A stretch of 64,000 nucleotides of DNA from Dastarcus helophoroides (Eukaryota > Arthropoda > Insecta > Coleoptera > Bothrideridae). The stretch's first letter is position 1. Each line of letters opens with the position of its first letter. Below are positions 1 to 64,000 of this stretch, one piece after another. The notes under the pieces were generated by a model. The model worked only from the letters and a program-made list of their open reading frames with translations, made no database searches and was not told the DNA's origin. The stretch lies in contig CM053332.1 in NCBI GenBank assembly GCA_028583605.1, positions 21,023,297 to 21,087,296 on the forward strand, in the 5' to 3' direction. The translations under genes were made by a program, and so were the position numbers.

Positions 1-336
1 AGAAGAGAGAAGAGAGAGGAGACGATGAGAAGAGAGAAGAGAGAAGAGAGAGAGAGAAGATGAGAAGAGAGAAGAGAGAGAAGAGAAGAAGGAAGAGAAG
101 AGAGAAGAGAGAAGAGAGAAGAGAAGAGGAGAGAAGAGAAGAGGAGAGAAGAAAGGAAAAGGATGGGAAGGGAGGAGAAGAGAAGAGAAAAGAAGAGAAA
201 AGAAGAGAGGGCATGGCAAGGGAGGAGGAGAGAAGAGAAAACAGAGAATAGAGGGGAGGAGAAGAGAAAAGAAGAGAAAGAAAGAAAAGACTAAATAGAG
301 AAAAAGGAAAAAAGGGAAAAGAAGAGTAATGGAGAA
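1..336. repeat. Polypurine (GA-rich) low-complexity tract
   Basis: The + strand is almost only A and G (AGAAGAGAGA-like units), with rare C or T. It has the same character as the long tract at 50.9-54.3 kb, and the window may start inside a longer copy. The 63-residue K/R/E frame through it is an artefact of base composition. Confidence 0.9.
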
Positions 337-789
337 TATTTCCAGAGAGGGTCAATTTGAAAAAAGTTAAAATTTAAAAAAGACGAGTTTTCAAAATAAA
401 TAGAAATTATAAGAAGACGAACTTTGCGGTGAAAGACGAGTTTCGACGAAAAAGACGAATCTTCGAGAACAAAACGGAATGTCGCACAGAAAAAAAAATT
501 GAAGAAAATAGTCAAATTTTGAGAAAATACTCAAATTTTGAGAAAATACTCAAATTTTGAGAAAATACTCAAATTTTGAGAAAATGTTATGAGAATGATG
601 AATTTAGAAGAAAAAAAAAAGGAATTTAAGAAAAGACGAATTTCGAAGAAAAATGTTTAGATTTGTAGGAACACAACGGATCTGATTTTGGGAGAAACTC
701 AAAATTACGAAAAAAGCACGAAGTTTGAGAAAAATGTCGAAATTTTGAGAACCGGACGAATTTTGATAAAAAAAATCTCAATTTCTAAG
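337..789. repeat. A-rich low complexity with a 19-bp minisatellite
   Basis: Degenerate GAAAAA/CGAATTTT-type sequence, with A-runs on the + strand. At 512-585 it contains 3.9 near-perfect copies of a 19-bp unit beginning TCAAATTTTGAG. No gene is visible. Confidence 0.8.
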
Positions 790-791
790 TA

Positions 792-2082
792 CAGGGTCTT
801 TGGTTATAAATGCACCCCCCATTTATCTTTCGAATTATGATGGATACAAAAAAATTTGACTTAAAAAGTTTCTAGATATCTCCTAAATTTTTATTTGAAA
901 TAAGTTTGCGATATACAGGGTGCTACGTTTTTTCAGAATCAAAGTCAACTTTGGTTTTTTAAATAGAACAACCCAATTATTTTTTTATTTTCAAAATTTC
1001 CCAAAAATTCCACATATATTTTATGTAACATACCTATATCTATATTCAATTATTTCCGAAATATTGATGGTTATAGATCGCCAATATGATCTTGATTTTT
1101 CGTAAATAATAGATATCTATAAGAAATGTTAGATTTAAAAGTTTATAGAAATCGCCTAAATATTTATTTCAAATATATTTGCTATATACAGGGTGTTTAG
1201 CTTTGCAGAATACAAATCAATTTTGGTTTTTTAAATAGAACATCCGAATTATGTTGTTATATTTGAACTCCTTTGATAAGTATTTCATAAGACATAGCTT
1301 ATTCTTAGACTCAGCACTTTAAAAATGTTGTTACTTAAAAAACTGACAATTTTCTAAACTTAAAACAAAAACCTACAAGTATAATTCTGAAACCGTTTAA
1401 CATAGAAGAAATGGGTCCCTCTTCCCTTTTTATTATTGATATATTTTGAAATAAGCCAGCTTTTTATGTTACTTCATTTTTTTTATTAAAGTTTTAACCG
1501 AAATGAACCTAGGATCATATTGACGATTTAAAACCATCAATATTTTCAAAGCAGTTAAATTTAGATATGGGGTATATTGTATAAAATATATTTTCAGGGG
1601 AATTCAAAAATGAAAAAGTAATCGGACTATTCTACTTAAAAAAAACCAAATTAAGTTTGGATTCTGGAAAAACAAAACCCCCGGTATATCAATAAATCAT
1701 TTCAAACAAAAATTTAGGCAATTCTTGAAAACTTTTACATTTAACATTTCTCGTAGATACCTGATTATTAGTATCAAATCAAGCTCATATTGGCTATTTC
1801 TAACTATCAATATTTTGGAAACAATTAAATTTAACTATAGGTAGGTTTTATAAAACATATGTGAAATTTTTAGGAGAATTCGAAAATAGAAAAATAATTG
1901 GAGTGTTCCGTTTAAAAAACAAAAGTTGACTTTGATTCTGAAAAAAATTTAGCACCCTGTATACCGCAAACTTATTTCAAATAAAAATTTAAGAGATATT
2001 TAGAAACTTTTTCATTCAAATTTTTTTGTATCTATCATAATTCGAAAGATAAATGGGGGTGCATTTATAACCAAAGACCCTG
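792..2082. mobile_element. Tc1/mariner-like foldback element, non-autonomous, 1,291 bp
   Basis: The two ends are inverted copies: CAGGGTCTTTGGTTATAAA at 792 and its reverse complement ending at 2082. The inverted similarity runs inward for several hundred bases. The dinucleotide TA lies just outside each end (790-791 and 2083-2084), as in a Tc1/mariner target duplication. Inside each arm is a second, shorter copy of the same block, marked by (A)TACAGGGTG near 914 and 1195 on the left and inverted near 1685 and 1960 on the right. The element is therefore a nested palindrome. No transposase frame is visible. The TA duplication and CAGGG ends fit Tc1/mariner MITEs, but the superfamily call is inference. 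Confidence 0.75.
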
Positions 2083-2084
2083 TA

Positions 2085-2685
2085 CAAAAACGAATTTTGA
2101 AAAAACAGTCGAAACTTTGCGAAAAAGATCGCAATTTTGGAATAAAAAAACAATTTGTCATTTTCAGAAAAACTAAATGTTGAATTTTGGGGTAAATATG
2201 CAAAATGGGATATTTGTGAAAATTTGGAAAAAAATCAAATTTTAGGAAAACACTCAAAATTTGCGAAAACTATTGTAAAATTATAGAAGGTAGAGGTTTT
2301 CAGAAAAACTCGAATGTTAGTAAAGGTAACTGAATTTCTAAAGAAAGAGACGAAAAATTTTGAGAAAACAATCTACATGTTGAGGAAAATTTCGAAGTTG
2401 AGGAAAAAATCGAAATTTTCTAGGGAAAATGAAATATTAAGAAAGTTGAAATTTGTAAATAGTCAAAATTAAAAGAAAAAGACAAATTTTGCAAAGAATA
2501 GCCAAAATTTCGAAAAAAAAAGGTGTATTTCGCGGAAAAGGTCGAAATTTCTCACAAAAAAGAGAATTTTGCACAGAAAGTTAACTTTTGAGTAAACAGC
2601 ACATTTTTGAGAAGAGACGTTTGTGAAAAATTTTGGAACAATTCAAATTTTGAGAAAAAGACCAATTTCGAGGATAAATTAAAAT
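2085..2685. repeat. A-rich low complexity
   Basis: Degenerate GAAAAA...AAATTTTG sequence of the same kind as 337-789, leading directly into the family A array at about 2,690. No gene or RNA is visible. Confidence 0.7.
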
Positions 2686-2689
2686 AGGA

Positions 2690-3535
2690 TAGTGTCTCCT
2701 GAAACCAAGGAAGATTAAAAAACACAATAAAGGTTGCTTTAAGGCGTTTCGATAGCCAAGCTGTCATCTTTAGAGAGATACTGAAAATTGATTTACAATA
2801 GTGTCCCCTGAAACTAAGAAAGATTATAAAACACAACAAAGGTTGCTTTAAGGCGTTTCGATAGCAAGCTGTGATCTTCAGAGAAATACTAAAAATTGAA
2901 ATACAACAGTGCCCCTGAAACCAAGAAAGATTGAAAAACACAATAAAGGTTGCTTTAAGGCGTTTCGATAGCCAAGCTGTCATCTTTAGAGAGATACTGA
3001 AAATTGATTTACAATAGTGTCCCCTGAAACTAAGAAAGATTAATTATAAAACACAACAAAGGTTGCTTTAAGGCGTTTCGATAGCAAGCTGTGATCTTCA
3101 GAGAAATACTAAAAATTGAAATACAACAGTGCCCCCTGAAACCAAGAAAGATTGAAAAACACAATAAAGGTTGCTTTAAGGCGTTTCGATAGCCAAGCTG
3201 TCATCTTTAGAGAGATACTGAAAATTGATTTACAATAGTGTCCCCTGAAACTAAGAAAGATTATAAAACACAACAAAGGTTGCTTTAAGGTTTCGATAGC
3301 CAAGCTGTGATCTTCAGAGATATACTGAAAACTGAAATACAATAGTGTCCCCTAAAATCAACGAAGATTAAAAAACACACCAAAGGTTGCTTTAAGGCGT
3401 TTTGATAACCAAGCTATCATCTTCAGAGAGATACTGAAGACAGCTTGGATATCGAAACGCCTCAGAGCAAACTTTTGTTCTGTTTTCTAATCTTTTTTGG
3501 TTTCAGGGGACAAGGCTTGTATTTCAATTATTTAA
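2690..3535 (-). repeat. Family A tandem array (7 copies, ~109 bp) ending in an inverted copy
   Basis: Landmark AGGTTGC recurs at 2731, 2840, 2947, 3060, 3168, 3277 and 3384, giving a period of 107-113 bp. Odd and even copies differ consistently (CTTTAGAG versus CTTCAGAG), so there is a dimeric higher-order unit of about 217-221 bp. Each unit holds CCCTGAAACCAAGAAAGATT, the GGTTGC box and a hammerhead-like segment on the minus strand that is degraded in every copy. From about 3,440 the sequence turns into an inverted half-copy ending in GGTTTCAGGGGACAAG. Single and palindromic copies of the family occur elsewhere in the window. Confidence 0.8.
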
Positions 3536-3539
3536 ATAA

Positions 3540-4235
3540 ATGAAAATTGTAGACTTTCTAAAAAAAACCTGCCACAAAGTATATGATAAATTCAAACTTT
3601 TTTTTAATTATTATTAATTAACATTACTTTTTTCATTTGTAAAGCTTTGAAATAAGAGGAATTATTTCCCTTGTAGATCAGCTCTTGTCGTTTCAAAATA
3701 GATTCATTTTTTTTAAATGAAAATGTTTAGGAGCTTTGTCGTTTTTCATAGTGGATCGAATATTGGGCAACATTCGCAGAAGCAACAGGATATAAATTTA
3801 ATTTTTGGTCGAAAAAAACATTGTTGAATTTTATACACAAAATATTCAATTTAAAAGTCAGCCGTTGAATGAGAGCCGGGAAGCTCGATGGAAACTTGAT
3901 TAAAAAGGTTTTTACCGCGAAAGGCGAATAATTTACACCATAAAGCGCCCAGAGAGGCACCGAATTTATATTTCTGGGAAATTTAAGCCTTCGATACTGC
4001 CGTAATTTCCCGCAAAAGAAACGAAAACAACATTAATTGTATTCGAATGGCATACAATTCGAGTGTTTTGATAGGGGGATAGGGGTGATTATTGATTTAA
4101 TTTTTCATAACGCATTGAATATAGGGATATTTTTAGTTCATTTATTAGTTTAAAACCCCAATTTAAACAGTGCACAACAGTTAATTAACTCGTAATAGGC
4201 ATCTGGATATGTTTAAGACGCAATTTAAAAAAGAA
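3540..4235. other. Unique AT-rich DNA, no gene recognised
   Basis: A slightly GC-richer patch at about 3,740-4,000 carries a 77-codon minus-strand frame (3,727-3,960). It shows no recognisable domain and no splice context, so it is probably chance. Confidence 0.4.
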
Positions 4236-4240
4236 ACTTG

Positions 4241-4349
4241 TCGAGGACAGTATAGGTTAATTGGCTGGGGCTGCTTTTTTCCCTTGACCCGCTTGCGAGG
4301 TCGCAGGTTCAAATCCCGATCACTTATTTACGAAAATCAATTTTTTTTT
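4241..4349 (+). ncRNA. tRNA-like pol III promoter region, possible SINE head
   Basis: A good B box (GGTTCAAATCC, 4306-4316) lies about 42 bp downstream of an A-box-like sequence (TAGGTTAATTGG, 4253-4264). A run of nine T (4341-4349) follows and could terminate pol III. The T-arm keeps only three of five pairs and no acceptor stem can be drawn, so this is not a functional tRNA. It is more likely a tRNA-derived SINE head or an old tRNA pseudogene. A family A palindrome follows at once and could be its body or a separate insertion. Confidence 0.5.
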
Positions 4350-4590
4350 GGTCCTTGGTTGTCTTCAAAAATTAAAATACAAATCTTGTCTCCTGAAACC
4401 AATAAGGATTAAAAAACACAACAAAGGTTGCTCTAGCGTGTTTCGATAGCGAAGCTATCATCTTCAGAGAGATACTGATTATCTCTCGCGTTAGAGCAAC
4501 CTTTGTTGTGTTTTTTAATCCTTCTTGGTTTCAGAGGACAAAAATTGTATTTCAATTTTTGAAGATAACCAAGGACCAAGTTCCACTAAA
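4350..4590. repeat. Family A palindromic copy
   Basis: Left arm (GGTCCTTGGTTGTCTTC, then CTTGTCTCCTGAAACC) and right arm (GGTTTCAGAGGACA to AACCAAGGACCA) are inverted copies about 100 bp long. On the minus strand the centre holds CUGAAGA, an extra U, a perfect GAUAGC/GCUAUC stem and GAAAC. The 3' part reads ACGCU rather than GUH, so cleavage is doubtful in this copy. Confidence 0.75.
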
Positions 4591-4599
4591 AAAAAAAAA

Positions 4600-5488
4600 G
4601 AACAAAAATAACAGTTAACCTCATAAACAACTTTAACCAAAACCCTTCTTTTATTTATTGACAGTATGCAACCCAAAGACTAACTCATCACATATAAAAT
4701 TTTTATTTTCAACCCCTTATGGATTAAATTTGGAAAAATTCTTCTCTAACGGATGGATTCGTCATATGAGGAAACAATTTGTCAAATTTCAGTTTGTAAG
4801 TTTAATAGTTTCAGTGACTTCGCAATAAGTGATTGGTATTTGTCCTTTATGTATTTGGATTTCATTACTCTTTTACTATATTAATTTATGAGGGGGGCGA
4901 TAATCCATTTTTTATTTGGGCAGCAACTTAGTTGAATTTAATTTAAACCTGATCGTGTATGTGAAGTGACCAGGAAGTGGCTTTAATTTCGTCAAACAGC
5001 CGAACGTGGAATGCAAATAATAATCTCCCGCACTTCATTAGACTTGAGTTAATGAGATAATTCCGCACTTGACCAACTCCAACCAATGCAGACCTAAACA
5101 ATTTATATTATGGCCACAATAAACGTGTCTGATACCCAGTGCGATTGGGGCATATCTTAAACAATGCCTTATTAAATTCCTCATCGACAGAATCTCATGT
5201 TAATTAACTCTGTCATTATTAGTCACATAATTTATCACACGCTGGGAGGCAGATTTTGTTTATTAGGTATTTTGTACTTTGCAGAAAATATTTTCATTTT
5301 AACATTAGTGCTGTAAAAGATCTCAAAATTGTGTGAAACAGAACAGAAGCGAAATTTTGGGATAAAAAAACTTGAATTTAAAAAATTAGTTGTTAATGGC
5401 GGTGTCTTTTAAGTTTTAAGTTTTCACTTCTCTCGGCAGTTTCCAAGACTGCCTATTTTAAAAAAAATACTTTTGTCGCTAATTTTAC
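4600..5488. other. Unique AT-rich DNA
   Basis: No repeat, coding region or RNA gene recognised. Confidence 0.4.
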
Positions 5489-5821
5489 TGTTGAATTGTT
5501 AATTTGTGAATAATACCCACTTTATTTTTAAACTAAACTCGGAACACCACAACTGAATAATTAACTCACTTATTGACTTCAACTACTAACTCACTAATTA
5601 ACTACACTGAGTAACTGACCCATTGACCGAGGCAAAGGCGACCGCCTTATATAGTTTTCGCTTCCGGGTTCTAGAAAAATACAGCAGATAAGGCTTATCG
5701 TTTGTCGAAATTTATGGAACGCTGATCTGTCGTTTGCTTTTTTATCGCGGCCGCTTTCCCTCATCAGATCTTTATAGAAAATTTTCTTAGATTCTAAATT
5801 CTACAATGACATTTCATTACA
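5489..5821 (+). mobile_element. Old solo-LTR-like copy
   Basis: Diverged copy of the solo LTR at 49,944-50,303. They share AAACTAAACTCGGAACAC, the GGCGACCGCCTTATATAG promoter region and GTTATCGCGGCCGCTTTCCC-like sequence (here TTTATCGCGG). It starts TGTT and ends TTACA. No clean 4-bp duplication is left, and the first ~60 bp differ from the younger copy, so the left edge is uncertain. Confidence 0.65.
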
Positions 5822-5824
5822 ATA

Positions 5825-6290
5825 TACTCCATAATTTTTTTGCAGTTTTGTTCCTATGTTGGTCTAGTTTGCTTTGGTCTCCTAAATTAATGAAGCAGCT
5901 TAGGTGACCATGTTATTGTCGTATAACTCGAAGTTCGCCGGAGATGTGAGACTTAAGTAGGTGAAGGCAATAACTCGCAAAGGAATAAAGTACGTGTAAT
6001 ATCTGTAGTTGGATGTTTGAAATGAAATTTCATGATTTAGGAATCCTTTAGGATATATTTTATGCCATTCTAGGTAGAGATATTCAAATATAACCCCTTA
6101 TATAAACATAGCTAAAATTTATGTGAGTTTGGCGTAAACTTTTATGATAGGAAATAAGTCAACATCGGCGTTAGACTGATAATTTTAAAAATATTCAAAA
6201 GCTTTATGCCTGAAAGTTGCTATATAACTATTTGGATATTATCAATAATAGTAACGAATACTTTTATGATTCATTGATTACTTCAGTACA
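5825..6290. other. Unique AT-rich DNA
   Basis: Nothing recognised apart from ordinary AT-rich sequence. Confidence 0.4.
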
Positions 6291-6293
6291 CTA

Positions 6294-6475
6294 AAATACA
6301 AATCTTGTCCCCTGAAACCAAGAAAGATTAAAAAATACAACACAGCGTTTCGATAGCCAAGCTATCATCTTCAGAAAGATACCAGTATCCCTCTGAAGAC
6401 GACAGCTTGAATTGGCTTGGTTTCAGAGGACAAGATTTGTATTTCAATTTTGAAGATAACCCACGGAACAGTCCA
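6294..6475. repeat. Family A palindromic copy, shortened
   Basis: Left arm ATACAAATCTTGTCCCCTG and right arm CAGAGGACAAGATTTGTAT are inverted. The centre carries GTTTCGATAGCCAAGCTATC and a second partial GAAGACGACAGCTTG. The GGTTGC box is deleted on both sides. Confidence 0.75.
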
Positions 6476-6499
6476 CTCCAAAATAAAGTAATGACTGTG

Positions 6500-6545
6500 C
6501 AATAGTGAATGGGATTGAGTGACATATCAGCTAGTATTTGGATAA
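6500..6545. repeat. Short dispersed repeat shared with 45.29 kb
   Basis: GTGAATGGGATTGAGTGACA and the following TATCAGCT resemble AATAAATGGGATCGGGTGAT and ATTAGCT at 45,290-45,335, next to the 45.4-kb hammerhead repeat. It may be a remnant of the same element. Confidence 0.35.
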
Positions 6546-6585
6546 CTAACACCAAACATTGTGGAATTTTTAGTATATGTTGCTT

Positions 6586-7412
6586 TTTGATCGTTAATAA
6601 AATTTAATAGTTATGAATATTAAAGAATTCCACGAAGTAAGGGTTGGAATTGTCAACTAAATTTTGTTACAATAAGAAGTACAGTGAAGTTGTCCTCGTA
6701 TTAGGTTATTTTATTAGCACGTGCGGTTAAAATTCTTTCTGGCCCGCGACGGATAATTGCAAATTCTGTCGTCTTAAAACTTTTTATTGTGCCGTGCTTT
6801 TAGTTCCTCTTTAAAAGCTGTACGCGTCCCCCAGATTAAATTAACGGGGGCAGGTATACCCTTCTGCACTGTCTCGATAAGGTCGAAGCCATTCGGGAAT
6901 GCCTACAAAGGCGCGTCACATTTACAAAATAAAAAGTATTCTCGCGGAGCTGAATATAATTTTAAACTCGATATTGCTATAATTCAGGGCGGGTGAGGCT
7001 GAATGTAATAATAGGGAAAAGGCGACTTCGAACCGGGAATCGCAATTAATAAAAATGGCACCGGAGTAGGCGGAAGATGTCTTTACTCGCTTTGTTGTTC
7101 GCTTCCTCTTTGAGCCGCGAGATATTTTTGATTTTCTGGTAAATATACCCACACTGCACTAGAATTTCATTAGTTGTTATTAGCTTTATGTTAAATCTGG
7201 TTGAAATTGTAACGGTCGCGCTCTCTCTGGTATTGATTAAAGGAAATTTCCAAATTATCCAATAGGGGCGAAATTTTTTGCGGTCTTGTACCTTAAGATA
7301 AAACGGAACCATTTTTGAGTTAAAAATTTGAACATTATGAAAGAATTGACATTTCCAACCCTTACTTTATGGAATTCTTTAATGGTCATAAGCTTTATTA
7401 ACGATAAAAACG
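6586..7412. repeat. Segment bounded by ~65-bp inverted repeats
   Basis: Left arm 6,586-6,655 (TTGATCGTTAATAAA, later AAAGAATTCC and AAGGGTTGGAA) is the reverse complement of 7,348-7,412. The 690 bp between the arms are GC-richer than the surroundings. They contain only short frames without recognisable domains (for example 6,787-6,996 + and 7,046-7,312 -). The arms could be MITE ends or a foldback element carrying cargo. No target duplication was found. Confidence 0.55.
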
Positions 7413-7477
7413 TAATAAAATTTAAAAATTTCACAAGGTTTTGATAAATATTTGCTAACACCGGACCAGGCTCTAAG

Positions 7478-7545
7478 AGAGCAGCCTTTGTTGTATTTTT
7501 TAATCTTTCTTGGTTTCAGGGGACAATTTCTGTATTTCAATATCC
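7478..7545 (+). repeat. Family A right-arm fragment
   Basis: Contains CCTTTGTTGTATTTTTTAAT, TTTCTTGGTTTCAGGGGACA and TGTATTTCAAT, the family A right arm, without a left arm or ribozyme core. Confidence 0.7.
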
Positions 7546-7549
7546 AAAA

Positions 7550-8395
7550 ATAGTAACTAAACAAAAAGTCAATCGGAATCAGACCCCTGACATTTACGCT
7601 ATGGACCTCCAATGGGCGCCAGGCTAAGAAACCCTAAAGTATCAACATAATTTACGGACCGGTTCATTTTTTTCCAACATTCTTCCATAGCTAGAATTTA
7701 CTAGGCAAAGGACGATACGCTTTATATCCCTTACATCAAAGGCTTGAGGTTGTTATACTAACGACTTAAGAGAAAGTGTCTAGAACACAATACTAATTAA
7801 ACAGTTTCTGAAGAAACTCCGAATTGGGCCAGACGGCCGCTAAATTTAAATATTAATTACTAATCTGTATGCAGTTAGGATAATCCGAAACGGCTTTGAA
7901 AGTGATTTTGATGTTTCCTCCTCCCTTTTTTTTATAAAAGAATCCGTGACTTAATATTTGAATTTGAGACGTTTGCAAGCTTTGCTGCGTGCTAGCAGGA
8001 AGAGCATACAGCTTAACAAAGAATAATAATTACCTAAAAAACCGGCTCTCGACTAACTTATAACAAAGTTAATTAAAATTTAAATGAGCCGCAGAGTCTT
8101 CTTTCATTTAGATGACACAAAGGAAATGATCAAGGAATACTCGGGAAACTCGATCTTTCAGTTTGATAACCGACGATTTAAATTAAGGAAAAACTAAGAA
8201 ATTTATTAAGGTCGCTTACCGATTTGCATAATGTTCGTCCAAATCACGCGTTGTGTACCGAATAATTAAAAAAAAATCGGCCCAAGAAACTACGCAGATT
8301 CCAAAACGTCCATATTATCCCGAATCAAGCGGTTCACTTCAAAAGCGACTTTAGCTACCTGTCGTCTAGTTGTAGACACCTAGATCAGTGTTGTA
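7550..8395. other. Unique AT-rich DNA
   Basis: No coding or RNA feature recognised. Confidence 0.4.
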
Positions 8396-8398
8396 GAG

Positions 8399-8475
8399 CA
8401 GCATTCCCCAAATAGTGGGTCGCGGCCCCCCACTAGGATACAATATAACAGGTCACAGAATTGTCCCCTTCTCAA
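8399..8475. mobile_element. Possible hAT terminal fragment
   Basis: CAGCATTCCCCAAATAGTGG followed by GTCGCGGCCCCCCAC resembles the end of Charlie-like hAT elements (CAG..TTCCCAAAC..TGGGTCGCGACCC). No opposite end or 8-bp duplication was found, so it is a fragment at best. Confidence 0.35.
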
Positions 8476-8487
8476 AATTTACTAGAA

Positions 8488-8648
8488 TTGAAACACAGAA
8501 CTTGTCCCCTGAAACCAAGAAAGATTATTAGTCTATGATTATTAGAGCAACCTTTGTTGTGTTTTTTAATCTTTCTTGGTTTCAGGGGACAAGTTCTTCG
8601 TTTCAATTTTTAAAGATAACCAAGGACCAGTCCGTTCCATCAAAATTT
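8488..8648. repeat. Family A palindromic copy, core deleted
   Basis: Left arm ACTTGTCCCCTGAAACCAAG and right arm CTTGGTTTCAGGGGACAAGT are inverted copies, separated by a short centre with AGAGCAACCTTTGTTGTG. The ribozyme-like core is missing. The right end reads AACCAAGGACCAGTCCGTTC, the family terminus. Confidence 0.75.
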
Positions 8649-8759
8649 ACAAGAACAAGCGATAAAATGTTTAATGCTTTTTGTCACCTCATAAAGAGTG
8701 AAGCAACGCTTTCAACAAGGATTTCACTCTAAAATAAATCTCGACCGACTGAAAATCAC

Positions 8760-9650
8760 CATTATTTTCGAAATTTTAACTCCATAAAAAACCGAATTTT
8801 TTGAAGAATTCGGTATTTTTGAAAATTTCAAATTTAAAAATATCAACTTTTTAGAAAATTTTTACTTCGATATTCAAAAATAATCATTTCTCTAAAATGC
8901 TATTTTTTTATTCAAATTTTATTTGTTTTGAAAATTTTTATATTTATTTCAAGATTGTTCTTGAAATTTTTACTTATTTTGAAAGTTTCTACCTTTCCAA
9001 AATTTCGCTTTTATTTTGAAATTTTTATTTTATATATTGAAAATTTCTTAAAATTTTGACTGCTTCTCGAGGTTTTCACTTTATTTTCGAAAAATTCGAG
9101 TTGTTTTTAAAAATTTTTGTATTTTATCGAAATTTTGATATTTTCTCTCTAACTTTTGACAATTTTTTAAAAGATTTATGAATATTTCGACTCTTTTCAA
9201 AAAGTGGACGTTGTCTAAATATTTCAAGATTTTCTCGAAATGACGCCTTTCTAAAAATTGTGTTCATTCTTTTTTTTTAAGCATTTATAAAAATTACGAC
9301 TTTCTGAAAACTGATTGTTTTTCTGAAGACTAACTTTTTGAAAATTTCGATTGGTTGGTCATTTTAATTTTATCCTTTCTGTAAAAATGTCGATTTTAAA
9401 TTTTTAACTTTCAAAGTTTTGGTTTTATAAATGTCGATTATAAAATGTAACTTCAAAATTTTCACTTTTTCAGTTTTTTTACAAACAATACACTTTTTCT
9501 GAAAATTTTGTTTCTTCGAAAATTAACATTTCGACTTTTTTTAAATTTACTTTTCGTAATTTTTGCCTTTTTTTTTAATTTCGATTTTTTAAAGTTTTAT
9601 GATGCTTTTGGAAGTTTCGTCTTTTTCGAAAATGTCGACTTTTTCAAAAT
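8760..9650. repeat. T-rich AT low complexity
   Basis: Quasi-repeats of AAAATTTCGACTTTTT type with T-runs on the + strand. There is no strict period and no gene. Confidence 0.7.
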
Positions 9651-9654
9651 TTTG

Positions 9655-10745
9655 TCTGTCTTCAAATTTTTTCTCTGAAAATTTTAACTGTTTTCAAATT
9701 TTTTCTCTGAATATTTTGACTGTCCTCAAATTTTTTCTCTGAAAATTTTGACTGCCTTCAACTATTTTCTCTGAAAATTTTGACTGTCTTCAAATATTTT
9801 CTCTGAAAATTTTGACTGTCTTCAAATTTTTTCTCTGAAAATTTTGGCTGTCTTCAAATTTTTTCTCTGACAATTTTGACTGTCTTCAAATATTTTCTCT
9901 GAAAATGTTGACTGTCTTCAAATTTCTTATCTGAAAATTTTGGCTGTCTTCAAATTTTTTCTCTGAAAATTTTGACTGTTCAAATATTTTCTCTAAAAAT
10001 TTTGACCGTCTTCAAATTTTTTCTCTGAAAATTTTGGCTGTCTTCAAATTTTTTCTCTGAAAATTTTGACTGCCTTCAAATTTCTTATCTGAAAATTTTG
10101 GCTGTCTTCAAATTTTTTCTCTGAAAATTTTGACTGTCTTCAAATTTCTTCTCTAAAAATCTTGGCTGTCTTCAAATTTTTTCTCTGAAAATTTTAACTG
10201 TTTTCAAATTTTTTCTCTGAATATTTTGACTGTCCTCAAATTTTTTCTCTGAAAATTTTGACTGCCTTCAACTATTTTCTCTGAAAATTTTGACTGTCTT
10301 CAAATTTCTTATCTGAAAATTTTGACTGTCTTCAAATTTTTTCTCTGAAAATTTTGGCTGTCTTCAAATTTTTTCTCTGACAATTTTGACTGTCTTCAAA
10401 TATTTTCTCTGAAAATTTTGACTGTCTTCAAATATTTTCTCTGAAAATTTTGACTGTCTTCAAATTTCTTCTCTAAAAATTTTGGCTGCCTTCAAATTTT
10501 TTCTCTGAAAATTTTGACTGTCTTCAAATATTTTCTCTGAAAATTTTGACTGTCTTCAAATATTTTCTCTGAAAATTTTGACTGTCTTCAAATTTCTTCT
10601 CTAAAAATTTTGGCTGTCTTCAAATTTTTTCTCTGAAAATTTTGACTGTCTTCAAATATTTTCTCTGAAAATTTTGACTGTCCTCAAATTTTTTCTCTGA
10701 AAATTTTGACTGTCTTCAAATTTCTTCCCTGAAAATTTTGGCAAT
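9655..10745. repeat. 32-bp minisatellite, ~34 copies
   Basis: The unit is TTCAAATTTTTTCTCTGAAA followed by ATTTTGACTGTC (32 bp). Variants (CTATTTTC, TTCTTATC, TTTGGCTG) occur in order. A block of about 120 bp from 9,661 is repeated at about 10,171, so a ~510-bp segment has been duplicated within the array. Confidence 0.85.
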
Positions 10746-10799
10746 TTCGATTTTTTAAAATCTTGACATTTCAGGAAATTTACTTTTTGAAAATCTTTC

Positions 10800-11640
10800 C
10801 CCTTTTACATTTCTCATTTTGATCGAAATTTCGACTGTTTTTCCAAATTGTGGAAAAATTTTCGATTTTTCTCGAAATGATGTCGTCCGTGTTTTAATTC
10901 ATTAAAAAAAAAAAAAAATAGATTTTTATGAAAATTTCTACTTTCTAGAAACTCGCCCTTTTTGAAAATTTGTATTATTTTAAACAATTGCGACTGTTTT
11001 TCCAAATTGTGGAAAACTTCGAATTTTTCTCGAAATGATGCCGTCCGTGTTTTAATTTTTTTTGAAAAACTATACTTTCATGAAAATTTCGACTTTTTAG
11101 AAACTCACCCTTTTTGAACATTTGTTTTGTTTTAAACAATTTCAACTGGTTTTCCAAATTGTGGAAAAGTTTTCGATTTTTCTCGAAATAATGCCGTCCT
11201 TATTTTTACTCTTTTTTTTTTGAAAAATTCGACTTTTATGAATATTTCGACTTTCTGGAAACTCACCCTTTTTGAAAATTTGTTTTGTTTTATACAATTT
11301 TGATTGGTTTTCCAAATTGTGAAAAAGTTTTAGATTTTTCTCGAAATAATGCTGTTCTTGTTTGTATTCCTTTTTTTTGAAAAATTCGACCTTTATGAAA
11401 ATTTCGACTTTCTAGAAACTCACCCTTTTTGAAAACTTGTATTCTTCTAAACAATTTTGACTGTTTTTCCAAATTGTGGAAAAGTTTTAGATTTTTATCG
11501 AAATAATGCCGTTCTTGTTTTTACTCTTCTTTTTTTGAAAAATTCGACTTTTATAAAAATTTCGACTTTCCAGAGGCTCACCCTTTTTGAACATTTGTAT
11601 TGTTTGAAACTATTTTGACGTTCAAAATATTCACCTTTTT
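10800..11640. repeat. ~155-bp tandem repeat, 5 copies
   Basis: TTTTTCCAAATTGTGGAAAA recurs near 10,840, 10,997, 11,150, 11,308 and 11,465. Each is followed by a TTTTCTCGAAATRATG block, a T-run or A-run and AAACTCRCCCTTTTTGAA. Short minus-strand frames in it repeat MEKQSKLFK-like peptides and are products of the repeat, not genes. Confidence 0.8.
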
Positions 11641-11719
11641 TTGATTTTAACTTCTGGAAAAATATCGATTTTCTGTTCTCAATTTTTAAAAAAAATTGGC
11701 CTTTTATAAAGGTCGATCT

Positions 11720-12960
11720 TCTAAAAAATTTAACTTCAAAATTTTCACTTTTTTTTTAAGTTATTATTTTTATCAAAACTTTGCAGTTTTCTCAAAATTT
11801 TGTTATTTCGAAAATTCACATTTCTACTTGTTTTGAAAATTTTGTCCATTTTAAATTTACTGTTTTGCAAGTTTTAACCATTTTTTTAATTTTGATTTTT
11901 TTGACGTTCTTGACATTTTTGGAAATTACGTTTTTTTTTTCGAAAATTTCCACCTTTTCAGAATTTGGACTTTCTTCAAATTTCTTCCCTCTGAAAATTT
12001 CGATTTTTAAAAATTCTGAATTCCGACATTTCGGAATATCCACCAATTCAAAATCTCTGCCATTTTGTATTTCTCATTTTTGTCAAATTGTCGAATTGTT
12101 TCCAAACTGTGAGAAAAAAATTTCGATATTTTCTCGAAATGATATCTTTTCCAAAAGTAACAATTTTTTTAATTTTGATTATTTACGTTCTTGACTTTTT
12201 TGGAAATTACGTCCTTTTTTTTTTAAATTTCCACCTTTTCAGAATTTGGGCTTTCTTCAAATTTTCTCCTCTGAAAATTTCGATTTTTAAAAATTCTGAA
12301 TTCTGACATTTCGGAATATCTACCAATTCAAAATCTCTGCCTTTTGCATTTCCCGTTTTTATCAAATATTCGCATTTTTTCCAAATTGTGAGAAAACAAT
12401 TTCGATATTTTCTCGAAATGATATCGTTTCAAAAAGTAACTATTTTTTTAATTTTGATTTTTTTTACGGTTTTGACGTTTTTGAAAATTACGTCTTTTTT
12501 TTTAAAGATTTTCCATCTTCTCAGAATTTGGACTTTCTTCAAATTTTTTCCTCTGAAAATTTCGATTTTTAAAAATTCTGAATTCCGACATTTCGGAATA
12601 TCTGCCAATTCAAAATCTCTACCATTTGCATTTCTCATTTTTATCAAAATTTCGACTTTTTTCCAAATTGTGAGAAAAAAATTTCGATGTTTTCTCGAGA
12701 TGATGCCTTTTCGACAAGTGGCCATTTTTTTAATTTTGATTTTTTTGACATTCTTGACGTTTTTAAAAATTATGTCTTTTTTTCGAAAATTTCCACCTTT
12801 TCAGAATTTGGACTTTCTTCAAATTTTTTCCTCTGAAAATTTCGATTTTTAAAAATTCTAAAATCTGACATTTTGGAATATCTACCAATTCAAAATCTCT
12901 GCCATTTGCATTTCTCATTTTTATCAAATTTTTGACTTTTTTTTCGACAATATTTTCCAA
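11720..12960. repeat. ~281-bp tandem repeat, 4 copies
   Basis: GAATTTGG(A/G)CTTTCTTC lies at 11,961, 12,242, 12,524 and 12,804, a period of 280-282 bp. Each unit carries TTTTCTCGAAATGAT, TTTTTTAATTTTGATT, ATTCCGACATTTCGGAATAT (a small perfect palindrome) and CAATTCAAAATCTCT. Frames on both strands are shadows of the repeat. Confidence 0.85.
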
Positions 12961-13035
12961 ACATAAAAATTTAAATATTTCCAAACTGGGCCGAAGAAAT
13001 GTTAAATAAATTGAAAAAAACATAATATTTTCCAA
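12958..13035 (+). repeat. Dispersed element C fragment
   Basis: CATAAAAATTTAAATATTTC, then CAAACTGGGCCGAAGAAATG and TTAAATAAATTG, match the right arm of the inverted pair at 22,645-22,803. It is a single arm inserted in the AT-rich block. Confidence 0.65.
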
Positions 13036-13164
13036 ATTATGAGAAATGATGCTTTCTTGAAAAATGTTTTTACTCTTTTTTTTGAAAAATTCGATGTTTA
13101 TGAAAACTTTAACTTTCTAAAAATTTTGACTTTTTGAAATTTTTTATTGTTTTGTGAGTATTTT

Positions 13165-13679
13165 GTGAGTGAGTGAGTGAGTGAGTGAGTGAGTGAGTGA
13201 GTGAGTGAGTGAGTGAGTGAGTGAGTGAGTGAGTGAGTGAGTGAGTGAGTGAGTGAGTGAGTGAGTGAGTGAGTGAGTGAGTGAGTGAGTGAGTGAGTGA
13301 GTGAGTGAGTGAGTGAGTGAGTGAGTGAGTGAGTGAGTGAGTGAGTGAGTGAGTGAGTGAGTGAGTGAGTGAGTGAGTGAGTGAGTGAGTGAGTGAGTGA
13401 GTGAGTGAGTGAGTGAGTGAGTGAGTGAGTGAGTGAGTGAGTGAGTGAGTGAGTGAGTGAGTGAGTGAGTGAGTGAGTGAGTGAGTGAGTGAGTGAGTGA
13501 GTGAGTGAGTGAGTGAGTGAGTGAGTGAGTGAGTGAGTGAGTGAGTGAGTGAGTGAGTGAGTGAGTGAGTGAGTGAGTGAGTGAGTGAGTGAGTGAGTGA
13601 GTGAGTGAGTGAGTGAGTGAGTGAGTGAGTGAGTGAGTGAGTGAGTGAGTGAGTGAGTGAGTGAGTGAGTGAGTGAGTA
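13165..13679. repeat. (GTGA)n microsatellite, ~515 bp, essentially perfect
   Basis: About 128 uninterrupted GTGA units with no interruption seen. The minus strand is open in every frame (THSL repeats), which explains 190-200-residue frames that are not genes. The perfection implies recent expansion or an assembly consensus. It separates T-rich low complexity on the left from A-rich on the right. Confidence 0.97.
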
Positions 13680-13689
13680 GAAATTTTCA

Positions 13690-14720
13690 AAAAAGAGCAA
13701 AATTACCTAAAAAGTTAAAATTTTTGAACAAAACGAATATTTCTTAAAAAAAGTCGAAAATGTCAAAAAAATTTCATATTTTGGGAACGTCAAAAGTTTA
13801 AAAGTCAAAATTTGGAAAAAAGTCGAAATTTGAAAATACGTGAAAATTTGGAAAAAGAGTAAATTTTAAAATGCAAATTACAAATGGTCAAAATATTCAA
13901 AAAGAGCGGCATTTTTCAAAAAGTGGAAAAGTGGAAAGTTTTGATATTCGCCAAGATTTCAAAAAAAAGTCAAAGTACCGAAAAACCATCGAAATTTTCA
14001 AAAAAATGGTTGAAATATTAAAAGGACGAAATTTTCGAGAAAGGTTATACCGCTAAGAAAAAAGTCGAAACTTTAGAAGACATCATAATTCTAGAAAAAG
14101 TCGAAATTATCAAAAATTTTAAAAATCGAAATTTTGAAGTCAAGATTTTCAGAATATATTGAAATTTTGAAAAAAGGTAAATAAGGAAAAAGTGGACATT
14201 TCGAATACAAAATGGTAACACGAAAATGTGAGTAAAATTCAAATAATCAATCAAAAAATCTTGAAATTTTCAAAAAAACCAATTCATTTATAAAACGTTG
14301 GAATTTTTAATGAAGATAAAAAATTTAGAAAAGTAATTTTCAAGAAAAAAAATCGAAATATTGAAAAATGAAATTTTCAAAAAATGGTTGAAGTACTCGA
14401 AAAGTTGGAACTTTAAAAAACGTCGGAGTTAAAAAAAAAGTCGAATTTTTTAAAGATTTCAATATTTAAAAAAATGTTTAAAATATTTAAAGTGGATCGA
14501 CATATTTTAAAAAGGTTAAAATTTTGGGAAAAAGTTAAAATTCTGCGTAAACTTAGAATTTAAAATAAAAAAACCGAAATTGCAACACAATCCAAATTTT
14601 GAAAGAAGTAAAATTTTTAAATAAATTGTTTCTTAAGATCAGAATCAAAAAAAAAACGGTTTATTCAAAAAAGTTTCAAAAAAAGTCGAAATTTTCAAAA
14701 AAAATGCGCGAGCGGTACTG
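13690..14720. repeat. A-rich AT low complexity
   Basis: GTCGAAATTTTCAAAAAA-type sequence, the reverse polarity of 8,760-13,150. It ends at the family A element at 14.73 kb. Nothing else is visible. Confidence 0.7.
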
Positions 14721-14726
14721 TATTTC

Positions 14727-14990
14727 TTTTGGTGGAACGGACTGGTCCTTGGTTATCTTCAACAATTGAAATACAAAACTTATCCTCTGAAACCAAGAAG
14801 GATTAAAAAACACAACAAAGGTTGCTCTAACGCGAGAGATAATCAGTATCTCTCTGAAGATGATAACTTGGCTATCAAAACGCGTTACGGCAACCTCTGT
14901 TATGTTTTATAATCTTTCTTGGTTTCAGGGGACAAGATTTGTATTTCAATTTTTGAAAATAACAAAGGACCAGTCCGTTTCACTAAAATT
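14727..14990. repeat. Family A, most complete palindromic copy
   Basis: Ends TTTTGGTGGAACGGACTGG (left) and CCAGTCCGTTTCACTAAAA (right) are inverted. Inside come TCCTTGGTTATCTTC, GAAATACAAA, the CCTCTGAAACCAAGAAGG box and GGTTGCTCTAACGCG. The centre, from about 14,846 on the + strand, reads CTCT, CTGAAGA, T, then GATAAC/GCTATC and AAAAC, a hammerhead-like core damaged at G12. The copy defines the family as about 260 bp with two head-opposed arms. Confidence 0.75.
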
Positions 14991-14999
14991 ATAGTTTTA

Positions 15000-15540
15000 G
15001 AAAATAGATACCTGTTGTATTATTGTCTTGGTAAATTATGTAGTTTTTAATTTTATAAATGTTGGATTCTATCAATTTTGCAATCTTGTTCTGGTTTAAC
15101 AAATTTGGAACTAAAGCTTTAAATATTAAATATTCATAGAGATCATTTAATTAGTTGCTGTTAGTTATAATTCATAACTGCATATTAATTATAATTTAAT
15201 ATCAATTTATCCGCATGTAATTTACAATATGACAATATACTAATTATGCAAAGCCGTGTACATATTTATTATTTTCCGCAAATTCATATTTTGGTTAAAA
15301 TATAAATATGTGATGTATATACATTGCGTTACATTGTGATATGAAACCGAATATTATTTTGTAGTAAAGGTGAATGTAGGATTTACCATATAATCAACTC
15401 GAAGTGTTTGAATTAATAATTAGTAATAATAATAATAAATAGAGTAAGAATTTTGTCTATTTTTACAAGAATATAATTAGGAAAAATGAATATTCTCTAA
15501 AAGAGATATTCAAAAATTAAAAAAAAAGATTCCATAATAT
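15000..15540. other. AT-rich unique DNA
   Basis: Mostly A and T, including a short AATAAT run near 15,428. No feature supported. Confidence 0.4.
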
Positions 15541-15591
15541 CTTTGTACTTCATCTACCAGTGGATGTCTTCCTGATTATATTTTAAACTCT

Positions 15592-16187
15592 GTGCTCAAA
15601 TTCCTTATTTATCAAGCTGGTTGTCCGTTGAGTCACAAAATAATATTCCTTCTTCCAAAGAGAATAAACATTCAGTTTGGTGTAAGGAATACTCCTTTTG
15701 TGTTTCAGCTTTCCAGTGGCACCCAGCAGCTGGTCCGCGTTCCGCAATCTCCATCGCAAGATTTATCATTCCCCGAGGAGACGACCAAGTTTAAAATATT
15801 AGTCTCAATATTTATAGCGTTGCGCTTTCGGTTTTATCAACAGTTACAACTACTAATGTCCGTAGAAAAGTTATCAAGTTTCCGCTGTATTTCGCAATGA
15901 TGCAGTGCCTAGTCGGAACATTTATTACAATGGAAAATGCAGCTTGGGGAGCGAAAAACTACCTTTACGTTTTATTTAAGGCCGGATATCTTGAGATATG
16001 GGCGAAATTTGTGTTACGCCGTAATATCTATTCCTGTCGTTCCTTGGCAATAAAAGATACACTCGTACATGATCTGAAATTGCGCCACATAAATTCTTAT
16101 CTGGCGGCGTTCAGGTATTTTTGTAAATTATTGCGATATAGTATTCGCATTTCACCTGACAATTTAACGGAAAATATACGAGTTTGA
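15592..16187 (+). other. Unique, GC-richer island with two short reading frames
   Basis: Frames 15,592-15,900 (102 codons) and 15,897-16,187 (96 codons) overlap by four bases in a stretch with more C and G than the surroundings. A pyrimidine-rich TTTGTGTTTCAG at about 15,709 could be a splice acceptor, but no good donor follows. I recognise no domain in either translation. It could be conserved noncoding DNA, an exon remnant or chance. Confidence 0.2.
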
Positions 16188-16199
16188 CCTACTCTTAGT

Positions 16200-17450
16200 T
16201 TGAATTTTTTGAGTTTATACGACTGACATAATTTTTAACAATTTCGTCCGAGCGTAGTTTTTGGATGTGGAATGAGTTAGAGGTTGTTCTGGTCAATATT
16301 TATTATGATTGCAATAAAATATTGCATTGTTATCTAGTTCTGAACTATGTTTAAAGTTTCAAGTCTTTAGCTCATCGGGAAGTTAATTTAAAATCCATCG
16401 CAAGATTTGTACGGAACATTCAAATGCAAAGCTTCTGTATAATCAGCCAAACAAGAAAACAAACTTTTTAAACGCACTGATATACGAATTTTGGAAATAT
16501 TTGAAAATAAATGCTTTGTTTTGTTATCCATTTTTGGGTTCCGTACCATCATTTAGCACATTCCATGCTAAGAACACCCCTAGGAACAATCGCTTCATAC
16601 TCAAAACACGCGCAGCGTGTCTAGGCCTCTAAAATTGGGCTTAATATAAATAATGTTACAAAATGGTTCATATTAACATCAGCACTTGTTTTTGTTCACT
16701 TTTTTTTTTCATTTTAACGTTGCATCGCATTCTAAAGTACAAGTACACGTACAATAAAAACCTATATTTTTTTAAAGTTTTGTTCAATTTGTTATCATAT
16801 ATAGTATGTTCTGTCAAATTTCACAATTTTACAATATTTGCCTAGCCTTATGCTCAGGAGGATGTAAAAAATACCGATTATTGAGAATTCAAGGGCCGAC
16901 GATTTTTAGTTGACGATTTTTTTGGGGAATAACTGTTTTTTAATCGTAAAAAAATTATTGGCAAATACTAAAGTTATGCCCGTTTTTCATTTTTGGTCGT
17001 TAAAAATTGTTTTGGGGCATTTTTTATTGTTATCGCCACAGCTCCTCATATCCCTCCCTCTGATCAATATCCCGTTTTGCTATTAGAAATCCAGGAACCC
17101 TAGTTCTTATGCTATTTATTACTTTTAGAATATTTCTAGTGCAATTTTTTAAAAGGATTAGGTTAAGGGGGAGCATTTATTGCCAGATATACTTTGTTTA
17201 TCTTTGCTTTGTTATTTTTATGTTCGAAAAGATAAACTGGATTGTGAATAAAGTGAAATGCATTTTGAAAAATATATTATAGTCACTATAGCGCAAGAAA
17301 GGTAAAATAGCCACAAATTTAAATTTTTTTGGAATCTTGCAATCGTCCAGAATAGAGAGCCTCAAGGGGGAGAGTAGCAAACTGGATTTGCCGTGATTCG
17401 CTCGCCTAACTGATATGTATTTCTTTCTCTTCATTTTATAAATGTAATTT
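16200..17450. other. Unique DNA, nothing recognised
   Basis: No tandem repeat, mobile-element end or coding signal was identified. Short frames lack any context. Confidence 0.4.
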
Positions 17451-18233
17451 TTCTCGAAGTGTCATTTTCTTCTTAAAATTTCAATAGGTCTATTTTTCTT
17501 ACGCTAAAGATTTCTTATCTTTATCCTGTCCTTAACGAGTAAGATGTCCCTAAAAGATGGTGACATCGAAATTTTACTAAAATAGCACTTATAACCCAAA
17601 AATCTTCTAGTTATCAAGTTTTATTAAAGTTTAAGTTTGAATTTTTCCTGAAGGAGAAAACATCCCTAAAAATAGTGTTCCTCTCTCTGGAAATCAACAG
17701 AACCGTTTCAGAGAGAAGAAATTGTTTCTCAAGGAGGAGATGCTCCTAATAAGTAAAGATCCGAATTTTTACTAAAATTGCTTCGAAATCTAGATCATTT
17801 TTCTGACCTAAAGATGTCCTAGTTACCTAGTTCATCGACATTGATGTCGCTTCGGACATAAAAATTATTCCTGAAGGAGGAATACGCCCCTAAAAAATGG
17901 TGATCCTGAATTTATATAGATCGTTTTCTTGAACCAAAAAACCCTTAGTTACAAGAGTTTCATGGAAATCGATAGAAACTTTTTGGAGGTAAAAGTTTCT
18001 CAATCAAGAAGATGTCCCTAATAATGGTGACCCCGAATTTTTACTAAAATTGCTAAATTGCATCTACCTAGATCATCTTCTTGACCCAAATATTTCCTGC
18101 TCACCAAGTTTTATCGAAACTAATAAGAGTCGTTGCAGAGACAAAAATTGTTCCTGAAAGAAGCAAAGTCCCTAAAAAAATTGTCATCTTAAATTTTTAC
18201 AAATAATTTTTCCAATTCAAAAAAATGTTGGTT

Positions 18234-18465
18234 AGCGATGCAAATAGAATGTAACCTAGACTACACTAAGGGTGTATAGTAGATCATGAATAATGAACTA
18301 TCAACAGTTGAGCCACAAACACTTAGCAAAGCGGCTGCTCTATAGGGAAACCCCAGAAGACTATCATATAAATACACGGACCAATACGCTTGAACAGATA
18401 TTGGTTTGCGCATTAGGACTTGGTTACCGACTTTGGTCAGAAATGGTAGAACATACGTAGAATCG
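18234..18465 (-). mobile_element. Element X fragment, very diverged
   Basis: ATGCAAATAGAATGTAACCT, AGACTACA, CAACAGTTGAG, AGCAAAGCGGCTGCTCT, CAGAAGAC and GACCAATACGCTTGAACA follow the same order as in element X at 33,074. The region where the ribozyme should lie no longer has a core. This is an older copy than those at 30.9-33.6 kb. Confidence 0.6.
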
Positions 18466-18478
18466 TTTCAGATATAAA

Positions 18479-19526
18479 CAGTGGCGGCTGGTCTTAAAGA
18501 TCGCAAGAGCGCGCGATCCTCGTGAAATGAGCGATCTATTCTTTTCGGTTTAATGTAAAAGACTTGAATCCCATTTTTAAACCCAAAATAATGATATACC
18601 AATTAACAAATAATACTTGTGAGTGACTTGGAATAAAGTACGCACACGTTTCGATTCCATTGTATCAAATATTATACGGAAATTTAAATAAGTTGGTGCG
18701 CGCAGAATTATGCACTTAGCGTGGCTGCCGTGCGATGCCTATCAATGATCTCCACGGGATACGGAGAAATAATTAACAAAACACCACGTTAAGGTTAGCC
18801 CGGGGTACGCCGCTCCGCGCTTATGCGCTATTGCCAAATTGTGAACGAGTCAGAGTTTGGAGTGTGTATTTACGGTTTATGATGCTAAATGCGTAGGTGC
18901 CGGCTGATCTGATTGCGATTGCTAATTGTGCCGCTTACAGACTTAATTGCCAATAGTACCACTATTCACAAAGAGATCGCAGTACCCATACTAGGATCTA
19001 ATTATTAATTTGTAAATTTGAATTTAAACAATTTTGACGAGAAAGTAATGAACACTTTATATCTTTAAAAGATCGTAGAACGGATTTTTTAAAAAAAAAT
19101 ATTTGTTTTGTGTTTTTGTAGAGTTTAATTAGAACTTTGTAATAAAATATATTTTATTTTCAAATACAGTTTTCATGAAAAAGTGATACAAGTTTATTCC
19201 TATGAAAGCAAACAATTTTATTTAAGTAACCCAGACGTCCAACCGTATAGAGTACTTTAAAGGGGCTCAGAAATGTCGATAATGGTTTTTTTTTTGTACT
19301 CAATGAAAATAATTTAGAGATGATAACCCAAAAATATTTTGGAGGTTATAAGATTAATTTAAATTTAAATTTAATTCGTAAAAATACTATTAAATATCAC
19401 ACTTTTGTATAACTTTTGTTTCTCTTAAATTTAATACCTTGCTATGGTACTCGAGTCACCTAAACTCTTAACTACTAAAATTTTTGCATATGCGCACCAC
19501 CTGTCAAAAGGCACCAGCCGCCACTG
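18479..19526. mobile_element. hAT-like non-autonomous element, 1,048 bp
   Basis: Terminal inverted repeats CAGTGGCGGCTGGT (left) and ACCAGCCGCCACTG (right) are flanked by a perfect 8-bp duplication GATATAAA (18,471-18,478 and 19,527-19,534). An 8-bp duplication with CAGTGG ends fits the hAT superfamily. No transposase frame of useful length is present. It interrupts the ~0.13-kb tandem repeat. Confidence 0.85.
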
Positions 19527-20739
19527 GATATAAATAATAATTGTTCCTCAAAAAAATAAATTCCTAAAAAATGGCGATAGCTAAATTTTACTAAAATTGA
19601 ATCCGTCTAGATCAAGGATGAGCAAGAGGTGGCCCGCGGGCCACATGCGGCCCGCTTAACATTTTTATGCAGCCGCCAAAGCTCTACTGTTTAACGTAAA
19701 AATTTTAGAAAAGAAAATATCAAACAATTTGATGAAAAAAAAAGAAAATAAATTTTCACGATTTATGAAATATCTTGGACGTAAACTTAGGCAAGATAAA
19801 GGGGGGGGGGGAGCAATAACAATCATTCTAAAAAACGCATGGGTAAAAAAAAACCTTCTGTGTATCTTTACTTAAAAACTACAGAATTGGGAACATCGCA
19901 TTTTTAAATTAGAGTCAAAATTTTGAAAAAAGTCCAATCTTAAGAAAAAACCTTTTAAAGAACTTTAAGAAATGTCGAAATTTTGAAAAAGTGGAAATGT
20001 AAAAGAGACGAAATTGGCAAAAAGAAATTTTTGTAAAAAGAGTTGAAATTTCCAGAACAAGTCGAATTCAGGTAAAACTTTTAAAAACAATGATTTCAGA
20101 ATTTTTATTTTATTACAATTTTGTCCTATTTTTGAAATTTTTCAAGGAATCTTTTTTTCAAGATTTCCTAAAAATATTCTTCTGAGATTGTTTAGATTTC
20201 TATTAAAATTTCGATCCAATTAAACAAAAAATAAACGAATTTTGTGAAAAAGTCTAAATCTTTGGAAAAAATTTCATTTTAAATGGAAATGTCCAGAAAC
20301 AGATAAAACTGAATTTTGAGTTAAAAGTCAAGTTGAAATTATCGGGAATAAAATTTTTTAAAAATCAGAAAAAACAAAGACTTCGAAAAAAAATCAGGAT
20401 TTTTTAAAATTACGTTACAAATTACAAAAGAATATTGAATTTTCTAGGAAATATTCCAAACTTTTAGAAGAAGCTCCAATTTTAGGAGGAACATTTAAAT
20501 GGTTGAAATTTTCAATAAATCATATTAAAAATAAAAACCTAACTCTTCTCTGAAAAACTCGAGAAATGTGCAAAATTCAAAAAAAAATCAAAATTTTCAA
20601 AGATCTGATTTTGTGAAAAGACGCAATTTTCAAGTCCAATTGTTCCATTGTTCTCAAAATTTAAAATTCAGTAAAGATGTTGAGTTTACAAAAAAATCTT
20701 TTTCTCGAAATCCCCAAATATATTTTTCGCAACAACAGA

Positions 20740-20815
20740 AACGTGTATTCTTCATGGTAGACCCTTATTGACCAGAAATATAAATATAAATTGAAAAAAA
20801 ACAGAAACGTGAAGA
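20740..20815 (-). repeat. Dispersed element C fragment inside the hAT element
   Basis: TTCTTCATGGTAGACC, TTATTGACCAGAAATAT and AAATTGAAAAAAAA match, inverted, the sequence at 22,785-22,840 just right of the element C inverted pair. Confidence 0.5.
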
Positions 20816-20884
20816 TTTTCAGAAAATTTTTTTGAAAAACTCCAAAAGGTAGAATTTCGGAAACAAAATCAAGATTTTAAGAAA

Positions 20885-21240
20885 GACAAATTTTGAGGAA
20901 CAGGCGAATTTTTGGTAAAAGACTATCTTAGAAAAATTCGAAATTTTGAGAAAAAAAGACGAATTTACCAAAAAGAAGGAAAAAATTTATTGAAATATTA
21001 AATATCGGATATTAAGATAAAAATCAAGATTTCCTGAAAAAGACAAATTTTGAGGAACTGGCGAATTTTTGGTAAAAGACTATCTTAGAAAAATTCGAAA
21101 TTTTGAGAAAAAAAGACGAATTTACCAAAAAGAAAGAAAACATTTATTGAAATATTAAATATCGGATATTAAGATAAAAATCAAGATTTCTTGACAAAGA
21201 CAAATTTAAGGAAACCAGTCAGACTTTCTAAAAAAATCAA
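20885..21240. repeat. ~157-bp tandem repeat, 2.3 copies
   Basis: GACAAATTTTGAGGAAC starts at 20,885 and 21,043, and a diverged copy starts at 21,199. Each is followed by GGCGAATTTTTGGTAAAAGA and ATATCGGATATTAAGATAAA. The first two copies are nearly identical, so the duplication is recent. Confidence 0.85.
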
Positions 21241-22644
21241 AATCTTAAAGATCAAAATTTTTAGTAAATGTTCAGAAAAATATCGAAATTTGCAAAAAAA
21301 AAGTCGAGAAAACTTTGAAATGGACAAAAAATTGTGTAAAGAAAGTCAAATGAAAATAAAGTGTCAAAATAATAGTCAAAACCCCGAGAAAAAAGACGAT
21401 ATTGTAAGAGAAATTTTGCAAAAAAGATCTAAATTTTGAGAAAAAGTATTTAATCTTAGTGACACTTCGAAATTCAGAAAAAGAATAAATTTTAAAAGAA
21501 AAATCAAATGTTTATTTTCTCTGGACTCTCTAGACGAGTCAAAGGAAGACGGGCTTCCTACCTTGCCCAACAGGCGTCAAAAAATGACAAATATTGTGAT
21601 AACACATCGAAATTTTGACAAATAAGTTGAAACCACCAGAAATTTGGATTAAAAAAGGGTTGAAGTTTACAAAGAAATTTTTGTTTTTTCTTAAAAATTT
21701 TAATATTAAAAATATACCTTTCTGTCTAAAACATCAACCAGATTTCGAAAAAAAATGCAAATTTTAATAAACAAGCGGAAATGTTCACAATCAGAAAAAG
21801 GCGAAATTGTCAGGAAAAGTCGAATTTCGAGAAATGACGAAATTTCAGAAAAAAAACGAGGAACTTTTAAATTCAAAATTTTGACAGACATGTTTGATAA
21901 AAGAAGGCAAATTTATAAATAAATGCAAAATTTTAAAAGAAAAAGTCAATTCTTGTAAAAAAATATACAAAATTTGAGAAAAAGGTATAAATTTCAAAAA
22001 AATCTATCACGGATAGGATGAATTCTGAAGAATTGGAAAGTCCTCCAATTAATACATACAAATTTTCAGTTTGTTGCATGAACCAGGGAGTCCAAGCGCA
22101 TTCATATTTTTCTCAGTGTGTAAAAAAAGGTTGCTCATCCCTGGTCTAGATCATTTTGTTGACACAAAAATCCTCCATTTACTAAATTTTGTCGCAATCG
22201 ATAAAACCCTTTCGGAAATAAAAATTGTTCCTGGAGGCCAATGATGACCCTGACAAAATGAAATCCAAATTTATACACTTTTCGTTTTCTTAATCCAAAA
22301 AAGCCTTATTTACCGAATTGCATCGAAATCGATACAACCGTTTCTGAGATAAAAATTTCTTCCTCAAGGAGCAATATATTCCTAAAAATGGTGATATCAA
22401 ATTTTTTTTTAATCAAAAAAAGCCTTTCATCGAAATCGATAGAGCTGTTTAGGAAATAAAAAATTTGTTCCTGAAGAATTAAAATCTTCTCAAGAACTGT
22501 TGATTCCAAATTTTTACCAAGACACCTATCTGGATCATTTTTTCGGCTCAAAAAATCCCTTGTTAACGATTTTATCAAAACCCTTAGTTGTTTTACCGAA
22601 AAATGTATATAGTATATTCATGCGAATAAATTTAACTGATTTAA

Positions 22645-22803
22645 TAGTATGTTTTTTTTTCAATTTATTTAACATTTCTTCGGCCCAGTTTGGAAATATT
22701 TAAATTTAAATAATATCTAAACTGTCAACAAACCATAAAAATTTAAATATTTCCAAACTGGGCCAAAGAAATGTTAAGTAAATTGAAAAAAAAAAAAACA
22801 TAA
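22645..22803. mobile_element. Element C, foldback (hairpin) copy
   Basis: Left arm (TTTTTTTTTCAATTTATTTA, CATTTCTTCGGCCCAGTTTG, GAAATATTTAAATT) and right arm (AATTTAAATATTTCCAAACT, GGGCCAAAGAAATG) are inverted around a short centre. Single arms lie at 12,958 and about 20,740. No coding content; MITE-like. Confidence 0.65.
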
Positions 22804-22839
22804 TATTTCCGGTCAATAAAGATCTACCATGAAGAATCA

Positions 22840-23590
22840 TTTAATAGTAGATATACTGAGCACCTGTAGTTTTCATACATTTTTGAATCAGCAGTGAATG
22901 GGTTAATATGGTTCGTAGGGTTGGAACCCTATTTATGCGAGCCCGACTCGCCCTTGGCTGATTTTCTTCTCTTTGCTCTAGAGATTCGGTACATCGTCCT
23001 ATCATAATTTCAGATTTTTTACGTGACATATTTGAAAGGCAAATTCTATTTTGATGTATCAAAAAAAAAAGTTCGAATCACCACCGAGTTAACAAAGTTT
23101 CTATTGAAATGGAGAAATAACTTGGTCAGCACTTTACTTAAACATGAAGTTTTTAAAGATCCGGCTGGGGCAGTTCCAACAAAACTTTTTCAGGCTTAAA
23201 GGCAGCAGCTGGATTCGAGTTCTTATGAAACTAAAACACGCTCCCACATGCCTCCCTTTCGTGTGAAAGATTCTTTAGAATTATTACCAAGTGCATATCC
23301 TCTCACTAATTCCTTGTTAAACCTTCTACCTTACCTTGTTTGAATTCTCCATGTTTCTTTGATTATATACAACATTTAGGACAAGGAATGGACAATTTTT
23401 AAAATATTGTGATGTCTGCATCTACGATAAAATCTCAAGAGTCGAAATCTCCATTTTAAGTTGATTAATTTTTTTAAACATTTTTAATAAATATAATACT
23501 TCCAACCACAACCATGAAGAATATCCATTTTAAGGTAAAAATGTCGGGCGAAAGCCCAAATATCACTTTAAGGTAAACAGTTTTGAGAAA
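22840..23590. other. Unique DNA, nothing recognised
   Basis: Some GC-richer patches (22,920-22,980 and 23,160-23,280), but no domain, RNA or element end identified. Confidence 0.4.
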
Positions 23591-23600
23591 AATATCAAAT

Positions 23601-23754
23601 TTTGGTGAAGCGGACTGGTCCTTGGTTATCTTCAAAAATTGAAATAGAAATCTTGTCCCCTGGAACCAAGAAAGATTAAAAAAACACAACAGAGGTTGTT
23701 CTTACGCGTTTCGATAGTCAAGGTATCATCTTCAGAGGGATAATGTGGACTTAT
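23601..23754 (-). repeat. Family A left arm with hammerhead-like core
   Basis: TTTGGTGAAGCGGACTGG, TCCTTGGTTATCTTC and CTTGTCCCCTGGAACC give the intact left terminus. On the minus strand the core reads CUGAAGA, U, GAUACC/ACUAUC (mostly paired), GAAAC, GC, GU and A (H17), so the catalytic 3' part is intact here. Stem I is short and poorly paired. The matching right arm is the start of the 641-bp array, which interrupts or grew from this element. Confidence 0.65.
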
Positions 23755-23759
23755 TTCGA

Positions 23760-26700
23760 CCTTTTTTGAAAATCTTGATTTTTTAAAAATTTCAACATTT
23801 TCTCATAATTTTTTTCCAATCAGTTAAAAATCTCCTTTCAAAAGTAACTTTGTTGTGTTTTTTAATCTTTTTGTGGTTTCAGGGGTCAAAATTTGTATTT
23901 CAATTTTTGAAGATCGATTCCACCAAAATTCTAAATTTACAAAAAATAGAAATTTAGAAAAGAGGCAAAATGTTCAAAAATAGGTGCAGTTTCGAAAAAA
24001 ATTTAAAAAGGAGCAATTTAAAAAATGCAGATTTAAAAAAAATCGAAATTTTAAAAGCAAGTTGAAATTTTCAAAAAAAGGTAAATTTCCAAAAAAGGTT
24101 AAATTTCCAAAAAAGTCAAAATTTTGAAAAACATCGAAGTTCTTATGAAAAGTTAAAATTTCTAAAAATAAAGTTAGAAATTTCAAAACACTTTGAAAAA
24201 AATTTAAACACTAAGAGAGTCGACTTTTTTAAATAATTCGAAAATTTGAAAAAATGGGCGCATTTTCAAAAATAATCTGCAATATCAGAAATATTCAAAA
24301 TTTTGAAGAAATGTTGATTTTATAGTATTTAGCAAAATTTAGAATTTTGACATATTTTAACTTTCTTTTTAAAATGTGGACTTTTTTCAACATTTCGTCC
24401 TTTTTTTGAAAATCTTGATTTTTTAAAAAAATTTCAACATTTTTTTATAATTTTTTTTAATCAGTTAAAAATCTCCTTTCAAAAGTAACTTTGTTGTGTT
24501 TTTTATTCTTTTTTTGGTTTCAGGGTTCAAAATTTGTATTTCCATTTTTGAAGATCGATTCCACCAAAATTCTAAATTTTCAAAAAATAGAAATTTTGAG
24601 AAAGGGGCAAAATGTTCAAAAATAGGTGCAGTTTCGAAAAAAATTTAAAAAGAAGCAATTTAAAAAATGGAGATTTAAAAAAAAATCGAAATTTTAAAAG
24701 CAAGTTGAAATTTTCAAAAAAGGTTAAATTTCCAAAAAAGGTTAAATTCCCAAAAAAGTCAAAATTTTGAAAAACATCGAAGTTCTTATGAAAAGTTAAA
24801 ATTTCTAAAAAAAAGTTAAAAATTTCAAAACACTGAAAAAAATTTAAACACTAAGAGAGTCGACATTTTTAAATAATTCGAGAATTTGAAAAAATGGGGT
24901 CATTTTCAAATAAAATCTGCAATTTCAGAAATATGCAAAATTTTGAAGAAATCTTGATTTTGGATTATTTTACAAAGTTTAGGAATTTTGACATATTTTA
25001 ACTTTATTTTTAAAATGTGGACTTTTTTCAAATCTTGATTTTTTTAAAAAATTTCAACATTTTTTTATAATTTTTTTTAATCAGTTAAAAATCTCCTTTC
25101 AAAAGTGACTTTGTTGTGTTTTTTAATCTTTTTTTTGTTTCAGGAGTCAAAATTTGTATTTCAATTTTTGAAGATCGATTCCACCAAAATGTTAAATTTA
25201 CAAAAAATAGAAATTTTGAAAAAGGGGCAAAATTTTCAAAAATAGGTGCAGTTTCGAAAAAAATTTAAAAAGGAACAATTTAAAAAATCGAGATTTAAAA
25301 AAAATCGAAATTTTAAAAGCAAGTTGAAATTTTCAAAAAAGGTTAAATTTCCAAAAAAGGTTAAATTTCCAAAAAAGTCAAAATTTTGAAAAACATTGAA
25401 GTTCTTATGAAAAGTTAAAATTTCTAAAAAAAAAGTTAAAAATTTCAAAACACTTTGAAAAAATTTAAACACTAAGAGAGTCGACATTTTTAAATAATTC
25501 GAGAATTTGAAAAAATGGGGTCATTTTCATCTCTCAATCTGCAATCTCAGAAATATGCAAAATTTTGAAGAAATCTTGATTTTGGATTATTTTACAAAGT
25601 TTAGAATTTTGACATATTTTTAACTTTATTTTTAAAATGTGGACTTTTTTCAACATTTCGTCCTTTTTTTGAAAATCTTGATTTTTTTAAAAAATTTCAA
25701 CATTATTTCCTAATTTTTTTTAATCAGTTAAAAATCTCCTTTCAAAAGTAACTTTGTTGTGTTTTTTAATCTTTTTTTGGTTTCAGGGGTCAAAATTTGT
25801 ATTTCAATTTTTGAAGATCGATTCCACCAAAATTCTAAATTTACAAAAAATAGAAATTTTGAAAAAGGGGCACAATTTTTAAAAATAGGTGCAGTTTCTA
25901 AAAAAACTTAAAAAGGAGCAATTTAAAAAGTGGAGATTTAACAAAAAATCGAAATTTTAAAAGCAAGTTGAAATTTTCAAAAAAGGTTAAATTTCCAAAA
26001 AAGGTTAAATTTCCAAAAAAGTTAAAATTTTGAAAAACATCAAAGTTCTTATGAAAAGTTAAAATTTCTAAAAAAAAAGTTAAAAATTTCAAAACACTTT
26101 GAAAAAAATTTAAACACTAAGAGAGTCGACATTTTTAAATAATTCGAGAATTTGAAAAAATGGGGTCATTTTCAAATAAAATCTGCAATCTCAGAAATAT
26201 GCAAAATTTTGAAGAAATCTTGATTTTGGATCATTTTACAAAGTTTAGAATTTTGACATATTTTAACTTTATTTTCAAAATGTGGACTTTTTTCAACATT
26301 TCGTCCTTTTTATGAAAATCTTGATTTTTTTAAAAATTTCAACATTTTTTTATAATTTTTTTTAATCAGTTAAAAATCTCCTTTCAAAAGTAACTTTGTT
26401 GTGTTTTTTAATCTTTTTTTTGGTTTCAGGGGTCAAAATTTGTATTTTAATTTTTGAAGATCGATTCCACCAAAATTCTAAATTTACAAAAAATAGAAAT
26501 TTAGAAAAGAGGCAAAATTTTCAAAAATAGGTGCAGTTTCGAAAAAAATTCAAAAAGGAGCAATTTAAAAAATGGAGATTTAAAAAAAATCGAAATTTTA
26601 AAAGCAAGTTGAAATTTTCAAAAAAGGTTAAATTTCCAGAAAAGGTTAAATTTCCAAAAAAGTCAAAATTTTGAAAAACATCGAAGTTCTTATGAAAAGT

Positions 26701-27095
26701 TAAAATTTCTAAAAAAAAAGTTAAAAATTTCAAAATACTTTGAAAAAAATTTAAACACTAAGAGAGTCGACATTTTTAAATAATTCGAGAATTTGAAAAA
26801 ATGGGGTCATTTTCAAATAAAATCTGCAATCTCAGAAATATGCAAAATTTTGAAGAAATCTTGATTGTGGATTATTTTACAAAGTTTAGAATTTTGACAT
26901 ATTTTAAGTTTATTTTTAAAATGTGGACTTTTTTCAACATTTCGTCCTTTTTTGAAAATCTTGATTTTCTAAAAATTTCAACATTTTTTCATAAATTTTT
27001 TTTAATCAGTTAAAAAATCTCCTTTCAAAAGTGACTTTGTTGTGTTTTTTAATCTTTTTTGGTTTCAGGAGACAAGATCTGTATTTCAATTTTTT
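23760..27095. repeat. 641-bp tandem array, 6 landmark copies
   Basis: ACTTTGTTG recurs at 23,847, 24,488, 25,108, 25,751, 26,393 and 27,034 (spacings 641, 620, 643, 642, 641). Each unit has family A right-arm sequence (TTTGTTGTGTTTTTTAATCT, GGTTTCAGGGGTC, GAAGATCGATTCCACCAAAA) followed by about 450 bp of AT low complexity including CACTAAGAGAGTCGAC. The array thus consists of family A right arm plus flank, amplified in tandem. Copies are closely similar. Repeated 60-80-residue frames on the minus strand (MKFLTFFLEILTFHKN...) are repeat products. Confidence 0.9.
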
Positions 27096-27099
27096 AAAA

Positions 27100-27395
27100 T
27101 ATCAAAAATTAAAAAAATTCAGACTGTATAAAAAAATTGGTTCTAAGTCCAAAGAAGGTCAGCCAAAAGGGGGTCCAGCTCGCATAATTAAGGTTCAGCA
27201 CCAATTATTACAGTGAATATTCAATAGACTAAATTAAATTAATTTTACTTTTGTGAGAATTTGAAACTTAATCTAAATTTTCTTTGTGATATAACTTAAA
27301 AATTGTCTGTTTTCAAATACACACTTTTTTCTGCAATCAATCGCATTATTTATGGACACTGTGTTGACAATGTGTCAGGTAAAAGTCATTTATTG
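27100..27395. other. Unique spacer between two arrays
   Basis: No feature recognised. Confidence 0.4.
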
Positions 27396-27399
27396 GCTG

Positions 27400-30075
27400 A
27401 CTACTGATGAACTTTCGTTTTTCATTAAAATTTTGATGACCAAATGAATATAAAGTAGTACAGCTTGAAAAATAGTATCATATGAAGACAACATTGTGGA
27501 GGAAAAAAAATATATTGCTGATGAACTTTCGGTTTTTTTATTGAAATTTTAACCACCAAATGATTATCAGGCAATACAGCTGAGAAAAAAGAATTATATG
27601 AAGACAAGATTGTAGTGGAAAAATAAGCTATTACTGAGAGCAACCGCTTCGCTAGGTGGCAGTGTTTCAACATTTGGTAGTTCGGCTACCTATGATTCAC
27701 TATACACGCCTGGAGGGCTGCATGAATTTGTAGTCTAGGTCGCATTCTTCTTGCATATTACTGATGAACTTTCATTTTTCATTAAAACTTTGGCCACCAA
27801 ATGCATATTAAGCAGTACAGCTAAGAAAAATGTAACATATGAAGACAAGATTTTAGTAGAAAAAGAAAATATTACTGATGAACTTTCGCTTTGCATTGAA
27901 ATTTTGACCACCAAATGACTTTTCTTGATCACCAAACGATGATTAAGCAGCACAGATTAGAAAAATTATCCATATGAAGACAAGGTTGTAGTGGAAAAAT
28001 AAACTATTACTGATGAACTTTTGTTTTCCATTGAAAATTTGACCACCAAACGATTTTTTTTGATCACCAAATGATTCATTAGCAGTACAGCTTGGAAAAA
28101 TGATGCATATGAAGGCAAAATTGTATTGGAAAAACAAAATATTACTGATGAACTTCCGTTTTTCATTAAAATTTTGATCACCAAATGATTATTATCTAGT
28201 ACAGAGGGCTGCATGAATTTGTAGTCTAGGTCGCATTCTTCTTGCATATTACTGATGAACTTTCATTTTTCATTAAAACTTTGGCCACCAAATGCACATT
28301 AAGCAGTACAGCTAAGAAAAATGTAACATATGAAGACAAGATTTTAATAGAAAAAGAAAATATTACTGATGAACTTTCGCTTTGCATTGAAATTTTGACC
28401 ACCAAATGACTTTTCTTGATCACCAAACGATGATTAAGCAGCACAGATTAGAAAAATTATCCATAAGAAGACAAGGTTGTAGTGGAAAAATAAACTATTA
28501 CTGATGAACTTTTGTTTTCCATTGAAAATTTGACCACCAAACGATTTTTTTTTGATTACCAAATGATTCATTAGCAGTACAGCTTGGAAAAATGATGCAT
28601 ATGAAGGCAAAATTGTATTGGAAAAACAAAATATTACTGATGAACTTCCGTTTTTCATTAAAATTTTGATCACCAAATGATTATTATCTAGTACAGAGGG
28701 CTGCATGAATTTGTAGTCTAGGTCGCATTCTTCTTGCATATTACTGATGAACTTTCATTTTTCATTAAAACTTTGGCCACCAAATGCATATTAAGCAGTA
28801 CAGCTAAGAAAAATGTAACATATGAAGACAAGATTTTAGTAGAAAAAGAAAATATTACTGATGAACTTTCGCTTTGCATTAAAATTTTGACCACCAAATG
28901 ACTTTTCTTGATCACCAAACGATGATTAAGCAGCACAGATTAGAAAAATTATCCATATGAAGACAAGGTTGTAGTGGAAAAATAAACTATTACTGATGAA
29001 CTTTTGTTTTCCATTGAAAATTTGACCACCAAACGATTTTTTTTGATCACCAAATGATTCATTAGCAGTACAGCTTGGAAAAATGATGCATATGAAGGCA
29101 AAATTGTATTGGAAAAACAAAATATTACTGATGAACTTCCGTTTTTCATTAAAATTTTGATCACCAAATGATTATTATCTAGTACAGAAGGCTGCATGAA
29201 TTTGTAGTCTAGGTCGCATTCTTCTTGCATATTACTGATGAACTTTCATTTTTCATTAAAACTTTGGCCACCAAATGCATATTAAGCAGTACAGCTAAGA
29301 AAAATGTAACATATGAAGACAAGATTTTAGTGGAAAAAGAAAATATTACTGATGAACTTTCGCTTTTCATTGGAATTTTGACCACCAAATGACTTTTTTT
29401 GATCACCAAACGATGATTAAGCAGCACAGATTAGAAAAATTATCCATATAAAGACAAGATTATAATGAAAAAATAAACTATTGCTGATGAACTTTTCTTT
29501 TTCATTGAAAATTTGACCACCAATCGATTTTTTTTTGACCACCAAATGATTATTTAGCAATACAGGTTAGAAAAATGGTGCATATGAAGGCAAAATTATA
29601 TTGGAAAAAGAAAATATTGCAGATGAACTTTCGTTTTTCATTGAAATTTTGACCACCAGATGACTTTTTTTGATCACCAAATGATTATTAAGCAACACAG
29701 TTTAGAAAAATGATCCATATGAAGACAAGGTTGTAGTGGAAAAATAAACTATTACTGATGAACTTTCGTTATTTATCGAAATTTTGCCCACCAAATGATT
29801 ATTAAGCAGTACAGCTTAGAAAAATGATTCAGATGAAGGCAAAATTATAATGGAAAAAGAAAATATTACTGATCAACTTTCGTTTTTCGTTGAAAGTTTG
29901 ACCACCAAAGACATCGGTGAGTATTAGGAATGATCGGTTTAGTTTCAGACGAAGCGTCTGGTCAGTTCTTAGAATCTCTAGCATATTCAAATAGGCACAA
30001 CTTTCCAAGTATGAAGGATAAATTATAGTGGAAAAATAAAATATTACTGATGAATTTTAAAGTCTCACTGAAATT
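27400..30075. repeat. Satellite of ~107-136-bp monomers with ~491-bp higher-order units
   Basis: Monomers share ATTACTGATGAACTTTCG, TTTTCATTGAAATTTTGACC, ACCAAATGATTATTAAGCAG and AAAAATGATGCATATGAAG. Four-monomer higher-order units repeat from about 27,716, 28,204, 28,695 and 29,187 (491-492 bp apart) and are nearly identical. Simple monomers flank them (27,400-27,630 and 29,430-30,075). Repeated 64-101-residue minus-strand frames are repeat products. Confidence 0.9.
27636..27757 (+). mobile_element. Element X terminal piece inside the satellite
   Basis: GAGAGCAACCGCTTCGCTAG, CAGTGTTTCAAC, CTATACACGCCTGGAGGGCT, GCATGAATTTGTAGTCTAGG and TTCTTGCATA match the 3' part of element X at 31,287-31,407. 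Its last ~42 bp (GGGCTGCATGAATTTG to TTGCATA) recur in each higher-order unit at 28,205-28,248, 28,697-28,741 and 29,188-29,231. Confidence 0.85.
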
Positions 30076-30079
30076 TTAA

Positions 30080-30640
30080 TCACCAAGAGCACCTATGGCT
30101 ATTTAAAGAGAACAGACACAAAATCTTGACAACATAATACTGGTTTATTCGGTGACTTATTATGCTGACAGCGCCTTTGGATCACCTAAGCAAATTCGCA
30201 TGCTCCTCCAAATTATATTTGATAACTAAGGGTTGTCTGCACTTAGGCGCTTCCCCTTGTAGCCTCGCACCCTTAGATACCTAGTTTATCTTATGCATAA
30301 GCAACCACTGCCCACTAAAACCTTTGCAATGAGTCGATGACTGTCAGTTTGTGGGATCACCTTGGAGCATGCTAAAATGTTCAGTTTCAATCGCATTACT
30401 GCGTTGCGTGCAATTTAATAAACCTGTGCCAATTCCGAAAATATTCATCACAATGAAATAATCTAAGAGACAAATTTTATCTTCATTCTATCCTTTGACT
30501 AAATCAAGTTTTCTATGTAAAAACAAAATAATTCTCTATGGGTTAAAAACCTTTGGAACGCAAACACGTATTTTTCCTTAAAATATTTTTTTTCCACAAC
30601 TATTTCACCAAACTTAACTTTCTCACAAAACTATTACGAT
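30080..30640. other. Mostly unique DNA with dispersed repeat at 30,321-30,453
   Basis: No gene recognised. See the separate entry for the dispersed repeat shared with 46.6 kb. Confidence 0.4.
30321..30453 (+). repeat. Dispersed repeat shared with 46.6 kb
   Basis: TTGCAATGAGTCGATGACT, GCTAAAATG, TACTGCGTTGCGT, AATAAACCTGTGC and GAAAATATTCATC occur in the same order, inverted, at 46,575-46,701. Two diverged copies show this is a mobile or duplicated sequence; the class is unknown. Confidence 0.65.
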
Positions 30641-30644
30641 AATT

Positions 30645-30752
30645 AAAATAAAAATCTTGTCCCCTGAAACCAAGAAAGATTAAAAAACATAACAGAGGTT
30701 ACCGTAACTCGTTTCGATAGCCAAGTTATCATCTTCAGAGAGATACACTCCA
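30645..30752 (-). repeat. Family A single arm with hammerhead-like core
   Basis: AATCTTGTCCCCTGAAACCA, AACAGAGGTTACCGTAAC and GTTTCGATAGCC. On the minus strand the core is CUCU, CUGAAGA, U, GAUAAC/GCUAUC with one mismatch, GAAAC, GA, GU and U. Stem I on the 3' side (ACGG) no longer pairs with CUCU. Confidence 0.65.
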
Positions 30753-30920
30753 AAAAATTATTAATTGAAAACAACAACCCTAGATTGTGAATATAAAAAT
30801 TTAAAATGAAAGAGATTACATACTCTCATTGAACATGTATTTATTAATGCAGTCTTATTATAAGTAATAATTTTTCTAAAGCACAGACCAATAGGTTTGA
30901 ACATTCATTAGATTCGAAGT

Positions 30921-30966
30921 TTGGAAACCAAATACCGGTTTCGATCTTGTTAGATCTCGTCAGTTT
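30921..30966 (-). ncRNA. Hammerhead ribozyme, core intact but stem I truncated (element X)
   Basis: Read on the minus strand: CUGACGA (30,963-30,957), stem II GAUCU/AGAUC, GAAAC, loop CG, GU, A, then UUUGG. The 5' strand of stem I is AUUAAA instead of CCAAA because the element is broken just there. Only three stem I pairs remain, so activity is unlikely. Confidence 0.7.
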
Positions 30967-31152
30967 AATCACTATACATGCCTGGAGGGCTGCATGAATT
31001 TGTAGTCTAGGTTGTATTCTACTTGCATACGACATTGTTGGCGATGGCCATAGTTTCTCTATGGACCAATAGGTGGTAGTACTAAGAGTCACTCGCTTGA
31101 CGTCTATGAATGTTTAAGTACTTACTTGTCGGAACATTTATTAGCATTCGAG

Positions 31153-31209
31153 TTGGATATACCAAACTGACGAGATCTAACAAGATCGAAACCGGTATTT
31201 GGCTTCCAA
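31153..31209 (+). ncRNA. Type I hammerhead ribozyme, all core positions intact (element X)
   Basis: Seen directly: outer stem I UUGGA (31,153-31,157) with UCCAA (31,205-31,209); inner stem I CCAAA (31,162-31,166) with UUUGG (31,198-31,202); core CUGACGA (31,167-31,173); stem II GAUCU (31,174-31,178), loop AACA, AGAUC (31,183-31,187); GAAA (31,188-31,191) and C; loop CG; GU (31,195-31,196); H17 = A31197. Predicted cleavage is between 31,197 and 31,198. All invariant hammerhead bases are present, and N7 = C is allowed. The internal loop in stem I and the stem II loop are placed where natural hammerheads make tertiary contacts. Activity is inferred, not shown. Confidence 0.88.
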
Positions 31210-31419
31210 ACTTCGAATCTAATAAATGTTCAAACCTATTGGTCTGTGCATTATAAAATCCTTGTCTTCTGGGAAATTATTCCTAGAGAGCAACCGTTTC
31301 GCTAGGTGGCAGTGTTTCAACTATTCAACAGCTACCTATGATTCCACTATACACGCCTGGATAGGAGGGCTGCATGAATTTGTAGTCTAGGTTGTATTCT
31401 ACTTGCATAATAATTTTTC

Positions 31420-32400
31420 CTTAAACGTTTACATTTATCTAATCGCTGTATCTTTTTCGCGATACCTCATTCACTAGATGTTTTGATTAATCTTTCATCC
31501 CCCATGCCTTCCTTTGAGTCTTTAGATTTGTTGAGTTAATTTTCAAAGTGAAACGTTAAAAAGACTGCTTCATAAAGAAAATAATACTTGACAGATCTGG
31601 AGATTCAAAGGAAGGTACAACCGGCCAGAAATTTTGTTCAAGCGAGTTTATATTTGACGTGATTCAATCTTCCAAAAAAAAATCAAAGATGCGAAATTAT
31701 GTGGCATAATTCCTTATGATAAAGTGAAGCGACGAGAGCGTCGCGTCGCTCAATTTCCCCGTCAAACTTCGAGGAGAGATTTGTGTTAAATAAGCATTAA
31801 AACGGCGCAGGACCACAAAGCATCACTGACACATACATAACGTTAATTTGACAAAGCGACGAGTCAGCACGAGGCGCAAGAAGTAGAAGTCAGCCCTCCG
31901 ATATCTTTCCGTGCCGGCTTCGTCAGCATATTCTTGCGCCGTTGTCAGACGATGTCGCAGCAAACTAAGGTAATAATGTCCTTCATTTGTCTTCATTTGC
32001 TTAAGACTACTAACAAACATCGACCACTTTGTTAGTGCATACTTGGGGGAGGTCGAATTACGAAGACCTGGCGGCGTATGCAAATGTTCGCGGAAAAGAA
32101 ATATACGTCCCATTTCCCGGCCTAATTTGCGTGTGATTTAGTCGCGTTAGAGGGTAAGACTGCTCGAGCCCACGTTACACTTTGCCCGTCTCTTTAAACT
32201 TAGAACTAACCCCAGCCGAGATACCTTCGCTGATCACCGGAAGTAAAACAAACACGAACAGTTGGCAGATTCAAAAAGAACGTTTAATTTTCAAGCTTTA
32301 TAAAATATTTCCTAGAATATTTTTTTTCAAGAAAGTTCTGTAGTGGAAATCTTAAAAAGTGAATGTTTTTGACGTGGGGCAAACTTGTCCTTTAATTGGG
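31420..32400. other. Unique DNA with a GC-richer patch
   Basis: 31,730-32,260 is richer in C, G and CpG than its surroundings and holds a 96-codon minus-strand frame (31,823-32,113) with no recognised domain. It may be conserved noncoding or old coding DNA; no call is possible. Confidence 0.3.
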
Positions 32401-32489
32401 GAGTCGTTAAATATTTTAAGATAAGAAATTTTGACTTGTTTCTTTAAATTTCTACTTATTTTTATAAAATTTTTCTTAACATTTGCTCC

Positions 32490-32740
32490 TTTTTCGAAAT
32501 TTTGACAAAATTTGAGTGTCCCTGGGAAATTTTGACAAAATTTGAGTGTCCCTGGGAAATTTTGACAAAATTTGAGTCTCCCTGGAAAATTTTGACAAAA
32601 TTTGACTCTCTCTAAAAAATTTTAACAAAATTTGACTTTCTCTGGGAAATTTTAACAAAATTTGACTCTTTCTGAGAAATTTTGACAAAATTTGAGTCTC
32701 TCTGAAAAATTTTAACAAAACTTGATTCTAAAAAATCTCG
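32490..32740. repeat. 30-bp minisatellite, ~8 copies
   Basis: The unit is CCTGGGAAATTTTGACAAAA followed by TTTGAGTGTC (30 bp), with CTCTCTGA variants. A shorter related block lies at 36,350-36,470, so this block and its right flank to 33,060 were duplicated within the macro-satellite region. Confidence 0.85.
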
Positions 32741-33271
32741 ACTTTTTATTAAATTTCGACTTTTTAGCGAAATTGTGATTTTTTTTAAAATTGTGTTTGG
32801 GTTTTCGAGACTTTAGATTTTTACCTTAAAACTCACCTTTTTTCTAAAATGTCAGGTTTTGTATTTTAAATTTGATTTCCTGAAAATTCTAGCTTTATCC
32901 AAAATTGAGTTTTTTTATTATAATTCGTCTATTTCTTAAAACTACGATATATTTAAATTTTTTTTTAAATCTTAAGTTTTTTTGTTTTTAATTTGATTGT
33001 CTGAAAGTAACAGCTTTATCCCAAAGCTGGGTTTTTTATTATAATTCGTCTTTTTCTAAATTATGAGGTTACATATGCAAGAAGAATGCAACCTAGACTA
33101 CAAATTCATGCAGCCCTCTAGGCGTGGCGTGTATAGTGAATCATAGCTAGCTGAACTACCAACAGTTGAAACACTGCCACCTGGCGAAGCGGTTGCTCTC
33201 TAGGAGAGTTCCCAGAAGACAAGGATTCTCTAATGCACAGACCAATAGATCTGAACATTTATTAAATTCGA

Positions 33272-33332
33272 AGTTTGGAAACCAAATACCGCTTTCGATC
33301 TTATTAAATCTCGTCAGTTTGGTATACCCAAC
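33272..33332 (-). ncRNA. Hammerhead ribozyme, degenerate (element X)
   Basis: Minus strand: CCAAA, CUGACGA, stem II GAUUU/AGAUC (one U-G pair), GAAAG instead of GAAAC, CG, GU, A, UUUGG. Both stem I halves are kept. The C to G change destroys the second pair of stem III. Confidence 0.7.
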
Positions 33333-33473
33333 TCGAATGCTAATAAATGTTTCGACAAGTAAGTACTAAAACATTCACAGGGTGGTAGTACTAGGTGGTA
33401 GTACTAAAGAATCACTCGCTTGACGCCTGTGAATGTTTTAGTACTTACTTTTCGGAACATTTGTTAGCACTCG

Positions 33474-33536
33474 AGTTGGATTTACCAAACTGACAAGATC
33501 TAACAAGATCGAAACCGGTATTTGGTTTCCAAACTT
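33474..33536 (+). ncRNA. Hammerhead ribozyme, core-mutated (element X)
   Basis: CCAAA, CUGACAA (G8 changed to A), stem II GAUCU/AGAUC, GAAAC, CG, GU, A, UUUGG. G8 takes part in catalysis in hammerheads, so this copy should be inactive, although all stems are preserved. Confidence 0.75.
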
Positions 33537-33593
33537 TGAATCTAATAAATGTTCAAACCTATTGGTCTGTGCATTATAGAATACGAGGTTACA

Positions 33594-36500
33594 CTCAAAA
33601 TTGTAGTTTTTTTAAAGTGTAGCGCATTGGAAATTTTTAATGTTTTGTAGCAATTTTGGTCTTTTTCTCTAAAATTTGACTGTACAAAAATTTTAATCTG
33701 TCTTTCATAAGAGAGACAGATTTCGAGAATAACTCAAAATTTCGACCAAGTGTCTAACGTTTCAAAAAATTTTTATTTTAAATTGAGTTTTGCATTTAAA
33801 ACTTAATTTTCTATAAAAAAAACATTGTTTTTCTAAAATTTGTTTGAAATTTTAATGAAAACTTAAAAGTTTTGGGCTAGGAAAAAACATCAAAATAATA
33901 AGAAATGTAAAAAATGTGTCAAGTGATTTCTGCAGTTAATTCTCCAACCTTTTACCAAACATTGCATTGTTCAACAATTTTGACTTGATTAATATTTTTA
34001 ACTTTTAAGATATTTAAACCTTGATCTCTTGTCAAAATTTAAAATTTTTTAAGACTTTGGACTTTTTCTCACAATTTTGACTTTCTAAATTACGAAGTTC
34101 CACTCAAAATTGTACTTTTCTTCAAAAGTGTAGTGTATTGGAAATTTTTAATTTGTTATAGCACTTTTGGTCTTTTTTTCTAAATTTTAACCGCACAAAA
34201 ATTTTAATCTGTCTGTCATAAGAGAGACAGATTTTAAAAATAACTCGAAATTTCGACCAAGTGTCTAACGTTTCAAAAAATTTTCATTTCAAATTGAGTT
34301 TTGCATTTAAAACTCGATCTTTTTTAAGAAAAACATTGTTTTTTTAAAATTGATTTAAAATTTTAATAAAAATTTAAAAGTTTTAAGCTACGAAAAAACA
34401 TCAAAATAATTAGAAATGTAAAAAGTGTGTCAAGTAATTTCTGCAGTTAATTCTCCAACCTTTTACCAAACATTGCATTGTTCAACATTTTTGACTTGAT
34501 TGATATTTTTAACTTTTAAAATATTAAACTCCTGACCTCTTGTCAAAATTTAAAATTTTTCAAGACTTTGGCCTTTTTCTCACAATTTTGACTTTCTAAA
34601 TTACGAAGTTCCACTCAAAATTGTACTTTTTTTCAAAAGTGTAGTGTATTGGAAATTTTTAATTTGTTATAGCACTTTTGGTCTTTTTCTCTAAATTTTA
34701 ACCCTACAAAAATTTTAATCAGTCTGTCATAAGAGAGACAGATTTCGAGAATAACTCGAAATTTCCACCAAGTGTCTAACGTTTCAAAAAATTTTCATTT
34801 TAAATTGAGTTTTGCATTTAAAACTCGATCTTTTCTAAAAAAACATTGTTTTTCTAAAATTGGTTTGAAATTTTAATAAAAACCTAAAAGTTTTGGGCTA
34901 GAAAAAACATCAAAATAATAAGAAATGTGTCAAGTAATTTCTGTAGTTAATTCTTCAACCTTTAACCAAACATTGCATTGTTCAACATTTTTGACTTGAT
35001 TGATATTTTTAACTTTTAAAATATTAAACTCCTGACCTCTTGTCAAAATTTAAAATTTTTTAAGACTTTGGCCTTTTTCTCACAATTTTGACTTTCTAAA
35101 TTACGAAGTTCCACTGAAAATTGTACTTTTTTTAAAAAGTGTAGTGTATTAAAAATTTTTAATTTGTTACAGCACTTTTGGTCTTTTTTTCTAAATTTTA
35201 ATCGCACAAAAATTTTAATCTGTCTGTCATAAGAGAGACAGATTTCGAAAATAAGTCGAAATTTCGACCAAGTGTCTAACGTTTCAAAAAATTTTCATTT
35301 TAAATTGAGTTTTGCATTTAAAGCTCGATCTTTTTTAAGAAAAACATTGTTTTTTTTTAAATTGGTTTAAGATTTTAATAAAAATTTAAAAGTTTTAAGC
35401 TACGAAAAACATCAAAATAATTAGAAATGTAAAAAGTGTGTCAAGTAATTTCTGCAGTTAATTCTCCAACCTTTTACCAAGCATTGCATTGTTCAACATT
35501 TTGATTTGATTTATATTTTTAGCTTTTAACATATTAAAACAATGACCTTTTGTCAAAATTTGTTTTTTTAAGACTTTAAACTATTTCTCACAATTTTTAC
35601 TTTTCTCAACAATTTAATTTTCAGTTCTTTCAAGGATAATATAAAAGTTTCGATTTTTTCGTGAACACGAATTTTTAAAAAAAATTAAAATTTTTAAAAT
35701 GTTGACTTTTTTTAAATTAGTAAGACTTTAAAAATTTTCGATATTTCATATTTTTTTAAACTTGATTTTTTTAATTTCGATTATTTTAAAGTTTGGCACT
35801 TTTACAAAATCCAGGCTAACCTTATTAAAAAGTTCAGGTTTTTAAAAATTTTTACTTTTTTTGAACATCTAGAATTTTTTTAAAATTAAATTTCAACATT
35901 TTTCAAAATTTTGATATTTAATTTTAATTATCTTTTTCACAATTATGGTCTTTTAAAAAATGTTGATTTGTTTAAAATTAAGATTTTTATCCAAAACTCA
36001 ATCTTTTTTTAAAAAAAATTATTTTTCTAAAATAGGATTAAAATTTTACTAAAAACTAAAAAATGTTGAGCTACGAAAAAACATTAAAATAATTAGAAAA
36101 GTCAGGCTTTTGTAAAAAGTTTGACAAGTGATTTTTACAGTTAATTTTCTAACCTTTTGCCAAGCATTGTATTGTTCAACAATTTTCACTTAATTAATAG
36201 TTTTAGCTTTTCAAATATTTTAACTTTGACCTCTTATCAAAATTTGGATTTTTTAAAGACTTTATACTTTTTCTTAAAATTTTGACTTGTTTTCTGAAAT
36301 TTCTATCTTATTTTTTAAAATTTTTTTAACATTTGCTCCTTTTTCGAATTTTTAACAAAATTTGACTTTCTCTAAAAAATGTTGACAACATTTGATCCTC
36401 TCTGAAAAATGTTGACACAATTTGACTCTCTCTGAGAAATTTTAACAAAATTTGACTCTCTCTGGGAAATTTTAAGTTTTTACTAAATTTTAACTTTTTA

Positions 36501-38865
36501 GCGTTTTTTTAGCAAAATTTTGAATTTTTTCTTCAAATTTTGTTTGAGTTTTCGAGACTTTGGACTTTTATCTCAAAACTCACCTTTTTCTCGAAGCTAA
36601 GTTTGATTTCCTGAAAATTCTAGCTTTATTTCAAAACAGAGTTTTTTTATTATAATTCGTCCATTTCTTAAAACTACGATATATTACAAGTTTTTTCAAA
36701 ATGTTAAGTTTTTTGTTTTAAATTTGATTGTCTGAAAGTAACAGCTTTATCCCATAATTCGTCTTTTTCCAAATTACGAGGTTACATTCAAAATTGTAGT
36801 TTTTTCCAAAAGTGTAGTGTATTGGAAATTTTTAATGTTTTATAGCAACTTTGATCTTTTTCTTTAAATTTTGACTACAAAAATTTTAATCTGTCTGTCA
36901 TAAGATTTCGAAACCAATTCGAAATTTTGACCAAGTGTCTAACGTTTCAAGACATTTTGATTTCAAACTAAGTTTTGCATTGAAAACCTGATCTTTTTTA
37001 AAAAAACATTGTTTTTCTAAAATTGGGTTAAAATGTTAATGAAAAATTAAAAATTTTGAGCTACGAAAAAACATCAAAATAATTAGAAATGTAAAAAGTG
37101 TGTCAAGTGATTTCTGCAGTTCGTTCTCCAACCTTTTCCCAAACATCGCATTGTTCAACATTTTTAACTTGATTGATATTTTTAGCTTTTAAAATATTTA
37201 AACCTTGACCTCTTGTCAAAATCTAAATTTTTTAAAGACTTTGGACTATTTCTTACAATTTTGACCTTTTTCAACAATTTAATTTTTGACTCTTTCGAAG
37301 ATAATATACTTTCTTGAAAGTTTCGATTTTTTTGTAAACATGAATTATTTTAAAAATTTTAAGTTGACTTTTTTAAATTAGAAAGACCTAAAATTTTCAA
37401 AATTCAATATTTTTTTAAAACTTGTTTTATTTTAATTCCGATTATTTTAAAGTGTGTCACTTTTACAAAATCTAGTCTAACTTTTTTAAAAAGTTTAAGT
37501 TTTTGAAAATCTTTACTTTTTTAAACATTTGGATTTTTTTTTATTCAAATTTTAACATTTTTCAGAATTTTAATTTTTAATTTTTTTAAATTTTTCATCT
37601 CCTTTTCACAATTTTGCCTTTTAAAAAGTGTCGATTTGTTTAAAATTAAGCTTTTTATCCAAAACTCGATCTTTTCTAAAATAACATTTATTTTTTTAAA
37701 ATTGGATTAAAATTTTAATGAAAATTTAAAAATTTTGAGCTACGAAAAAAAAAATAAAATAATTAAAAATGTGGTTCTTTTGTGAAACGTTTGACAAGTT
37801 ATTTTTGCAGTTGGTTCTCTAATTTTTTACCAAACATCGCATTGTTCAACATTTTGACTTAATTAATATTTTTGGCTTTTAAAATATTTAAACCTTGACC
37901 TCTGGTCAAAATTAAAATTTTTTCAAAACTTTCAACTCATTTTACAATTTTGACTTTTTTCAACAATTTAATTTTCGACTTTTTCAAAGATTATATACTT
38001 TTTTGAGAGATTGATTTTTTTGTAAACACAAATTTTTTAAAATTTTAAGTTTTCAAAATGTTGTCTTTTTTTATTAGTAAGACCTTAAAAATTTTAAAAC
38101 TCAATATATTTTTCAAACTTGTTTTTTTAAATTTTGATTATGTTAAAGTTTGGCACTTTTACAAAATCTAGTCTAATTGTTTTAAAAGCTTTGAGTTTTT
38201 AAAAGTTTTTACTTTTTTAAAACATTTTGAATCATTTTAAAATTAAATTTCAATAATTTTCAAAATTTTGATTTTTAATTTCTTTAAAATTTTAAAGTTT
38301 GTTTTACAATTTTGGCCTTTTAAAAAGTGTCAATTTGTTTAAAAGTAAGCTTTTTATCCAAAACCTAATCTTTTCTACAAAAATATTTATTTTTCTAAAA
38401 TTGAACTGAAATTTTAATAAAAAATTTAAAATTTTGAGCTACGAAAAAACATTAAAATAATTAGAAATGTAATTCATTTGTAAAAAGTTTGACAAGTGAT
38501 TTCTGCAGTTGGTTTTCCAGCCTTTTACCAAACATCGCATTGTTCAACATTTTTGACTAAATTGATATTTTTAGCTTTTATAATATTTAAACCTTGACCT
38601 TTTGTCAACATTCATATTTTTTCGAGCCCTTGGACTTTTTTTTACAATTTTGACTTTTTTCAACAATTTAATTTGCGACTCTTTCGAAGATAATATACTT
38701 TTTTTGAGAGTTTTGATTTTTTCGTAAACACGTTTTTTTTTTAAATTTTAAGTTTTCAAAATGTTAACTTTTTTTTAAAATTAGTAAGACTTGAAATTTT
38801 TGGAATTTGATATTTTTTAAGACGTGTTTTTTTTAAATTTTAATTATTTTTAAGTTTGGTACTGT
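33594..38865. repeat. Macro-satellite, left block (~0.5- and ~0.7-kb units)
   Basis: CCAA(A/G)CATYGCATTGTTCAAC recurs at 33,955, 34,466, 34,966, 35,477, 36,160, 37,139, 37,830 and 38,528. Two unit forms alternate. The short form (500-511 bp) has AATTACGAAGTTCCACTCAA, AGTGTAGTGTATTGGAAATT and TCATAAGAGAGACAGATTTC. The long form (~690 bp) replaces this with AACACGAATTTTT, AGTAAGACTT and TTACAAAATCTAGTCTAACT. The 979-bp spacing includes a copy of the 32.49-kb minisatellite block. Confidence 0.9.
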
Positions 38866-39765
38866 GGTGAGTCGAGTTCTACTAAATTGTTCAGTTTCCT
38901 TGTTTGTTTTATTCAATTGGATTTTATTCAATTTTTCTGGGAAATATTAAATCTACAAATACTGTATCATTAAAATTTTTTGTAACAGCGTTTTGCGTGA
39001 GAAACAGATTTCTTAGCGTTTACAAATTAGATAAGGGTTATTTGCTAGGCCTGGTTTGTTTCAAGTTTAATTACCTAAACTAAACATGTTAGTTTTGAAG
39101 AACCGCTGAAAAGTGGAGTAATAAATAAGGGTAAGTGTCAATAATGGAGACCGTAGCAAATCTCTCGGCAAGACCATGTAGTGGTAGACTGAAAGAATTT
39201 GACGTTCAAAAAACGCCTTTATAAACACGTGCAATTGTAAATTATTTAAATTTCAATTATCAAAGTAAAACTTGTAAGATAAGGGGATGGTATCATTCAA
39301 AAGTGGTTTGCAGTTTGATTTGCACTTTAAGAATCCTTTTTAAAATTTATTTAAGTCTTAATTTAGATTAAAATTATTTAAATTAATAGAAATTCTGCAT
39401 CCTCATGCCCTCTAGCGAGATGCAGAGGATATCTTTCGGTTTCCAGAAATTAAGGGTAGAGGAATAAAAAGATAAGAAAGAAAGATAAGAAATTTACAGG
39501 GTACTGAACTTCGATGACACTAGTTATGCAAACTAGTACGAAATGCAGGAATTTTAAAAAAATGCTTCGGTTTGTGCTAATTAACGTAAATGAACACAAA
39601 AAAAAACAATTTCTTTTTAACGTAATGTTCTTGTGCCATTTGTGTGATGTTGGCTACGGAAAAAAAAATAGGCAAGTAAAGGTAAATTGTCTAACGATTT
39701 TGTTTGATGGTTTTTCGCTCTTATATGATTATATTAACTTTTCCTAAAATTACATACAATAACAT
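38866..39765. other. Unique segment replacing part of a macro-satellite unit
   Basis: The left junction is at GTTTGGTACT (38,855-38,864) and the right at AACATTTTTTAGAATTT (about 39,760). Compared with intact units about 90 bp are missing and about 900 bp of unrelated sequence stand in their place. It holds a 77-codon + frame (39,514-39,747) without recognised domains. No inverted ends or target duplication were found. Confidence 0.45.
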
Positions 39766-42700
39766 TTTTTAGAATTTAAATTTTTTAAAAATTTTAATCT
39801 TGTTTTCAAAATTTTGGCCTTTTAAAAAGTGTCGATTTGTTTAAAATTGAGCTTTTCATTTAAAACTTGATATTTTCTACAAAAACATTTATTTTTCTGA
39901 AATTAAATTGAAATTTAAATGAAAATTTAAGAATTTTGAGATACGAAAAAACATTAAAATCATTAGAAATGTGATTCTTTTGTTAAAAGTTTGACAAGTG
40001 ATTTCTGCAGTTGGTTCTCCAACCTTTTACCAAACATCGCATTGTTCAATATTTTTGACTAAATTGATATTTTTAGCTTTTATAATATTTAAACCTTGAC
40101 CTTTTGTCAAAATTTATATTTTTTCGAGACCTTGGACTTTTTTTTACAATTTTGATTTTTTTTAAGAATTTAATTTGCGACTTTTTTGAAGATAATATAC
40201 TTTTTAACAGTTCTGATTTTTTCGTAAACACAAATTTCATTTTAAATTTTAAGTTCTCAAAATGTTAATTTTTTTTTTATTAGTGAGACTAAAAATTTTT
40301 AGAATTCGATATTTTTGAAGACGTGTTTTTTTTTTAATTATAATTATTTTTAAGTTTAATACTATTACAAAATCTAGTCTAACTTTTTTAAAAGGTTTCA
40401 GTTTTAAAAATTTTTACCAAAGTTTTAAGCTACGAAAAAACATCAAAATAATTAGAAATGTAAAATGTGTGTTAAGTGATGTCTGCAGTTAATTCTCCAA
40501 CCTTTTACCAAACATCGCATTGTTTAACATTTTTAACTTAATTGATATTTTTAGCTTTTAAAATATTTAAATTTTGACCTCTTGTCAAAATTTAAATTTT
40601 TTTCAAACTTTGGACTTTTTTTCACAATTTTGACTTCCCTCAACAATTTAATTTTTGACTCTTTCGAAGGTTAAGTTTTTAAAATACTGACTTCTTTTGT
40701 TAAATTGGTAAGACTTTAAAAATCTTTAAGGTTCGATATTTTTTAAAACTTGTTTTTTTTAAATTCTATTTATTTTAAAGTTTGGCACTTTTACAAAATC
40801 CAGTCTAACTTTTTGAAAAGGTTTGAGTTTTTAAAAATTTTTACTTTTTTAAACATTTTAAATTTTTTTAAAATAAAATTTCAACAATCTTCACAATTTT
40901 GATTTTTTAATTTCTTAAAAATTTTAAAGTTTTTTTTACAATTTTGGCCTTTTAAGTAACGTCAATTTGTTTAAAATTGAGATTTTTATCCAAAATTTGA
41001 TCTTTTCTAAAAAAAATTATTTTACCAAACTTGAATTAAAATTTCAAAGGAAATTTAACAATTTTGAGCTATTAAAAAACATAAAATAATTAGAAATAAC
41101 AGGCGTTTGTAAAAAGTTTGACAAGTGAGTTCTGCAGAGTGAGTTCTGCAGTTGGTTTTCCAACCTTTTACCAAACATTGCATTATTCAACTTTTGACTT
41201 AATTGATATTTTTAGCTTTTAAAATATTTAAACCTTGACCTCTTGTCAAAATTTGGATTTTTTTCAAGACTTTGGACTATTTTTTACAATTTTGACCTCC
41301 ATCAACAATTTAATTTTTGACTCTTTTGAAGGTAAAATACTTTCTTGAAAGTTTCAATTCTTTCGTGAACACGAATTTTTTAAAAAATGTTGATTTTTCA
41401 AAATATTGATTTTTTTTTAATTAGTAAGACTTTAAAAATTTTCGGAATTGGATATTTTTTTAAAACTTGTTTTTTTTAAATTCCAATTATTTTAAAGTTC
41501 AGCACCTTTACAAAATCCAATTTTTTGAAAAGGTTTGAGTTTTTAAAAATTTTTACTTTTTTTAAACATTTTGAATTTTTTTTAATTAAATTTTAACAAT
41601 CTTCACAATTTAAATTTTTTAAATTCTTAAAAATTTTAAAGTTTTTTTTACAATTTTTGCCTTTTAAGTAGCGTCAATTTGTTTAAAATTGAGATTTTTA
41701 TCCAAAATTTGATCTTTTCAAAAAAAAATTATTTTACTAAAATTGAATTAAAATTTCAAAAAAAATTTAACAATTTTAAACTATTAAAAAACATAAAATA
41801 ATTAGAAATGTCAGGCTTTTGTAAAAAGTTTGACAAGTGAGTTCTGCAGAGTGAGTTCTGCAGTTGGTTTTCCAACCTTTTACCAAACATTGCATTATTC
41901 AACCTTTGACTTAATTGATATTTTTAGCTTTTAAAATATTTAAGCCTGACCTCTTGTCAAAATTTAAATTTTTTCAAGACTTTAGACTTTTTCTCACAAT
42001 TTTGACTTTTCTTAACAATTTAATTTTCAAATCTTTCAAAAATAAAATACTTTCTTGAAAGTTTCCTTTTTTTCGTGAACATAAATTTTTTGGAAAATTT
42101 TAATTTTTTAAAATATTGACTTTTTTTAAACTAGTAAGACTTAAAAAATTTTCGGAATTCGATTTTTTTTAAAACTTGTTTTATTTTTAATTCCAACTAT
42201 TTTAAAGTTTGACACTTTTACAAAATCTAGCCCAACTTTTTTGAAAAGTTTGGGTTTTTGAAAATTTTTACTTTTTTTAAACATCCTGAAATTTTTTTCA
42301 ATTAAATTGCAAACTTTTGATTTTTAGTTTCTTTACAATTTTATTTTCTTTTTTACAAATTTGCTTGATCTTCTAAGAAATGTTGATTTGTTTAAAATTA
42401 AGCTTTTTACCCAAAACTTGATCTTTTCTAAAAAAAATGTATTTTACGAAAATTGGATTTAAATTTGAATAAAAATTTAAAAATTTTAAGCTGCAAAAAA
42501 ACATTTAAATAATTGGAAATGTCAGGCTTTTGTGAAAAGTTTGACAAGTGTTTTCTACAGTTGGTTTTTCAACCTTTTGCCAAACATCGCATTGTTCAAC
42601 ATTTTTGACTTGATTGATATTTTTAACTTTTAAAATATTAAAACCCTGACCTCTTGTCAAAATTTGAAATTTTTCAAGACTTTGGACTTTTTCTCACAAT

Positions 42701-45270
42701 TCTGACTTTCTAAATTACGAAGTTCCACTCAAAATTGTACTTTTTTTTAAAAGTGTAGTGTATTGAAAATTTTTAATTTGTTATAGCACTTTTGGTCTTT
42801 TTCTCTAAATTTTAACCGTACAAAAATTTTAATCTGTCTGTCATAAGACAGACAGATTTCGAGAATAACTCGAAATTTTGACCAAGTGTAACGTTTCAAA
42901 AAATTTTTATTTTAAATTGAGTTTTGCATTCAAAACTCGATCTTTTCTAAAAAAAACATTGTTTTTCTAAAATTGGTTTAAAATTTTAATGAAAATTCAA
43001 AAGTTTTGAGCTAGGAAAAAACATCAAAATAATTAGAAATGTAAAAAATGTGTCAAGTGATTTCTGCAGTTAATTCTCCAACCTTTTACCAAACATTGCA
43101 TTGTTCAACATTTTTGACTTGATTGATATTTTTAGCTTTTCAAATATTAAAATATTGACCTCTTGTCAAAATTTAAAATTTTTTAGGACTTTGAACCTTT
43201 TCTCACAATTTTGACTTTCTAAATTACGAAGTTCCACTCAAAATTGTACTTTTTTTCAAAGTGTAGTGTATTGGAAATTTTTAATTTGTTATAGCACTTT
43301 TTCTCTAAATTTTGACCGTACAAAAATTTTAATCTGTCTGTCATAAGATTTCGAGAATAATTTGAAATTTTGACCAAGTATCTAACGTTTCAAGACATTT
43401 TGATTTTAAATTAAGTTTTGCATTTAAAACCTAATCTCTTCTAAAAAAACATTGTTTTTCTAAAATTGGTTTGAAATGTTAATGAAAAATTAACAGTTTT
43501 GAGCTACAAAAAAACATCAAAATAATAAGAAATGTAAAAAGTGTGTCAAGTGATTTCTGCAGTTCGTTCTCCAACCTTTTCCCAAACATCGCATTGTTCA
43601 ACAGTTTTGACTTGATTGATATTTTTAGTTTTTAAAATAATAAAACTTTGACCTCTTGTCAAAGTTTAAATTTTTTGAAGACTTTGGACTATTTCTTACT
43701 ATTTGGACTATTTTCAACAATTAAATTTTTGACTCTTTCGAAGATGATATACTTTCTTAAAAGACTCGAGATTTTGTTGTAAATATAAATTTTTTTGAAA
43801 ATTTTAAGTTGACTTTTTTAAATTGGAAAGACCTTAAATTTTCAAAATTTGATATTTTTTTAAAATTTGTTTCATTTTAATTCCAATTATTTTAGAGTGT
43901 AGCACTTTTACAAAATCTAGTCTATTTTTTTTTAAGTTCAAGTTTTTGACAAATTTTACTTTTTTTAAACATTTGGATTTTTTTTATTTAAATTTTAACA
44001 TTCTTCAGAATTTTAATTGTTAATTTTTTAAAAATTTTAATCTCTTTTTCACAATTTTGACCCTTTAAAAAGTGTCGATTTGTTTAAAAGTGGGCTTTTC
44101 ATTCAAAACTTAATATTTTCTACAAAAACATTTATTTTTCTGAAATTGAATTGAAATTTAAATAAAAATTTAAAAATTTTGAGCTACGAAAAAACATTAA
44201 AATAATTAGAAATGTGATTCTTTTGTTAAAAGTGTGACAAGTAATTTCTGCAGTTGGTTCTCCAACCTTTTACCAAACATCGTATTGTTCAACATTTTTG
44301 ACTTAATTGATATTTTTAGCTTTTATTATATTTCAACTTTGAGCTCTTGTCAAAGTTTAGATTTTTTCAAGACTTTGGACCCTTTTTCATAATTTTGACT
44401 TTTTTTAGGAATTTAATTTGCGACTTTTTTAAAGATAATATACCTTTTTAAGAGTTCTGATTTTTTCGTAAAGACGATTTTTTTTTTAAATTTTAGGTTT
44501 TCAAAATGTTAACTTTTTTTTTAAATTAGTAAGACTAAATATTTTTGAAATTCGATATTTTTTAAAAGGTGTTTTTTTTTAAATTTTAATTATTTTTAAG
44601 TTTGGTACTTTTACAAAATCTAGTCTAACTTTTTTAAAAGGTTTGAGTTTTAAAAAATTTTTACTGTGTTTAAACATTTCGATTTTTTTAAAATTAAATT
44701 TTAACATTTTTTAGAATTTTAATTTTTTAAAAATTTTAATCTCCTTTTTACAATTTTGGCTTTTTAAAAAGTGTCGATTTGTTTAAAATTGAGATTTTTG
44801 TCCAAAACTTGATCTTTTCTACAAAAACATTTATTTTTTTTAAAATTGAATTAAAATTTTAATAAAAATTTAAAAATGTTGAGCTACGAAAAAACATTAG
44901 AATAATTAGAAATGTAATTCTTTTGTTAAAAGTTTGACATATGATTTTTGCAGTTAGTTCTTCAACCTTTTACCAAACATTGCATTGTTCAACATTTTTT
45001 TGACTTAATGAATGTTTTTAGCCTTTAACATATTTAGACTTTGACCTCTTGTCAAAAATTGGATTTTATCAAGACTTTGGACTTTTTCTCAAAATTTTGT
45101 CTTTAGTTAAAATTTACAATTTTAGACTCCTTTAAAAATAATATACTTTATTAAAAGTTTCGATTTTTTTGTGAACACAAAGTTTTTGAAAATTTTAAGT
45201 TTTTAAAATGTTGAAGTTTTTTAAAATTGGTAAGACTTCACAATTTTTTTAAAATTTGATCAATATACTT
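39766..45270. repeat. Macro-satellite, right block
   Basis: The same landmark recurs at 40,030, 40,508, 41,171, 41,883, 42,580, 43,089, 43,582, 44,273 and 44,973, with spacings of 478-712 bp. Long and short unit forms are mixed; 42,690-43,200 is nearly identical to units at 34.0-35.1 kb. The adjacent copies at about 41,125 and 41,840 share a duplicated GAGTTCTGCAGAGT, so local unit duplication has continued. Confidence 0.9.
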
Positions 45271-45289
45271 AAAATAATTGCCTTGAAAT

Positions 45290-45545
45290 AATAAATGGGA
45301 TCGGGTGATATATTAGCTTTTTTCATATAGAAAAATGAATAACAAATAAGGTAAATATTTATTAATTAAATGTTCTGTAATTAAACAGTTAAACGTGCTT
45401 AAAATTGAAAATACGTACAACCGCAACCATAGACTAGTTTCGGCCTTCCTTGGCCTCATCAGTATGGTACAGTGGTTGAATAGACTTTTAACTTAAAGCC
45501 GTTAGTCAGTCGTATAAGTATCTGAGTAGACCCCCATTGGGTGAC
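45290..45545 (-). repeat. Hammerhead-bearing dispersed repeat (family D-HHR)
   Basis: Includes GTGATATATTAGCTTTTTTC, ATTAAATGTTCTGTAATTAA, GTTAAACGTGCTT, the ribozyme and TTAAAGCCGTTAGTCAGTCG. A diverged, internally inverted copy lies at 60,520-60,670. Borders are uncertain. Confidence 0.6.
45418..45478 (-). ncRNA. Type I hammerhead ribozyme with perfect core
   Basis: On the minus strand: outer stem I CAACC (45,478-45,474) with GGUUG (45,422-45,418); inner stem I CCAUA (45,467-45,463) with UAUGG (45,431-45,427); core CUGAUGA (45,462-45,456); stem II GGCC (45,455-45,452), loop AAGGAA, GGCC (45,445-45,442); GAAA (45,441-45,438) and C; loop UA; GU (45,434-45,433); H17 = C45432. Cleavage is predicted 3' of C45432 (minus strand). 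Every catalytic base matches the canonical hammerhead and all four helical segments are fully paired. The stem I internal loop and the GA-rich stem II loop are where natural type I hammerheads interact. This architecture is known from Penelope-like elements and metazoan retrozymes. Activity is not shown. Confidence 0.92.
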
Positions 45546-45862
45546 TTGCAACTGACTTTTAACTGTTTATTACGCAAACATTTTTGCTAATTAAAGCATT
45601 CTTCTTTGCTAGGATAATAAGACTTGTATATACAAATATGTACAAGTTTATTACGATGCAATTGAAACCTAATTTTATTGGAATCTAATGAAAACTAGAT
45701 TGCAATTGCAAAGTTCACGTAGATAAGGCAAAGCTTGTATTACAAGTTGCATCGCAATATCCATAGATACAAACGTCCCCGGCGTGACTTTATTTTTATC
45801 TAGTTCGACCAATTAAGTAAATATTTGTGAAATTTTATAATTAAGATTACCTTTTGTTTCAG
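45546..45862. other. Unique AT-rich DNA
   Basis: No feature beyond a possible splice acceptor tract at its right end (CCTTTTGTTTCAG, 45,850-45,862). Confidence 0.4.
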
Positions 45863-45970
45863 GTATGTCTACTATTTTATCATCAAATGCTTAAAAAATT
45901 GCGATATAATTCGTATCTGTGCGAGCGTCGTCAGATAATCTTCAGAGGAAGATCCTCGTCTCTTTCAAAG
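45863..45970 (+). other. Candidate 108-bp exon or recursive splice site
   Basis: Preceded by CCTTTTGTTTCAG and followed by GTAAGG, with CAAAG before the donor. The 36 codons between are open in phase 0 (starting VCLLFYHQMLKK, ending SSSLSK). The first bases after the acceptor (GTATGT) themselves form a donor, as at recursive splice sites in very long introns. No homology is recognised. The sequence is outside the repeats and moderately GC-rich. Confidence 0.25.
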
Positions 45971-47070
45971 GTAAGGTTTCCCTCCCCGATGCTTTTGTAT
46001 AGATTATTCATAAGAGAAGTCATATATATCTGATTATGTGTAGCTAGTTAAAAGCTTCCCTTTATAAGAAGCTTTATATTACACTCTGTCTTTGTTATCT
46101 GAATTCCTTTGTGTCATGGCGCATTCTTCTTCCAGACGAATTTCGTAGACATTTATTTAATCTTTTTTAATGTCCCTATAGCAGCTTTTCGGATATATTT
46201 CACGGTGACGTGAACATATTACTTTGATTGCTTCCCTCTACCGAGGTGAATAACATTTTGTACTCCAACGACGCCTCCGGCTAAATCTATAATGTTTCCG
46301 GTGTGGTTGCGCAAGAAGTGGCACATATTCCACAACAATAATCGACAAAGCGTGAAGGAAGCGCCCCCGGGAAGTATTCCCCTGACAGATAATTGGAACA
46401 AGCAGTAAACTCTTCTCGATATGTTTAAAATACCCCAGGGGTGGAAAATTGACTTTTTCATATTTTCAAGTTAAGCTATGATGTATTAAGTGTTATGAGA
46501 TTTTTTTCTGAAAGCTACACCAGTCTTAAATTAAAAAAAAATATGCCTAGATTGGGGTTCCGTATCAATCATTTAGATGAATATTTTCAAAGTTAGCACA
46601 GGTTTATTAACGCAACACAGTAATTGCGGCTGGAATCGACCATTTTAGCGCGATCCAAGTCGATCTCATAAACTATGTTAGTCATCGACTCATTGCAAAT
46701 GAATGCTTTGTTCCGGAAATATTACCAACATAGTTACCAGTTCCCTAAATATTGCAAAACTTTAAAATTGAATAAAAAACTAATTTTTGCTTTTTGTATG
46801 TTAATATAAAGCAGAGAGATTTTCATTAATTAAACTGACCAAAAATCAACTACACATTCATGTAAGGGTGCCTTAAGCGGAAGTTTTTTAATTCCCAACG
46901 AATAAAATACTCCCCAAATCTCCTGAAATGAAGAGAGACGAAAAAGTCGTTTATGGATGTCAGCGGCAGCTCATGAAATATATACTTTTACCGTAACACC
47001 TTAAGCCGGTCGGACCTTTTATTGCTTAACTTTTCTTATAATTGATTGTGTATCCCTTTTGCTATATTAG
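45971..47070. other. Unique DNA, including one dispersed repeat
   Basis: 46,200-46,450 is GC-richer with an 80-codon minus-strand frame (46,219-46,461) without recognised domain. 46,575-46,701 is the dispersed repeat listed separately. Confidence 0.35.
46575..46701 (-). repeat. Dispersed repeat shared with 30.3 kb
   Basis: Inverted, diverged copy of 30,321-30,453 (GAATATTTTC, GCACAGGTTTATTAA, CGCAACACAGTAAT, CATCGACTCATTGCAAATG). Confidence 0.65.
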
Positions 47071-47199
47071 GGCTTTCCCTTTCGACATCGTCGGGTTGCA
47101 GGCGGATTCTCTGCTTCTGACACTTTCCTAATTTCGCCCGCGGTCATCCCCTGTCTTAAAAACGATGACCTCGATTCGCCCGACCTGCAAAAAATCGCC
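47071..47199 (+). other. Candidate 129-bp coding exon
   Basis: Preceded by TATCCCTTTTGCTATATTAG and followed by a consensus donor GTAAGT (47,200-47,205). The 43 codons in between are open in phase 0 (starting GFPFRHRRVAGG, ending PDLQKIA) and much GC-richer than the flanks. It has no recognised domain. The same frame stays open for a few codons beyond the donor, then stops. It could be a real exon on the same strand as 45,863-45,970 or a chance frame in a GC-rich island. Confidence 0.25.
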
Positions 47200-47600
47200 G
47201 TAAGTTGCCCAATAACGAAATAGTTTTCTGAGCTTCGGGCGCGTTTTTACCAAAAGGGGGGTTTTTCGAAGAACGTATAAAACTACTATTAGGGGTTCAA
47301 TATTTATCGTATCCTAGCTTTCAGGGAATTAAATGCTTTGGCGGCCTTATTTCAGCAATTAAAATCTATATTAATAAATCGGATTTCAAAATAGCTGATA
47401 TGTATCGCTTTTTTAGAAATGTCTGTCTTTTCAAATTTAGTATTTTTCAAAGTTTCGACTTTTAAACGTTAGACTCTTAAAACTTCGCCACTTTTCAAAC
47501 TTTCGATTTTTTTACTGTTATTCAACTGTGGACTTTTTTCAAAGTTTCGGCTTTTAAAATTTCGACTTTCAAAATTTCGACTTTTCGAAATTTTTTTTCA
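47200..47600. other. Unique DNA passing into T-rich low complexity
   Basis: From about 47,430 the sequence is CAAAGTTTCGACTTTT-type low complexity, ending at a family A copy. Confidence 0.5.
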
Positions 47601-47609
47601 GACAATTTT

Positions 47610-47782
47610 CAACAGAGAGATACTAGTATCTCTCTGAAGATGATAGCTTGGCTATCGAAACACGTAGTATCTCTCTGAAAATGATAGCTTGGCTATCTAA
47701 ACGCGTTAAAGCAACCTCTGTTCTGTTTTTTAATCTTTCTTGGTTTCGGGGGACAAGATTTGTATTTCAATTTTTCACATTT
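47610..47782 (+). repeat. Family A copy with duplicated hammerhead-like core
   Basis: The core is present twice in tandem: CTCT, CTGAAGA, T, GATAGC/GCTATC, GAAAC (about 47,630-47,663), then CTCTGAAAATGATAGC with CTATCTAAAC (about 47,672-47,702). GGTTTCGGGGGACAAG and TGTATTTCAATTTTT form the right arm. In the first core the 3' side is ACGUA followed by GUAUC, and the stem I partner is unclear. Confidence 0.7.
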
Positions 47783-47784
47783 AC

Positions 47785-49515
47785 TTTAACAAGCTTAATA
47801 AAAAATAATTTTCAAAAGTTTATTATATTACAAAATAAGTGGTACATTTCAACATACAAAATAGGCAACGTCATACTGAAGGGGATGAATAATCGTACAC
47901 TTGTATCTGTATGTAATTATTCAGCGATTTCACCTTCTAAAATGTGCGCGGGGTTGTTCCGAAAGGTCCCCATAATTTTAAAACCTTCCACGCATCCGCC
48001 CAACTGACCCACTAAGCAAAACTCGGGGGAACCAAATGTATATTGTCATTTGATTACAAGGACCGCAGGTGGTGTTTCTCCATGTTCCAACATTAGCAAA
48101 TTATTGTGATAAATTTATGGGGGGTTATTAAATACCAGTTTAGAGATGGAAATTTTCCGAAAACTTTAACTTGCAACACGGTCGCTGCGGTAATTTTAAT
48201 TGGACAAGTTGAGCCCTCTGACGAGTGAAAAAAGAATCCGACAAATTTCAATTACGTCATTCGTTCGCTCTTGGAGGATTTCGGGATTTTTTTATTATTA
48301 AAATATGGCGTTGTGTTTATTCGGAGACAATTCATTAAATTTTATTTCGTTGAAAAGCGACATGAACATAATTAAATTTTAACATTATTAGCTTTGCAAT
48401 TGGTTGAACATTGAGAGGAGACGCTTTAATTAAAGTCTGTATTTTTATGATTTTGATTTCTCAAAGGAAGTTATTGATAAAATCAACAGTGCGTAAAATT
48501 CCAAAGCAATCGTTGATAAATAATTAGTGTCAAATTAATTTTTTGTTGTTTCAGCTATACTTAATTTCATTGCTTGCATCTTTTAAATTAGACTCCGTGT
48601 TTGACAGAGTAATCACTATTAATTGTCACTTTCTAATATTATGAAACATAAAAAAATACGATTTATTATCAAACCTATCACAAAGCAGACATACACATTA
48701 GGTAGTTATAACAAATGTATCTGTTATTATCAGGAGGGCAGTGCCTTATTGCATTTTTTGAACCAGCAGCCACTGTATTCCACTTTCCACAAATTCTTAA
48801 GTCAATAATAACTTGGTTAATTCACAAAGCCTTAAATATTGATCTGATAGTTCATTTAGTAGTTCAAATATCTGAAATATTCGGTTTATATCATTCCATA
48901 TTTGCTCTGAGGATTAGTTAAAAGCACACCAATCTAGCACGACAATAGCACCAAGTTTGTTACAGTTTTTTCTGATTCGATGTTTTTCTTGAGATAATAA
49001 AATTGCATCGTATTTTTCGAAGTAAAAAAGCAAGCCGTTGGTAGTTTTCAGCATTGAAACCTGTTTCAGCGGTTTATGAAGTTAACTCTGCGCCAAACTT
49101 TACGAAATGTTCTGTAAATGTTTACAAAGTAAAACGACCCGGAGAAGCCGACGTATCTGCCTTTCAGTTAACCTTTCACTTCATTAGTAAATGCAAACAT
49201 AATTAACCAGAAAGTTTTTAGATGTACTGGACTCCCTACATCTCAAAATATCGATATGAATAGCTATGGTCTGAGTAATTATTATTAGTTAATTTATAGA
49301 AGATTTTTTTGAGCAGAATTTACTCCCCAGAACTAAAACGATATTAAATATTAGAAGAATTTCCCCTGTCATAGAAAATATCCAAAATCAGAAAAAGATC
49401 GAATAAGTTCGAAATTTCGAATTTTTACTAAATTTTGCCTTTTTTCTAGAAATTTCGATCCCTTTTACAAAATATTTATTTGTTCCTCGAAATTTTATTT
49501 TTTTTCGAAACTAGT
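47785..49515. other. Unique AT-rich DNA
   Basis: No element ends, RNA or recognised protein. Short + frames at 47,648-48,007, 48,623-48,808 and 48,715-48,921 have no domain or context. The tail from about 49,380 is low complexity. Confidence 0.4.
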
Positions 49516-49520
49516 TTTGG

Positions 49521-49667
49521 TTTGTATGCAGTTTTATTGGCTTTTTCTTCGCCGGTCACTTCTTTCACAATCCTAAATTTCAGTACCTTCTATTAAGGAA
49601 TGGCAATCTGTTATAGATTGTGGAAGGAGTGACCGGCGAAAAAAAAGTCAATAAAACTGCATACAAA
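49521..49667. mobile_element. Hairpin MITE, 147 bp
   Basis: Left arm 49,521-49,573 (TTTGTATGCAGTTTTATTGG, CTTTTTCTTCGCCGGTCACT) is the near-perfect reverse complement of 49,616-49,667 (AGTGACCGGCGAAAAAAAAG, CAATAAAACTGCATACAAA). The loop is about 42 bp. No target duplication is evident. Confidence 0.8.
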
Positions 49668-49943
49668 TATGAATACTTCGCAAATAAATTACAGAGAATA
49701 TTTTAGTTTGGGTTTTCGAAACTTTCGATTTTTACCTCAAAATACGTCTTTTTCTTCGAAATTTCTATACTTTATAAATTTTTAAAAGAGATTTTTATAT
49801 TAAATTTGATTTCCTGAACATTCCAACTTTATCCCAAAATTGTTTTTTTTTAATTATAATTCGTCTTTTTCTAAATCACGACTTTCTACTCAAAATTCAA
49901 ATTTTCTCTCTCAAAATTGGACTGAATTGGAAATTTTGAATAT

Positions 49944-50303
49944 TGTTACGGGCTTATCGGTTCGAATTGATTACTAACACGTGAATTGAGTAATACCTAC
50001 TTTATTACAAAACTAAACTCGGAACACTGCAGCTGGATAATGAACTCACTTATTTACTTCTAACTACTAACTCACTAATTACACTGATTGACTCTAACTA
50101 ACTGATTCGAGGGAAAGGCGACCGCCTTATATAGTTTTGGCTCCCAGGTTCTAGAAAAATCCCGCAGATAAGGCTTATCGTTTGCCAAAATTTCTGGAAC
50201 GCTTATCTGTCGTTTGCTTTGTTATCGCGGCCGCTTTCCCCTTATCAGATCTTTCTAGAAAATTTTCTTACGTACTAAATTCTATAATTTACATTTTGCT
50301 ACA
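49944..50303 (+). mobile_element. Solo LTR, Gypsy-like, 360 bp
   Basis: Starts TGTTACGGG and ends GCTACA, so it has TG..CA ends. It is flanked by a perfect 4-bp duplication ATAT (49,940-49,943 and 50,304-50,307). A TATA-like TTATATAG lies at 50,127-50,134. No internal region or second LTR is nearby, so it formed by LTR recombination. An older relative lies at 5,489-5,821. The 4-bp duplication and TGTTACGG start suggest Gypsy. Confidence 0.85.
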
Positions 50304-50309
50304 ATATGT

Positions 50310-50880
50310 TACTGCTACTACTGAAGAATTGCTGACTGGAAATTTCAATCTGTTTTTCAAAATTTGTTTTATTCTCAAACTTTCAAATTTAGACTTTTTT
50401 TTATCGAAAATTCAAGTTTTTCCCAAAATTCGTTCATTTTTCAAAAATTTTGACGAAAACGTAGAAATTTTGACAATAGTATTATTACGAAATTTAGAGA
50501 AAAATATTTCTTGCAAATTTCAAGATTCTGTCAAAATTTAAAGCAAAATCAAAATTTAAATCAAAATCAAAATTGTGCGAGAAACATTTTTAAAAACTGG
50601 TTCTTCTTCTTCAAATGCGATTTTTTCTGGAAACTGGGACTTTTATCACAACATTGTTTAAGTAGGTCCCAGTGAAATTGTCAACATTCGCGTTCGCATT
50701 CGCGAATGTTAAAAATTAACATTCGCATTCGCGAATTTGGGGGAAAACCAACATTCCTTACATCCCTACTCTGAACTTTGACTTATTAAATTTAATGTTC
50801 TTTTCAAAAAGTCTTTTTCTCAAAATTTTGATTTTTTTTCGAAGTTCTGATTTTTTCTCCAAATGTTGATGGTTTTAAAG
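50310..50880. other. AT-rich DNA with ATTCGC palindromes
   Basis: 50,677-50,742 holds inverted ATTCGC hexamer runs (CATTCGCGTTCGCATTCGCG with CGAATGTT, then CATTCGCATTCGCGAATTT). CCTTACATCCCTA at 50,756-50,768 could be a hAT-like end. The rest is low complexity. Confidence 0.45.
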
Positions 50881-50889
50881 TCAAATTAA

Positions 50890-50905
50890 AGCTTCATGGA
50901 AAGAA

Positions 50906-50952
<47 letters not shown>

Positions 50953-50959
50953 AGGAGAA

Positions 50960-51018
<59 letters not shown>

Positions 51019-51112
51019 GAAAGAGAGAGAGAGAAAGAGAGAGAGAGAGAGGGAGAAAGAGAGATGGAGAGAGAGAGGAAGAAAGAGAGAGAGGGAAAGA
51101 GAGAGAGAGAGG

Positions 51113-51152
<40 letters not shown>

Positions 51153-54100
51153 CAGAAGACAAAAAAAGAAAATAAATGCCAAGAGGAGATGAGAGAAGGG
51201 AAGGAAAAGAAGAGAGGAGAAGAAAAGAAAACAGAAGATAAGGGAAGAAAAGAGAAGATAAGAAAATAGAAGAGAAGGAAAGTGAAGAGACCAGAAAGAA
51301 AAAGAAGGGAAAGAAAGGAAATATAAGAAAAGGAAAAGAAAGGAAAGGTAAGGGAACGAAAGAAAGGCAAGGACGAGAAGAAAGAAGAAGAAAAGAGGAG
51401 AGAATGGAAGAGAAGGGAATGAAAGAAATGAAAGGAAAAAGAAGAGAAGCAAGCGAAGAAAAGAAAAGAGAAGGGAAGGAACGGAAAGGGAAAATAAGAA
51501 AGAAAAAGAGAAGAGCAGATAAAATAAGAAAGGAGAAGAGAAGAGAAAAAATTAGAAGGAAAAAGAAGAAATGAGATGAAAAGAGAAGAAAAGAGAAGAG
51601 AAGAGAAGAGAGAAGAAGAAAAGACAAGAGAAGAGAAGGAAAGAGAAGGAATGGGACGGAAGGAGAAAAGAAGAAAGAAAAAAAGAAGAGCAGGTAAAAT
51701 AAGAAAGAAGAAGAGAAGAGAAAAGATGTAAAGAAAAAAGAAGAAAAGAGAAGAAAATAGAATAGAAGAGAAGAAACGAGAAATGAGACGAGGAGAGGAG
51801 AGGAGAGAAGAGAAAAGGAGAGGAGGAGAGAGGAAAGGAGAGGAGAGAAAAGTGGAGAAGAATGAAGAAGAGAAGAGAAGAATGGAGAAAAGAAGGAAAG
51901 AGAAGAAAATACAAGAGAAGAGAAAAGAAGGAAAGAGAAGAAAAGGAAAGAGAAGGAAAGGGACGGAAGGAGAAAAAAAGAAAGAACAAGAGAAGAGCAG
52001 GTGAAATAAGAAAAAGAAGAGAAGAGAAAAGATGTGAAGAGATGAAAATAGAATAGAAGAGAAGAAAAGAGAAGAGAGAAGAGGAGAGGAGAGAAGAGGA
52101 GAGAAAAGGAGAGGAGAGGAGAGAGGAGAAGAGAAAAATGGAGAAGAGAAGAGAAGAATGGAGAAGAGAAGAGAAAAATGGAGAAAAGAAGGAAAGAGAA
52201 GAAAAGACAAGAGAAGAGAAGAGAAGGAAAGAGAAGAGAAAGTAAGAGAAGGGAAGGGACGGAAAGAGAAAAGAAGAAAGAAAAAGAGAGAGCAGGTAAA
52301 ATAAGAAAGAAGAAGAGAAGAGAAAAATGTGAAGAGAAAAGAAGAGAAGAGAATAAAAAAGAAGAGAAAAGAAGAGACGAGAAGAAAATAGAATAGAAGA
52401 AAAGAGAAGAGAAGAGAGGAGAGGAGAGGAGAGGAGAGGAGAGGAGAGGAGAGAAGAGGAGAGGAGAGGAGAGGAGAGGAGAGGAGAGGAGAGGAGAGGA
52501 GAGGAGAGGAGAGGAGAGGAGAGGAGAGGAGAGGAGTGGAGAGGAGTGGAGAGGAGAGGAGAGGAGAGGAGAGGAGAGGAGAGGAGAGGAGAGGAGAGGA
52601 GAGGAGAGGAGAGGAGAGGAGAGGAGAGGAGAGGAGAGGAGAGGAGAGGAGAGGAGAGGAGAGGAGAGGAGAGGAGAGGAGAGGAGAGGAGAGGAGAGGA
52701 GAGGAGAGGAGAGAGGAGAGGAGAGAAAAATGGAGAAGAGAAGAGAAGAATGGAGAAATTGAGGGAAGAGAAGAAAAGACAAAAGAACAGAAGAGACGGA
52801 AAGAGAAGAGAAGGGACGGAAAGAGAAAATAAGAAAGAAAAGGAGAAGAGCAGGTAAAATAAAAAAAAAAGACGAGAATAGAAAAGATGTGAAGAGAAAA
52901 AAAGAGAAGAGAAGAAAAAAGAAGAGAAAAGAAGAGAAGAAAAAAGAAGAGAAAGGAAGAGAATAAAATAGAAGAAAATAGAGTAGAAGAGAAGAGTGAA
53001 GAGGAGAGGAGAGGAGAGAAGAGGAGAGGAGAGGAGAGAGAAGAGAAGAGAAAAATGAAGAAGAGAAGAGAAGAATGGAGAAGAGAAGAGAAGAATGGAG
53101 TAGAGAAGAGAAGAATGGAGAAAAGAAGGGAAGAGAAGAAAAGAGAAGAGAAGAGAAGTGCGGGAAAAGAAAAGAAGAAAGGGAAAGAGAACAGCAGATA
53201 AAGGAACAAAAGGAAAGAGAAGAGAAAAGAAAAGAAGAAAAGAGAAAAGAGGAGAGTAGGTAAGAAGAGAATAGAAAAGAACAAAAGAGAAGAGAAGAGA
53301 GGAGAAAAGAAGAGCAAAGAAGGAAAGAGAAGAGAATGGAAGGAATGAAAAGGAGGAGAAGAGAAGAGAAAAGACAAGAAGATAAAAGAAAATAAGAAAA
53401 ACAGAAAAAGAGAGGTGAGAGAAAATAACAGAAGAAAAGAGAAGAAAAGCGAAAAGAAAAAAGAGAAAGAAAGGGAAGAAAAAAGACGGGGAGAGAAGAA
53501 AAGGGAAGAGAATGTAAGAGAAGGATTTTAAGAGAAGAGAAGGAAGAGAGGGAAAGGAAAGAAAAAAAGAAGGGAAGAGGAGAAAAGGGAAAAGAATAGA
53601 AGAGAAGGAAATTAAGAGAAAAGTATGAAAAGAAGAAAAGTAAAAAGAATAAGAGAGAAGACAAGAGAAGAGAAAAGAAGAGAAGAAAAGAGAAGAGAAG
53701 AAAAGAGGCGAGAAGAGAAGAGAAAAGAAGAGAAGAGAAGAGAAGAGAAGGGAAGTAAAGGAAGAGAAAAGAATAAAGAGAAAGAGAAGAGCAGATAAAA
53801 GAACAAAGAAAAAGAGAAGAGAAGAGAAAAGAAAAGAAGAGGAGAGAAAAGAAGAGAATAGATAGAAAGAGAAGAAAAAAAAACAAGAGAAGAGAGAAAA
53901 AGAGAAAAGAAAAGAAGAGAAGGAAAGCAAAGAGAAAAAAAAAGAAGGAAAGGGAAAAATAAGGGAAGAGAATGAAAGAGAAGGAAGTTAGAAGAAGAGA
54001 ACAAAAGGAAAAAAAGAAAAGAGAAAAGAAAGGAAAAGATAAGAGCAGACAAAAGAAAGGGGAAGAGAAGAGAAAAGAAAGAGGAAGAGAAGAAAAAAGA

Positions 54101-54325
54101 AGAAAAGAGAAGAAAGCAGAGGAGAGGAGAGGAGAGAAGAGAGAAGAAGGAAGAGAGAAGAAAGAAGAGAGAAGAGAGAAGAAAGAAGGGAGAAGAGAGG
54201 AGAGAAGAGAGAAGAGAGAAGAGAAAAGAGAAAAAAGAAAAGAGAGAAGAGTGAAGAGAGGAGAGAGGAGAGAGGAGAGAGGAGAGAGGAGAGAGAAGAG
54301 AGAAGAGAGAAGAGAGAAGAGAGCC
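50890..54325. repeat. Polypurine tract, ~3.4 kb, purine on + strand
   Basis: Nearly pure A/G over 3.4 kb. 50,890-51,160 is (GA)n. 51,180-54,325 is GAAGAGAAAAGAAG-type with diverged internal units, since AGCAG(G/A)TAAAATAAGAAAGA recurs at about 51,510, 51,689, 51,996, 52,291 and 52,849. The complementary strand is open for up to 1,001 codons (50,881-53,886, only S, L, F, P and a few others) simply because CT-only codons include no stop. This is not a gene. Confidence 0.95.
52412..52718. repeat. (GGAGA)n pentamer microsatellite, ~300 bp
   Basis: About 60 units of GAGGA, almost perfect, with two GAGTGGA interruptions near 52,535 and 52,545. It is the most homogeneous part of the polypurine tract. 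Confidence 0.95.
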
Positions 54326-54690
54326 CACCATCGTAGAGGGCTTCTTCAGGAACAAAGAAAAGAAAAGAAGAATTTCGCCTCTGGTACGGTGGTTCGACGT
54401 TTCGCCCACCATCGTAGGGGGCTTCTTTAGAAACAAAGAAAAGAAACAATAAATGAAAAGAGGAATATAAGAGAATATGCAAAAATGAAAAGGCCAATTT
54501 CAGAAGAGTTTCGCCTCTAGTATGGTGGACATACTGGATTACCGTGCTCTGATGTTTTAAAATTGGCCTTTTCATTCTTCCATTTTTGCATATTCCCTGA
54601 TATTCCTCTTTTCATTTATTTTTCTTTTCTTTGTTTCTGAAGAAGCCCCCTACGATGGTGGGCGAAACGTTAAACACTTTTAGTAGTTCT
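54321..54690. mobile_element. Family B, inverted-repeat element with hammerhead motifs
   Basis: Three copies of a CTGAAGAAGCCC-like box: minus strand about 54,321-54,356 (cut after stem II at the polypurine border), minus strand 54,392-54,434, and plus strand 54,633-54,675. Between the last two, 54,440-54,505 (AGAGGAATATAAGAGAATAT, GCAAAAATGAAAAGGCCAAT) is the inverted copy of 54,560-54,625. Overall it is a foldback with ribozyme motifs at both outer ends. No coding potential. Confidence 0.75.
54633..54675 (+). ncRNA. Hammerhead-like ribozyme (family B)
   Basis: GUUU (54,633-54,636) pairs with AAAC (54,672-54,675) as stem I. Core CUGAAGA (54,637-54,643) is followed by one extra A. Stem II is GCCC/GGGC (54,645-54,648 and 54,660-54,663), then GAAAC, GU and H17 = U54671. 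Stem III would be only ACGU with no loop, so in cis it cannot close, but it is self-complementary and could work as a dimer. An inserted base after A9 is tolerated in at least one natural hammerhead (chrysanthemum chlorotic mottle viroid). Confidence 0.6.
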
Positions 54691-54817
54691 TTGACACGGT
54701 CCAATCCCGGAAGAAGTATATCCAAGTTCCAAAACTTGGAAGTTCTATAGAGAAAAGAGTAGACAGAAGTCCTGACTGTGTCAAGTTGGACCGCACACGT
54801 TCACTGTCTAGTACGCC

Positions 54818-55137
54818 TCAAGAATCTTGTCCTTGGAGGGACCAATCAATTGTGCTGTCACCTTGATTAAGTCGTCCTTGATCATTCATACAGCCATTCA
54901 ACCTTGTTAGGAATCTGAAGTACTTGGATGCCCCTCTCTCAAATTGGTCACACTAGGCCAGAAGTTCCCCAGCGTGAATCCTCTGATTGCTGCTAGTGCC
55001 GGATAGTGACACCTCAGATGTTCGACACTATCATCTTCTAAGCACCCCCTTTAGCTGAGATTGTTTATAATTCCAATTCTGTGAAGGTGTTTGCTTAATA
55101 GACAGTGACCTGTCCAAATCCCACAAGTTTCCTGAGG
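54818..55137 (-). pseudogene. Non-LTR retrotransposon ORF2 C-terminus, broken
   Basis: On the minus strand one frame reads TGHCLLSKHLHRIG, then an in-frame stop after NNLS, then RGCLEDDSVEHLRCHYPALA and AIRGFTLGNFW. This matches the Cys/His-rich tail after the reverse transcriptase (or RNase H) of jockey/I-like non-LTR elements: TGHC...H...C.GC...E...EH....CP.L...R...LG. A frameshift precedes TGHC (RKLVGF lies in another frame) and another follows near 54,930. After that KYFRFLTRLNG and DWSLQGQDS end at a stop at 54,818-54,820. The upstream part is missing, so it is a 5'-truncated dead copy next to family B. Confidence 0.85.
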
Positions 55138-55139
55138 TT

Positions 55140-55365
55140 ATAACTTATTTTGTAACATCAGTAGGAGAACTAAGCTAAAGAGGTCGCTTTTTGTTTTTTT
55201 ACTCAGAAAAACTTAAAAATAAACAAAAAACTATTTAAATTATTCGAAGCTAATGTTATTACAAAAATAAAAACAAACTCTTAAATTAAATGCAGTAATA
55301 TCGAGTAGGAAATGCACTCCCCTTGTAATTACTTTGAAACGTGGGAGTATAAATAATAGCCGGTT
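55140..55365. other. Unique AT-rich DNA
   Basis: No supported feature. Confidence 0.4.
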
Positions 55366-55367
55366 AT

Positions 55368-55560
55368 ACACGAACGAAGCTGATCTGCGGATTAAATCTG
55401 CAGATATGTCTCTACGGATTAAATCTGCGGATTTAATCCGTAAAAACATATCTGCGGATTTAATCCGCAGATCAGCTTCGTTCGTGTAAATCTGCAGATT
55501 TAATCAGTAAAGATATTTTTGCGGATTTAATCCGTACAGATATATCTGCGTGCTTGGCTC
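55368..55560. repeat. ~120-bp near-perfect palindrome with TCTGCGGATTTAATCCG repeats
   Basis: CACGAACGAAGCTGATCTGC at 55,368 is mirrored by GCAGATCAGCTTCGTTCGTG ending at about 55,487. The centre holds CGGATTAAATCTGCGG and inverted partners. Further CTGCAGATTTAATC and GCGGATTTAATCCGTA units continue to 55,560. The intact palindrome suggests a young hairpin MITE. Confidence 0.8.
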
Positions 55561-57435
55561 GTTACGTACCCTATATTTTACAATAGCGTACATATTTGTA
55601 CACATATTGTAACCTTCAATTAAATTCATTAGTTAAAAACTTCACGTTGGTGGGATAATACTCGTCACTTTTAAAACATTGGACTCGGCTCGCGATATAA
55701 TTACATGCACCCGAGATTTATCTGGTGTTATCTGGCATTTTTAAGTAAAATACGTCAAAGTTAGAGGAAAATAAAACCTTTAACAGCCACTAACTGACAT
55801 ATTTAGCCTGTACAAGATGCAGTCTGTCGAATAATCTGTGACTTGGCCCCGATTATTAACGCAAAGTTAATTCCGCTGATTTAATATGTGCCATATCGAA
55901 TTCGTTGAGTAAGCCGCTGGTGTATGGGCGACTAATTACAACATTAACATTCTCTGAAATAAAAGAACATAAATCTTATGACTTCCAACAATATATTTAT
56001 CTTTGTTACTTAATGACAATGTAGAAAAAAATACTAGAAACAGGTAGGTAGACAAATGTCAGCTTAAAGCTGCCTCAAATTTTCCCAGTAAGGGTGCCTA
56101 AAGATCTTAAAAGTGAAAAATAGTTCTACCAAATATTTTCTGTTATTGCCAGCTAGCAAGAGAGGAAAGCAGGTTATTGCCCGCTAGCAAGAGAGAAAAG
56201 CAGGTTATTGCCAGCTAGCAAGAGAGAAAGAGAGATCAAACGACCTTATACGTTACAGGCTGGGAATCGTGGCCCCAGTGGTAACCTGTATCACCAACTT
56301 GCAGCGTAGCAAGGAATTGGGTCAAGCTCCAAATGCAAAAAATGTCTATAACGTTAATAGCTTTCTGGTAGAAGAGTAAATTATCAGAAAAAAGCAGCAC
56401 AATGGTTGTTAAAATTCGAGACAAAAGAATTACGCTAATTTCTTTTTACTGGCATTTAGAGAAATGTTATTTTTCTTGCTTTTTGTAAATTGAAGAACAA
56501 AAATCTAAGTAAATTAAATCAATCAAAATCTTACAATAGTTGTCTAGATCTTTTGCCGTCGCACTCCAGAACTTACCTTAATAGGATTCAGCCATTTATT
56601 ATTATTTTTTAGGCTGTAATATCGGTAAAATTCGTGTTAGCGCTAGCTAATGAGGTGTTGTATAAGTTTTCAAGTCTTCGTTCAATCTTTTATCATTAAT
56701 TCTGTCGCAGAGTTGAGTTTAATGTAGGCTCAGGTGCAGGGCTCCAAATTGAGATTGTCAAAACTTGAAAAACGACCGAATGAATTAATGAGTGGATTTA
56801 ATATTTCAAATGGATTTATAACTTTAAGATGTCTGAACACAGTGATTATGATCTCTTTACCCTCTCCCTGGGGAGGCGCGCCTCACTGTTGGGGAAGATC
56901 TGCTGCAGAGAAAGCTAGTGCAGTTAAGAAGCTAATTTGTGGGTATATGAGATTGCTTCCGGTCACTACTTCAATAAACATCTCTTTAATGGTAAATGGG
57001 ACCATTAAATATTCCACAGGTCGTCCATTAACCATATCTAAATGCAACTACCGAAAGCCGTGCATATTTTAATAACAATCGATGCCACATCTTTCTGCCA
57101 TAATACAAAATCGATATTCCTGTTATGTTCTGCAGAGGGGATGTAATTAAGTTTAATCAGGCATGCAAAGTTTAATAGGCAATTAAAGTAAAAAGTCAAT
57201 ATTCAAGTTATAAACAAGTTAACTTTATTTAAGTGGAGCTCCGCGTCTTTGTAGAATGACGTATCAAATTGTCAGTGGGACGATAAGGCAACATTTTAAC
57301 TAAAAACAGATAAAATTATCTGGTCAATCATGGAAGTTAAATATCTGATAATAAAACGAAAGATATTCTAGCCTCAAATGCTAAAAGGATCCTTTAATTT
57401 GAATAATAGATTTTGGGGGAAGCCTAATAAATAAA
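55561..57435. other. Unique DNA
   Basis: Holds the small tandem repeat at 56,140-56,235, an isolated AAGGTAAGT donor-like site on the minus strand near 56,575, and a 112-codon + frame (56,734-57,072) in a GC-richer patch. No domain is recognised. Confidence 0.35.
56140..56235. repeat. ~33-bp tandem repeat, 3 copies
   Basis: Units AGCAGGTTATTGCCAGCTAG and CAAGAGAGAAA repeat three times with few changes. Confidence 0.9.
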
Positions 57436-57439
57436 ATAA

Positions 57440-58470
57440 CCTAAACTAACAGACATTGAAGAAAAGCTGTTCTAGGGTTTCGTTCAATCACCCTTATTTA
57501 TTCGTAAGCTATATAGATCCTTATAAAATGTCTGATCTACCTCTTTAATGATGCCTTTAGACTAGACATTTTTCTCTGCGATAAGTGTCAACTATTCTGA
57601 GCGAAGCTATCCAAAGCTTTATATAAATCGAGAACGCAGTTGCACACCCCGTAAAAATTCTCGTTTAATGAAGTATAATTTTACTTCCCTGAAGGGAATT
57701 AAAACAGACATTGAAGAAAATCTATTCTAGGATTTCGTTCGACCACCCTTATTTACTCATGAACTATGTAGATCCTTATAAAACTTTTTGTTTACGTCTC
57801 TATTGGTGCTTTTAGACTAGACATTTTATTTCGAACATTTTTCTCCGCGATAAGTATCAACTATTCTGAGAGAAGGTATCCAAAACTACGTAAATCGAGA
57901 ACGCAGCTGCACACCTCGCAAAACTTCTTATTTAGTAAAGTACGATTTTGTCCCCCTTAAGAGTATTAGGACAGACATGGAAGAAAATCTATTCTAGGAT
58001 TTCGTTCGACCACCCTTATTTACTCGTGAACTATGTAGATCCTTATAAAACTTTTTGTTTACGTCTCTATTGGTGCTTTTAGACTAGACATTTTATTTCG
58101 AACATTTTTCTCCGCGATAAGTATCAACTATTCTAAGAGAAGGTATCCAAAACTTTACGTAAATCGAAAACGCAGCTGCACACACCTCAAAACTTCTTAT
58201 TTAGTGAAGTACAATTTTGCCCCCCTAAAGAGTATTAGAACAAATATGGAAGAAAATCTATTCTAGGATTTCGTTCGACCAGGCTTATTTACTCGTGAAC
58301 TATGTAGATCCTTATAAAACCTTGTGTTTACGGCTCTAATGGTGCGTTTAAACTAGACATTTTATTTCGTACATTTTTTCTAAAGAAAATATATTCCAGA
58401 ATTTTGTTCGACTACCCTTATTTACTCGTGAACTATGTACTAACTATTAACAAAGCTGTTAAACAAATGC
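57440..58470. repeat. 269-bp satellite, array 1 (~4 units)
   Basis: TCTATTCTAGGATTTCGTTC lies at 57,721, 57,988 and 58,257, with a diverged copy at 57,466 and a truncated one at about 58,386. Other unit landmarks: CACCCTTATTTACTCGTGAA, CTATGTAGATCCTTATAAAA, CTAGACATTTTATTTCG, GCGATAAGTATCAACTATTC and GAGAACGCAGCTGCACACC. Confidence 0.9.
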
Positions 58471-58499
58471 AAGGTTTCTTTTTTACTTTACTATAAACT

Positions 58500-58840
58500 T
58501 GCATTGTAATCGATATTATCGATACGACTATCAAAAACCATCGATGCACTATTGAAAACTATCTATACACTATCGGAAACTATCGATACACTATCGGAAA
58601 CTATTGACACACTTTCAAAAACTATGGATAGTAATGTTTGATAGCATCGCAAATTGAAGCAGCTATCTCCCTCGCAGGACGATCATTGGAACCTAGATGG
58701 CAACAGTAGTTCAAATTAAAAGGTTGATTTTATTAAATAAAATTATCACCTAAAACTATGGATTTGTAAAAATCTATCGATACTATCGGTAATGGAAACT
58801 ATCGCCGATAGAAACTATCGCTGGTAGAAACTATCGATGT
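58500..58840. repeat. TATCGATA-rich minisatellites
   Basis: 58,515-58,640: units of about 21 bp (ACTATCGGAAACTATCGATAC), diverging outwards. 58,775-58,835: units of about 16 bp (AAACTATCGCCGATAG). A 130-bp spacer separates them. Both are built from ACTATCG words. Confidence 0.8.
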
Positions 58841-58849
58841 TTACTGAAC

Positions 58850-59620
58850 ATTTCGCTCAACAATGACCTTTGGTTGTCACAATTTTGCGTTTGTGTGAGC
58901 TACGTCCAATGTTTTATTGAGAAGCGAATCACAGTTGCGTAGACGGTAGCGAAACGGAACAGAATTTGATTTATGGATTAATTAAAGCTTGCTTCCGGAT
59001 AATTCATTGCGTTGTGATTCGGAAAAGAAGCGGACAGATAAATTTCATTCGATAGATACGAAGCTCCACGGCTGAAAATTCGACTGATTCTTTTGTTTAC
59101 ATATTTTTCCGATGTAGCAACGAGTTCTGGAAGACGGTTGCATTATATTCCTTGATTTCGTGACGACGGGAAATGTTTGCCAAGATGTACTTCGTAACTG
59201 AAAACAAATACGTTTTACATTAAGGGAGTGGATGCAACAAAAGGCAGTCTGGACCGATCCCCGTGCTTTCTAAATCACTGCGTTATTGTATAATGCAGCG
59301 GAGATAACTATTGTGGCGGCAAAGTACACCATTTTGCGAAAATAATGGCATTGTTGATGACGCTACGTGAAAATTTAGATAAAGCAAGCATCTTTTATAG
59401 CCATTTTCGTTTTGAAAAAAGTCGCGTTTTTAACAGCAGCAATAACATAAACTTCTCAATTTCACTCTTGTTCAATTTATCGCATTCGCCATGATGACAT
59501 TATTTCTGTTGATTGTGGATTTAAGTTGAAAAAAATCTTACCCTTTTTGTCAGTTTTGGAGATTAAAACAAAAAATTGGGATCAATGTTCAGCAAGTAGC
59601 AAGAGGTAATACGGAACAAG
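58850..59620. other. Unique DNA
   Basis: No gene, repeat or RNA recognised. Confidence 0.4.
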
Positions 59621-59626
59621 AGTATT

Positions 59627-59812
59627 TTTAAAGGGCCCCAAGCTGGGCGCCAATTTAAACGCATTTAGTATTTAAGGGGCCCCACTTTGGGCGCCAATAT
59701 ACTGTACAGATATTTTTAAAGGGCCTTTAGTTGGGCGCCATTTTATAACACATAAGGTATTTAAAGGGCCCCAGGATGGCGCCAATATACCGTACAGATA
59801 TTTTTAAAGAGG
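59627..59812. repeat. Tandem repeat with GGGCGCCA boxes, 4 copies
   Basis: Four diverged units each hold TTTAAAGGGCCCCA-like and TGGGCGCCAAT words. Alternate units share CGTACAGATATTTTTAA, so two unit types alternate (about 90-bp dimer). The best unit, GGCCCCACTTTGGGCGCCA (about 59,679-59,697), resembles the 3' end of tRNA-Lys, so the minus strand resembles a retrotransposon primer-binding site (TGGCGCC). Confidence 0.75.
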
Positions 59813-59819
59813 ATGAAAA

Positions 59820-60520
59820 TGGATTTCGCAATATTTGGGATGCGGATGTAGAAACAGAAAAAATTACTACCCTTAAATTAGCCATCCTGATGAACATTAC
59901 TAACATGTGCCAACGTGACTAAATTAAAAAGAAATCATATGCCCGTCAATGAATCAATCTAGTCACCTTAAATTATAAGAAACTATCCGTATTTAGTGGA
60001 TAACCCTAAAAATCAACTGATAATATACCTAAGAGAAATTCAATTCAATATAAGACGTAAAGGCATCGAAAGTTACAACCTGCTTTACAGCCAAATAAAG
60101 ATCCCGTTTCCTATGGCGAATTGTAAAGATTTGGTCCCATGTTCGTCGCTTAAAAAAAAACCTTGGGGATTTGGCAGCTGTAAAATAAAAGTCGGGTATA
60201 TCATGCTTAAGCGTTTTTATAGAGAGATCTTTGCCCGGTCGCATTCGCGCCGTTTAAATCTGACGGAATTTACGAGGTAACATTTGATTAAAAGTGCAAT
60301 AAATCTATTACCTTCGACAAGCGAAGCGACTTGATTAAGGGCGATTTTCTTGAATTCGTTTCTGCTATGACAGATCTGGATTAGAAACTGGCGCGATTTA
60401 TCGTCCGGTTCACTGTGGCCGTAAAAATCTGGCGTTAGAGCGGCCCATCTGTCGAAATATTAGCAGATTTTTGTCAGTGCATTGTTGCATTAAACTGAAA
60501 GTTGATGATGATTGCCAGAT
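59820..60520. other. Unique DNA
   Basis: A 94-codon + frame (59,996-60,280) and its minus shadow have no recognised domain. The 60,230-60,450 patch is GC-richer. Confidence 0.35.
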
Positions 60521-60670
60521 GACTCTGGTCTTTGCCTCATCAGCATGTTGCTATGAATATTACTAACTCAAAGTCAGCCTCATAAGTCCTCAAGCGGATC
60601 TTTCGTTGTTAGTGCTAAATATTTTTAACTGTAGCACGTTTGACTGCTTCATTACAGAACATTTAATTGA
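60520..60670. repeat. Diverged, internally inverted copy of the 45.4-kb hammerhead repeat
   Basis: TTTGCCTCATCAGCATG and ACTCAAAGTCAGCCTCATAA correspond to 45,450-45,530 in the same orientation. GCACGTTTGACTGCTTCATT and ACAGAACATTTAATTGA are the inverted form of 45,361-45,400. The ribozyme core keeps CUGAUGA and part of stem II (GGC) but has lost GAAA. Confidence 0.6.
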
Positions 60671-60679
60671 CCTTTTATG

Positions 60680-62560
60680 TAAATCGAGCAGGTAATTGCA
60701 CATTCCGTAAAAATTATTATTTAATGAAGTACGATTTTACGTCTTTCTCCTGAAGAGTAAAGGAACAGACATTAAAGAAAATCTATTCTAGGATTTCGTT
60801 CGACCACCCTTATTTACTCGTGAACTATGTAGATCCTTACAAAACTTTTTTTTACGTCTCTAATGGTGCGTTTAAACTAGACATTTTATTTCGTACATTT
60901 TTCCCTGCGATAAGTATCAACTATTATGAGAGAAGCTATCCAAAACTTTATGTAAATCGAGAACGCAGCTGCACACCCCGCAAAACTTCTCATTTAGTGA
61001 AGTACGATTTTGCTCTTGTAAAAAGTATTAGAACAGACATGGAAGAAAATCTATTCTAGGATTTTGTTCGACCACCCTTATTTACTCGTGAACTATGTAG
61101 ATCCTTATAAAACTTTTTGTTTACGTCTCTAATGGTGCGTTTAGACTGGAAAATTTATTTTGAACATTTTTTAGTGCGATAAGTATCAACTACTCTGAGA
61201 GAAGTTATCCAAAACTTTACGTAAATCGAGAACGCAGCTTCACAGCCCGCAAAACTTCTCATTTAGTGAAGTACAATGTTGCCCTTCTAAAGAGTATTAA
61301 AACAGACATGGAAGAAAATCTATTCTAGGATTTCGTTCGACCACCCTTATTTACTCGTGAACTATGTAGATCCTTATAAAACTTCTTGTTTACGTCTCTA
61401 ATGGTGCGTTTAGACTAGACATTTTATTTCGTACATTTTTTCCTGCGATAAGTATCAACTATTTTGAGAGAACCTATCCAAAACTTTACGTAAATCGAAA
61501 ACGCAGCTGCACACCCCGCAAAAATTCTCATTTAGTGAAGTACAATTTTGCCTCCCTGAAAAGTATTAGAACAGACACGGAAGAAAATCTATTCTAGGAT
61601 TTCGTTCGATCACCCTTATTTACTCGTGAACTATCTTGATCGTTATAAGACTTCTTGTGTACGTCGTTAATGGGGCATTTGGATTAGATAGTCTACTCCG
61701 TACATTTCTCTCTGCCATAAATATCAACTATCCTGAGAGAAGCTATCCAAAACTTTATGTTAATTAAGAACGCAGCTGCGCAACCCGCAAAACTTCTCAT
61801 TTAGTGGAGTACGATTTTGCCCTCCTAAAGAGTATTAGAACAGACGTAGAAGAAAATCTATTCTAGGATTTCGTTCGATCACCCTTATTTACTCCTGATC
61901 TATGCAGATCCTTATGACATTTTTTGTTTACGTCTCTAATGGTGCGTTTAGACTAGACATTTTATTTTGTACATTTTTCCTGCGATAAGTATCAACTATT
62001 CTGAGAGAAGCTAAAACTGTACGTAAATCGAGAACGCAGCTGCACAACCTGCAAAACTTCTCATTTAATAAAGTACGATTTTGCCCTCCTAAAGAGTATT
62101 AGAACATACATGAAAGAAAATCAATTCTAGGATTTCGTTCGATCACCCTTATTTACTCGTGAACTGTCTAGATCGTTATAAGACTTCTTGTGTACGTCGT
62201 TAATGATGCATTTGGACTAGATAGTCCACTGCGTACATTTCTCTCTGCCATAAATATTAAATATTCTGAGAGAAGCTATCCAAAACTTTATGTAAATTGA
62301 GAACGCAGCTGCACACCACGCAAAAATTCTCATTTAGTGAAGTACGATTTTGCCCCCCTAAAGACTATTAGAACAGACCTTAAAGAAAGTCCCTTTTAGG
62401 ATTTCGTTCTACCACCCTTATTTACTCGTGAACTATGTAAATCCTTATAAGACTTCTTGTGCAGGTTCCTAATGGTGCGTTTGAACTAGACAGTCTACTC
62501 CGTACATTTTTCTTTGCCATAAATGTCAACTATCCTGAGAGAAGTTATCTGAACCTTATT
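60680..62560. repeat. 269-bp satellite, array 2 (~7 units)
   Basis: The TCTATTCTAGGATTTCGTTC landmark is at 60,782, 61,050, 61,319, 61,588 and 61,857, with diverged forms at 62,121 and 62,389 (spacings 268, 269, 269, 269, 264, 268). It is the same unit and orientation as array 1. Confidence 0.93.
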
Positions 62561-63125
62561 TACACAGCTGAGAGCCTTGAATGGCGTTTCTCAGAATAAT
62601 AAATACTTGATAGATGATGATTTTATGTCAGAGGGAAATGATGTACGAAATAAAGTGTCGAGTGTAAACTCAAACAACTCAAACAAACATCATTAAAATG
62701 TCTGTAGGCTGAAATAAGCTCGACTAGGTCCCTAAAAAACATATCAATATTCAATATTGATTGATTTAATTTTACTAATCCCCATTAACCCCTTAATATT
62801 TGACATTTTTAACCCTTGTTGTGTGAAATTTTTCAATATTTATAACTATTAAACTTGACTAACAATAAATACAACAAGAGATATTACAAAATCTACGATA
62901 TTTCTATAAATATTTGCTATGACCAAACCTGGTTTCGCGTCTCAGCATTATCGGCGGTTATACCAGTAGTTTCTTAGGCCGTTTTTATTCTAACAAGTTC
63001 CATGGACAACAAATTCCTTAATTTAATGTTTAAAATAATTCATAAAGTATAAACCAACCTGCAACCTTTTTAACGTTTATCTAATTATCCAATTTGTTTC
63101 ATATACATGCAATATTCCAATTATC
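62561..63125. other. Unique AT-rich DNA
   Basis: No feature recognised. Confidence 0.4.
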
Positions 63126-63127
63126 AT

Positions 63128-63235
63128 TTTTTCTTTTTTTTGTTCCTGAAGAAGCCCCCCTACGATGGTGGGAGAAACGTCGAACACTTTTAACAGTTCT
63201 TTGACACGGTCCAATCCCAGAAGAAGTATGTCCTG
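63128..63235 (+). repeat. Family B copy
   Basis: CTTTTTTTTGTTCCTGAAG, AAGCCCCCCTACGATGGTGG, AGAAACGTCGAACACTTTTA and AGTTCTTTGACACGGTCCAA match 54,620-54,720 over the whole stretch. Confidence 0.85.
63142..63185 (+). ncRNA. Hammerhead-like ribozyme (family B), covarying stem I
   Basis: GUUC (63,142-63,145) pairs with GAAC (63,182-63,185). Core CUGAAGA (63,146-63,152), extra A, stem II GCCC with GGGA (one mismatch), GAAAC, GU, H17 = C63181. Relative to 54,633 both stem I strands changed in step (U to C and A to G), which keeps pairing. Confidence 0.6.
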
Positions 63236-63239
63236 TACT

Positions 63240-63660
63240 GACTCTGACCGTGAAAGCCTTCGTTATCATATAAATGCAATAAATTTAATAAGTTTCAAGT
63301 GTCTGCTTGCAATTTGGTGCTCTGCATATTAGTACTTTAGATGGAGGTAAATTGGCTCAAGAGATTAGTTTGATTTAAGGTTTGCTTACAAACTGCTTCA
63401 GTCAGCCATGTTTCTTTTCCATATACATGATTTTTCCTATTTTTATCACAACTTCATAACGATTCATGGTTATCCCTCTTTGTTTATATTAATTATGGAG
63501 AGCTTGAGCAAATGTCAGATGTGTCTAAACTTAAAAAATATATTGTATTTTCTCAAGTGTCGAGAATGAAGTAAAACTTTTAAATACGTAAGTCAAAGTC
63601 TTCCCAAGCTCTCTCCTAATTTATCCTATGCTAGATGTTACTAATAGCGTTCCTTATACA
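63240..63660. other. Unique AT-rich DNA
   Basis: No feature recognised. Confidence 0.4.
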
Positions 63661-63663
63661 CAT

Positions 63664-63808
63664 GTATCTCTCTAAAGATGATAGCTTGGCTGCCCAAATG
63701 CGCTAAAACAACCTTTGTTGTGTTTTTTAATCTTTTTTGGTTTCAGGGGACAAGATTTGTATTTTAATTTTTAAAGATAACCAAGAACCAGTCCGTCTTA
63801 CCAAAATA
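63664..63808 (+). repeat. Family A right half
   Basis: ATCTCTCTAAAGATGATAGC, CAACCTTTGTTGTGTTTTTT, GGTTTCAGGGGACAAGATTT and GATAACCAAGAACCAGTCCG, ending ACCAAAAT. The ribozyme-like core is mutated (CTAAAGA and CAAAT for GAAAC). Confidence 0.75.
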
Positions 63809-63809
63809 A

Positions 63810-64000
63810 AAGATTCATGTTTGTAAAAAGATATTAATTTATTGCGGCCAACAGTTTCTGTATATTTTAATAAAAAACTTATATATTACATAAGGTGACA
63901 CTGTGCTAAAATGGTAAAATATGAGGATTTCTAAGGGTACCAATTTTATGCAATCTCAATCCGTTAATATATATCTGGAGGAATTTTGATGTTCCTTTTT
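63810..64000. other. Unique AT-rich DNA at the window end
   Basis: Nothing recognised. Confidence 0.4.

What the first reader, a model, noticed from the sequence alone, without database searches (positions are those of the whole stretch)
30865..33593. Element X: hammerhead-bearing inverted dimers with 9- and 12-bp target duplications
Two complete insertions (30,877-31,407 and 33,074-33,584) carry duplications of different length, TAATAATTTTTC and GAGGTTACA. For the second, the empty site is visible in a neighbouring macro-satellite unit. Both contain one inverted and one direct partial unit with a ribozyme in each. Variable long duplications and rearranged dimers point to target-primed reverse transcription of (perhaps circular or multimeric) ribozyme RNA, not cut-and-paste transposition. 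With no ORF and a size near 0.5 kb it looks like a metazoan-retrozyme-type parasite.
Basis: partly seen in the sequence, partly recalled or inferred. Interest (0 to 1): 0.85.

Follow-up and report, generated by a model that had tools for sequence, protein, structure and literature searches.

The report
Ribozyme parasite inserted from both ends
A small non-coding repeat with a self-cutting RNA motif appears to spread by having both cut ends of the target DNA prime copies of one repeating RNA, which would explain its mirror-image shape and link such repeats to Penelope-type retroelements.

Summary
The two insertions, their 12- and 9-bp duplications, the empty site and the hammerhead motifs are real. 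In the genome, element X is not a randomly rearranged dimer. Of 38 usable loci, 34 are head-to-head inverted, and 29 have one outer end at position ~377 (P1) and the other near 230 (P2) of a 377-bp hammerhead repeat. Arms run up to five units. Target duplications cluster at 12 bp (18 of 29; 24 of 29 are 11-14 bp), and the target is two-fold symmetric (AAATTTTAAC-N12-GTTAAAATTT). The two arms share sequence variants far more than arms of different loci, and P1-end units carry small insertions mostly absent from later passes. Best reading: reverse transcription primed on both strands of a staggered cut, at two sites of a circular or multimeric ribozyme RNA. This matches the inverted-pLTR plan of Penelope-like elements, whose RT and GIY-YIG domains occur in this genome. 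X is a metazoan-retrozyme-like, non-autonomous element that works like a Penelope pLTR. No helper sharing its ends was found, circular RNA was not shown, and the loci are the best 40 of 4535 candidates in one genome. New variant of a known kind.

The parts
30865..30876 (.). Left 12-bp target duplication of copy 1 (TAATAATTTTTC)
30877..30966 (-). Copy 1 inverted arm, unit 229->135, outer end P2; hammerhead motif 30909-30976 without its own stem I 5' strand
30970..31029 (+). Copy 1 direct arm, inner partial unit 316-380
31030..31407 (+). Copy 1 direct arm, full unit, outer end P1 (CTTGCATA); carries short insertions in the first-pass stutter zone that the inner unit lacks
31149..31220 (+). Type I hammerhead motif (CTGACGA / GATCT-AACA-AGATC / GAAA; A-U capped by palindromic CCGG; cut predicted at GUA^UUUGG from the recalled motif)
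   Evidence: Rfam RF02275, 30.7 bits, E 4.7e-5, below gathering; fold
31408..31419 (.). Right 12-bp target duplication of copy 1
33065..33073 (.). Left 9-bp target duplication of copy 2 (GAGGTTACA)
33074..33380 (-). Copy 2 direct arm read on the minus strand, unit 75-380, outer end P1; hammerhead motif 33264-33335 (core kept, stem III tetraloop changed)
33381..33393 (.). Head-to-head junction with a 13-bp repeat (GGTGGTAGTACTA)
33392..33584 (+). Copy 2 inverted arm, unit 41->230, outer end P2; hammerhead motif 33472-33543 with the core changed to CTGACAA
33585..33593 (.). Right 9-bp target duplication of copy 2
27638..27755 (+). Third copy, 5'-truncated, P1 end only, duplication TATTACTGA (27629-27637 / 27756-27764); lies at the start of the 491-bp macrosatellite, whose units repeat its last ~45 bp
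18235..18419 (-). Old X relative: head-to-head ends, domain B, no hammerhead; duplication TTGGTTA; part of a larger repeat whose flanks recur, with small differences, in 16 of 16 fetched copies

Best explanation
Element X is a non-coding, non-autonomous retroelement made of a 377-nt RNA unit with a hammerhead domain (unit 34-216) and a second structured domain (217-376). A Penelope-type RT/endonuclease acting in trans cuts both strands of a symmetric AT-rich site with a 12-nt stagger. Both exposed 3' ends then prime reverse transcription on X RNA, one at P1 (unit 377) and the other at P2 (unit ~230). Each cDNA runs inward along the same sense of a circular or multimeric RNA, often past a whole unit, and the two cDNAs are joined head-to-head. 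Shown by sequence: P1/P2 ends in most loci, symmetric target, ~12-bp duplication, variable multi-unit arms, sharing of variants between arms, excess of small insertions next to P1. Inferred: which strand is nicked where, the RT/EN supplier, RNA circularity, and ribozyme cleavage in vivo.
For: 39 loci were fetched; with the window they make up the 40 places scored. Of 38 kept (L042 dropped, diverged), 29 have P1+P2 ends, 4 P1 plus another end, 1 P2 plus another end, 4 are one-orientation with P1; none is P1/P1 or P2/P2. 34 of 38 have a single head-to-head switch. Duplications in the 29: 18 of 12 bp, 4 of 13, 1 of 14, 1 of 11, 3 of 9, 1 of 8, 1 of 5. Target flanks, 25 sites with duplications of 11-14 bp: both outward consensuses begin GTTAAAATTT; left-right matrix correlation 0.887 against at most 0.839 in 1000 random sets; information 5.48 bits against at most 2.99. 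58 arms of the 29 loci: 32 exceed 377 nt; no inner end lies in unit 151-180 around the predicted ribozyme cut at 169. The two arms share 46 non-consensus bases in 31 loci (21 of 31 share at least one) against 14.0 +- 3.3 (max 28 of 1000) when arms are dealt between loci. L049: 7 of 7 units identical, including a variant seen in no other locus of the set. Insertions in unit 301-345: 18 in 1599 bases of P1-terminal units against 5 in 2243 later bases, p 4.5e-4. Unit RNA fold z -8.9; predicted pairs bring P1 and P2 to one basal helix. 91 GIY-YIG matches in the genome; one frame with RVT_1 (1.2e-11) and GIY-YIG (1.2e-6).
Against: No Penelope-like element sharing X's ends or target motif was identified, so the helper is assigned by architecture. 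The spacing between the two start sites (147 nt) is longer than the 30-40-nt Penelope tail. The stutter zone was noticed before it was tested. 9 of 38 loci lack the P1+P2 pair of ends and, apart from L051 (13 bp) and perhaps L057 (9 bp), have no credible duplication; L040 has both ends but no credible duplication. Ten of 31 two-armed loci share no variant between arms. Several arms carry internal jumps or gaps (L041, L045, L051, L059, L060, L068). L046 mixes two templates. The loci are the 40 best-scoring of 4535 candidates for a query that itself has both ends. Pairs 227-229/366-368 of the helix at P2 are broken in L074, a copy of the old relative. The hammerhead core is only slightly less changed than the rest (1.3% against 1.8%). 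Not every GIY-YIG match need be a Penelope element.
Confidence: 0.6

Rival explanations
1. A LINE machinery mobilises X, and the inversion is ordinary twin priming of a linear or multimeric RNA as in L1.
For: Twin priming (recalled knowledge) also gives an inverted 5' segment; small overlaps or fillers are seen at the junctions; one-armed, 5'-truncated copies exist (4 of 38).
Against: The second start site is at unit 226-236 in 29 of 34 head-to-head loci (and 229 in L051), not scattered; the target is symmetric on both sides; no poly-A or simple tail at P1.
Confidence: 0.15
2. One strand is primed at P1 and the inverted arm comes from a jump to an antisense X transcript whose 5' end lies at P2, in the manner of the antisense-template idea put forward for A. 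vaga Penelope elements.
For: PMC3846280 (discussion) argues for self-priming on antisense templates; some X junctions are palindromic (L047, L060, L049).
Against: The target symmetry and the similar small spread of the two ends fit two equivalent priming events better; P2-side arms run through several units like P1-side arms.
Confidence: 0.15
3. X is a cut-and-paste or foldback DNA transposon; the inverted arms are its terminal repeats and tandem units arose by recombination.
For: Near-fixed duplication length; long inverted arms.
Against: The two termini are not inverted repeats of each other (11 of 25 bases in register); arm lengths vary from 61 to 1893 nt and the inner junction differs between most loci; 4 of 38 copies are one-armed.
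Confidence: 0.05
4. Variant of the best explanation: the template is always a linear tandem transcript of an older X locus, never a circle.
For: Genomic copies are themselves tandem and would give such transcripts; L046 shows two kinds of unit in one insertion.
Against: At positions covered by four or more units (7 loci, unit 312-336 left out), 15 non-consensus bases are in all units and 15 are singletons; only 4 are in several but not all, 3 of them in L046. L049 has seven identical units over both arms.
Confidence: 0.4

Closest known systems
Metazoan non-LTR retrozymes (Cervera and de la Pena 2020, PMC7229834)
   Same: Type I hammerhead with a very short helix III capped by a palindromic tetraloop (as described for the axolotl motif), non-coding tandem unit of 377 bp (described range ~170-400), GC 42%, target duplications longer than 4 bp.
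   Different: Head-to-head arms with two fixed end points, a 12-bp duplication and a symmetric target are not mentioned in the four of six parts I read. Circular RNA is shown there, not here.
Penelope-like elements with inverted pLTRs (A. vaga Penelope families, PMC3846280)
   Same: Direct plus adjacent inverted terminal units of unequal extent (inverted pLTR 37 bp shorter, optional 31-bp tail), duplications of 8, 9 and 10 bp where present, AT-rich targets, unrelated DNA framed by pLTRs moved in trans.
   Different: X has no ORF and its two ends differ by 147 nt; some A. vaga copies have no duplication or only direct pLTRs; the paper's main text has 0 occurrences of 'hammerhead'.
Poseidon PAc of Anolis (PMC11167929)
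   Same: In vitro, one protein cuts and extends both target strands, and RT starts at two internal RNA sites whose spacing corresponds to the genomic tail; a hammerhead lies just upstream; ribozyme-dead RNA is still inserted.
   Different: PAc is autonomous; its cleavage preference is reported as an ATT motif; 'target site duplication' does not occur in its main text.
L1 twin priming (recalled)
   Same: Inverted segment beside a direct segment, made by priming from both target ends.
   Different: Internal priming site is not fixed and the 3' end carries poly-A.

Membership tests
Metazoan (non-LTR) retrozyme | Type I hammerhead ribozyme motif | tested here: met
   Rfam HH9 best E 4.7e-5 but below gathering; core intact in 94 of 105 units that span it
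Metazoan (non-LTR) retrozyme | Short (~170-400 bp) non-coding tandem unit of low GC | tested here: met
   377-bp unit in head-to-tail runs; GC 0.416, longest stop-free stretch 72 aa in three tandem units
Metazoan (non-LTR) retrozyme | Target duplications longer than 4 bp | tested here: met
   12 bp in 18 of 29 loci with both ends
Metazoan (non-LTR) retrozyme | No LTR, primer-binding site or polypurine tract | not tested
   No separate search was made
Metazoan (non-LTR) retrozyme | Self-cleavage and accumulation as circular RNA | not testable with these tools
   No RNA data available
Penelope-like element (autonomous) | ORF with RT and GIY-YIG endonuclease | tested here: not met
   No such ORF in X; found elsewhere in the genome
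Penelope-like element (autonomous) | Direct and inverted terminal units with ends of unequal extent | tested here: met
   29 of 38 loci with P1+P2 ends
Penelope-like element (autonomous) | Sequence shared with a Penelope element of the same genome | tested here: inconclusive
Cut-and-paste DNA transposon | Terminal inverted repeats at the two ends | tested here: not met
   11 of 25 bases match in register
LINE/SINE | Poly-A or simple-repeat 3' tail | tested here: not met
   P1 end is CTTGCATA followed directly by the duplication

The most novel reading that the evidence does not exclude
Reverse transcription of a single ribozyme RNA circle is started from both strands of one symmetric 12-nt staggered cut, at two dedicated sites brought together by the RNA fold, and rolls round the circle in both arms. 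The inverted pLTR and optional tail of Penelope elements in general would then be the product of the same two-site, two-strand priming, and Penelope enzymes would be the helper of animal retrozymes, as Cervera and de la Pena proposed on other grounds.
Probability: 0.4. Interest if true: 0.85.

Novelty: new variant of a known kind. Interest (0 to 1): 0.72.

Why it matters
A 2020 review says that animal retrozyme repeats show no conserved motif from which to deduce the helper retroelement, while naming Penelope-like elements and Terminons as likely candidates (passages seen in PMC7761336). X supplies a footprint: two start sites, a symmetric target, a 12-bp stagger and head-to-head arms, in line with Penelope biology. 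It also offers a simple account of why Penelope elements often carry an inverted pLTR and an optional tail, for which PMC3846280 could only weigh alternatives. P1, P2, the target motif and the stutter zone are precise enough to test in an in vitro assay like the one in PMC11167929.

Tried and rejected
Rfam at gathering found no hammerhead; with E-values it did. I considered the 18.2-kb relative an independent fourth insertion until one search showed that 16 of 16 fetched copies share its flanks (with small differences); it is one old event copied inside another repeat. I considered a fixed variant of the P1-terminal unit (positions 332/334) as evidence for linear templates; one search showed different small insertions in different loci, and I re-read them as reverse-transcriptase stutter. 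Pair counts for domain B on nine sequences were uninformative; X against L074, a copy of the old relative, gave 39 unchanged, 3 one-sided, 2 two-sided, 8 broken, 1 gapped pairs, modest support only. Nine ORFs of the window gave no Pfam match at E 0.01. I did not find a helper with shared ends: the only Penelope locus fetched (L070) shows no direct repeat of a pLTR in its 4.5 kb and no similarity to X beyond chance (best E 0.20). Paper searches for this architecture in hammerhead repeats; two searches gave no paper, and I saw no description of it in what I read. PMC7229834 was read in parts 1-4 of 6; PMC11167929 in parts 1-2 of 4 plus passages; PMC3846280 in passages, part 1 of 5 and its discussion; PMC7761336 in passages; the others only as search listings.
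Full report
OBSERVATION. Copies 1 and 2 are as described: 30877-31407 between two TAATAATTTTTC and 33074-33584 between two GAGGTTACA. Random placements with the same slack reach 12 bp in 2 of 400 and 9 bp in 11 of 400. The satellite unit at 36.7 kb shows the copy-2 target unoccupied. A hammerhead core (CTGACGA, stem II GATCT/AGATC, GAAA) with an extended stem I is found on both strands. Rfam HH9 scores it at E 4.7e-5 at best, always under the gathering score. Helix III is an A-U pair capped by the palindrome CCGG, like the amphibian motif described in PMC7229834, so cleavage as a dimer is plausible but untested. Of the four motifs in the two copies only the copy-1 direct one looks fully intact by eye.

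GENOME SURVEY. The window lies in a 538.9-Mb assembly. A search with copy 2 scored 40 of 4535 candidate places; I fetched the 39 other loci and mapped them on the 377-bp unit of L049. After dropping the diverged L042, 38 loci remain. 34 of 38 have exactly one head-to-head switch. 29 have one end at unit 375-377 (P1) and the other at 226-236 (P2); 4 have P1 plus another end; 1 has P2 plus another end; 4 are one-orientation with P1. No P1/P1 or P2/P2 element was seen. The query itself carries both ends, which biases the set to an unknown degree. In the 29, duplications are 12 bp (18), 13 (4), 14 (1), 11 (1), 9 (3), 8 (1) and 5 (1, not credible). The 13s and 14 can include a chance base. Of the 9 other loci, L051 has a 13-bp and L057 perhaps a 9-bp duplication; the rest have none that is credible.

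TARGET. For 25 sites with duplications of 11-14 bp, both flanks read outward begin GTTAAAATTT (first seen with 26 sites including window copy 1). The left and right matrices correlate at 0.887 (random sets: mean 0.595, maximum 0.839 of 1000), and information content is 5.48 bits over both flanks (random maximum 2.99). The preferred target is thus AAATTTTAAC-N12-GTTAAAATTT. Such symmetry is what a dimeric nuclease cutting both strands would give (inference).

ARMS. Both arms, read inward from the target, are antisense to the hammerhead strand, as two first-strand cDNAs would be. In the 29 two-ended loci, arm lengths run from 76 to 1363 nt (P2 side) and from 61 to 1893 nt (P1 side); 32 of 58 exceed one unit. 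Junctions overlap by up to 5 nt or carry up to 23 nt of filler. Inner ends crowd in unit 1-60 (26 of 58), near a hairpin predicted for that stretch alone at unit ~16-39, and none lies in 151-180, although the ribozyme would cut at 169. HHR-cleaved linear monomers are therefore not the usual templates; circles or uncleaved multimers are. Not all arms are smooth: L041, L045, L051, L059, L060 and L068 show internal jumps or gaps.

ONE TEMPLATE PER INSERTION. Units within a locus differ by a median 1.1%, units of different loci by 2.7%. The two arms share 46 non-consensus bases in 31 loci, against 14.0 (sd 3.3, maximum 28 of 1000) when arms are dealt between loci; 10 of the 31 share none (L042 and L057 left out). 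L049 has seven identical units across both arms, including a variant seen in no other locus of the set. At positions covered by four or more units (7 loci, unit 312-336 left out), 15 non-consensus bases are in every unit, 15 in one, 4 in several but not all; 3 of these 4 are in L046, where the two outer P1 passes share a private base and the inner pass and P2 arm do not, as if the enzyme went round one molecule twice and then switched. This fits rolling round a circle, but homogeneous tandem transcripts are not excluded.

FIRST-PASS STUTTER. Small insertions in unit 301-345 occur 18 times in 1599 bases of P1-terminal units (37 segments) and 5 times in 2243 bases of later passes or P2-side units (57 segments), Fisher p 4.5e-4; no deletions in the former, one in the latter. 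They differ between loci, though some recur. I noticed the zone before testing it. The simplest reading is enzyme slippage ~32-76 nt after starting at P1, before processive synthesis, which marks P1 as a start, not an end. P2-terminal units showed no comparable excess next to P2. Window copy 1 shows the same contrast between its terminal and inner unit.

RNA FOLD. The 377-nt unit folds far better than shuffles (-141.1 against -92.0 +- 5.5 kcal/mol, z -8.9; as a circle z -9.7). It forms a hammerhead domain on a long stem (34-216) and a second domain (217-376). Predicted pairs 218-222/372-376 and 227-231/364-368 put P1 and P2 on the two strands of one basal helix. In L074, a genomic copy of the old relative at 18.2 kb (137 of 171 aligned bases identical there), 39 of 53 pairs are unchanged, 3 change on one side, 2 on both, 8 break and 1 is gapped; the outer helix is kept, the one at P2 mostly not. 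Domain B also occurs in a tandem array in L057 that shows no match to the hammerhead domain.

HELPER. GIY-YIG domains give 91 matches (150 of 1070 candidates scored). Locus L070 holds a frame with RVT_1 (1.2e-11) and GIY-YIG (1.2e-6), the Penelope combination. PMC3846280 (passages) describes the typical Penelope insert as pLTR-ORF-pLTR plus an adjacent inverted pLTR that is 37 bp shorter, an optional 31-bp tail, a 9-bp duplication, and unrelated DNA framed by pLTRs moved in trans with an 8-bp duplication. PMC11167929 reports a Penelope protein that cuts and extends both target strands and starts at two internal RNA sites that delimit the tail, and that ribozyme mutants are inserted as well. 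X has the same plan without the ORF and with a 147-nt 'tail'. I therefore place it as working like a Penelope pLTR and as retrozyme-like, but a shared helper sequence was not found, so membership in a Penelope family is not claimed.

A SECOND FAMILY. The window has another hammerhead (45410-45480, minus, HH9 E 1.7e-5, below gathering). Its repeat (2115 candidate places, 40 scored) has a ~466-bp unit. I fetched three loci, chosen because one search listed more than one match there. Two (L071, L072) are head-to-head with the same two different ends, and the third (L073) is a direct tandem. Duplications there, judged by eye, are short and imperfect. This hints that the two-site plan is not unique to X, but three chosen loci prove little.

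VERDICT. The new content is the regular two-ended plan, the symmetric target, the 12-bp peak, the shared templates and the start-site stutter. The largest gaps are RNA evidence and the identity of the helper.

Noticed in passing
window ~45361-45816, minus strand: Second, unrelated hammerhead family (CTGATGAGGCC...GGCCGAAACTAGTC) with a ~466-bp tandem unit and, in two of three fetched loci, head-to-head arms with two distinct ends.
   Followed up: partly
window 2676-3438 and around 4467, 6374, 23735, 30738, 47634: A 109-bp tandem and dispersed repeat with a hammerhead-like stem motif (CTGAAGATGATAGCTTGGCTATCGAAACG); a degenerate similar motif follows the stop codon of the Penelope frame in L070 (by eye).
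   Followed up: no
window 27713-29663: The 491-bp macrosatellite repeats the last ~45 bp of a truncated X copy in each unit, so it seems to have formed after that insertion.
   Followed up: partly
L057:1030-1700: Tandem repeats of ~150 bp matching only X domain B (unit ~200-330, 73-75% identity) without a match to the hammerhead domain.
   Followed up: partly
window 18180-18475: An old X-type insertion with a 7-bp duplication sits inside a larger repeat; all 16 fetched copies share its flanks with small differences (1070 candidate places, 40 scored).
   Followed up: yes
window 13165-13678 and 50901-54315: A perfect ~128-copy GTGA array and a 3.4-kb purine-rich (AG) tract.
   Followed up: no
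L046: Within one insertion the outer two P1 passes share a private base and the inner pass does not, which looks like a template switch during rolling synthesis.
   Followed up: partly
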